Shown here: one piece after another, positions 1-33,692 of the stretch
Numbering within the stretch: position 1 is the first letter of the stretch
Layout: each line of letters opens with the position of its first letter
IMG/VR virus record: IMGVR_UViG_3300005253_000156
Span: 1 to 33,692 of that record
Reading direction: 5' to 3' (one strand)
DNA length: 33,692 bases
Source of the DNA: a virus
Notes under the pieces: model-generated
The model's database searches: none
What the model was told of the DNA's origin: nothing
What the model saw: only the letters and a program-made list of their open reading frames with translations
Made by a program: the position numbers and the translations under genes

Positions 1-94
1 GTTCGCTATTTTGGATTGTCACCATCTCAGGGCAACCAAGCCCAGGCATATGATGTTCCTTGTTGCAATAAGGGCACTTCCCTTCGGGTATCAT
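1..94 (-). CDS. Zinc-ribbon-like small protein, 3' end cut by window edge
   Basis: An ATG at 94 overlaps the stop of the upstream gene in a TGATG arrangement and the frame stays open to the window edge. The 31 visible residues start MIPEGKCPYCNKEHH and continue to a further Cys in LGCPEM, so a CxxC knuckle, His residues and a third Cys are visible. This resembles the many small zinc-ribbon proteins in this phage, but the fold cannot be confirmed from a fragment. The start is well supported by the coupled overlap. Function unknown. Confidence 0.55.
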   Translation of the reverse strand, partial: MIPEGKCPYCNKEHHMPGLGCPEMVTIQNSE

Positions 95-315
95 CACTCT
101 GCGTCCTCCAGGGCGGCTTGGTCATCAACTTTAATCCCACAAAGAGTTGTCACCATCGAGTAACTGTCCACCCGCTCTGACCATTTCTGCCGTATCCAGC
201 GCACGGTGTTCTCCAACGCTTCTTCTGATGGAAACGCCTCTTGCTCCGAGCCAGCGTAATCATCTGGCGGGGTTGATATGATGGCAATTATAAGCTCAAC
301 CGTCTTTGTACTCAT
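94..315 (-). CDS. Hypothetical 73-aa acidic protein
   Basis: A short acidic protein with no motif I recognise. It starts MSTKTVELIIAI and has a central predicted helix around residues 26-50 with Trp and Arg residues. The start has a GGAGGAG Shine-Dalgarno a few bases upstream. Its last codons (QAALEDAE) come from an 18-base stretch that recurs at 321-338, just in front of its own start codon, so the 3' end of this gene and the 3' end of the gene before it share sequence. Function unknown; real-gene status rests on operon spacing and the ribosome binding site. Confidence 0.6.
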   Translation of the reverse strand: MSTKTVELIIAIISTPPDDYAGSEQEAFPSEEALENTVRWIRQKWSERVDSYSMVTTLCGIKVDDQAALEDAE

Positions 316-344
316 CGCTCTCCTCCAGGGCGGCTTGGGCTTCG

Positions 345-815
345 CTACCCTTGCGGCCTATCACCCTTGACTCTCGGAGGTTTTGGGGGGCCAGGCGGTG
401 AAGGTGCCCCCTTCGCCGCTTCCCTTATCTTTGGCCTTTCAAGTGCGGTGAAGGCCTGATTTTTTATGTTAGTGATGCGCTCCCGGTACTCCGCGATTTC
501 CGCTTCCTTTTCTTCCAACGCCTCCTGCAACCGCTCGACCTCGGCCTCCAATGCTTCAATTTCGGGTAGGCTTCGAGCCTCCAAAAAACATCCGAAACAA
601 TGAAGGCCCTCGGCATCCTTCTTTATGCCTGCGACCCAGGCTTCCACATTATGATGCTTCTCGCAGGGATTACCCCAATAGCCCTTCTTGTACTCGCCTA
701 GCTCGGCCTCCGCCGCCCCAAGGTCGTGGATGAGGTCGGCTAGGTGGGTGCGATAGGGGTTTATCCACCCCGCAATCATCGCAATATCTTCTGCCGTCAG
801 CTTGCGCTCGGTCAT
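345..815 (-). CDS. Coiled-coil protein with Cys/His cluster, probable C-terminal frameshift
   Basis: A 156-residue protein starting MTERKLTAEDIAMIAGW. Residues about 48-80 contain C..H....C..C spacing (CEKHHN, then HCFGCF), a plausible zinc site. Residues about 82-118 form a Glu-rich heptad stretch, probably a coiled coil. The last 20 or so residues are Pro-rich and look unnatural (SPPGPPKPPR). Reading one frame over across the G/C runs near 407-411 or 385-390 gives a more protein-like tail (HLHRLAPQNLRES, then EAQAALEESDEYKDG) ending at 296, overlapping the next start. This suggests a one-base indel, natural or from assembly. Start codon overlaps the stop of the 50-aa gene upstream. Function unknown. 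Confidence 0.6.
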   Translation of the reverse strand: MTERKLTAEDIAMIAGWINPYRTHLADLIHDLGAAEAELGEYKKGYWGNPCEKHHNVEAWVAGIKKDAEGLHCFGCFLEARSLPEIEALEAEVERLQEALEEKEAEIAEYRERITNIKNQAFTALERPKIREAAKGAPSPPGPPKPPRVKGDRPQG

Positions 816-964
816 GGGCGGGGCTCCTTTTTCTTAGGCCATCTAACTCTTACCTCGTCCATGAGCACTCCTCCACAACATGAAGGAGGAGAGTCTCCCT
901 GCCTAACCATATGACCTGAGTGTATAAAACAACGAGGGCATTGGTGTGTGACGGTTGGGCGCAT
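812..964 (-). CDS. 50-aa zinc-ribbon-like protein
   Basis: A small frame of 50 codons between two better-marked genes. It starts in a TGATG overlap with the gene ending at 964 and its own TGA overlaps the ATG at 815, so it is translationally coupled at both ends. The protein contains CPRCFIHSGH and a later SCCGG, giving two Cys pairs typical of a zinc ribbon, and ends in a basic tail (WPKKKEPRP). The coupling and Cys pairs make it likely real. Function unknown; a nucleic-acid-binding or protein-binding zinc knuckle is a guess. Confidence 0.55.
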   Translation of the reverse strand: MRPTVTHQCPRCFIHSGHMVRQGDSPPSCCGGVLMDEVRVRWPKKKEPRP

Positions 965-1281
965 CACTCCTCCTCCTCCTTCACCGCCGCGATGAGTGCG
1001 CGGGCTTTGACACGAAAATCGTATGCTTCTTCGTAATCAGCCTCGACCATCTCCGCGATGTCTGCGGCTTCTTTAATCATCTCCATCGCCACGTCGCGGT
1101 CGCGCAGGAGGCGGCGTGCCGTATCGTTTGAGCAACCGGGAATCTCCATGTTGCCCACCCCAATATCCACAAATTCATCGAGGACCGCCTCAATGGAAGC
1201 TGCCTCCTTGTCGGTGACGGGCCTGTGTTCGCCCGCCGCTTCATCTCTCTCTCGTACGTGGTCGGTCAAGTCTCTAGTCAT
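964..1281 (-). CDS. Hypothetical 105-aa acidic helical protein
   Basis: The protein is highly acidic (rich in Asp/Glu, ending EEEE) and predicted mostly helical. I recognise no family. Its ATG overlaps the stop of the membrane-protein gene upstream (ATGA), and its stop overlaps the 50-aa zinc-ribbon gene. Acidic small proteins of early phage operons often act as inhibitors or DNA mimics, but nothing in this sequence shows that here. Confidence 0.55.
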   Translation of the reverse strand: MTRDLTDHVRERDEAAGEHRPVTDKEAASIEAVLDEFVDIGVGNMEIPGCSNDTARRLLRDRDVAMEMIKEAADIAEMVEADYEEAYDFRVKARALIAAVKEEEE

Positions 1282-1475
1282 GGTTCCCGCCTCTCCATTT
1301 TATGCCTTATCAGGCACAGGGCAATCAAGAGAAGGGCGAAAAAACCTGCCCACTCTTGAGGCCACGTCTGCCACTCGTCTAAGGCCCCTCGACTATAAAA
1401 CAACCATTGGAAGAAAAGCATTATCCCGTTCACCAGCAGAAAAACGGAGCAGAGAGCGATGGCTTTGTTCATCAT
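1278..1475 (-). CDS. Small two-helix membrane protein
   Basis: 65 residues with two hydrophobic segments, about 5-25 (ALCSVFLLVNGIMLFFQWLF) and 42-56 (GFFALLLIALCLI), separated by a Trp-rich linker and followed by a basic tail. GGAG precedes the ATGATG start. The gene sits in the early-type operon beside another small membrane gene. It could be an inner-membrane protein altering host physiology, such as superinfection exclusion. That role is inference only. Confidence 0.5.
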   Translation of the reverse strand: MMNKAIALCSVFLLVNGIMLFFQWLFYSRGALDEWQTWPQEWAGFFALLLIALCLIRHKMERREP

Positions 1476-1486
1476 TCCGGATTCTC

Positions 1487-1660
1487 CTAAAAGCTAACCC
1501 TGTGCCCTGTCTCGACTTTCTTTAGGCGCACAACCAGCTCGTTAAGAATATCGTTTTGAACTGAAACGGTCTTGAGTAAATAAAATTGGTCGTGGAAAAG
1601 CCAGAGGATAGATATAAGGACAAAAAGCCACGCCGCCCGAGTAAATATGGTTTTTAGCAT
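1487..1660 (-). CDS. 57-aa single-span membrane protein
   Basis: I place the start at ATG 1660, where it overlaps the RuvC-like gene stop (ATGA), rather than at the longer upstream alternative which would run 46 nt into that gene. The protein has one hydrophobic helix (about residues 9-22, AAWLFVLISILWLF) and a short amphipathic C-terminal part with heptad-like Leu/Val spacing. No family recognised. The stop is followed directly by the ribosome binding site of the next membrane gene. Confidence 0.5.
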   Translation of the reverse strand: MLKTIFTRAAWLFVLISILWLFHDQFYLLKTVSVQNDILNELVVRLKKVETGHRVSF

Positions 1661-2118
1661 CACGCCTTCGCCCCTATCTTTTCGAGGCCGTACTTCATCA
1701 GCCAATAGGCGTCGGCCTCGTCATGGCTAAGTGGTGAACACTTCCGGTCTTGGAGATAGGCTTCCATCATCTCTTCCTTCGAGGCGTTACCTCTGCCCGT
1801 GGCAAATTTCTTTACCGTTGAGTCTGCGGCTGTATCCACCGCAACGTCACGCTCCCAACAGAAGCGCAAGAGGAAGGCCCTGAAGCCCCCGAAGATTACC
1901 GAGGCGGCTGCGCCTGGTGCATGGATATGATAGAACAACGCGAATTCCCAAGGATGAGTAAGGTCATATAATTCGTCGAGCCATGCATCGAAAGCATCGA
2001 ACAGGGCCCCATGAGGTTCAATCCCCTTAAAGCTGTGTTCTCCCGTCTGGACGATCTCGTCTTTTGCGTGCGCCCACCCGGTCATGGCCTTTCCGAGGTC
2101 GAACGCAATTAGGTTCAT
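1660..2118 (-). CDS. RuvC-like Holliday junction resolvase
   Basis: Probably resolves branched DNA during phage recombination and packaging. The 152-residue protein has the RNase H-fold first strand with its Asp (MNLIAFDLGKAMTGWA, D7), a late VKKFATGRGNASKEEMM segment (102-118) and a terminal DEADAYW (133-139); the last two match the phage RuvC family well. The usual second catalytic acid after the middle strand is not obvious: the strand reads EFALFYHIH, with Glu only at its start. The ATG at 2118 overlaps the upstream stop (TGATG) and is preferred over an in-frame ATG 39 nt earlier. It lies in one operon with the annealing protein and nuclease. Confidence 0.75.
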   Translation of the reverse strand: MNLIAFDLGKAMTGWAHAKDEIVQTGEHSFKGIEPHGALFDAFDAWLDELYDLTHPWEFALFYHIHAPGAAASVIFGGFRAFLLRFCWERDVAVDTAADSTVKKFATGRGNASKEEMMEAYLQDRKCSPLSHDEADAYWLMKYGLEKIGAKA

Positions 2119-2300
2119 CACATCCACGCCACGATAGAGCCGTAGCCAATTCCGCACTTAGCACAGGTAGATTCACCACCCGACCCGTCCTCGAAGTAAT
2201 GCGGCCCACCGCTCCAATCATGCTCCCCCTCTTTACATTTAGGAGGGCCACAAAACCTAATATCGACATCAGGATTACTTTCTTTTTTGCGCTCGGTCAT
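2118..2300 (-). CDS. 60-aa zinc-ribbon protein
   Basis: Contains CGPPKCKEGEHDW followed about 15 residues later by CAKCG, an arrangement common in small phage zinc-ribbon proteins. The N-terminus is MTERKKES, echoing other N-termini here (MTERKLT, MTDRNRE). AAGGAG lies upstream of the ATG. It sits directly before the RuvC-like gene with overlapping stop and start. Likely a metal-binding accessory protein; molecular role unknown. Confidence 0.6.
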   Translation of the reverse strand: MTERKKESNPDVDIRFCGPPKCKEGEHDWSGGPHYFEDGSGGESTCAKCGIGYGSIVAWM

Positions 2301-2315
2301 GGGGTCGGCTCCTTC

Positions 2316-2501
2316 TTAGGCATATCGGTTTGGGGCATGACTCCCCTTCGCCATCTTTGGTTCGTCTCGTCTAACTTCAAATTGGTTATGCTTGCACCTT
2401 GGACATTCCCAAGCCGCACTTGGCGAAGCCCAAGCGTTCTTACAGCGTAAGCATTTATAAAGGAATAGGGTCATTGTGAATATATTCTTGTTCTTATCCA
2501 T
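2316..2501 (-). CDS. 61-aa zinc-ribbon protein
   Basis: Two CxxC knuckles (YKCLRCKNAW and WECPRCKHNQ) about 17 residues apart define a rubredoxin-type or C4 zinc ribbon. The basic tail RRDEPKMAKGSH follows. I choose ATG 2501 because GGGGGAG lies just upstream; a longer frame to 2567 would overlap the preceding gene by about 50 nt. Role unknown; such ribbons often bind nucleic acid or RNA polymerase. Confidence 0.6.
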   Translation of the reverse strand: MDKNKNIFTMTLFLYKCLRCKNAWASPSAAWECPRCKHNQFEVRRDEPKMAKGSHAPNRYA

Positions 2502-2517
2502 CACTCCCCCATTAGGC

Positions 2518-2730
2518 TCATCCCGCCACCAAATCAAATCGGCCACGATGCCAGCCAGAGCCCTCATCGCCTTCTAGCTCTATGTCGTCGTTCTCATAAA
2601 AGCCGATAATTGTGTAAATTTTGTTGGGCTGCAATACTCCAATAGAGCCCGCAGTCTCCATGCACTCAATTTTATCCCCGACCTTCCAAGATGGCTCAGT
2701 TCTTGGAACTTCGCAATTCTCACAACTCAT
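2518..2730 (-). CDS. Hypothetical 70-aa protein, probable small beta-barrel
   Basis: Starts MSCENCEVPRTEPSW and continues with alternating hydrophobic strands (KVGDKIECM, IGVLQPNKIYTIIGFY, DDIELEGD), suggesting a small SH3-like barrel; the VGDKIECM and NKIYTIIGFYE segments resemble small phage proteins of unknown function. An excellent Shine-Dalgarno (GGAGGAGGGGG) just before ATG 2730 decides the start over the longer frame to 2796, which would translate through the hairpin at 2755-2779. Confidence 0.55.
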   Translation of the reverse strand: MSCENCEVPRTEPSWKVGDKIECMETAGSIGVLQPNKIYTIIGFYENDDIELEGDEGSGWHRGRFDLVAG

Positions 2731-2754
2731 AACGCCCCCTCCTCCGCCGGGGAA

Positions 2755-2779
2755 GGGCCGGGACTGGATCCCGACCCTC
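2755..2779 (-). other. RNA hairpin in leader of the 70-aa gene
   Basis: On the transcribed (minus) strand this forms a 10-bp stem (AGGGUCGGGA / UCCCGGCCCU, one G-U wobble) with a 5-nt loop UCCAG. On the plus strand the wobble would be an A-C mismatch. No U-tract follows, so it is not an intrinsic terminator. It sits about 25 nt upstream of ATG 2730 in an 88-nt gap and may act in mRNA stability or translation control. Confidence 0.45.
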
Positions 2780-2818
2780 GACCACTCCAAGAACACAAGC
2801 CTCGACTCGGAGCCCCGG

Positions 2819-3604
2819 CTATAGCAAATTCTTTTGGCCTGCGTCCGCTGTGGACTTCAACTCGTCCATCATCCTGGCCCGAACCGCGTTGAACTCGGCC
2901 TTGTCTTTCCCTTTCAGCCCGTTCCAGATGTCAACGCTCTCGTTGATAATGGCCGACAGATCGGCGACGGTCTCGGCAGACTCCATCTTAAACATCAGGG
3001 CCTCTAGGCCCCCGTTGCTCGGCGCCTCTTTTTTCTCAGCGGCTTTCGGGGCCTCCTTGGGCTTTGCCGCCGAGCCCGTTCCGCTTCTGTGCCGCTCGAT
3101 CCATTGCTTGAGAAGGGTCTGCGGCAGGAGTTGGCGGATGGCGTTCCTTTGGGCCTTACTGATGGCCTTCTGCTCGGCGAATTCGTCGTCCAGGAACTTG
3201 CCGCTTCTGAGGCTCATGCGACGTTGCTGCTTGGAGTGGCCGATCCTCACCGAGCCGGTCTTGATGTCCTTGGCTTCGATTGTGACGGCGACGTGGGTTT
3301 TCGTGAGCTTCATTATCATTTTTTCGATGGGACACACTATGCCACCGTACTCCCGCGACGCCTCTTGGATGCCCATCCACGAAAGGCCCGTCACCTTGCG
3401 CCCGCCCGACTCGAACTCGTAGACGAACTCCTCGATGTAGCGACCCTCTAGGGCCTCTACGATTTGCGCTTCGTCGCGCCTCTCCATGACGAGATACATC
3501 TCAGCGTCATGTGCCGGGGCTTGCTTGTCGTTTTCCTCGGGTGCCGGCGCGACTATCTCTGGCGTTTCAACCCCGGCCATCGGACCTTCTTTTTCCTTGC
3601 TCAT
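2819..3604 (-). CDS. Putative single-strand DNA annealing / recombination protein
   Basis: A 261-residue protein. A disordered acidic N-terminus (1-35) precedes a compact domain of about 40-170 (MERRDEAQIVEAL, then SWMGIQEASREYGG, then TIEAKDIKTGSVRIGHSK) that ends in the helix AISKAQRNAIRQLLP (147-161). Conserved AQRNAIR-type helices of this kind occur in phage proteins linked to recombination. A Lys/Ala/Pro linker and a helical C-terminal part follow. Because it lies two genes downstream of a PD-(D/E)XK nuclease, I infer an annealing partner in an exonuclease-annealase pair. I cannot place it in the RecT, Erf or Rad52-like groups from sequence alone. ATG 3604 overlaps the upstream stop. Confidence 0.5.
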   Translation of the reverse strand: MSKEKEGPMAGVETPEIVAPAPEENDKQAPAHDAEMYLVMERRDEAQIVEALEGRYIEEFVYEFESGGRKVTGLSWMGIQEASREYGGIVCPIEKMIMKLTKTHVAVTIEAKDIKTGSVRIGHSKQQRRMSLRSGKFLDDEFAEQKAISKAQRNAIRQLLPQTLLKQWIERHRSGTGSAAKPKEAPKAAEKKEAPSNGGLEALMFKMESAETVADLSAIINESVDIWNGLKGKDKAEFNAVRARMMDELKSTADAGQKNLL

Positions 3605-3822
3605 GACTCCTCCTCCTCCTTCTTTATTACTTCTAGGCCATCGTCAACGGCTTCCATCGCTCTTGACAGGTCCTCCTTTGCCTTGCTGAGAGAATATTTG
3701 GTCACAACCAAGCCGTTCCTTTCTGGATACATAATCCGAATGAGCAACCCGTCGAAAGCGTTTTTAGTGTGATGTATGGCATCGTGCAGACAATCATTGG
3801 CCTTGAGATGGCGCTCGCTCAT
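3601..3822 (-). CDS. Hypothetical 73-aa helical protein
   Basis: Starts MSERHLKANDCLHDA at ATG 3822, which overlaps the nuclease stop (ATGA); the longer in-frame start at 3873 would overlap that gene by 55 nt. The protein is helical with a charged C-terminus (VIKKEEEES). It is placed between the nuclease and the annealing protein with overlaps on both sides, so co-translation is likely. No recognised domain. Confidence 0.55.
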   Translation of the reverse strand: MSERHLKANDCLHDAIHHTKNAFDGLLIRIMYPERNGLVVTKYSLSKAKEDLSRAMEAVDDGLEVIKKEEEES

Positions 3823-4634
3823 TCCTTCACCCTCCCCCCAAAATCTTTTTCGCACTCGGCGAAGTATCCGCAATACTTTCGAGAACAGAGAGTGCTCTGC
3901 CTATTTGGGACAAAATGCTCAAGCTCGATCTGTCGAGCCGTGAGCGCAATCATGTTCTTGAAATAAGTGTAGTCACTCTCGGTGAAGCTAACCGGAACAG
4001 GCACGACCTTGGCCGTCTTGGTTTTCACACAGTAATCCACCACGCCGCCCTTGGTCGGCTCTCCCGTCCTGGCCGCCGTTGCCATAGCGTATGCGGTCAT
4101 TTGAACGAAGTGATGCGGCTGTGGCTGTGGGTTGCCAGATTTGACACCTGGGGGGCTTTTGCCCACCACCTTGGTGTCCCTGATTATGTTACCCGTTTGC
4201 TCAACGTCGGGCACGATGAGTAAGTCATAGTCGAAATTGGGGATTTCCAGCCGCACCTTTTGTTGGGTGGCGACGGGCTGGACGGTGGGAGCAATCTCAT
4301 CTTGATACACTTTAATTACCCTCACGCCGTCGTCCTTTACATCCCCGACCTTTTCATCCTTGCCCCATTGAGTTTCACCCTTGCGGGCCTCGAAGTCGGT
4401 AGAGAACGCGTCCAGGACATCGTCCGTCGGCAGATCGGCAGCAGACTCGATCTTCTGCTCGTAGTTGTGGGTGATCCCCGTGTCCACGGCAGAGCCTAAG
4501 CTCATGGCCCCGCTCGGCGGCACTACGAGTCCGCAGACATAGCGGTAATACCATTGGGCAGAGCACCGTTGCATCATCAGGATTTGAGACGGCGACAGAT
4601 GGGGTCTCTTCTCGTTCGTTTCCAGCGCAACCAC
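3819..4634 (-). CDS. PD-(D/E)XK exonuclease with Cys cluster (RecB/Cas4-like)
   Basis: A 271-residue nuclease of the RecB/Cas4/AddB-like superfamily. Seen: N-terminal LSPSQILMMQRCSAQWYYRY (13-32) with C24, the GSAVDTGIT motif (48-55), PD at 142-143, the catalytic D-T-K at 153-155, a QMTAY motif (178-182), and a terminal Cys set C250, C255, C261. C24 plus the three terminal Cys match the 4Fe-4S arrangement known in this family. GTG 4634 is preferred because GGAGGA lies six bases upstream; a TTG two codons earlier would abut it. Probably degrades DNA ends to single strands for the downstream annealing protein. Confidence 0.8.
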   Translation of the reverse strand: MVALETNEKRPHLSPSQILMMQRCSAQWYYRYVCGLVVPPSGAMSLGSAVDTGITHNYEQKIESAADLPTDDVLDAFSTDFEARKGETQWGKDEKVGDVKDDGVRVIKVYQDEIAPTVQPVATQQKVRLEIPNFDYDLLIVPDVEQTGNIIRDTKVVGKSPPGVKSGNPQPQPHHFVQMTAYAMATAARTGEPTKGGVVDYCVKTKTAKVVPVPVSFTESDYTYFKNMIALTARQIELEHFVPNRQSTLCSRKYCGYFAECEKDFGGRVKE

Positions 4635-4715
4635 TTGCAATCCTCCTCGTAGGTGGGAGCGGGCAGGATTGGCCGATCAGATGGCCGCTAGGGCACCCGC
4701 CCCCGCACAAAGGGC

Positions 4716-5198
4716 CTAGCTATCCTCCCCTCCCAACTTAACTTTCCATTGGCCCACCTCGTCAATCACCAAGGGCTTCTCGGGGCAGACCAACCGCTTC
4801 CTCATCTTTACCCTTTCGGGCAGGGCTTCTTGCGCGGGGAGGAGCTCAGGAACCTCGACCATCTGGCAAGCCTCCAAGAAGCCGCCCTCAATCTCGATCC
4901 TTACACCGTTAAGATTGCCGACCATCCTCATAGCATCATTTTCCCATTCGTATTGATGGGACTCGAAGGCTATACCAAGCACTTTGGCAAGGTGTCGAGT
5001 GACGGCCTCTAGTTCCTTTTGATGGCCCGCTGCCATGTAAAGGTCAACTCTGCCGGATTCAAGCCGATGCCAGACGGCGCCTAGATGTTCTTGGTTCGGG
5101 TAGGCCCACAGGGACCTTTCCATCTTAACCCTTGCGTCAAGCACATCTATTACCTTGTTTATCTCCTTGCTGAAAAATTCCTCATCTCGAAACTTCAC
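4716..5198 (-). CDS. Hypothetical 160-aa protein
   Basis: Begins at a GTG (5198) with GGAGGAT nine bases upstream. The protein has an alpha/beta look, with two parts resembling each other in hydrophobic pattern, and contains YMAAGHQKELEAV and EIEGGFLEACQMV. No catalytic motif recognised. It overlaps the end of the 65-aa gene by 17 nt and shares with it a 21-bp translation-start sequence. Together with the HTH gene it belongs to the first part of the early-type operon. Function unknown. Confidence 0.6.
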   Translation of the reverse strand: MKFRDEEFFSKEINKVIDVLDARVKMERSLWAYPNQEHLGAVWHRLESGRVDLYMAAGHQKELEAVTRHLAKVLGIAFESHQYEWENDAMRMVGNLNGVRIEIEGGFLEACQMVEVPELLPAQEALPERVKMRKRLVCPEKPLVIDEVGQWKVKLGGEDS

Positions 5199-5379
5199 GG
5201 GTCAATCCTCCTCCTCCTTTCGCGGCCAACTCACGATCCACATATCCCTCGTAGCACTTATAAAGGTACTTTTCTTTCTCGTCGGGGAATTGCTCAACAA
5301 AGTCCTCATACAGCTTTGATATGTCCTCCGAGTCGAAAGCCCTAGAGAACATCCGCGCCCTCAACCAAGACAGCTTCAC
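5182..5379 (-). CDS. Hypothetical 65-aa protein
   Basis: Starts with GTG at 5379 (KLSWLRARMFSRAF follows), using the duplicated 21-bp start sequence. Mostly helical, with aromatic residues in the middle (KYLYKCYEGYVD) and a Gly-rich tail that is simply the ribosome binding site of the next gene read as codons. Starts four bases after the stop of the 33-aa membrane peptide. Function unknown. Confidence 0.5.
   Translation of the reverse strand: MKLSWLRARMFSRAFDSEDISKLYEDFVEQFPDEKEKYLYKCYEGYVDRELAAKGGGGLTREVSR
5193..5213 (-). repeat. Copy 1 of a 21-bp translation-start repeat
   Basis: This stretch carries the Shine-Dalgarno, the GTG codon at 5198 and the first following codon of the 160-aa gene. 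It is identical over 21 bases to 5374-5394, which starts the 65-aa gene. Identity includes the spacer (ATTGACCC), so it is more than shared ribosome-binding bases. Confidence 0.8.
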
Positions 5380-5394
5380 GGGTCAATCCTCCTC
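5374..5394 (-). repeat. Copy 2 of a 21-bp translation-start repeat
   Basis: Identical to 5193-5213. Here it spans the end of the 33-aa peptide gene (GAG GAG GAT TGA) and the GTG start of the 65-aa gene, so the same bases serve as coding sequence, stop and ribosome binding site. Confidence 0.8.
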
Positions 5395-5484
5395 AAAAAG
5401 AAGCACTAACACCCCACCCACAATCAAAAGAACAACGATGACCAGCACGACGGTTAGAATGTCAGCCGAGCTAACAGTTATCAT
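5383..5484 (-). CDS. 33-aa single-span membrane peptide
   Basis: ATG 5484 follows the TAG of the HTH gene with no gap, and CGGAG lies 6-10 bases upstream. The peptide is one long hydrophobic helix (ILTVVLVIVVLLIVGGVLVLL, given here from residue 9) between a short N-terminus and the acidic end FEED. Its perfect fit between two genes and its clean transmembrane character argue it is real. Possible roles include a membrane regulator or small toxin; nothing visible decides. Confidence 0.55.
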   Translation of the reverse strand: MITVSSADILTVVLVIVVLLIVGGVLVLLFEED

Positions 5485-5697
5485 CTATTTCTCCGAAGGC
5501 ACGACTTTTTGCTCTTCAACAAACCGGTCCAGATCGGAGGGGTAATATAAGATTCTACCACCCCATTTGACGTAGTTGGGCCCCTTGCCCTTGGACCGCC
5601 ACCTGTTCATGGTATCGACAGAAATCTTCCACCCCTTGGCTTCAAGGTAGGCGGCAGCGGATTTTACTCTGAGGGGATTTTCGCTCTGATTGGCCAC
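5485..5697 (-). CDS. Small MerR/excisionase-type HTH DNA-binding protein
   Basis: A 70-residue winged-helix protein of the helix-turn-helix 17 / excisionase type. VKSAAAYLEAKGWKISVDTM (11-30) forms the first helices, NRWRSKGKGP (31-40) the recognition turn, and YVKWGGRILYYPSDLDRFVEEQ the wing and final helix. It starts with GTG 5697 behind an ideal AAGGAGG and a strong sigma70-like promoter. As first gene of the early-type operon it probably regulates its own promoter or the neighbouring late terminator region, or acts as a directionality factor. No integrase gene is in the window to support the last. Confidence 0.8.
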   Translation of the reverse strand: MANQSENPLRVKSAAAYLEAKGWKISVDTMNRWRSKGKGPNYVKWGGRILYYPSDLDRFVEEQKVVPSEK

Positions 5698-5714
5698 GTT
5701 TCCTCCTTGTTACT

Positions 5715-5743
5715 AATGTAGCTTTTTTGGCTCGGCTTGTCAA
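5715..5743 (-). promoter_or_regulatory. Sigma70-type promoter for the HTH-led operon
   Basis: On the minus strand TTGACA (5738-5743) and TACATT (5715-5720) are separated by exactly 17 bases containing an A-tract. The predicted start near 5708 gives a very short leader whose first bases are the AAGGAGG ribosome binding site of the HTH gene. Confidence 0.75.
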
Positions 5744-5756
5744 GTCCCGATTGGAC

Positions 5757-5795
5757 AAAAAGAAAGGGCCAGCTAGGATGCGCTCTAGCTGGCCC
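5757..5795 (-). terminator. Intrinsic terminator at the end of the late region
   Basis: A perfect 11-bp stem (GGGCCAGCTAG at 5766-5776 pairing with 5785-5795) with an 8-nt loop is followed on the minus strand by TTTCTTTTTG. It lies 60 nt past the stop of the last late-region gene and separates it from the HTH promoter. Confidence 0.9.
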
Positions 5796-5824
5796 ACGCC
5801 CGAAGAAAAGATGCTCTCACGATT
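5757..5824 (-). ncRNA. Possible ~68-nt RNA between promoter and terminator
   Basis: The promoter at 5831-5859 predicts a start near 5824, and the terminator hairpin ends about 67 nt later with no gene between. The product would be a small RNA, or a leader read through only under antitermination. An 11-codon GTG frame (from about 5813) ends with TAG inside the hairpin's first arm but lacks a ribosome binding site. Inferred from signals only. Confidence 0.35.
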
Positions 5825-5830
5825 AGCTTA

Positions 5831-5859
5831 AATATAGCAACCCTGGGCCTCGCGGTCAA
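5831..5859 (-). promoter_or_regulatory. Sigma70-type promoter upstream of the terminator
   Basis: TTGACC (5854-5859) and TATATT (5831-5836) are 17 bases apart on the minus strand. The -35 hexamer overlaps the TGA stop of the 79-codon gene. It points into the terminator at 5757-5795. Confidence 0.6.
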
Positions 5860-6077
5860 CCCTTAGTGCCGAAGTAGAAAGCGTTGACGCTGGCGACCAC
5901 CAGCCACCACTCGCCGGGGATTTCTATCTTGTCGAGAATCATCCAGGCCGTCGAGGCCGTTGCTACAATAGCGAGGATCCCTCGAACCCACGGCGGTAGC
6001 CAAGTTTGAACTTTGGGCCTCGGTGCGGGCGGTTTCTTGTTCTCAGGGGGCACGTTAGCCGCCGGTGCCGAGAACAT
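5856..6077 (-). CDS. Small membrane protein, holin-like candidate
   Basis: The C-terminal half has two hydrophobic helices (VRGILAIVATASTAWMIL and WWLVVASVNAFYFG) ending FYFGTKG, a pattern seen in small phage membrane proteins sometimes called holins. The N-terminus is Pro-rich (PPENKKPPAPRPKV). The start is uncertain: TTG 6095, ATG 6077 and GTG 6053 are in frame and none has a clear ribosome binding site. It is the last gene before the terminator. A second holin or antiholin beside the XhlA-like protein is possible. Confidence 0.5.
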   Translation of the reverse strand: MFSAPAANVPPENKKPPAPRPKVQTWLPPWVRGILAIVATASTAWMILDKIEIPGEWWLVVASVNAFYFGTKG

Positions 6078-6804
6078 GGCCACGCGATGAGTCAACGAGG
6101 TTCATCTTTTCGATTGTCCAGGGGACGATTTTCTGGTTGATCCAGAGCCACATTATCAGGGCGGCTCGGTCAACCATCGCCCTGGTGTAGCGATACCCGT
6201 CATCGTACATATCGGGGTCGATGAAATCGTCGCCGCGCACCATCTCGGTCATCGCGCCGTCCTCGTTCTTGAAGCCGGTCGGCAACCAAGGGAGGTCAGG
6301 TGAGCCATCGGCCAGCCAACCGTCTACGGTGAAACTTTCCACGACGGCCTTCGCCACGGTCCCGCAATCTTCCTTGATAGCGATGGCCTTGTCGGCCATG
6401 CTCACCCCGTCAGCTATACTTTTCAAGTCCAGCGGGGACTCGATGCCGAAGTGGTGACGGGCGAACTCTTGGCTGTGACCCCACCCGACGAGCAGTAGGT
6501 TCTCTACGGCCTCATAAGCCGTGCTGAATGTCGGGTGGCCGATGGTGGCGGCGTGTAGCTCCTTCTCAAGCAAGAAGCTCCCGAACCAATAGCGCAACTT
6601 GGACTTGGTGATGTGGACGAAGCCCTGGTTGTAAACATTTCTGTATCTTTTGATGAGTCCCGTCGCCATGAAGATGTCGGCGTAGTTTCTGGTCATCCTC
6701 GTCACCACGGGGCCGATGTGGGCAAGGTAGATTTGGCCCGCACCGTTGTCGCCCTCTGGCGCAGGACGCCCAGCAAATCCCTGAGTCATTGGGTCGTAAG
6801 CCAT
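6055..6804 (-). CDS. Hypothetical 249-aa protein
   Basis: Starts at ATG 6804 behind GGGAGG. An N-terminal Gly/Pro-rich arm (PMTQGFAGRPAPEGDNG) is followed by a mixed helical domain with YADIFMATGLIKRYRNVYNQG, WGHSQEFARHHFG and an acidic Tyr-rich segment (DPDMYDDGYRYTRAMV). No signal peptide or clear catalytic motif. Its position after the lysis genes suggests a late protein, perhaps virion-associated. I do not recognise a family. Confidence 0.55.
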   Translation of the reverse strand: MAYDPMTQGFAGRPAPEGDNGAGQIYLAHIGPVVTRMTRNYADIFMATGLIKRYRNVYNQGFVHITKSKLRYWFGSFLLEKELHAATIGHPTFSTAYEAVENLLLVGWGHSQEFARHHFGIESPLDLKSIADGVSMADKAIAIKEDCGTVAKAVVESFTVDGWLADGSPDLPWLPTGFKNEDGAMTEMVRGDDFIDPDMYDDGYRYTRAMVDRAALIMWLWINQKIVPWTIEKMNLVDSSRGHVLGTGG

Positions 6805-6820
6805 TTGTCACCCTCCCAAG

Positions 6821-7114
6821 TTAGAGTTTGTGCATGTCGAGCTCCCCGCCGCATTCTTCGAGGTACTCTTGAATGTCGCCGATGGTTTGAGCTTCTAGCT
6901 CCCCCATCCGTTCCATTGTAACAGGCGAGGTCGCCTTTGCCAAGAAGTAAGAATACATAATAAGGTTCATCAGCCGGTCGTCGTCTAGGTGGAATTGCGC
7001 GACTAGGCCCTTGTAGGTCACGGCCATAAAGCTATGGAGAATCTTTATGCGGTCGCGCCTCTGCCCATCGTCCTTCCACATCTCCGGACAGCCGCAATCG
7101 TTACACTCGCCCAT
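6821..7114 (-). CDS. Hypothetical 97-aa protein with N-terminal Cys knuckle
   Basis: Starts MGECNDCGCPEMW, a tight cluster of three Cys that may bind metal, then a helical body (IKILHSFMAVTYKGLVAQFH and EYLEECGGELD). Its ATG 7114 coincides with the last base of the PLA2-like gene stop, so it is probably co-translated. No family recognised. Confidence 0.55.
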   Translation of the reverse strand: MGECNDCGCPEMWKDDGQRRDRIKILHSFMAVTYKGLVAQFHLDDDRLMNLIMYSYFLAKATSPVTMERMGELEAQTIGDIQEYLEECGGELDMHKL

Positions 7115-7554
7115 CAGGCCCCCATCATCTTTCGCGCTTCAATGTGTTCTTCATCGAACTTTCGATGTGGCTCTGCTAGCCGGCGCTTCAATCTCTCCGG
7201 TCCAGTTTCCCACGATTGCCGTCCCAAGCCCAAGCCTTTCTTCTTGGACAACGCCCAGTACCGCCAGAGGGCCATCGGGGACTGCCGCCCCAAGCACGAA
7301 TGATATTGGATGCCCCACTTCAAATACCTGTCGGCATCCTCTTGTGTCAATTCGTCTCCGAGGTAGAAACAACGATGCGTAGCATAGTGGATGTCGTGTT
7401 CGTAACAGACATCCACATGTATGTCCAATACGCCCGAACACCCATCCGAGCGTATGTACTCTGCTTCCCCCCGAACCTGGTCAGCATAATCTATACCGTA
7501 GAAGGGCGGGTTCTCCCATCGCTCGATGTAGTCTTTATATCGCTGGACACTCAT
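7114..7554 (-). CDS. Phospholipase A2-like protein
   Basis: A 146-residue protein with the PLA2-type core. SDGCSGV (36-42) resembles the glycine-rich calcium-loop region, CYEHDIHYATH (50-60) carries the His53-Asp54 dyad in the CxxHD motif, and LTQEDADRYLKWGI (69-82) resembles the following helix with Asp. If active it would hydrolyse the sn-2 ester of membrane phospholipids. It overlaps the M15 peptidase gene by four bases, so it may help disrupt the envelope at lysis or, if carried in virions, at entry. Catalytic geometry is inferred; only one of the paired Cys of classical secreted PLA2 precedes HD. No signal peptide is seen. Confidence 0.65.
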   Translation of the reverse strand: MSVQRYKDYIERWENPPFYGIDYADQVRGEAEYIRSDGCSGVLDIHVDVCYEHDIHYATHRCFYLGDELTQEDADRYLKWGIQYHSCLGRQSPMALWRYWALSKKKGLGLGRQSWETGPERLKRRLAEPHRKFDEEHIEARKMMGA

Positions 7555-7808
7555 TTCTTCGGCTCCAAGTGCAAGTGGTCGCCTTCGTTTATTACCTCTA
7601 GGTCTAGGATGGGGGCCAGCCTCAATATCTCAGCCCTGTCTTCGTCGGTGTCTGGAATAACATCGAGGCCCCTTCCGCACAAGTGCCATGAGTTGCCGAC
7701 GCCGCCTACTTTCTTATTTCGCTCGGGGCTCCTCCACCAAGACGTAACGCTGAACCTTGCCGACATCTGTAGTTCTCGAATCGCAAGGCAGAACTCTAAA
7801 TAAGTCAT
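7551..7808 (-). CDS. M15-type peptidoglycan peptidase (endolysin candidate)
   Basis: At 85 residues this is a minimal zinc peptidase of the M15_3 type, which cleaves peptide cross-links in peptidoglycan. SWWRSPERNKKVGG (23-36) is the characteristic Ser/Arg-Ser-x-x-x-N segment, H42 to D49 form the HxxGxxxD zinc site (WHLCGRGLDV), and E75-GDHLH (to H80) carries the second metal His residues. Length is shorter than many family members but all motifs are present. It follows the XhlA-like gene and precedes the PLA2-like gene, a typical lysis cassette order. No N-terminal export signal, so it depends on a holin. Confidence 0.8.
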   Translation of the reverse strand: MTYLEFCLAIRELQMSARFSVTSWWRSPERNKKVGGVGNSWHLCGRGLDVIPDTDEDRAEILRLAPILDLEVINEGDHLHLEPKK

Positions 7809-7828
7809 TCCCTAACCCCCATCGTCGC

Positions 7829-8080
7829 TCATGGTTTTCCCGCCGCGCCGATTATCCAAAGTGCTCTACCGATGATCGCCATTAACAGTCCATAAACGAC
7901 CTTCGGTAGCCAGTTGATTTTTCCAAGAGCCACCCTGGTTTCTTGCCCGTCCTCCCGCAGACCGTCTATCGCCGTCCATATCTTTCCCTGTCCTTCTTTT
8001 ATCTCGCCCACGTCAGCTTCAATGCCCTCAACCTTAGTGGCCGTCTTGATAATTTTGTCTCGCAAGTCTGGGTCCATCAT
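7829..8080 (-). CDS. XhlA-like coiled-coil membrane protein (holin component)
   Basis: 83 residues: an amphipathic coiled coil (about 5-52, VEGIEADVGEIKEGQGKIWT) followed by a C-terminal hydrophobic helix (KVVYGLLMAIIGRALWIIGA). This layout is that of the haemolysin XhlA family, which cooperates with holins. Its start overlaps the end of the giant gene and it lies 21 bp before the M15 peptidase, supporting a lysis role. Confidence 0.65.
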   Translation of the reverse strand: MMDPDLRDKIIKTATKVEGIEADVGEIKEGQGKIWTAIDGLREDGQETRVALGKINWLPKVVYGLLMAIIGRALWIIGAAGKP

Positions 8081-11000
8081 CGCCTCCGGACCAATTCTTT
8101 TAGATGCTCGAATCTACGCGGGGAGCCGCCCGCTGGGAGGCCACCGCGCGCTGCCGGGGGGCGAGCCTCCAGCCGCGAAGGGAAGGGTGGCGTCGGCCTT
8201 GTGCTGAGTGGTGGGGCCTCACCCTTTTTTCGCTTCTCCATGTGAAACAGGAAATTCGCAATATCTCCCTCGGCCGCTTTTTGAAGGTCTTTCCAAATGA
8301 GCCATTCCCAAGGGAAGAAAATCTTTATGCTCCGCCACGCTTTCTGTAACTCCCGATCTGCTTTCTTGAGTTCTCCGCCGTAGGTAGCGGCACCCGCCAG
8401 AATAAGATGATACAGGGCGCCGGGCAATGGGGCAACCCCCCTGCCCGCCAATGCCACGGCGGGGCCAAAGGCCACCATCGCAGGGATATTGATCCCCGTG
8501 ACTTCTTTAATGATAAACGCAAGCACGGCTACTGCTGCGAATCGGCCAACTTGCGGGGCGTTTTTAATCGGGCTCTCTAAAAGAGTGTGGAGATAATCAA
8601 TGTAATAAAGCGGCCAAGACATATACCAAGTAAACGGCCTCAGCGCCCCCGTCTGGATTCCCGGCATATCAATGCCGTAGCCCCATTGGGTTTGCCAAGC
8701 AAGCGCGTTGCCCGCCGCGATTGCTTCTTCGTGTGACTCACCAGCAAGGCGGCTTTTTCTATAGCCAGCAAGAACGGCTGTTTTTACACTATTAAAGTCG
8801 ATTTTTCGATAAAGAAACATCCCCGCCCTTTTCACCTTGTCGGGGTAAATGCTCGGTAGGTCTTTTGTAAAGTCCTCCATGAAGAAAAGCTCTCTGGCCT
8901 TGACGACTATGCTCTCGTCTATAATGTTCTGGCCTTCGGTCGTGCTGAGATTCTTCTTGGCCCAAGAGAAGGGTTCGCCCCCCGCCTCAATCCATATTAT
9001 ATGCTGCTGTATTGCGTTTCTTGTGACCAGCCTTATGCGAAAGGCCATTGCTCCCTGGAGGTGTGCTTCGTGCAAGGAGCCGGTTATCTGTTCCCAAGCA
9101 CGGTCGTTCAGGTTAAGACCAATTTTTTCCCCGAGGCTTTTAAGGCTTTGATTGAGAGATTTCTGCGCTTCCGTAGGTTGGGCAAGGACTTGGTGCTTGA
9201 GCATATCGTCAGCGATTCTTCTCCTTGATGGACTTAATTTCGCCAGCTGCGGCTCTATGTCAACTATCATGGGGTTATAATACTTCTCATTTATATTAGT
9301 GCGGATGTAGGCTTTGGCGGCATACCAAATGTCTCTCTCTGGCCCCGGCATATCGCCGGTTCGTTGAAGCCTGTGGATGTTCTCTATCTCTTGAGGCGCG
9401 AACTTTTTTACCTCCCAATCTTCCACGAAAGGTGCGCGGCGAGGGGCAAATTGAAACACATAATTTTCATGCTCGAACTCCACGAAAGCCTTGTCGAAGA
9501 ACTCCACGCGCATTATTTTAGCCGCCGCCATCTCATCGGGCGTGAGCTTGGGGTCTACGGGCTTCCCGTCTAGGAAATCAAATATTCTCCTCCTTGATTC
9601 GGCTCTCACTTTATCCCGCGCCTTAAAGACGGAGGGCCTGAATTGTTTTAAGGCTCGCCGCAGGACCGCGTTATATCTGGCCCCCGTTTGAAGTGACCCG
9701 GTCTTGGCTTCAAGCATCCGGAAGATTATCTTATTGCCAACGCTTCTGCGCTTTGGCTTGAGGTATCTATAAAACCATCCAACGGGCGCTTCCAGCGCAG
9801 GGTCGAGTTCAAATTCCTCGATGGAGGGTTCTCTTTTATCAACATCAATTGCCCCGGTCTTTTTCCGTAGCAGGGGCGTTTTTCCAACCTCGGCCATAGA
9901 CTTTCTGAATTGAGGGTCCTCTATGCTCGACAAGACATTATCTATTTCCTCTTCCCCAAACCCGGCCTCTCTGAGTTCCTTTCTAACTCTCTCGATAGCG
10001 ATCCGTTGCACTTCGCCAAACTCAGCCGCCGCACCAAGGGGCCGAGGGAACCTTTCAGCTTTCTTTTTCGTGAAAAGCCCTCTCTTCCTAGAAACAGGTC
10101 TGAGGTCTGCTTGAGCATCAATAATAAGAGCTACGACATCATCCTGAGTTGAGGCAAAAGGATCCGTGGCGGGCAGGTCTGGTAATAATCCTTCCTCAAC
10201 AAATGCCTCAATGAGATTATCCAAGATGACGCCGCCGCCCTTAGCATTGATGAGGGATGGGTGAATATCCTCCCCTACACCTGCTATGTCTATATCTCTC
10301 TTGTTGAGCCGGCCAAGTCGGCGAATGGTATCTCTAACCAATTTGCGCTGTTCCTTTGTCTCTCCTTCCGTAACAAGTTTGAGTTCCCGCTCCGATTCTA
10401 TTCTTGCCCGTTCCTCTACAGAAAGTTTCTCAAGCTCTAGCGCCTCGGCCTCCTCAATCTCCAATTGCTCTGGAGGCAAAGGCTCGACGGGTTCCAGAGC
10501 CTTTATCCGCTCCTGCTGTTCGACCTCGGGCGTCAGCGGTCGCTTGAAGGGCTCCTGTCGCGGGGTGCCTGGGACAAGGGCTTGCTCCCCTGCTGGCGTT
10601 ATCTCTGTGCGGGGCGCCAGCTCGGGCGGCTCCGCAACAAAGGTGCTCGACACATCACGAATCCCTACGCTCTGCGCCTCGATTAGTTCTTCAAGGACCG
10701 CCTTTTGCTTCTCGAACTCAGCACCCTTGGAGCCCTCGACTACCTCCACTTGGCGGTCGATGGCTTCCTGAATGGGGACGGTGTCGGCGGCGGCGGGCTC
10801 GGCCTCTGCGGCTTCGATTTGTTCAACCCACCTCTTTAGAAAAGCCTCTCTCGAAAGAGCGGGTTCGGCTTCTTCGGGGGGCGGGGGTTTGTCAATGGGG
10901 GGAAGCCCTGCCCCCTCCAGGTCTAATTTTCTTTCCCGTATTTCCCGCAATTCTTCAACGGTTGGCTCGGTTTCACCAAGTCCAAACACCAATCGTTCCT

Positions 11001-12981
11001 GTTCAGGAGTTAAGTCTCCAAACCTTTCCTGAAGTTCCTCAGAGGCCCTATCGGCTTTTTGGGGGTCGAGAGAGGTATTGGCTATTCTTTCAAGACGTTC
11101 ATAGTCTTTAGCGCCCTGTTCGCCGAATACTTCCACCAAGCCTTCTTTGTCTGCTAATCTTCTTGCTTCTATGGCAACATCAAGCTCCTCAACCGTCATT
11201 TGAGATGCGGTCTGTTTCTCCAAATCTTCCAAGCCAGGAACCCGCTCCGTGGGCGGTATAACCTCTGCTGGCACCACGGGCGCGGCCTCTTGGGCAAACT
11301 CCTCGGACGGGAGGGTGAAGGCCCGCTCCTCGGGAACCTCTGCGGCCCGCTCTATTAAGGACGTTTGCTCCTCGACGGTGAAAACCTCATCGGCCCCTCT
11401 TTCCGTCACGAATGTTGTGGCATCCTCTAGGCCAACCTCGCCCTCATCAACCGCTCTAAGCAGGTCGGTAAATTCCGGGTCGAGTAGCTCGGAGGCCGCA
11501 AGGCGTTCTTCAAAGTTGGGTATCTCCGGTGCCTCTTTCACTTCTAGGTCCAACCGGAGGAGCTCTTCTTCGGCGGTCCTCGGCCTCTTGGCTGTTGCTT
11601 CTCGCGCCGCTTGGAACCTGGCCTCTTCTTCCGCTATCTTGGCCTCAACCGTGGGGGGTATCCTTCGGGCTCTTGGTGCTTGCTCTTTTAGAAGCCTCGA
11701 CCTTTCACTAAAAGGAAGGTGGGTTGTCCGGCCCATTATCAGGGCGAGGAAGCCGGTCATCAGGGCGTGTTGGACGGTGCTCTCCGTGTCCTCTCCGGTG
11801 AGAGCAGAGATTGTCGCACCAAGGCCGGTGCCAGCACCGAACCTGGCCGCGCCCGCACGAGCGGGACGCAAAGTGCCACCGACCCGACCCGTTATCGGTA
11901 GCATGAGCCCCGTAAGCGCCGCCCTAGTAAGGCCAAGAAGGTCAATCTTTCGCCCCGTCTGGGCTTGGTGGAGGGCCATGAAAACCAACATAGCCTGGAC
12001 GCTTCTCCCAGCGAGTGTCGCAGAAAGACCCGGCAGGGCCGCCACGACGGCTTGGTGGCCTATTATCATCAGCGGTATGGTGCCAATGAAGGCACCAGCA
12101 CCAAAGGCGACCTGTTCAGCGAAGGTATCGCCGCCCTCCACCAACGGTGTCTCAGCTAATTGCTCCTGCAATTTCGCAAGCGGGTCGTCGTCTGTGAAGG
12201 GAGCCGTCACTATTGAATAGATGCCAGCGGCACCAATCATCCACGCATAGAATGTGCCATGAGCAATCTGGCCAGCGATCCCCCCAAACGGCTTCGCTCT
12301 ATATGGCTCCGTACCCAAGAACGCCAATTCTGCGAGCCTTTCCGCTTCCGTTTCTTCGGCAGACATGAAGGGCGATTGTATCTGAGAAACCTCCGTTTCG
12401 TCCCCCTCTGGCAGGGGATCGCCCTCGACTTCCCCTAGCCCTAGCTCGCCCAGGGTGCGAATAAGTTGCCTTCTCTTGGAGGGGGCCTTTTTAATAAGGT
12501 GGACTTGAACGCCGTTGTCCTTGGGCACCGCCTCAGCCCCCATGCGCTGCCCGGTGATGGTATCTATGAGTTCGCCTTGTTCGTTCTCGACAAACCTATT
12601 GGGGTGGTCAGGGGCCTTGTAAGTGGAGGCTCCGTGTTGCTGGCCCGTAGCGGGGTCGGTCTGTGGAACCATCCCCGACAGGAACGCCCTGCGGTAATCG
12701 TATTGCTGGCGGTGGTCGTCGGGGTCGCCGATATTAGGATTGGCGGTGCTCATCCATTCTTGGAACTCGGCTTCCTGCTCTGGCTCCAAGGAAATGTCGG
12801 TCTGCCTGGATGGGACAAGGCCGCGGCGGCGAAGTTCTTGAAGTGACTCCAGCTGTGCCTTCGGGAGCTCCCCGCGCCTCTCTAGCTCAAAAACAGAATT
12901 AGTCCTTCGCGTCACATCGGGCGTGAGCGTCTCATTATAAACATCCCAATCGAAGGGGATTGTTCTTTCTAGTTCGGCCAT
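8077..12981 (-). CDS. Giant 1,634-aa virion/ejection-type protein
   Basis: The largest gene of the window. An N-terminal DYRRAFLSGMVPQTDP to YKAPDHPNRF stretch (95-131) resembles a motif recurrent in large phage virion proteins. Hydrophobic helices follow at about 240-262 and 290-340. A long Glu/Ala/Pro-rich charged region (about 430-950) is probably extended coiled coil. The C-terminal third is helical, with WQTQWGYGIDMPGIQTG and hydrophobic segments near 1490-1550, similar to the ends of large polyvalent or internal virion proteins. No peptidase, transglycosylase or polymerase motif was recognised. It probably enters the cell with DNA or forms an ejection channel in a podovirus-type particle. 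The last 35 residues are low-complexity, encoded by a GC-rich inverted repeat. Confidence 0.6.
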   Translation of the reverse strand: MAELERTIPFDWDVYNETLTPDVTRRTNSVFELERRGELPKAQLESLQELRRRGLVPSRQTDISLEPEQEAEFQEWMSTANPNIGDPDDHRQQYDYRRAFLSGMVPQTDPATGQQHGASTYKAPDHPNRFVENEQGELIDTITGQRMGAEAVPKDNGVQVHLIKKAPSKRRQLIRTLGELGLGEVEGDPLPEGDETEVSQIQSPFMSAEETEAERLAELAFLGTEPYRAKPFGGIAGQIAHGTFYAWMIGAAGIYSIVTAPFTDDDPLAKLQEQLAETPLVEGGDTFAEQVAFGAGAFIGTIPLMIIGHQAVVAALPGLSATLAGRSVQAMLVFMALHQAQTGRKIDLLGLTRAALTGLMLPITGRVGGTLRPARAGAARFGAGTGLGATISALTGEDTESTVQHALMTGFLALIMGRTTHLPFSERSRLLKEQAPRARRIPPTVEAKIAEEEARFQAAREATAKRPRTAEEELLRLDLEVKEAPEIPNFEERLAASELLDPEFTDLLRAVDEGEVGLEDATTFVTERGADEVFTVEEQTSLIERAAEVPEERAFTLPSEEFAQEAAPVVPAEVIPPTERVPGLEDLEKQTASQMTVEELDVAIEARRLADKEGLVEVFGEQGAKDYERLERIANTSLDPQKADRASEELQERFGDLTPEQERLVFGLGETEPTVEELREIRERKLDLEGAGLPPIDKPPPPEEAEPALSREAFLKRWVEQIEAAEAEPAAADTVPIQEAIDRQVEVVEGSKGAEFEKQKAVLEELIEAQSVGIRDVSSTFVAEPPELAPRTEITPAGEQALVPGTPRQEPFKRPLTPEVEQQERIKALEPVEPLPPEQLEIEEAEALELEKLSVEERARIESERELKLVTEGETKEQRKLVRDTIRRLGRLNKRDIDIAGVGEDIHPSLINAKGGGVILDNLIEAFVEEGLLPDLPATDPFASTQDDVVALIIDAQADLRPVSRKRGLFTKKKAERFPRPLGAAAEFGEVQRIAIERVRKELREAGFGEEEIDNVLSSIEDPQFRKSMAEVGKTPLLRKKTGAIDVDKREPSIEEFELDPALEAPVGWFYRYLKPKRRSVGNKIIFRMLEAKTGSLQTGARYNAVLRRALKQFRPSVFKARDKVRAESRRRIFDFLDGKPVDPKLTPDEMAAAKIMRVEFFDKAFVEFEHENYVFQFAPRRAPFVEDWEVKKFAPQEIENIHRLQRTGDMPGPERDIWYAAKAYIRTNINEKYYNPMIVDIEPQLAKLSPSRRRIADDMLKHQVLAQPTEAQKSLNQSLKSLGEKIGLNLNDRAWEQITGSLHEAHLQGAMAFRIRLVTRNAIQQHIIWIEAGGEPFSWAKKNLSTTEGQNIIDESIVVKARELFFMEDFTKDLPSIYPDKVKRAGMFLYRKIDFNSVKTAVLAGYRKSRLAGESHEEAIAAGNALAWQTQWGYGIDMPGIQTGALRPFTWYMSWPLYYIDYLHTLLESPIKNAPQVGRFAAVAVLAFIIKEVTGINIPAMVAFGPAVALAGRGVAPLPGALYHLILAGAATYGGELKKADRELQKAWRSIKIFFPWEWLIWKDLQKAAEGDIANFLFHMEKRKKGEAPPLSTRPTPPFPSRLEARPPAARGGLPAGGSPRRFEHLKELVRRR
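8132..8173 (-). repeat. GC-rich inverted repeat in the giant gene's 3' end
   Basis: Arms at 8132-8141 and 8165-8173 are complementary except for one bulged base, with a very GC-rich interior. The encoded residues are low-complexity (PPAARGGLPAGG), unlike the rest of the protein. It may be a palindromic insertion or an RNA stability hairpin at the end of the longest cistron. Confidence 0.45.
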
Positions 12982-14348
12982 TACCTTAGGCCCGCTTGTC
13001 GCAGGTGAAACTCCTTAGACCTCTGTGAGATGGGCTTGCTCAACTCCTCTTGGGTCGTGGGCTTGGGGGGCTTCGTTCCTAAGAGCTTCTTGCCCTTCGG
13101 TGCTGGCTTCGGGAGCCGAATAAGTGCGTCTGCTTTCTCAAGGAGGAGTACATTAAGTGCTCTCTCCTTTTCTTCCCCTCTTAGAAGAGGGGCGAGCGCA
13201 CCAATGGCCCCTTTATGAAAGAAATCGCTTGCAATCCTCCTGGCTCTCCCCAGGAAGCTAGGGGTCTGAAATTCAGGGTTCTCCGCGAGGACCTCCTGCG
13301 TAACCTGGGCAATCTCCTCGAACGTGAGTAAGTAGGATGGAACAAACTCCTCCTTCGGGAACATCCCTGCCGCCGCCAGCCTTTCCATTTCGCCTCTAAG
13401 TTCCACCTTTTCTTCAAAGGAAAGGATTATCTTTCTGCTTTTGACTTTTTCCCCTTTGGCGTTTGTTGTTGTAATGGGGGTTGACCTTCCAGCGACCCTA
13501 GACCTAAACCGTACCAAGTCACCCTTGAGCCTTTCTACGTTTCTCGTCTTTAGGAGGGCCGCTTGCCTCTTGTCAAACCGTTCCTCTGCCCGAACGTCTA
13601 TCTTTTCGCCCCTAGCCGTTCGCCTCTCTTCCTCGGCCACCCCAATCCTCTTCTTGAGGTCAATGTTTGTTTCCTCTACGCCTCGCGGGGATAGTCCCAA
13701 TGCGGCGGCTTCGAGGTTGAGGTCCTCCGTTCTCTTTGTTTTCCTAGCTTCCTTCCCCGTCTCTACCTTGCGCGCTCTTTCTGCTTTCACTATCCGACTT
13801 TGGTATTGTTCGGGCGTCTCGTTTTTCCTGCGGAACAAGTTTACATCCCTGCCCCGCTTATCGAGGCCTCTGAATAGTTCCTCGGCCGTAATTCTTTTAG
13901 CGTATTGAGGGTTTGTCTCACCTTCAAGGCGTGGCACCCCAATAGCGCCCCCTTCCAAGTTGAGGCGTCTCGTGTTGGTTTCTTTGGCAAGGAGGCCCCG
14001 CTGCTTTACTTTGGTTTCCTGTTCCTTTTCCCTAATGAGTCGAGGAAGGTCGCCAGGGCGGCCCTTGGTTTCAGCTATTGCTTCTTCGGGTATCCCCGCT
14101 TCGCGGGCGCTAAATATCCTTTTGGTCCTCAATTTCGCCGATGGTAATTTTCTCTCAATGTCTACGGCGGGCAATCCTTCCTCTAGCCCGGCGGCTTCGG
14201 CCTCACCACGGCGGGCCGCGTCCTCAAGCCTACGGGTCCTCTCGCGCTCGGCTCGCCGCTCACGCCGATCCTTTTCCCGTTGGCGCTGCGCCTGTATATT
14301 GGCAACCGTCTGGAGCGCCCTCGTTACCTTTTCAGCGAAGCTAGGCAT
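12981..14348 (-). CDS. Highly charged 455-aa structural protein with internal repeats
   Basis: Residues 20-55 are a dense Arg/Glu helix (coiled coil). Three related units follow: LNLEGGAIGVPRLEGETN to KRI (129-153), a shorter VNLFRRKNETPEQYQSRI (169-186) and LNLEAAALGLSPRGVEETN to KRI (210-235). These look like a repeated short domain separated by charged linkers. The C-terminal half is helical and basic. The gene touches the giant protein gene and follows the 271-aa gene, so it is probably an internal virion or scaffold-like component. There is little Shine-Dalgarno before ATG 14348, so coupling to the upstream stop 5 nt away is likely. Confidence 0.55.
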   Translation of the reverse strand: MPSFAEKVTRALQTVANIQAQRQREKDRRERRAERERTRRLEDAARRGEAEAAGLEEGLPAVDIERKLPSAKLRTKRIFSAREAGIPEEAIAETKGRPGDLPRLIREKEQETKVKQRGLLAKETNTRRLNLEGGAIGVPRLEGETNPQYAKRITAEELFRGLDKRGRDVNLFRRKNETPEQYQSRIVKAERARKVETGKEARKTKRTEDLNLEAAALGLSPRGVEETNIDLKKRIGVAEEERRTARGEKIDVRAEERFDKRQAALLKTRNVERLKGDLVRFRSRVAGRSTPITTTNAKGEKVKSRKIILSFEEKVELRGEMERLAAAGMFPKEEFVPSYLLTFEEIAQVTQEVLAENPEFQTPSFLGRARRIASDFFHKGAIGALAPLLRGEEKERALNVLLLEKADALIRLPKPAPKGKKLLGTKPPKPTTQEELSKPISQRSKEFHLRQAGLR

Positions 14349-14352
14349 TTAT

Positions 14353-15168
14353 TTATGCTGTCGGGGGCGCTAGTGGAAAGAGGCCACCGGCTCCTGCGCC
14401 ACCACCGCCACCACCGCCGGTGCCCATCTTCTGCATGGCTTGCAACAGAACCATGAGGGCCGCGAAGTCGCCAGCCGACTCACCGCCCGCCTGAACGGCC
14501 CCGGAAAGCCTATTGTCTACGGGCTGAACCGGGCCGAACCTCTGTGGCCCCATGCCAGCGGTGCCTATTCGTGTCGCGCCAGCAATGCGCCTCTCATGGG
14601 GGGCTTGCTGTGTCTGTATGAAGTTCTGGAGCATTTGAACGAAGGTCTTATCTCCAATCAGCGACATCACATCCAAGAGGTCACGTTGGGCCTCGTCCTC
14701 TCTCCTTAGAAACCCGCCCGTCCTCTGAAATCCGAACTTCTTGGCCGTCTCCGACCTCTGCGCCCTGCCACGACCGGCCTGTTTTAATACAGGAGCCGAT
14801 GAAATCCGCGTGGTCGCACCAGAAAGAGCCCTGCCCGTCGCGCTGTCAAGAAACCTAGTGAAGTCAGGTCGGCCCCCAAGTCCAGCCTCTAAAGATTGAA
14901 AGCTCGACAACGCCTTCCCAGGGTCGAATTGGGGAGTGGGTAGGGGCGCAGGAGCACTTGGGGTCTTTTTCAAAAGAGCACCCCCGATGCCGCCAGCGGC
15001 ACTTAGGGCGGCCATCAGAGCAAGCATCGTCCCACTAATCGGCTCGGCTAAGATAACGCTGCGGGGGTTTTGTATTTGGCCCCACACGCTCTCCTCGACC
15101 CACTCGGCCCATCTCTCTTTCCAGCCGTTCCAGAAAGCCCTCAAGAGCTTTTTAACTAGCGACAGCAT
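14353..15168 (-). CDS. Gly-rich 271-aa putative internal virion protein
   Basis: An amphipathic Trp-rich N-terminus (LVKKLLRAFWNGWKERW) is followed by an Ala/Gly hydrophobic helix (TMLALMAALSAAGGIGGALL, about 47-66), then a Ser/Ala/Pro region with KFGFQRTGGFLRRED, and a glycine-rich tail (GTGGGGGGGAGAGG). AGGAGG lies upstream of ATG 15168. Its position with the charged 455-aa and giant genes resembles the internal virion protein sets of podoviruses; that assignment is inference from order and membrane-active composition. Confidence 0.5.
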   Translation of the reverse strand: MLSLVKKLLRAFWNGWKERWAEWVEESVWGQIQNPRSVILAEPISGTMLALMAALSAAGGIGGALLKKTPSAPAPLPTPQFDPGKALSSFQSLEAGLGGRPDFTRFLDSATGRALSGATTRISSAPVLKQAGRGRAQRSETAKKFGFQRTGGFLRREDEAQRDLLDVMSLIGDKTFVQMLQNFIQTQQAPHERRIAGATRIGTAGMGPQRFGPVQPVDNRLSGAVQAGGESAGDFAALMVLLQAMQKMGTGGGGGGGAGAGGLFPLAPPTA

Positions 15169-15442
15169 CTTTAATTCCTCCTGATAGGGGGGTTGGGTTT
15201 ACATCACCCCCGTAAACAAGTTCTCGTAGAAATCTGCGAGACCCGTTGGCTAACTCATCATACTCCTCGTCCGTCAAACCAAGGGCATCAGCAACCTTCC
15301 GCGACCTGCACATATCGGGTCGGGTAGCATAGATGGAACACCTATTATCCTCGGTTAGCTTAGGACACCTCTCAAGTCCGGTAAAGGGGTTATTCACCGT
15401 GCAACAGGCCCCGCAACCCTCACACTTATAGGTTATTACCAT
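15152..15442 (-). CDS. YkgJ-type Cys-cluster protein (zinc/iron chelating, UPF0153)
   Basis: A 96-residue protein with the family signature: CEGCGACC (7-14), RCPKLTEDNRCSIYATRPDMC (Cys at 26, 35 and 45) and the following RSR. This set of seven Cys with the CxxCxxCC start and SIY..RP..C is diagnostic of YkgJ-like proteins, which bind zinc or iron; their function is poorly known. Its location between a fibre-like gene and an internal-virion-type gene is unusual. It overlaps both neighbours, so it is translated with them. Confidence 0.8.
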   Translation of the reverse strand: MVITYKCEGCGACCTVNNPFTGLERCPKLTEDNRCSIYATRPDMCRSRKVADALGLTDEEYDELANGSRRFLRELVYGGDVNPTPLSGGIKDAVAS

Positions 15443-16506
15443 TACTCAATCCCTATGGTGTCCCAATAGCCGAGGGTGTTGATTATAACGGTAGTGGTGT
15501 TCGCATCCTCAACAGCCATATATTCCATTTGAGAGTTACTATCCACCAGAACCGTACACTCTCCAACTACTCCATCGGTGCTACCATCTCCGGATTGGGC
15601 CTCCACTCCAATGCAAAACTCGTCCTCGTTGGCCGTAGTGTCGGAGTCCCCCGTGGGACGTACCAGACCACCAAATAGAAAGTTGCCCTGGTCCCCATCA
15701 GAAGCAACCCTTAGACGAACCAAGGCAAGCGTAGTAGGTGGTGCGGTCAGGGTGCCCGTCTCTGCGGTGTCGTTTGTGATAGTGTTGTCGTCAACATCCT
15801 TAATCGGGTCATCCCACCTGAAATACCTTCCAACCCGAGTAAAGTTGATGATATTGTTTCCTGAGCCTGTCCGGACATATCCGATTATCCTAAAGGTGCA
15901 ATTGGTGTACCCCGACGGGCAATTCATCGAAGTCGCTATCTTATTGTAATACCCGCCTATGGCCGTCCCGTCGCTTTTCTGGACAACCAAAACTTCGTAC
16001 CAGGTGTCGGCCTCGGCATCATTTGTGACATCATCGTTGTCGTCCATCCCGTTAATGCCTTGGGTATCTATGGCGGCTGTGAGCGTGGCTGAAACGGCAA
16101 GGTTGGTCGAGTCCGTTGAGTCGGTGGCACGCCCTACAGCTATGTCAATATCGTGGGCTGTGTCGCCCGCAGCATTGGATATGCCAAGGCCGAATAAATA
16201 GCCCTGGAGGGCCACACCGACGACAGGCGTTCCCTCAGAGCCGCCGCCGTGGTCATGCCCACCACTTGTGAAAGCAATCTTGGACTCACTTATCGCGGCG
16301 GTGGCAGAGATGTTGACGTTCTCTATCCCGCCGTTGATAGTGGCTTCGAGCGTGGCCCGAGGGTCGTTAATCGAAGAAGCCGTGATGGTGTCGCCCGTCG
16401 AAACCCTACCAAGGCTTATTGTGCCCGCCAGCGCCTTTGAGCCGACGAACCACGCCCCCACCAAGGCAAGGACCGCAATTGCTAACCGCTTACTCGGTTT
16501 CATCAT
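15442..16506 (-). CDS. Secreted-type fibre or adhesin-like virion protein
   Basis: Starts at ATG 16506 or 16503, with GAGGAG just upstream. A clear Sec signal follows: MKPSKRL, then AIAVLALVGAWFVGS and a likely cleavage at KALA-GT. The mature part is beta-rich and Thr/Asn/Asp-rich, with a His/Gly patch (SGGHDHGGGSEG) often seen in phage fibre proteins and aromatic strands such as GYVRTGSGNN and WYEVLVVQKSDG. No collagen repeats or lyase motif. A receptor-binding or decorating role fits its place in the tail gene block, but the export signal is odd for a virion protein assembled in the cytoplasm. Confidence 0.5.
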   Translation of the reverse strand: MMKPSKRLAIAVLALVGAWFVGSKALAGTISLGRVSTGDTITASSINDPRATLEATINGGIENVNISATAAISESKIAFTSGGHDHGGGSEGTPVVGVALQGYLFGLGISNAAGDTAHDIDIAVGRATDSTDSTNLAVSATLTAAIDTQGINGMDDNDDVTNDAEADTWYEVLVVQKSDGTAIGGYYNKIATSMNCPSGYTNCTFRIIGYVRTGSGNNIINFTRVGRYFRWDDPIKDVDDNTITNDTAETGTLTAPPTTLALVRLRVASDGDQGNFLFGGLVRPTGDSDTTANEDEFCIGVEAQSGDGSTDGVVGECTVLVDSNSQMEYMAVEDANTTTVIINTLGYWDTIGIE

Positions 16507-16687
16507 CTGGCTCCTCAAGAGCACTCCGCTCGGCCTCGTCAAAGTCGAAAGGCTCTACCGGCTCGATAGGGTCGAGGGTCGTTATCGGCTCTCCCCGTAA
16601 GAGTTTTTCAAGGACCACACAGTTCATCCTCATGCTATCCAAGATAGCTACGAGTGCAATTCTTGGGATTTCCACGGTTTCGCCCAT
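16490..16687 (-). CDS. Hypothetical 65-aa acidic protein
   Basis: Starts [16 protein letters not shown] and ends in a strongly acidic tail (FDEAERSALEEPDDETE). ATG 16687 overlaps the upstream stop by one base, and its own 3' end provides the ribosome binding site of the fibre-like gene. No family recognised. Confidence 0.5.
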   Translation of the reverse strand: MGETVEIPRIALVAILDSMRMNCVVLEKLLRGEPITTLDPIEPVEPFDFDEAERSALEEPDDETE

Positions 16688-17091
16688 TACTCAATCCCCC
16701 GAAGCCTTTTGATCCGGCGTCTCTGGTCAAAGATTAGCTTTGCGGTTTCGCCTATTTCCCATTGAACCCTCACGGCCTTATAGTCCGAAGGCTTTTGGAT
16801 ATATTCGTTCGTCATCTGGATTATGAAGTTGAGCCTAATCTCTATATCGGCATCAGCCCCGTTCAGCCTCCTCGTCGCCCTGGCTACTTCCTCCTTGGTT
16901 CTTCCAAGGTCGCCCGAAGCGTAGGCTTCCATCATCTCCCGCTTGAGCTTCTCGTAATCGGCCCGGAGCCCCCTGGTGGCCGCATGAAGGGTGGCCTTGT
17001 TCAAAATAGGGGTGTGGGCCTGAGCCGTCCCCGGGAAGAGGCTAAAGACAAAAAGGCTACCAAGTAGAAATCGCAACCCTTTATTTAACAT
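16687..17091 (-). CDS. Exported helical protein of 134 aa
   Basis: I set the start at ATG 17091, with GGGGAG upstream, inside the end of the HNH gene. The N-terminus is a textbook Sec signal: MLNKGLRF, hydrophobic [11 protein letters not shown], and AQA-HT at the likely cleavage site. The mature chain is helical and Arg/Glu-rich ([20 protein letters not shown], then [15 protein letters not shown]). It may act in the periplasm. Function unknown. Confidence 0.55.
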
Positions 17092-17569
17092 GTTTCCACG
17101 TCTCCCCTGTTCTTGCTTCACTTATGGTAGACGAGCTAACTCCATAAATCTTCATCAGTTCCACACCGCTTCTCTTGTCCAGGCGAATTTCCTTAACAAT
17201 TTCCTCCGTTAGTTTTGCTGATGGACGATGTTCCCCTCGTGAAACACGCCCTGGATGAAGCCTCAACCCATGTCGTTCCCCAGAAGCCATGCGGCCCTTT
17301 GAAGCAGCATCTTGAATATTATCTTTCTGCGTGCCCACAAATAAGTGAGACGGATTTACACAGGGCGGATTGTCGCAATGATGGCACACAAACATTCCCT
17401 CGGGGATTGGCCCAACCTCCATTTCATAAGCTACTCGATGCGCCCCTGCCTGTTTGCCGTTAAGCTGGAGCGTGCCATATCCACCACCTGTCTTATTCAA
17501 GGTTCCTTTCCAAATCCAACAGCTGTCCCGGTCTAGAATATTCACTCGTGACCAAAATCGGTTTTTCAT
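17081..17569 (-). CDS. Free-standing HNH homing-type endonuclease
   Basis: A 162-residue HNH_3-type nuclease. [20 protein letters not shown] (20-39) leads to AHRVAYE (43-49), then [19 protein letters not shown] (62-80) holding the zinc Cys and the HNH His/Asn residues, and [11 protein letters not shown]. The C-terminal region ([20 protein letters not shown] to [12 protein letters not shown]) is a helix-turn-helix DNA-binding domain typical of phage homing endonucleases. It interrupts the tail-gene order between a small fibre-related gene and an exported protein gene, consistent with selfish insertion. The next gene starts within its last codons. Confidence 0.85.
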
Positions 17570-17572
17570 AAA

Positions 17573-17800
17573 TCACCAAGTGCTGTGCGCTATGCGGCGC
17601 CAAGTGTTATCCGCGGTACAAAGATATAAATAACTTGAATCATAGGTCCAATCTCCCTGGTTGCCCGAATCCGTCGCGCTTGACGGAGTCCTCTTCACGG
17701 CGGTTGGATTAAGGAACATCCGTGATATCTCATCAAGCTCCCTCCTCAGCCCAGGGATATCCGGAAATTGGTGTCGCGGCGTAAAGGTTCTCCTTACCAT
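17573..17800 (-). CDS. Small tail-associated protein with C-terminal sugar-fibre-type motif
   Basis: 75 residues starting MVRRTFTPRHQFPD. The C-terminal GNQGDWTYDSSYLYLCTADNTWRRIAHSTW stretch (46-75) matches a short motif found at the ends of phage tail fibre and structural proteins (SGxxG-D-x-YLYxCTxxNTW-x-R). ATG 17800 overlaps the nozzle gene stop in TGATG. Probably a small virion or tail protein. Confidence 0.55.
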   Translation of the reverse strand: MVRRTFTPRHQFPDIPGLRRELDEISRMFLNPTAVKRTPSSATDSGNQGDWTYDSSYLYLCTADNTWRRIAHSTW

Positions 17801-19602
17801 CAGGACGTGGCCTCAACGTAGGGGATGTATCCATAGAGCGTGAACTTCTCATTGAGGCCATTCGTTCTGAAACGATACCTAATGGCCTTTCCGTAAGAGT
17901 TGGTCGGCACCTTTCTCGGGACGGCCCCAAGCGATCCTATCACCGCCGTTCCGACTATCGCCGTCCCGACTATCGCCGAGTCCGGCGCAAGGTTAATTGT
18001 CTTCTGGAGGCCAACGCCATCTTGGAAATCAACCATGTGATTTACTTGCAATAACCAATCCCCGACATTCCTGGTAATAACATCCATCTCGGGGAAGTGC
18101 TTAAAGAGGTCCATGCGTCCGTGTGTGTGCCACCGGCTGAACCAAAAAGAGTCGATAGCCGCCCCGTCGTCGCTCGCCCCGCTGTCCTGTTGAAAGACTA
18201 TCCCACGACGGCTTATGGTGAACGCCTCACCAGCGGCGACAGCACCTTCGGTGTAGCTGGTTAGCTGGAGAGATGTGGCTCCCGCAACCGACGTAACTAC
18301 AAAAGCCGTACCCGTAGAAGTAGGTATGAAGTCGTTTCCCACCATGCTCTGATCGAAGGCGGTGCCGCTCCCCGTCACCACACCACCAGCACTTATGGAA
18401 ACCGTCCCTGTTACATAGTCGGGCTTGCCAGATGAGGTCAGGATTACCCTCTTATCGTTGCTGTCCCTCCCGACCACTATCGCCCTAACGTCGGCGTCGC
18501 TGTAGAACCATTGGCCCAAGAAAAGACCGCTCCCTCTTCTGGAAACAGGGTCAATGTCAATCAGCTTCGTACCCCAATAATAATCGAGGGCCAAGGAGTT
18601 GTACGAGTCTCCGGCATCAGGAGCAAAGAGCATATATTTCTGCAATTCGGGGTCAACCCCGGCCACGGCCCCTGCAATCTGGGCCTTGTTAAGGCCGCTG
18701 AAATCGGTGTCATCGCTTCCGAATAGGACGCCAGGAATCTTGACGCCTATCTTTTCTAGCCTGTATTGGAGGTCGAACTTATAAACCATCCCGTCTGTGC
18801 CTAGAAAAACAAATGCGTTCTCGCCGGGAAGGACCTTGATTGTCTGGAAGGAGAGCGTTCCCATGTCCCCGACGCGCCTAATCCAAAATGGCGTGACCGC
18901 ATCACCCGTATAAAGAATGGCGAATATCTCCTCCTCGTTGAGGACGAAGGCTACATCGCCCATAACCACGCCGCCTTTTGGTATGCTACGGCCTGGAATC
19001 TGGACGAAGTTATTTGCCTCGCTCCAAGAAGTCGCACCCGCAACGTCGAGGTCCTTAGAGTGCTCAAATCTGAAGTCCTGGTCTGTGGCGGTCATGGGGC
19101 CTATAAACACCCTGTCGGCAAGGGTGAAGCATAGTTGGCCCTTTGGCAGATCGGCATCGTCTGATAGGTCGGTAACGTCCCCTGTTTGCGGGTCGTATTT
19201 CTGGGGGGCGTCCACGCCATTAGTCAGCGCAAGATATATTCTCGTTCCTTCTACGAAGGTCGTAGAGGTCCACACCTTGTCGGCCGTGAATCCCGCCCTC
19301 TTGCTCGTCCACGTCCCTGTTTTAGAAAGGGCAGAGCCCAACCATATTGCATCATCGGCCGTCTTTAGTAGGTGTCCAGCCCCCGTCTCATCGGTGAAAT
19401 AGTGGAGGCTGTAAATGTCAAGACCGCTGCCGTTCCTTGCGGTGTTGTACCTATCCCGCCCCTTCCTCGTAGATATATGGTCGCCGAAGAAGTCCACGTT
19501 CCTGCAATTGGTGGACTCGTTCGGGTAGCCGCCCATGCGGGCGTCTCGGTCGTTCACCCCAAGCGGGGTGAGTATCTCAATAGGCTGATAAAGTCTAGCC
19601 AT
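17800..19602 (-). CDS. Tail nozzle / tail tubular B-like protein
   Basis: A 600-residue beta-rich protein. N-terminal GGYPNESTNCRNVDFFGDHISTRKGRDRY (24-52), with repeated aromatic strands such as RIYLALTNGVDAPQKYD and LADRVFIGPM, is typical of podovirus nozzle or stabilisation proteins that form the distal tail tube. Residues about 397-464 (GTVSISAGGVVTGSG to FVVTSVAGATSLQL) look like an inserted domain also found in other phage structural proteins. A short tandem AIVGTAIVGTAVIG lies at 543-556. It follows the adaptor gene by six bases, the usual order in short-tailed phages. Confidence 0.7.
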   Translation of the reverse strand: MARLYQPIEILTPLGVNDRDARMGGYPNESTNCRNVDFFGDHISTRKGRDRYNTARNGSGLDIYSLHYFTDETGAGHLLKTADDAIWLGSALSKTGTWTSKRAGFTADKVWTSTTFVEGTRIYLALTNGVDAPQKYDPQTGDVTDLSDDADLPKGQLCFTLADRVFIGPMTATDQDFRFEHSKDLDVAGATSWSEANNFVQIPGRSIPKGGVVMGDVAFVLNEEEIFAILYTGDAVTPFWIRRVGDMGTLSFQTIKVLPGENAFVFLGTDGMVYKFDLQYRLEKIGVKIPGVLFGSDDTDFSGLNKAQIAGAVAGVDPELQKYMLFAPDAGDSYNSLALDYYWGTKLIDIDPVSRRGSGLFLGQWFYSDADVRAIVVGRDSNDKRVILTSSGKPDYVTGTVSISAGGVVTGSGTAFDQSMVGNDFIPTSTGTAFVVTSVAGATSLQLTSYTEGAVAAGEAFTISRRGIVFQQDSGASDDGAAIDSFWFSRWHTHGRMDLFKHFPEMDVITRNVGDWLLQVNHMVDFQDGVGLQKTINLAPDSAIVGTAIVGTAVIGSLGAVPRKVPTNSYGKAIRYRFRTNGLNEKFTLYGYIPYVEATS

Positions 19603-19608
19603 AACCTC

Positions 19609-20586
19609 TTACCAAACAGGAGGAAAGTCGCCATCTAGGAGAAGGGTTTGTGTGCTAACGCCTCTTCTGCCCCCCTGAATAAAATGAACCCTGTTTAGCT
19701 CTCTCATGTTTTTAATAAGAGCCCTACTCAACATCGGCCCTGGCCGACCACTCAGGGGGTGAAAAAGTTCTGCCAACGCAGGACCGGCCTTCTGGTGCCC
19801 ATCATATTCCAACCACCGGGCGTAAACGTGCTGCATCCCTAGTTGCTGAACTTGGGCGGGCCAAATATCATCGTCATTGACCAAAACCGCAAGCTCCATG
19901 TCGCCCCTAACGGTGAGCGTCTTGCCCGCCGTGGAAGGGGTCAAATAGAGCCCCAAAGTCGTGTAATCAACCGCAATCTTGTTGGGTGGTAGCTCGGCGA
20001 GTGTCACGGCGGCTGAGTTGCTTGTGGCCGTAATAACGCCCACAGCCACAGCATCGAGGGCCGGACCATAGAGAATTTCTGTAAAGCTCAAGGAGCCCAC
20101 CACGTCCGTTGTCCCGTTAAGGGAAAGTTCCTCCGTTCTCTCAATCCCTCCTACCAGCCCGGTTATCCTTATTTTTTGGGTGTCGTCGGACGCATCGTCT
20201 GAGGAAACCGTGACCACCGATGCGCTTGAGGGCTGATTCTTTACATTCCTCGTTCCGTTCAAATAGTAAAAGTTCGGGTAAGTGGTCGTGGAAGGATTTG
20301 GATCGCGGAGGTCAATCTCTTGGAGGTCTTTCGGAAACAGGTACTTTTCTATATCCGTCGTGAACTTGACAACCCTAATATCCGATATTAGAGGCGTAAG
20401 TCCGTATTCGGCTTGAGATGCTACGGTAACAAAGGTCCAGGTAAAACGTAGGCACCGCCAATTATATTGCATTAACCACTCGCGGGCCCCCTCGAACCAG
20501 TCCCCCATGTCTGCCGAGGCCGTGGAAATGGTCGTGTTCCTAATCCGACGCTGAACCTGTTGTTTCATCTGGAGGTAATTACGCAT
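19609..20586 (-). CDS. Tail adaptor (gatekeeper) protein
   Basis: 325 residues. Helical N-terminus with MKQQVQRRIRNT and WFEGAREWLMQYNWRCLRF (30-48), then a strand-rich part (ASQAEYGLTPLISDIRVVKF). A Ser/Thr-rich inserted Ig-like domain (about 118-215) is followed by VDYTTLGLYLTPSTAGKTLTVRGD and a helical C-terminus (MQHVYARWLEYDGHQKAGPA). This resembles podovirus head-tail adaptors (T7 gp11 / P22 gp4 type in placement) located immediately before the nozzle gene. Identity is inferred from architecture and order. Confidence 0.6.
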   Translation of the reverse strand: MRNYLQMKQQVQRRIRNTTISTASADMGDWFEGAREWLMQYNWRCLRFTWTFVTVASQAEYGLTPLISDIRVVKFTTDIEKYLFPKDLQEIDLRDPNPSTTTYPNFYYLNGTRNVKNQPSSASVVTVSSDDASDDTQKIRITGLVGGIERTEELSLNGTTDVVGSLSFTEILYGPALDAVAVGVITATSNSAAVTLAELPPNKIAVDYTTLGLYLTPSTAGKTLTVRGDMELAVLVNDDDIWPAQVQQLGMQHVYARWLEYDGHQKAGPALAELFHPLSGRPGPMLSRALIKNMRELNRVHFIQGGRRGVSTQTLLLDGDFPPVW

Positions 20587-21455
20587 TAATCGTACCAGAC
20601 CATGACGAATAGGTTGAGCGTGGAGCCCAGTTCATTGTTGAACCCGACGGCGGTCCCGTTGTCATAGATGTTGAAGGTAGTATCGTTATCCTCCGTGGTT
20701 CCGACATTGGCACCGCTTGTAGATATGAGCGTCACGGCAGCGGCAGAGGTAAAGGTAAACAACGCATACTCAGCATCACCAAGCCTTGCAAAGCCAAAGC
20801 CTCCATTTGAGGGGGCCGCCATTATGACTTTGCCCGAATCGGCAACGTCTTCCTGCGTGCCCCACCTATTGGTAGTTCCATTCAGGTTGTTCCAGGAGGA
20901 AATACCCTCACTCTCCGTCATGAGGAACATGGCCGCTTGGCCTGTGGCTATGTCCTGCGACCAGAGCGCAAAAGAGTCAATGCCTAAGGAGGTCGGCGGG
21001 GTTGCAGCATTATCGAAGGCTACTTGGCCAGCACCGCTAGTAACGTTCGCCCCAAAGAATGTTAAGTTTGCGGGGTTAAAGTCTAGTGTTCCTGACGCTA
21101 TCATTGTAACGCCGCTATTGCCTTTATTGTCAAAGATTAACGTGCCGGTCGTGTCGGCGAGGTCGAAGCTTATCCCGCTGCTCGAAGTCGTACAGGTAAA
21201 CACTAGGTCGGAGCCGTCGTACTCCAAAGTGCAGTCGCCGTCGGTGCCGAACTTGATTTTTTTGCTGTCCCTCCATGTAATATCCTTGTTTATCGTCGAG
21301 GGCGTCCCCCGAACACCAAAAACCGCCATTGCCACCTCCGGCCTGCCGACGTACAAGACCCGAGGAGCGAATTGATAGGCGAGAAACAACGCCGCAAGCA
21401 GAACAACGACGAAGCATTTGTTAGGCGAGCTTCGATTCTTATTTATGCGCTTCAT
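20586..21455 (-). CDS. Fibre or decoration-like protein with N-terminal membrane signal
   Basis: 289 residues. The N-terminus is basic (MKRINKNRSSPNK), then hydrophobic CFVVVLLAALFLAYQF, with a possible cleavage after PEVAMA. The mature part is Gly/Ser/Thr-rich beta (KIKFGTDGDCTLEYDGSDLV resembles strands found in phage fibre proteins), ending in GFNNELGSTLNLFVMVWYD. ATG 21455 overlaps the next gene upstream (ATGA). The last codon overlaps the adaptor start. A surface-exposed, possibly host-binding protein is plausible. Confidence 0.5.
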   Translation of the reverse strand: MKRINKNRSSPNKCFVVVLLAALFLAYQFAPRVLYVGRPEVAMAVFGVRGTPSTINKDITWRDSKKIKFGTDGDCTLEYDGSDLVFTCTTSSSGISFDLADTTGTLIFDNKGNSGVTMIASGTLDFNPANLTFFGANVTSGAGQVAFDNAATPPTSLGIDSFALWSQDIATGQAAMFLMTESEGISSWNNLNGTTNRWGTQEDVADSGKVIMAAPSNGGFGFARLGDAEYALFTFTSAAAVTLISTSGANVGTTEDNDTTFNIYDNGTAVGFNNELGSTLNLFVMVWYD

Positions 21456-21793
21456 GGCGTATCCCCCGGATAGCTGGCGTAGAGCACAATCACGCCGTCA
21501 GCGCTTGTATCCACGTCGATCTGAATCTTGTTCAAGTCATCCCTGAGCCCGCCAGCGTGCAAAACGCTCTGCCCGCCACTCAGGGGCGAAGGGAAATGCT
21601 CACCAATGGTCAAAGGATAAGCGTTGCTACTTGGAGGCATGTCGTCGCTTCCAACGTAGACGTTCGCCCCCGAGTTCCCCTGAATCGGCGTCAGGGTCCA
21701 CCATAAGACCTTGAACGCATTAGGCTTCAATGCCTCTGGTGTCCCCGACGCCGCCACCGTTTTCCTAAACCAGCCGTAGCTCAAAACGCTCAT
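21452..21793 (-). CDS. Hypothetical 113-aa virion-type protein
   Basis: A compact beta protein starting MSVLSYGWFRKTVAASG with NVYVGSDDMPPSSNAYPLTIGEHF and a final VIVLYASYPG. AAAGGGAA lies just before ATG 21793. The pattern is like small head-decoration or tail proteins of marine and soil podoviruses, but I recognise no named family. It overlaps the fibre-like gene. Confidence 0.5.
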   Translation of the reverse strand: MSVLSYGWFRKTVAASGTPEALKPNAFKVLWWTLTPIQGNSGANVYVGSDDMPPSSNAYPLTIGEHFPSPLSGGQSVLHAGGLRDDLNKIQIDVDTSADGVIVLYASYPGDTP

Positions 21794-21799
21794 TTCCCT

Positions 21800-23125
21800 T
21801 TACCTCTCTGTGAGAACATAAGCCCCCGACGAAACCACCACCGCCACCGTCGCTAGCTGTGCGACATGCATTGTGGGGTTAAAGAAGCTGTGGACTAGGA
21901 TTGCTACAACCGCGCCCATGCACCGCCGGAGTTCGAGGCTCCCCATGAGCCCGCGTGCCCGCCTAAAGAGCCAGTAGATGAAGCCGAACACCATGACCAG
22001 CCCCACAAGCCCATGCTCGAACAGCACTTGTAGATACTCATTGTGGGCGTGGAGGTTCCAATTCGGCCCCTGATAACCAGGCTTACCTATGTTCTTCGGG
22101 CCAGAGCCGGGGTAATTGAACCAGTAGTGGCCCGTCTCGTCTTGTCCGCTGATATGAGGGAATATCTGAGCGTAGCCCGATGCTCCGTAACCTATCAACC
22201 ATGCACTTGACTCGGGAAGGAACGCTTTTTTCTCTCCCTGAGTCAATGCGTTCGCTGGCAATGTCTTTCTCTGGCCTGGGAGGGGAACCATTTGAATGGT
22301 GGTTTTCCAAATCTGCCACCTGTCCCAATCGGCATAAGCCGGCCTGTCGATGAAGAGAACATACGCAGGAATTACACCTATCAGCCCCACCACCACCAGT
22401 CGGCGCCACCCTATGAGTAGCGTCCGGCCAGCGTAGGTGATGTATCCGGCCAAAACCGCGACCATCGAAGATGAACTCTTGGTCACTATCAGGGCACCGA
22501 TAATCAGCCCGTAAATAAGATAATTGGGGAAGGGCCTGAACCGATCCAGCGTCAAGGGAAAGATGAAGGCCAAGTACGCCGCCATGTGCCAAGTATTCCC
22601 GACAATCCCGATGACGTGTTCGGGCTTCGCGTGGTGCCACTTAGGGTTTTTCAATAATGGAAGCCACCCAATCGCGGGATAGCCGGCAACGTGAAGTAAA
22701 ACAATAGCTGCGTGGACAGACCCTATAATCACTAGAGCCGTGTTCACCTTGAAAACGTCAAGGCGCCCCAAGGAGCCGCTCAGAATAATCCATGCAAGAG
22801 AAAAGAATAAGGCCGAGTGGAAAAACTTGAGCCCGACAGGGTCTACATAAAAGAAAAGTTTTTGCATCGTGAAGGAAAGGGGATAGATAACCCCGAAGGC
22901 AGACCAAACGACGAAAGCGGCCAGCCACTTGCTCTGAGCAATTGTCTTGTCGCCCTTCCACATCCACCAACCTATAAGGCCGTAGATGGCCCAATAGGTC
23001 AGGAGCTCACGCGGAGTAGTAACCCTGTCCCCAATTGGGGGAACTCTAGCGTAACCCGTAGCCCCACCCTGCGGGATGAGGAAAAACGATTGTACCGCTA
23101 GAAAGAATATTAACCCTCTTACCAT
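21800..23125 (-). CDS. O-antigen ligase/polymerase-like membrane protein (Wzy_C/WaaL type)
   Basis: A 441-residue integral membrane protein with about ten to twelve hydrophobic helices. Family features: GNTWHMAAYLAFIFPL (176-191), the VTKSSSSMVAVLAGY segment (214-228), a periplasmic loop with RWQIWKTTIQMVPLPG (269-284) and GYGASGYAQIFP (312-323), and the diagnostic HAHNEYLQVLFEHGLVGL (359-376). Proteins of this group join or polymerise O-antigen on lipid carriers at the periplasmic face. A strong GGAGGGTG precedes ATG 23125. In a phage capsid/tail operon it could alter host O-antigen to block superinfection; phage D3 carrying an O-antigen polymerase is a known parallel. Ligase and polymerase cannot be separated here. 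Confidence 0.75.
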   Translation of the reverse strand: MVRGLIFFLAVQSFFLIPQGGATGYARVPPIGDRVTTPRELLTYWAIYGLIGWWMWKGDKTIAQSKWLAAFVVWSAFGVIYPLSFTMQKLFFYVDPVGLKFFHSALFFSLAWIILSGSLGRLDVFKVNTALVIIGSVHAAIVLLHVAGYPAIGWLPLLKNPKWHHAKPEHVIGIVGNTWHMAAYLAFIFPLTLDRFRPFPNYLIYGLIIGALIVTKSSSSMVAVLAGYITYAGRTLLIGWRRLVVVGLIGVIPAYVLFIDRPAYADWDRWQIWKTTIQMVPLPGQRKTLPANALTQGEKKAFLPESSAWLIGYGASGYAQIFPHISGQDETGHYWFNYPGSGPKNIGKPGYQGPNWNLHAHNEYLQVLFEHGLVGLVMVFGFIYWLFRRARGLMGSLELRRCMGAVVAILVHSFFNPTMHVAQLATVAVVVSSGAYVLTER

Positions 23126-23160
23126 GACACCCTCCTTGCTTTGAGGCAGAAGAACCCCAT

Positions 23161-23233
23161 TGACGAGGGGAGGGATGCACTTGAGCGGTGCCTCACGGAG
23201 GGTGCCTATGAGACTCGGCCCCTCCCCCCGTCA
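23161..23233 (-). ncRNA. Structured RNA element between decoration and ligase genes
   Basis: On the minus strand, bases 23233-23220 and 23174-23161 form a 14-bp stem including one G-U wobble; on the plus strand that pair would be A-C, so full pairing exists only in the transcribed strand. The 45-nt interior can form smaller helices, such as GCAC/GUGC around 23177-23191 and CUCA/UGAG further in. No U-tract follows, so it is not a plain terminator. It fills most of a 114-nt gap ahead of the ligase ribosome binding site. Confidence 0.5.
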
Positions 23234-23239
23234 CCGCGT

Positions 23240-23776
23240 TTATCGAACGTCGATGAAAACCCCGTTGGTGTTGGACGGCGCACCAGAGACGCTATCAGCA
23301 ATAATCGTCCCTAGAATTGTACCCGCCGTACCAGCCGAAACATCCGCTACACCAAGAGTGGTAGAGGTCCCGAGGATGTCCCCGTTGACCAGGGTTCCGG
23401 TGGTCATGGCGAAGGCGTAATACCCGTATATCAACATCGCCGCCAACTCACCAGAGGCCACGGTCCCGCTCTTGGACGTAACGGCAGAGGCCGGACCAAC
23501 AATGAGCCCCGCAATTAAGGGGCTGTCATTCGTATTCGATTTCTGTACGTCCACGCCTGGATTGGTGGCTCCAACCACCCACTCAACGACCTCGCCGGCA
23601 AACATTACACAGTTCGTAGTGCCGGCTGTGTGACAGACGTTCCGGACGTTTATGATGATCCAATCGGAATCCGTTCTTCCGATGGAACTCGGGGTTCTTA
23701 TTGCCCATGCCGGCGCAACCATCACGAAGATGAGGGCCGACACGATGAGGCTTCTAAGTATTCGCTTCATCATCAT
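23240..23776 (-). CDS. Probable capsid decoration protein with Sec signal
   Basis: Start chosen at the triple ATG 23776/23773/23770 behind GGGGGA, directly after the capsid stop; a longer frame into the capsid gene has no support. Signal peptide: MMMKRILRSL, IVSALIFVMVAP, AWA-IR. The mature part (about 155 aa) is small, Gly/Thr/Val-rich beta (GEVVEWVVGATNPGVD, TLVNGDILGTSTTLGVADV, GTILGTIIADSVSG), much like small head-decoration proteins (DUF2190-like in character). Position right after the capsid gene supports that, but the cleavable export signal is unexpected. Confidence 0.55.
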   Translation of the reverse strand: MMMKRILRSLIVSALIFVMVAPAWAIRTPSSIGRTDSDWIIINVRNVCHTAGTTNCVMFAGEVVEWVVGATNPGVDVQKSNTNDSPLIAGLIVGPASAVTSKSGTVASGELAAMLIYGYYAFAMTTGTLVNGDILGTSTTLGVADVSAGTAGTILGTIIADSVSGAPSNTNGVFIDVR

Positions 23777-23781
23777 TCCCC

Positions 23782-24759
23782 CTAACCCGTGATGTTGGTT
23801 GAGACGCCCTGCTTTGCGGCGTTGCTCATGGTTAACTGGGCAATCAGCACTATGGCCGAGACGGCCAGCCAGGGCTGATTGGCGGGCGAGGCCGGGGGAT
23901 ACATCCGGAAGTTCCCGCCCTTGAGAACCTTGATCCTGAGATACCGCGTATTCAGGAAGTAGAAGTGGTCCGCCGGACAATTCTCATCGTACACCACGGC
24001 GGCACCGTGAAACGCGGCGTTTGCGAAGCCGACCTTGGCAAGAAGCTCGTTTGTGCCTACGCGAGTCCTGTCCGTCGGGCCGGCTGTGTAGAAACGGTAG
24101 ATCAGCGGTGTCGTGACACAGAAGTTTGGGCTGTCATTCGACCGCTTCGACGCATCGAGGTAGGTTTCCTCTAGGTGGTGCCAGCCATCGAGCCACGTCG
24201 CCTTGAATGACGTAAGCGCCGTGGTCTTGACCTGGTTTCTCCACCAAATGTTGAGGGCGTCCGACCTGTCGATGTCTCCTACCGTTCCGGTTGTCGGATC
24301 GTCTGCGATGAGAAACCTCAGCCCGTGAATCCGAGCCGAGTCAGACCCGTCGTTGAAGAGGTCAACCCCCAGGCCCTCGCCCATTGTGATTTCGGCTTGA
24401 ACTTGGGTGTCGCGCACGATGTCCCCTAATTGATGGACACCGGCGTTTTGGAGAACTTCCCAGTCCTCAAGAACAATCGGGGCCGCACCCCTTACCTGGG
24501 TGTAGATGGCATGGGTGAAGCCTTCTTGAGGCGTCATGTCCAGAGTTCCCCATTTCTCGTAGTAGTCCCAAGAGCCCTTGCCGTACATCAGCCGTTCGCG
24601 GAAATCTCTGGCGCCCGTAACTTCCTTCATCTGGTCCTTGGCTCTCAAGAACCAGAATAAAGGTATCATCTTCGATACATTGTCCTCCATTACGGGCGAG
24701 AGCTCGAACAGCGTTTCGGCGAGGATCTTGGTTGTGATTTCCGCGCCTCCAATCGCCAT
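23782..24759 (-). CDS. Major capsid protein (HK97-fold type)
   Basis: 325 residues starting MAIGGAEITTKILAETLFEL. Features match podovirus/siphovirus major capsid proteins: an N-terminal helical arm, the central RGAAPIVLEDWEVLQNAG segment (about 90-107), a hydrophobic core with IADDPTTGTVGDIDRS and WWRNQ (spine and A-domain region typical of phage capsids), and the C-terminal YFLNTRYLRIKVLKGGNF to PWLAVSAIVLIAQLTMSN. It follows the scaffold gene by 10 nt and has GAGGATA before its ATG. No N-terminal delta domain, consistent with a separate scaffold. Confidence 0.85.
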   Translation of the reverse strand: MAIGGAEITTKILAETLFELSPVMEDNVSKMIPLFWFLRAKDQMKEVTGARDFRERLMYGKGSWDYYEKWGTLDMTPQEGFTHAIYTQVRGAAPIVLEDWEVLQNAGVHQLGDIVRDTQVQAEITMGEGLGVDLFNDGSDSARIHGLRFLIADDPTTGTVGDIDRSDALNIWWRNQVKTTALTSFKATWLDGWHHLEETYLDASKRSNDSPNFCVTTPLIYRFYTAGPTDRTRVGTNELLAKVGFANAAFHGAAVVYDENCPADHFYFLNTRYLRIKVLKGGNFRMYPPASPANQPWLAVSAIVLIAQLTMSNAAKQGVSTNITG

Positions 24760-24769
24760 TTAGCTATCC

Positions 24770-25504
24770 TCAAGCTGGCGGAATCGGAATCCCCAACCGA
24801 GTAAGGACTTTGTGATAGACGCTTTGGGTGACTTGCTCTTTCTTTTCCTTGTCCTCATGGGGGAGCTTGTCATACCATTCACGCCCTTCCGTGCCCACCA
24901 TCTCTGGGGACACGCCTTCCCCGGAATGTACCGCAACCGTCAGCTTCTTTTCTGCGAGGAGCTTCACACGCTCTGCCTCCGAGGTCTTACCAGAGGCTTC
25001 GAGGAGTTCGGGCAACTTACCTACGATAATTTGCCCGTAAGCCTCTTCGGCGGTAATAAATCTGCCCGCCGCTCCTGCCTCTGCCTTGACCGCCGCGATC
25101 TCCGCCGAAAGTGCTTCCGGCTGAAACTCTGGAGGCACTTCCTTAATCGCGGAGACTTTGGTTTGCAGACCAACGGAGTGTTGCGACTCTAACAGCGACT
25201 TCACCATCTCCACCATCGGGGCCACCCTGGAACTATCCAGGCCCCCAACGGCTTTCGAAATCAGCCCTTCGATAAAGGCCACATCTTCGGGTTTGTAGTC
25301 CCCTGGAGCCTCTACCTCCGGCGTTGGTGCAGGACCACCATCCTCGGTCGGGCTTTTTAGAGCCGCAATTTGCCGGTTGAGATTCTGAATTTCCTCATCC
25401 CTGTCGGCAATTCTGGCGTCCTTGTCCTTGCCCTGCGCTGTCAGCACTTCGAGCGGGACCGTTCGCTCCTCTGGGTTACCCTTGTCGTCCACTTCTCCTG
25501 GCAT
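24770..25504 (-). CDS. Capsid scaffolding protein
   Basis: 244 residues from ATG 25504, chosen over 25537 because GGGGAGG lies just upstream. Charged and helical throughout: coiled coil near the N-terminus (KDKDARIADRDEEIQNLNRQ), a Pro/Glu linker, a helical centre and a C-terminal segment (LPHEDKEKKEQVTQSVYHKV). This composition and placement immediately before the major capsid gene is the classic scaffold arrangement; there is no protease motif. Confidence 0.75.
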   Translation of the reverse strand: MPGEVDDKGNPEERTVPLEVLTAQGKDKDARIADRDEEIQNLNRQIAALKSPTEDGGPAPTPEVEAPGDYKPEDVAFIEGLISKAVGGLDSSRVAPMVEMVKSLLESQHSVGLQTKVSAIKEVPPEFQPEALSAEIAAVKAEAGAAGRFITAEEAYGQIIVGKLPELLEASGKTSEAERVKLLAEKKLTVAVHSGEGVSPEMVGTEGREWYDKLPHEDKEKKEQVTQSVYHKVLTRLGIPIPPA

Positions 25505-25565
25505 TTTCCGTCCTCCCCATGGTCCGGCTTCGACCATCGCTATTTAGAGCCCGATATTTAGGGAT

Positions 25566-25590
25566 GGGCGGGGTCGGCTGCACCCCGCCC
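25566..25590 (-). other. 9-bp hairpin in the scaffold-capsid leader
   Basis: GGGCGGGGT (25566-25574) and its complement (25582-25590) enclose a 7-nt loop. No U-tract follows in the direction of transcription. A 5' stabilising hairpin for the highly expressed capsid message is a reasonable guess. Confidence 0.5.
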
Positions 25591-25635
25591 GGTGCGACGG
25601 TTTGCCAACCGCCGCGTTTATAGCCCGTTACGCCC

Positions 25636-25674
25636 AAAAAGAAAAACCCTATCCGCCCGTTGCAACGGATAGGG
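25636..25674 (-). terminator. Intrinsic terminator between head accessory genes and scaffold
   Basis: Arms at 25647-25655 and 25666-25674 pair over 9 bp (CCCTATCCG / CGGATAGGG), loop 10 nt, then TTTTTCTTTTTG on the minus strand. It ends the transcript carrying portal and the small genes, or attenuates it before the capsid genes. Confidence 0.85.
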
Positions 25675-25734
25675 CTATGCTTTCCCTTTGGACTTCCCCG
25701 CTGGCCGGCGGGGCGTTATCCTATGAAGAAGTGC

Positions 25735-25980
25735 CTAGTGTGTCGTCGGAAGAATTATTCTAGGCTCCTCGTTTTTCATTTTCTCCCTCAACGCATCGTA
25801 ATAAGCGTCGAGCAATTTCTCTCCTATCTTTAAAATTCCGTATGCCCTGATGGGGTCGTTAAGCGGCCCCTCAACAAACGGAGGAGCATCAGGAGGTATT
25901 ATTATGGACATCGTAATCGTCTCGGGCGGGGGTTGTGCCGCTCGAACAACCTTCTTCGGCTTTGCTCTCCGATTGGTCAT
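25735..25980 (-). CDS. Hypothetical 81-aa protein
   Basis: Basic N-terminus (MTNRRAKPKKVVRAAQPPP), a strand-like ETITMSIIIPP, then helix LKIGEKLLDAYYDALREKM. Its ATG 25980 overlaps the stop of the 49-aa gene. No family recognised. It is the last gene before the terminator. Confidence 0.5.
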   Translation of the reverse strand: MTNRRAKPKKVVRAAQPPPETITMSIIIPPDAPPFVEGPLNDPIRAYGILKIGEKLLDAYYDALREKMKNEEPRIILPTTH

Positions 25981-26126
25981 CGGGTCAACCCCTTCTCCAC
26001 CCGTTCAATGTCTCGCATCAGGGCTCGACGAATCAGAGCCGAAAAAAAGGCGGGCGGCTTTGTTCTTTCCTCGCAATCGTTGGGCCTGTGCCCTGGGTTC
26101 CATTTTTTACACCAGCCGCACTTCAT
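25977..26126 (-). CDS. 49-aa Cys/His knuckle protein
   Basis: Begins MKCGWCKKWNPGHRPNDCEE, a CxxC followed by H and C that fits a zinc knuckle, then a basic helical end. ATG 26126 overlaps the upstream stop (ATGA) and its stop overlaps ATG 25980 likewise. The double coupling supports a real gene. Function unknown. Confidence 0.55.
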   Translation of the reverse strand: MKCGWCKKWNPGHRPNDCEERTKPPAFFSALIRRALMRDIERVEKGLTR

Positions 26127-26440
26127 ATCTCGCCCCGCTCCTTCAATCGGGCCCGAGCCCTTTCCATCGCGTCCTTTATGTCCGGCTTCGTCCGGACGGT
26201 CTTGTGGACGCCCTCCTTACAATGAGGGAAATCTTCGATTGGCGCAAGCCCTTTCTTTTCAAACTTTCTATGCAGGTCGTTCTTGGAGGTAACGTACTGC
26301 CCCAATGAAGGGTTAAAATGGGGCTTGATTATTTGCACCGCTGGCCCGATGCCAGCCCGGTAGTGCTTGACCTCTCCTGCGGGAACGACCTTCTTTTGCT
26401 CCCGGCAATAGATGAATCGCTCCTTTACTCTCCTGCCCAC
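26123..26440 (-). CDS. Hypothetical 105-aa basic protein
   Basis: I start it at GTG 26440, six bases after GGAG; a TTG four codons earlier is the alternative. A CREQKKVVPAGEV hairpin-like start precedes FNPSLGQYVTSKNDLHRKFEKKG, a layout often seen in small phage proteins encoded near portal genes (a short zinc-less ribbon followed by a basic helix). The C-terminus is basic and helical. Role unknown, perhaps head assembly. Confidence 0.5.
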   Translation of the reverse strand: MGRRVKERFIYCREQKKVVPAGEVKHYRAGIGPAVQIIKPHFNPSLGQYVTSKNDLHRKFEKKGLAPIEDFPHCKEGVHKTVRTKPDIKDAMERARARLKERGEI

Positions 26441-26508
26441 AGCAGCCTCCAACGCTCCTTGTATATTTCAAGCACATCCTTCGCGCAATGAACAAAGTAT
26501 CGTACCAT
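26425..26508 (-). CDS. Possible 27-aa peptide gene
   Basis: ATG 26508 lies six bases after the stop of the 114-aa gene, with AAGGG upstream. The frame encodes MVRYFVHCAKDVLEIYKERW plus seven residues and its stop lies inside the next gene, so it could couple the two. The peptide is an amphipathic aromatic helix. Weakly supported: short length and no homologue known to me. Confidence 0.3.
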   Translation of the reverse strand: MVRYFVHCAKDVLEIYKERWRLLWAGE

Positions 26509-26513
26509 AACCC

Positions 26514-26858
26514 TTACGGGTTTAGGAGTCGCCATTTTACCAAGCGCTCCCCGATAATGTCCAGCCTGTCCTCAGCCTTGGTCATTCGCATTTGAAGTTT
26601 GGCTAGAGACTTAAAAAGGTCCCGAGTGTGCTTAGAAGATATATCTCCGGATGCCTCCTCAAGGGCTATGATGCGCTCCCACTTCTGATTTATTTGCTCC
26701 ATGCGGGCTTCGTTCTCTGCGTAAAGGGCAGACGAAGCGTACCAGTCGGCCCTTGCCTGATAGAAGCGAATGTGAAAGATGGCGGCGGTCCACAGGACAA
26801 GGATGAAGCCGCCGAGGAGCGCAAACCAAGGCCAATGGACTTTCAGGCGAAATCTCAT
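26514..26858 (-). CDS. Membrane-anchored coiled-coil protein
   Basis: 114 residues with one N-terminal transmembrane helix (WFALLGGFILVLWTAAIF, about 11-28), then an extended helical region with heptads (EARMEQINQKWERIIALEEA, LAKLQMRMTKAEDRLDII). Predicted N-in, C-out like inner-membrane spanins, but it lies next to portal and away from the lysis genes, and no outer partner lipoprotein is seen. Start overlaps the portal stop. Confidence 0.5.
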   Translation of the reverse strand: MRFRLKVHWPWFALLGGFILVLWTAAIFHIRFYQARADWYASSALYAENEARMEQINQKWERIIALEEASGDISSKHTRDLFKSLAKLQMRMTKAEDRLDIIGERLVKWRLLNP

Positions 26859-28711
26859 TGCTGGCCCCCCGCAAGTGCCTGGAGTATGTTTGCTGGCTCT
26901 TGCCCGCCCTCTTCACCCTCCTCTAATTCTTGCTCGGGCGGGGGAAGGTCCACTAGGTAGTCCTCTGGATTGGGAAGGTTGTGGGCGGCGACGACATCCT
27001 CGAACATCCGGACGTAATCGGGGGCCTTTCCTTGAAAACCCAACGCTTCCCTCGTCGCTGGATTGATTGCAAGAGAGAACAAATCCGTCTTGAGAATCCT
27101 ATCGAGCTCCGGGTTGGGCTGTTGCGACGAGCCGACCTTGACGGAAAAATGTACCTCTGCCCGAATGTCCTCCGATGGAATAACCGCCCTTTCCTGCTCC
27201 GCTTGGCCTGGGTCTGCAAACATCAGAGCGATGGGATAGTCCACGAACCTGAGAATCACCTGGACCAACCTTCGGGCCTGACCAGTCACAAAGTCATCGA
27301 CTTTATCTTGGTCAACGCTCAGGGCTACATCGGAACCCTTTTCGATAAGAACGGCCTCGCCTTTGGTTTTTCTCCTACCCTCTCCCGATCTCTTGGCTTC
27401 CGAAATGCCTGTTGAAATTCTAAGGTCATTCAGTAACTGATTTAGGTGGATAAATGTCGCAGGGTCGATGCCAGGATTGGGCATTCCAGAAAAAACCTTG
27501 TTGGGGTCGTCCGTCGTTATGATAATGGAGCCAAGGTCGCCCTGCTTTGCCTGTCTAAGGGTGGCTTCATCTAAACCATCTGACCTTACTGCCAGCCTCG
27601 CAACAAACTTGTCAATGTGGGCCATAATCCTTTGCCGGATAGTGACGTACTCAAGCCTTACCGCTTCGTCTATCTTCGGTAGGGGGGTTCCGTAAACGTC
27701 TTTCCCTGGAGAAATGCAGGGCTGGAAGAAGTCGTAGGGGTGCCCGTCCAGCACTTCATAGGGATTGGCCGATGAATGAAGGAAGTCGCGGACCGTAGGC
27801 TCTATGATGTGAAACTGGTTGTTTTTCATATCATAGATTTCATATATTCGGATGATTTTATATTCCTCGTCGCCCGCGAAAGCGTCCCTATCGATGCCAA
27901 GCATCCTGCGTCCTTCGGGCATCTCGACAATATGAGTTCCTTGGAGGTTTTCGGTAAGTTCCTTCGGGTAGAGGGGGTTATTCTTAACGGTTGAGAGAAA
28001 GGTCGTAATTTCTTGACCAACCCATTGAAGTTCATCCATCTCCTTCGAGCCTACCGGAAAGAGCATATCGAATGGGGAGACATTTATTACGAAGGGCCTC
28101 TCGTCGGCGATAAGTTCGTGATATTTCTCAGGGTCAAGAACGCCCTTCTTTTCGTCTTTTAGGAGCCCCATCTGTCTCAGGCTTCGCTCGGTGACGGCGA
28201 TGCTGTCCTCGTCTCTCTCATCTACGGCTTCAATGGGCTCGCCAAAGATTGCCTTGTACCCGGTCTTTGTTACCCCAAGGTTGGTGATTATTCCGTTTAT
28301 GAGGGCCTTTTGGTTGGTCCTCTTAATTTTCAACTCTCGCTGGTAGTATTGGGCTAACGCTTCAATCATCGGCGCGAGTTCAATCACCCTGTCGGTGGTT
28401 TTCTTAACGATCAACTTGGGGTCTTGGAAGTAAATATGCCCGAGGAGGATTTTGGCGTTCGAGTAGAGGATGTTCACCCAGAAGTCGAAGTATTGTTGCA
28501 TCTCCTCTGCGCCCCAGGTTATGACCCTTTCACCCCGAAGCTCTACAAAGAAGCGTATTACGCTTTCCTTCCACTCGTCCCGACGGGCAAGCGAAGCCCC
28601 GATGCGCCTTTTCCACATCTCGTAGGTGGGGGCGCCATTGGGGCCACCTGACGGCCTAAGCGTAGGACCGCTTGTGAGTCCTTCGGGACGTATGGGAAAC
28701 CTAAGAGGCAA
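26855..28711 (-). CDS. Portal protein
   Basis: 618 residues beginning with a TTG codon (28711), preceded by GGGAGGG at good spacing right after the upstream stop. N-terminal WKRRIGASLARRDEWKESV, then FDFWVNILYSNAKILLGHIYFQDPKL with YQRELKIKRTNQKALINGI, YEIYDMKNNQFHII, the wing/stem part with RLEYVTIRQRIMAHIDKFVARL and SGISEAKRSGEGRRKTKGEA-like helices (near 435-455) are all characteristic of podovirus-type portal proteins. The C-terminus is Glu/Gln-rich and disordered (PPPEQELEEGEEGGQE). Forms the dodecameric packaging vertex. Confidence 0.85.
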   Translation of the reverse strand: MPLRFPIRPEGLTSGPTLRPSGGPNGAPTYEMWKRRIGASLARRDEWKESVIRFFVELRGERVITWGAEEMQQYFDFWVNILYSNAKILLGHIYFQDPKLIVKKTTDRVIELAPMIEALAQYYQRELKIKRTNQKALINGIITNLGVTKTGYKAIFGEPIEAVDERDEDSIAVTERSLRQMGLLKDEKKGVLDPEKYHELIADERPFVINVSPFDMLFPVGSKEMDELQWVGQEITTFLSTVKNNPLYPKELTENLQGTHIVEMPEGRRMLGIDRDAFAGDEEYKIIRIYEIYDMKNNQFHIIEPTVRDFLHSSANPYEVLDGHPYDFFQPCISPGKDVYGTPLPKIDEAVRLEYVTIRQRIMAHIDKFVARLAVRSDGLDEATLRQAKQGDLGSIIITTDDPNKVFSGMPNPGIDPATFIHLNQLLNDLRISTGISEAKRSGEGRRKTKGEAVLIEKGSDVALSVDQDKVDDFVTGQARRLVQVILRFVDYPIALMFADPGQAEQERAVIPSEDIRAEVHFSVKVGSSQQPNPELDRILKTDLFSLAINPATREALGFQGKAPDYVRMFEDVVAAHNLPNPEDYLVDLPPPEQELEEGEEGGQEPANILQALAGGQQ

Positions 28712-29215
28712 TCAGATGCCCTCCCTGTGGCCTTCTGCCCTCAGAGCAAAGCCTCTCACGACCTCGCGCCGGAAATAGCCCGCCGCCGTCCACCGGACCT
28801 TCACTTGCAGATACATGGGAGGCTCTTGGGCTTGACACATATTGTAAGATGTAGGAGTTTCGTTAATCGTCATCGTCCCGATGCCTAGATAACACTTCGG
28901 GGCCACCCTAGTCGCCATCGTGGTGACGAACTCTGTAAAATCCCCCCCCGCAATGGTGTAGCCGCTCGAACTCTTGATAGGGCTCAACCACGACCCCCCA
29001 TCAAAGTGAGCAGTCTCTACGATAATATCTTCGGCATAGGACGAGGAGGGATTGTAGATTTTCCACACCACGCGCAACCAATCGTTCCCGGCCTGATTGT
29101 GAAACTCGAAGCTCGATATAGTCACCCGCAAGGGCGTGACGGGGGCAAAAAACCAAACCCCAATTCCGCCGGCCAAGAGAACGATCAGCAGCCAAATGTA
29201 CCACTTCTTAATCAT
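28712..29215 (-). CDS. Membrane-anchored beta-sandwich protein
   Basis: 167 residues: MIKKWYIW, a hydrophobic helix LLIVLLAGGIGVWFFAPV (an uncleaved anchor or signal), then strands (TPLRVTISSFEFHNQAG, LRVVWKIYNPSSSYAEDIIV, YLQVKVRWTAAGYFRREV) and two Cys (YLG to NMCQA) that could form a disulfide. The layout is like LEA-14 or Ig-like periplasmic domains. The TGA stop is directly followed by the portal TTG. A second membrane-targeted protein beside portal is unusual. Function unknown. Confidence 0.5.
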   Translation of the reverse strand: MIKKWYIWLLIVLLAGGIGVWFFAPVTPLRVTISSFEFHNQAGNDWLRVVWKIYNPSSSYAEDIIVETAHFDGGSWLSPIKSSSGYTIAGGDFTEFVTTMATRVAPKCYLGIGTMTINETPTSYNMCQAQEPPMYLQVKVRWTAAGYFRREVVRGFALRAEGHREGI

Positions 29216-29227
29216 CGTAATGCTCGC

Positions 29228-29716
29228 TTACTTCCCAAGCTCCCCCAGGAGTCTCTGAATCTCGATGCGAAGGTGCATGATCTCGGGCTGGACCTCGCCT
29301 TGCTTAATCCGGAGCTTTTCCTTCGCCAGCGCCGGAATGACGTACTTCTTGGCGAACGTCTCAACGACCATGCACTTGACCATCGCATTGACCGCCGCCG
29401 GCTTCATCGTCGGGGGAAAGAATCTCGACGTTTCGGCCTTAATCTCGGCCATGCTGAGATAGACCAGGCCGAGGGCCATCTCCCGACCGGCCTTCTCCAG
29501 TTCGCCGCTGGCGCGATCCGTAAACTCCTCAAGCAGTTCTTCCCGTTCGCTCTTTGGAAAGGCATCGTTCTCGTCGATGCTCTCCAAGGTCTTGAGCTTC
29601 GATTCCGTAACCTTCAAAAGCTCTCGGGTCTTGTCGAGGAGTTCCTTCTTCTTCGCGGCCTCGAGTTCCTTGACAACCGCATCTGCCTTTTTCTCTAACG
29701 CCGTAGTCGGAGTCAT
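29228..29716 (-). CDS. Hypothetical 162-aa coiled-coil protein
   Basis: Almost entirely helical: KKADAVVKELEAAKKKELLD and TRELLKVTESKLKTLE form coiled coils, followed by a hydrophobic helix pair (ALGLVYLSMAEIKAET, AVNAMVKCMVVETFAKKYV) and a final LRIEIQRLLGELG. GGGGAGG precedes ATG 29716. Located upstream of portal, so a packaging or head-assembly role is possible; small-terminase-like identity was considered but no DNA-binding motif is visible. Confidence 0.5.
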   Translation of the reverse strand: MTPTTALEKKADAVVKELEAAKKKELLDKTRELLKVTESKLKTLESIDENDAFPKSEREELLEEFTDRASGELEKAGREMALGLVYLSMAEIKAETSRFFPPTMKPAAVNAMVKCMVVETFAKKYVIPALAKEKLRIKQGEVQPEIMHLRIEIQRLLGELGK

Positions 29717-29719
29717 CGC

Positions 29720-29890
29720 CTACCTCCCCTTCACCCTGCTCTGGCTCTTCTCGATGCCGCCGGGGTTGCTCCCCTTGCCGACCTTCTGCGGGTTGCCGGT
29801 CGACTTGGACGGACCCAACCTCGGGGGCGACGATGGCTGCTTGTGAGAACCCTTGTCGATTCCTTGTCCTTTGCCAGGATGCTTAGGCAT
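29720..29890 (-). CDS. 56-aa Lys/Gly/Ser/Pro-rich basic protein
   Basis: Starts MPKHPGKGQGIDKGSHKQP at ATG 29890, with GGAAGGAG upstream; the longer frame to 29920 would overlap the zinc-ribbon gene by 38 nt. Entirely low-complexity and disordered with many Lys, Gly, Ser and Pro. Might bind nucleic acid by charge. Its TAG lies in the ribosome binding site of the next gene. Confidence 0.5.
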   Translation of the reverse strand: MPKHPGKGQGIDKGSHKQPSSPPRLGPSKSTGNPQKVGKGSNPGGIEKSQSRVKGR

Positions 29891-30182
29891 TTGCTTCTCC
29901 TTCCGCTTTTTCGATGTCAATAAATTTCCCCTTGGAGCCGACTATCATGCTCCCAGGGGGCAAGTCCTTCTCCACCGTGACCTCCACGGTCACATTTGGG
30001 GCAACAGCAATCTTTATCTTGACGGGAACCGCCCCCACCCCCTCCAACATGTCCAACCACGGCTTTTCGTAATCGCAACTACGGCAGTAAGCCCGTATCT
30101 CGCCGCCGAAGATGACCGACTCAAGCGGCTCCTCGCAGTCAGAACAAAAAACCAAGCCGTCACCAGCGGATATGGGGGTCAT
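29883..30182 (-). CDS. 99-aa zinc-ribbon protein
   Basis: LVFCSDCEEPL (10-20) and RAYCRSCDYEK (30-40) give two CxxC knuckles, a C4 zinc ribbon. A beta-rich C-terminal part follows (VKIKIAVAPNVTVEVTVEKD). AGGATGAAGG precedes ATG 30182 and a sigma70-like promoter lies immediately upstream, making this the first gene of the head-assembly transcript. Possibly nucleic-acid or RNA-polymerase binding; unproven. Confidence 0.6.
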   Translation of the reverse strand: MTPISAGDGLVFCSDCEEPLESVIFGGEIRAYCRSCDYEKPWLDMLEGVGAVPVKIKIAVAPNVTVEVTVEKDLPPGSMIVGSKGKFIDIEKAEGEANA

Positions 30183-30190
30183 GCCTTCAT

Positions 30191-30219
30191 CCTATACGCT
30201 ACGTCGGCAACAATGTCAA
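30191..30219 (-). promoter_or_regulatory. Sigma70-like promoter for head-assembly operon
   Basis: TTGACA (30214-30219) and TATAGG (30191-30196) are 17 bases apart on the minus strand. The predicted start falls at about 30184, two bases before ATG 30182, so the message would be nearly leaderless, or the true start lies further upstream. The weak -10 lowers confidence. Confidence 0.45.
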
Positions 30220-30245
30220 ACGGCGGTTGGGGTTAATCCATGACA

Positions 30246-30620
30246 TTAAGTGTTCTCGGCCTTCTCCATCGCGCAATGAAGGTGCCTGTGCATATTATCC
30301 TCCATGACCACCAGATTGCTATGGTCGTTATTTAGCGGATTGCCGTCTATGTGGTGGACAACTTCGCTTTGCTTTAGTGGGCGACCTAATATTCCTTCAA
30401 CAAGGGCTCGATAGTCGAAGGTCCTTTGGTGTTTTCCATCAACAAGGCGGGAGACCATTCTGCGTCCTTGGTTGGTGATGTAACCTGAACCATTGGGCGC
30501 CTTTTCTCTTGCAAGGAGGCTTCCGTACCTAAACCAACGCATATAATGTTTTTTACACCACCCGCGCGCATAGTGTTCCGCGCCGCAACCCTCAATAGAA
30601 CAAGCCCGCTGGCGACTCAT
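30246..30620 (-). CDS. HNH endonuclease with N-terminal zinc knuckle
   Basis: 124 residues from ATG 30620, which overlaps the upstream stop. N-terminal CSIEGCGAEHYARGWCKKHY (7-26) is a zinc knuckle typical of phage HNH proteins. A NUMOD-like strand follows (GSGYITNQGRRMVSRL), then the HNH core VVHHIDGNPLNNDHSNLV (87-104). Free-standing homing-type nuclease, probably a selfish insertion in the late region just upstream of the head promoter. Confidence 0.85.
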   Translation of the reverse strand: MSRQRACSIEGCGAEHYARGWCKKHYMRWFRYGSLLAREKAPNGSGYITNQGRRMVSRLVDGKHQRTFDYRALVEGILGRPLKQSEVVHHIDGNPLNNDHSNLVVMEDNMHRHLHCAMEKAENT

Positions 30621-30949
30621 GCCCCCTGCCCACACTCGGCTTGCCACCAGTTCATCTTGCCGAGCCTTCCGGGGTTGCCTCCGCCGGGGGGCTCATCCCG
30701 AACCCCGAAGCCCGCGATATGTTCCTCGGTCCACGGGAACCCTGTCCTCGGGGAAACCCGGAGCACTACACCTTTGTCGCACTTTATGCAATACAACGAA
30801 CCGCCTTGGCGCGGCCTTTCCCTTTTGCCTGTTGGATTGAACTCGGTGCCGACTTTGTAGGTCCACTTCGTTAATTGGCCCAAGGCGTGGCCCAATGCCG
30901 ACGCCTTCCCCCGGGCTTTCTTCTCAAGCTGTGATATGGTTGTCGTCAT
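30617..30949 (-). CDS. Hypothetical 110-aa protein with Cys pair
   Basis: Starts MTTTISQLEKKARGKASALG. Contains YCIKCDKGVVLRVSPRTGFPW (53-73), a single CxxC with a beta hairpin, then ECGQGA at the C-terminus. It might complete a zinc site with the last Cys. ATGA overlap with the HNH gene. No family recognised. Confidence 0.5.
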   Translation of the reverse strand: MTTTISQLEKKARGKASALGHALGQLTKWTYKVGTEFNPTGKRERPRQGGSLYCIKCDKGVVLRVSPRTGFPWTEEHIAGFGVRDEPPGGGNPGRLGKMNWWQAECGQGA

Positions 30950-30952
30950 GGT

Positions 30953-31066
30953 TTATTTCCTCATTTTTATGGCTCGCATTTCGTAATATATCACAGTTAT
31001 ACTAAAGATGAACCACATGGCGAAGATAGCTACAGCGCTTATTAAAACCCAAAGGGAGCTAGTCAT
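30953..31066 (-). CDS. 37-aa single-span membrane peptide
   Basis: ATG 31066 overlaps the stop of the 46-aa gene (ATGA) and follows GGGAGAAAAA. The peptide is one hydrophobic helix (SSLWVLISAVAIFAMWFIFS) with a basic tail (MRAIKMRK), so N-out or N-in single-span. A longer upstream frame starting at 31210 crosses the 46-aa gene and is rejected. Role unknown. Confidence 0.55.
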   Translation of the reverse strand: MTSSLWVLISAVAIFAMWFIFSITVIYYEMRAIKMRK

Positions 31067-31203
31067 TTTTTCTCCCTCGCAGAGTCCCGTATGCGACGGG
31101 AACCCTCGGCCTTCCTTCTGGTGTCGTGCTGCGACTTCACCTTGCCGGACGATTTCTCCACCACCGCCCACTTCGATCCGCGCTTTACAACTTTGCTCGG
31201 CAT
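31063..31203 (-). CDS. 46-aa basic protein, DUF2188-like
   Basis: Preceded by an ideal AAAGGAGGGTGA and starting at ATG 31203. The sequence VVKRGSKWAVVEKSSGKVKS followed by HDTRRKAEGSRRIRD resembles the DUF2188 pattern (VVxRxxxWAV, then a Thr/Lys-rich turn and a helix of Ala/Arg). Function of that family is unknown. Stop overlaps the next ATG. Confidence 0.6.
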   Translation of the reverse strand: MPSKVVKRGSKWAVVEKSSGKVKSQHDTRRKAEGSRRIRDSAREKK

Positions 31204-31217
31204 TTCTCACCCTCCTT

Positions 31218-31304
31218 TCATGCGAGTAACAACACCGACAAAACGAACATCACTTCCAGCGAAAAAAGAAACACGCACCATAGGAATAGGTCAAGGCTGC
31301 TCAT
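31218..31304 (-). CDS. 28-aa membrane peptide
   Basis: ATG 31304 overlaps the stop of the 56-aa gene and the TGA is followed at once by the strong ribosome binding site of the 46-aa gene. The peptide MSSLDLFLWCVFLFSLEVMF plus VLSVLLLA is one hydrophobic helix. Perfect tiling between two genes supports it, but the length makes proof by sequence impossible. Confidence 0.45.
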   Translation of the reverse strand: MSSLDLFLWCVFLFSLEVMFVLSVLLLA

Positions 31305-31471
31305 AGAGCAAATTCCACCTGCCTTTTCGCCCGCCGCTTCAAAACAGGGCAGTATTGCGTGGTAATGATGGGTTCATCGGTGAGCCAGCAATACTTGTAG
31401 TGAAACTCCCCGGCCTCGAATTGGCCGCAGTGGGGGCATTTGTAAAAATCCTCACGGTTGCGGTCGGTCAT
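31301..31471 (-). CDS. 56-aa zinc-ribbon protein
   Basis: MTDRNREDFYKCPHCGQFEA contains CxxC, then YCW and a later QYCPVLKRR, so two further Cys could complete a zinc site. ATG 31471 overlaps the stop of the 121-aa gene (TGACC/ATG) and its TGA overlaps ATG 31304. Similar N-terminus to other small zinc proteins here. Function unknown. Confidence 0.6.
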   Translation of the reverse strand: MTDRNREDFYKCPHCGQFEAGEFHYKYCWLTDEPIITTQYCPVLKRRAKRQVEFAL

Positions 31472-31830
31472 CGGGGCTCCTTACCAAACTCTGCGTCAAT
31501 TATCTCTTGGATTATTTCGGGCTCATCGTTAAGGTCAAAGCCAACCGAGGGCGCGCCGATTCTCCAACTATAGTCATAGTTGAAAGGACGAAGTGGGAGC
31601 ATCCTGAAGGCGGGCTCCTTGAAATCCTCTCCGTCAAGGGGCCACACTAAATGAGCCAAGCCGCAATCACAACATGAGAAAACCGTCCTGTTGGGAACGT
31701 AACACACCCTATCTGTTCTGTATTGAAACCTCTCGCCCCACGGCATGATTCGGTCCCTAACTCGGTCGAGCCTGATGAGAAGTTGCGTGACGACCTTGTA
31801 GCCGAACAACCTAATCCTTGGGTTCTTCAT
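31468..31830 (-). CDS. Hypothetical 120-aa protein with Cys motif
   Basis: ATG 31830 (a GTG lies one codon earlier) behind GGGGAGA. IRLFGYKVVTQLLIRLDRVR is basic, then VFSCCDCGLAHLVWPL carries CCxC with a following His, a possible half zinc site. Acidic C-terminus (DLNDEPEIIQEIIDAEFG). No family recognised. Confidence 0.55.
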   Translation of the reverse strand: MKNPRIRLFGYKVVTQLLIRLDRVRDRIMPWGERFQYRTDRVCYVPNRTVFSCCDCGLAHLVWPLDGEDFKEPAFRMLPLRPFNYDYSWRIGAPSVGFDLNDEPEIIQEIIDAEFGKEPR

Positions 31831-31877
31831 CACTCTCCCCTTGCCGCCACACGGTTGCGCTCAGTCTGCATTATCAT
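31830..31877 (-). CDS. Doubtful 15-aa frame
   Basis: ATG 31877 overlaps the previous stop by an A, and the frame MIMQTERNRVAARGE ends in a TGATG with ATG 31830. It begins like other proteins here (TERNR) but could be chance or a short coupling peptide that brings ribosomes to the next gene. Confidence 0.2.
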   Translation of the reverse strand: MIMQTERNRVAARGE

Positions 31878-32069
31878 TTACACCCCCGCAGGGGGAAGGT
31901 CTGACGCCTCCACATATGCGAGCCGCCTCCCAAGGGTCCGCCACATCATATATCTAGGCTGAAAAAGACGCCCCAGATGGAGCGCCTCATACCTCGCAAA
32001 AGCGTTTACGTCTAGGGCTTCCCAAGCCGTCGCCGGAATCCCCGCGTTTGCCCACCAGCGATCATCCAT
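31878..32069 (-). CDS. 63-aa paralogue of the gene at 33096-33329
   Basis: ATG 32069 lies within the end of the methyltransferase gene. Residues RWWANAG (4-10) and LFQPRYMMWRTLGRR (35-49), ending in PPAGV, match the 77-aa protein at 33096-33329 (RWWHND, LNQPKYMLWWAYG, AIAGV). The two genes also share their upstream boundary sequence. They are therefore paralogous copies flanking the methyltransferase. No function known; W/aromatic-rich. Confidence 0.6.
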   Translation of the reverse strand: MDDRWWANAGIPATAWEALDVNAFARYEALHLGRLFQPRYMMWRTLGRRLAYVEASDLPPAGV

Positions 32070-32085
32070 ATGCGCCTCTACGTTT
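32062..32085 (-). repeat. Junction repeat copy C (KRRGAYG-stop / ATG)
   Basis: Encodes KRRGAYG and stop at the end of the methyltransferase frame; the next ATG (32069) begins seven bases before the last base of the stop. Same boundary as copies at 33014-33037 and 33322-33345. Confidence 0.8.
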
Positions 32086-33021
32086 CAAACCCACGCGGTT
32101 CTCCCGCTCTAAAATCATCCTACCCACAACCTCGGCCACCTGTGGCACTACGGCGTTTCCAAGGGCTCTAAGGCGGTCCACCCGATTGGGAACCCCATGA
32201 GCCACTCGACCCAATAGGGGTTCAGCGTTCCACCAGCCGTCGCTACCAAGTTCTCTCCACCCTGCCAATATGGCCGCCTTGCCGCCCCCAAAAATGTGCG
32301 TGAATCCCTCTGCGTCGGCGTGGGCCACACCTTGACCCAGTTTCGTAACCGCCATTGGGAGGTCTGGCCCTTCTCCTCGTATTTCTTCCACCCCTCTGCG
32401 CTTCCTTTCCGACCCGCATCCTCTACTGTTATCGTGGGCCACCTCCTCACGTCCGTCCTCAAGCTCCGTCCCTGTCCCCCGCCTGTACTCCCCACCGAAT
32501 CCCAACTCGCTGGAGTAGCCCACAATGAACACTCTCTCTCGGAGGTGCGGCGCACCAGCGGACTCAGCTGAAATGACATCCCACTCCGCGTCATACCCGC
32601 CCTCGGCCAAGTCTCCGAGAACTCGTCCAAACCCTCGAACAAGGAGCCCTGGGACATTCTCCAGCAAGACGATTCGGGGTCGTACCTCGCAAATGATTCG
32701 GATGATTTCGGGCCAGAGCCACCGTTCATCTTCCTCGCCGAGTCGCTTGCCGGCAGTAGAGACTGGCTGGCACGGGAAGCCCGAAGCGATGCAATCCACA
32801 ACTCCACGCCAAGGCTTACCGTCGAAGGTCTTGAGGTCTGTCCAGATTGGGGCATCGCAGAGCAGACCATCTTTGATTCGACTAATAGTGACAGCCACGC
32901 ACCAAGGGTTTTTCTCAACGTAGCAGACAGCTCTAAAGCCTCCAGTTCGATGAAGGCCAAGCTCGATTCCTCCAATGCCGGAACATAGACCCAAGACATT
33001 TAATCTGGCCCCTTCATCCAT
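32062..33021 (-). CDS. C5-cytosine DNA methyltransferase
   Basis: 319 residues with all core motifs: LNVLGLCSGIGGIELGL (7-23, AdoMet site), GFPCQPVS (81-88, catalytic C84), LLENVPGL (119-126), RERVFIVG (161-168) and RLRALGNAVVPQVAE (283-297). The variable region near 170-270 is less ordered and probably includes the target recognition part. It would methylate cytosine at C5 to protect phage DNA from host restriction. The last 15 residues (ERENRVGLKRRGAYG) are not part of the usual fold; they match the end of the terminase gene 1.2 kb upstream. The gene is flanked on both sides by the same junction repeat, indicating cassette insertion. Confidence 0.9.
   Translation of the reverse strand: MDEGARLNVLGLCSGIGGIELGLHRTGGFRAVCYVEKNPWCVAVTISRIKDGLLCDAPIWTDLKTFDGKPWRGVVDCIASGFPCQPVSTAGKRLGEEDERWLWPEIIRIICEVRPRIVLLENVPGLLVRGFGRVLGDLAEGGYDAEWDVISAESAGAPHLRERVFIVGYSSELGFGGEYRRGTGTELEDGREEVAHDNSRGCGSERKRRGVEEIRGEGPDLPMAVTKLGQGVAHADAEGFTHIFGGGKAAILAGWRELGSDGWWNAEPLLGRVAHGVPNRVDRLRALGNAVVPQVAEVVGRMILERENRVGLKRRGAYG
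32148..32999 (-). CDS. Overprinted 283-aa Trp-rich frame inside the methyltransferase gene
   Basis: A same-strand frame, one base ahead of the methyltransferase frame, open for 283 codons with ATG 32999 about 9 nt after GAAGGGG. Composition is unusual: about 16 Trp plus Ser/Thr/Pro, with TWPRAGMTRSGMS, SLWATPASW, VWPTPTQRDS and the end LNPYWVEWLMGFPIGWT. I recall uncharacterised phage proteins with such WPTPT and WVEWLMGFPIGWT motifs, but cannot check whether these are always overprints of C5-methyltransferases. VAHADA in the enzyme frame and WPTPT here are the same bases, so conservation of either frame can create the other. May be a genuine overlapping gene or a recurrent shadow. Confidence 0.4.
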   Translation of the reverse strand: MSWVYVPALEESSLAFIELEALELSATLRKTLGAWLSLLVESKMVCSAMPQSGQTSRPSTVSLGVELWIASLRASRASQSLLPASDSARKMNGGSGPKSSESFARYDPESSCWRMSQGSLFEGLDEFSETWPRAGMTRSGMSFQLSPLVRRTSERECSLWATPASWDSVGSTGGGQGRSLRTDVRRWPTITVEDAGRKGSAEGWKKYEEKGQTSQWRLRNWVKVWPTPTQRDSRTFLGAARRPYWQGGENLVATAGGTLNPYWVEWLMGFPIGWTALEPLETP

Positions 33022-33037
33022 ACGCCCCTCGCCTTTT
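33014..33037 (-). repeat. Junction repeat copy B (KRRGAYG-stop / ATG)
   Basis: An otherwise non-coding stretch just upstream of the methyltransferase reads KRRGAYG-stop in one frame, with ATG 33021 overlapping in the same seven-base geometry as copies A and C. The codons differ at third positions from the other copies. Confidence 0.75.
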
Positions 33038-33095
33038 CACCGAAATCCCGTCGCCCGCCTTAGCTGTAGGCCCCCCGACGTTTCCGGCGCGGCCA
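33014..33095 (-). pseudogene. C-terminal gene remnant before the methyltransferase
   Basis: The gap between the 77-aa gene and the methyltransferase stays open in one frame, ending AGDGISVKRRGAYG-stop, without a start codon of its own. This looks like the 3' end of a lost gene carrying the same terminal peptide as terminase. An alternative 19-codon ATG frame (TGATG-coupled to the stop at 33096) exists but lacks any recognisable feature. Confidence 0.4.
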
Positions 33096-33329
33096 TCACA
33101 CCCCCGCTATTGCAAGGTCCCACGGGTCGGAGTAAGTGAACCCGTAGGCCCACCACAGCATGTATTTGGGCTGATTAAGAAACCGGCGCTGGACGGCATC
33201 CCAATCGTGGTGCGAGCCCCCCCGAGCCGCGGGCTCTTTCAACATCCGCAGGCCCTCCTTCACGCCAGCCTTGAAGGCCTCAAGGTAGTCAATGGGGGCG
33301 TTCAGGTCGTTGTGCCACCACCTACCCAT
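33096..33329 (-). CDS. 77-aa Trp-rich protein downstream of terminase
   Basis: ATG 33329 overlaps the terminase stop in the same way the 63-aa paralogue overlaps the methyltransferase stop, which decides this start over GTG 33338. Starts MGRWWHNDLNAPIDYLEAFK, ends in NQPKYMLWWAYGFTYSD and AIAGV. Helical and aromatic. No named family known. Probably a structural or packaging-linked small protein given its strict position behind terL. Confidence 0.55.
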   Translation of the reverse strand: MGRWWHNDLNAPIDYLEAFKAGVKEGLRMLKEPAARGGSHHDWDAVQRRFLNQPKYMLWWAYGFTYSDPWDLAIAGV

Positions 33330-33345
33330 AAGCCCCACGCCTCTT
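33322..33345 (-). repeat. Junction repeat copy A (KRRGAYG-stop / ATG)
   Basis: The last seven codons plus stop of the terminase gene, overlapping ATG 33329. This is presumably the original copy, since it belongs to the nuclease-domain end of a complete conserved gene. Confidence 0.8.
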
Positions 33346-33692
33346 GAGCCCGATACGATTCTCCTTCTCTATCTGGTCAATAAAATCATCGAAATTTATC
33401 GCAAAGCCCTCCGGGCGCTCATCCGGCGGATCAACATACGCCGGCAACTCCATCAGGCCCTTCCATGCCAAGGCCAGGGAAAACACCCGGTCATCGTGCC
33501 CCCCCGTACCGGCCTCATACTTCCCGGCCTTGTTCCGCACAAAACCGATACACTCGTCCAGCGCATCAGAGTCGGGGACAAAGATTTCCTTGTCCCTTAT
33601 CGCGCCCGCCAAGAAGTCAATCAATGGACCGCGCGTAACAGAAGTCGTCTTGAACCCCATCTTGCGAGTCTGACGACGACCGCGCTCCTCCT
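33322..33692 (-). CDS. terL: Terminase large subunit, C-terminal nuclease part (5' end outside window)
   Basis: The frame is open to the window edge, so this is only the last 122 residues. It reads GRRQTRKMGFKTTSVTRGPL, then LAGAIRDKEIFVPDSDALDE, GKYEAGTGGHDDRVFSLALA and the tail EKENRIGLKRRGAYG. The HDDRVFSLALA segment with its Asp pair is the typical last metal-binding element of the RNase H-fold nuclease of large terminases, and the KTTSVTRGPLID stretch is the preceding conserved helix/strand. The ATPase domain lies beyond the edge. Functions in DNA packaging with the portal. Confidence 0.85.
   Translation of the reverse strand, partial: EERGRRQTRKMGFKTTSVTRGPLIDFLAGAIRDKEIFVPDSDALDECIGFVRNKAGKYEAGTGGHDDRVFSLALAWKGLMELPAYVDPPDERPEGFAINFDDFIDQIEKENRIGLKRRGAYG

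Follow-up and report, generated by a model that had tools for sequence, protein, structure and literature searches.

Introduction

Phages carry moron-type insertions and orphan C5-methyltransferases, and integrases that act at the 3′ ends of tRNA genes insert DNA in such a way that the end of the target gene is restored and a displaced end is left behind. In mosaic phages, homologous recombination has been proposed to take place at short conserved boundary sequences between gene modules (cited in PMC3029335 and PMC3233612), and in Skunavirus, genes such as those for the HNH endonucleases HrdP are inserted between terL and portal (PMC12724721). Both boundary sequences and terL–portal insertions are already known. 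In phage T6, segmental amplification takes place at a homing-endonuclease locus (PMC13096335). Since scars of insertion can seldom be seen, it is hard to tell how phages acquire genes between essential ones while leaving these intact.

Here we analysed a window of 33,692 nt, the whole stretch from positions 1 to 33,692 of IMG/VR virus record IMGVR_UViG_3300005253_000156, in which the end of terL occurs in four copies that would constitute a readable record of insertion. The locus is like the Skunavirus HrdP case in that the same terL–portal interval is concerned, and this phage has an HNH gene there too (30246-30647). It differs in that the insert is a methyltransferase gene fused to terL-end copies; end duplication is not reported for Skunavirus in the available text of that study.

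Results

A second IMG/VR record of the same phage (IMGVR_UViG_3300005663_000017; L002, 43,333 bp) includes the whole window with 0 mismatches, and since 113 bp are identical at both of its ends, the genome reads from its sequence as complete and circular, and looks to be about 43.2 kb. On the minus strand, the gene order is terL, X1 (77 aa), the C5-methyltransferase gene (319 aa), X2 (63 aa), small genes including one for an HNH endonuclease, a putative portal gene and the major capsid gene; the gene following the small-gene block is the probable portal gene. The HNH gene in the terL–portal interval is one of two HNH_3 endonuclease genes in the window, the other lying at 17081-17569. The window contains the 3′ part of terL (33322-33690, minus strand), which encodes the C-terminal 122 aa of TerL (phrog_24361 terminase, 2e-9); the full gene, taken from L002 (1225-3075), is 100% identical to the window over the shared part. 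Full-length TerL matched phrog_24361 (4e-14) and phrog_2 (2e-11), which identifies it as a large terminase subunit, and had 0 matches in Pfam. The gene behind terL has its ribosome-binding site and its ATG within the last eight codons of terL, so that a functional X gene, or a gene replacing it, must bring a short piece of the terL end along.

A six-frame scan located four copies of the last terL codons within 1.3 kb, all on the minus strand, and scanning of the whole 43,333-bp L002 record found no further ones. Copy A (33322-33369, 24-nt core 33322-33345) is the end of terL itself and reads EKENRIGLKRRGAYG-stop. Copy D (33060-33083), which has no start codon, reads KRRGAYS-stop in the frame of X1, 12 nt past the X1 TGA. 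Copy B (33014-33037) reads KRRGAYG-stop in an orphan frame that ends no gene, and gives the methyltransferase gene its SD-like sequence and ATG. Copy C (32062-32109, core 32062-32085) reads ERENRVGLKRRGAYG-stop, a terL-type tail fused in frame to the methyltransferase. In copies A, B and C, an ATG overlaps the stop by 8 nt. The original prediction had described these three, each as KRRGAYG-stop with an overlapping ATG, with A closing terL, B a startless orphan frame and C closing the methyltransferase; sequence check and gene layout agree with it, except that its count of three overlooked copy D. Six-frame residue frequencies predict 1.4e-4 occurrences of KRRGAYx-stop in the genome, and none of 300 simulated genomes contained one.

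Copies A and C align over 15 residues, of which 13 are identical, so the methyltransferase does end in a match to the TerL tail as predicted. Over the corresponding 15 codons plus stop, 19 of 48 nucleotides differ, 12 of them at third positions, in line with the expectation that these positions would have diverged. Both residue changes are conservative, and none of 300,000 random mutants was equally conservative; this many nucleotide changes with only two conservative replacements indicates that both copies evolved as protein-coding ends. Any two core copies differ at 5-10 of 24 nt and share runs of at most 9 nt; the present copies are too diverged for ordinary homologous recombination among them. 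Copies B and D were located through the peptide, which makes their synonymous-only differences partly a product of how they were found; their clustering beside terL is the independent and stronger evidence. SD-like pairing to the 16S end falls within the KRRG codons (−6.7, −8.0 and −5.8 kcal/mol in A, B and C) and is modest in strength, at or near the better quarter of random positions. The translational coupling proposed for the stop/start overlap is plausible.

X1 (33096-33329, minus strand), a 77-aa ORFan, has its ATG within copy A, and X2 (31878-32069, minus strand; 63 aa) has its ATG within copy C. The two are paralogues, as had been claimed: BLASTP gave E=3e-5 (single comparison), and their global score was reached by 0 of 2000 shuffles. 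No relatives were found for X1 in IMG/VR and INPHARED or for X2 in INPHARED, and a match of X1 in MT837216 was rejected as a chance frame. Readthrough of the X1 TGA into copy D would likewise give a tail-ended product; the frame permits this, but as a main idea it was rejected, since X2 ends at the same AGV-stop. Behind X2, a mini-ORF at 31835-31879 (MIMQTERNRVAARGE-stop) is like the ERENRV part of the tail, and another ERENRV-like stretch stands at the start of a 56-aa gene (31450-31469); both may be due to chance.

The gene between copies B and C (32062-33021, minus strand) encodes a C5-cytosine DNA methyltransferase of 319 aa that matched PF00145 (2e-38) and TIGR00675 (8e-30) with scores over the curated cut-offs (132.8 bits versus 22 and 104.5 versus 100.65, respectively). 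The motifs GFPCQ, ENVPG and C-terminal GNAVVPQ are present, and P83, C84, Q85, E121, N122, V123, G288 and N289 are invariant in the alignment (A2). Alignment of the ends revealed that the first ~7 and last 14-15 residues are absent from relatives. The C-termini of relatives read ...VPQVAEWVGRRIIDDN or ...IAYWLGTRIKDAQ, whereas the window enzyme runs on with RENRVGLKRRGAYG; relatives stop (...GRRIIDDN, ...GTRIKDAQ) exactly where the tail starts, which shows the tail to be an addition to the enzyme. On the N-terminal side, relatives begin at motif I, and the window enzyme, starting from the ATG in copy B, is ~7 residues longer. These alignments support a borrowed start, from copy B, and a borrowed stop, from copy C. 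A restriction partner was looked for with PADLOC, which gave no match for X1, X2 or a 121-aa neighbour, restriction enzymes being diverse. An AlphaFold model of the methyltransferase had a mean pLDDT of 51.8 and was left unused.

Searches for relatives reached only distant ones. The closest TerLs had about 33% identity in IMG/VR and at best 31.7% in INPHARED, and neither a terL above 33% identity nor the tail at a gene end in a comparable relative was found in IMG/VR, INPHARED or a GTDB scan. Queries with the TerL tail, X1, full TerL, portal and methyltransferase in IMG/VR, and with TerL, X1, X2, portal, capsid and methyltransferase in INPHARED, returned distant or own matches only. Among 80 distant relatives TerL tails vary widely, and KRRGAYG was rejected as a general terL motif on that ground; some related TerL ends are basic and aromatic (...RRGRRRY, ...RRSRRAW). 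In IMG/VR, a degenerate pattern for KRRGAYG-stop with an overlapping ATG occurred in this phage and five contigs, about as many as chance would give by an estimate of about ten; outside this phage the scan gave unrelated or chance matches, and no boundary sequence shared at the same junction by several phages. The pattern GLKRRGAYG had six matches in GTDB genomes, none of them at the end of a recognisable gene. One unrelated TerL (contig L010, 7390-8901) likewise has KRRGAYG as its last seven residues, and the portal ATG overlaps its end by the same 8 nt. Given that its 83% relative ends RRLRGEYG with the same overlap, the L010 tail probably reflects convergence, which an overlapping ribosome-binding site would drive. 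That the tail might be widespread by chance at unrelated gene ends, the refutation envisaged with the original prediction, was not borne out by the GTDB matches or by L010.

The closest methyltransferase relative found (53%) is in an unrelated phage, L018, where the gene lies between terS and terL; L018 was reached through the methyltransferase search and is a non-random sample. The stop of its methyltransferase gene overlaps the ATG of an orphan frame whose beginning duplicates the 5′ end of terL over 86 bp (L018:2072-2157 versus 2555-2640). This displaced copy lies directly behind the methyltransferase, and the intact terL starts 0.5 kb downstream of it. The copies are 98% identical, a repeat that could contain an assembly error, L018 being a metagenome contig. 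Moreover, a second copy of the terL stop region follows downstream at a stop-to-stop distance of ~180 bp, with 18 of 19 nt matching (L018:3850-4029). This 3′-end repeat scored 16 against a shuffle maximum of 10, with EISRY-stop expected 4e-5 times, and a 58-aa ORF between the terL-end copies closes in frame with the terL tail peptide. Copies of a terL end outside terL were present at just two of the 85 terL loci tested, those of the window phage and of L018; repeats in L065 and L105 were rejected (an intergenic element, and a repeat off the terL end). The L018 interval 3850-4029 has a tRNA-like T-arm, a 7-bp acceptor-like pairing (CCAGGGT/ACCCTGG) and CCCA. A tRNA between the copies was rejected, the T-arm-like stretch having no ARAGORN or Rfam gathering match.

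Other methyltransferase relatives occupy varied positions. In L016 (236-2737), L017 and L019, the related methyltransferase gene is followed, after two other genes, by a separate TerL nuclease ORF (PF20441), and may sit inside a split terL; confirmation of the upstream ORF of L016 as the TerL ATPase part failed. In L020 the gene is near replication genes and in an Acinetobacter phage among regulators, and with these two away from terminase genes, association with terL is no rule.

Discussion

We propose, at a probability of roughly 0.6, that the four copies are scars of recurrent insertion at the terL 3′ end, that is, displaced terL ends and not a working linker. The terL/X junction would have received or exchanged genes several times, the incoming DNA coming from diverged related phages whose TerL had the same conserved terminal peptide. 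Each surviving event would have left one whole terL end upstream, now copy A, and a displaced end downstream (D, B and C). The methyltransferase gene would be one such insert, joined at its 5′ side just past the ATG of copy B and at its 3′ side just ahead of the last 15 codons of copy C. Copy C and X2 would derive from one terL, as its displaced end and its neighbour gene, respectively; copy A with X1 would belong with the terL in current use, and copies D and B would be scars from other events. No dedicated recombinase would be needed, only selection among survivors for a whole terL and a translatable next gene; the need for both would make breakpoints cluster at the terL end, and donors with the same TerL tail would account for many silent and few amino-acid changes. 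How many events there were, in what order, from which donors and by what recombination route is inferred; the donors are hypothetical, since no phage was found whose own terL ends in copy B, C or D, and no relative with an empty site is known. At 7-8 codons, copies B and D are short, and their homology could be only partial.

The anatomy of the locus, the borrowed ends, the paralogy, the locality of the copies and the L018 parallel are direct observations. A whole end upstream with truncated copies downstream, the arrangement expected of insertion with a displaced target end, was found here (A; D, B, C) and in L018. A startless D and a B that closes no gene are more readily explained as leftover terL ends than as maintained linkers, and the restriction of the copies to the neighbourhood of terL, together with duplication of tail plus gene (A–X1 and C–X2), also favours displaced ends. 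The duplications of both the 5′ and the 3′ end of terL in L018 provide an independent parallel.

The main rival takes LKRRGAYG as a working C-terminal tag through which TerL and, by acquisition, the methyltransferase would dock on the same partner (portal, small terminase or DNA), with methylation at packaging. Conservation of residues and not bases between the two tails, the basic and aromatic character shared with some related TerL ends, and the placement of the tail exactly behind the methyltransferase domain are consistent with it. The A/C conservation can nevertheless predate the fusion, the same peptide stands in B and D, which are not ends of recognisable genes, TerL tails differ widely among relatives, and the tail is on no other gene of this phage; we regard the tag as unlikely. 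The original prediction suggested that gene cassettes are exchanged at the stop/start linker, each insertion being translationally coupled; as a rival model, this takes the linker to be kept as a place of exchange through homologous recombination. Part of this stood, as the methyltransferase gene does lie between copies, with its start from B and stop from C and with an SD-like sequence and ATG in the linker, and in other phages, too, proposals of short boundary sequences exist (PMC3029335, PMC3233612). The divergence of the copies, with their short common runs, the missing ATG of copy D, the failure of copy B to end a gene and the absence from IMG/VR and INPHARED of a relative with another gene between copies all weigh against exchange, which we consider doubtful.

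It is a rather doubtful extension that some C5-methyltransferase genes are mobile cassettes that enter at terL ends, restore the terL end and leave displaced ends, with the window phage and L018 as two independent cases and, in the window phage, a displaced tail that may also hold the enzyme at the packaging machinery. If the terL end and X had been duplicated in tandem within the phage, with methyltransferase insertion and long divergence afterwards, no foreign terL ends would be required; the X1/X2 paralogues behind tail copies and the recent 86-bp duplication in L018 are compatible with it, but untranslated B and D would have lost the peptide while silent sites neared saturation, and this origin is improbable. 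Most improbable is recurrence of the peptide by chance or convergence because RRGAYG codons hold an SD-like sequence and an overlapping ATG. The unrelated L010 TerL and its RRLRGEYG relative illustrate how that could happen, yet four local copies stand against the 1.4e-4 expected per genome, and the match between A and C extends over 15 residues. Copies A and C cannot be due to chance, and B and D are unlikely to be; for copy D alone chance or convergence is possible.

The ribosome-binding site of the next gene inside terL supplies a mechanical reason why the record was kept, and terL ends can be tested as hot spots of insertion, given the parallel from an unrelated phage whose methyltransferase is related. 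A limited literature search turned up no earlier account of displaced terL ends occurring as a set, one of them joined to an accessory enzyme. Like the described boundary sequences, the repeat is short, lies at gene junctions and has a different gene between copies; unlike them, it occurs several times in one genome, is nested in the terL coding sequence and is conserved at the protein level only, and exchange between genomes was not seen. As in T6, a phage segment is duplicated and a flanking gene end is truncated at microhomology, although the T6 event was recent and laboratory-selected, whereas this one is old and its copies have diverged. The arrangement also resembles tRNA integration, with a whole target end upstream and displaced copies downstream, but the target is protein-coding, no integrase was noticed beside it and the copies are diverged. 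Finally, as with morons and orphan C5-methyltransferases, a single accessory gene for an ordinary PF00145 enzyme lies among structural genes; what sets it apart is that both its start and its stop are borrowed from the end of the neighbouring essential gene.
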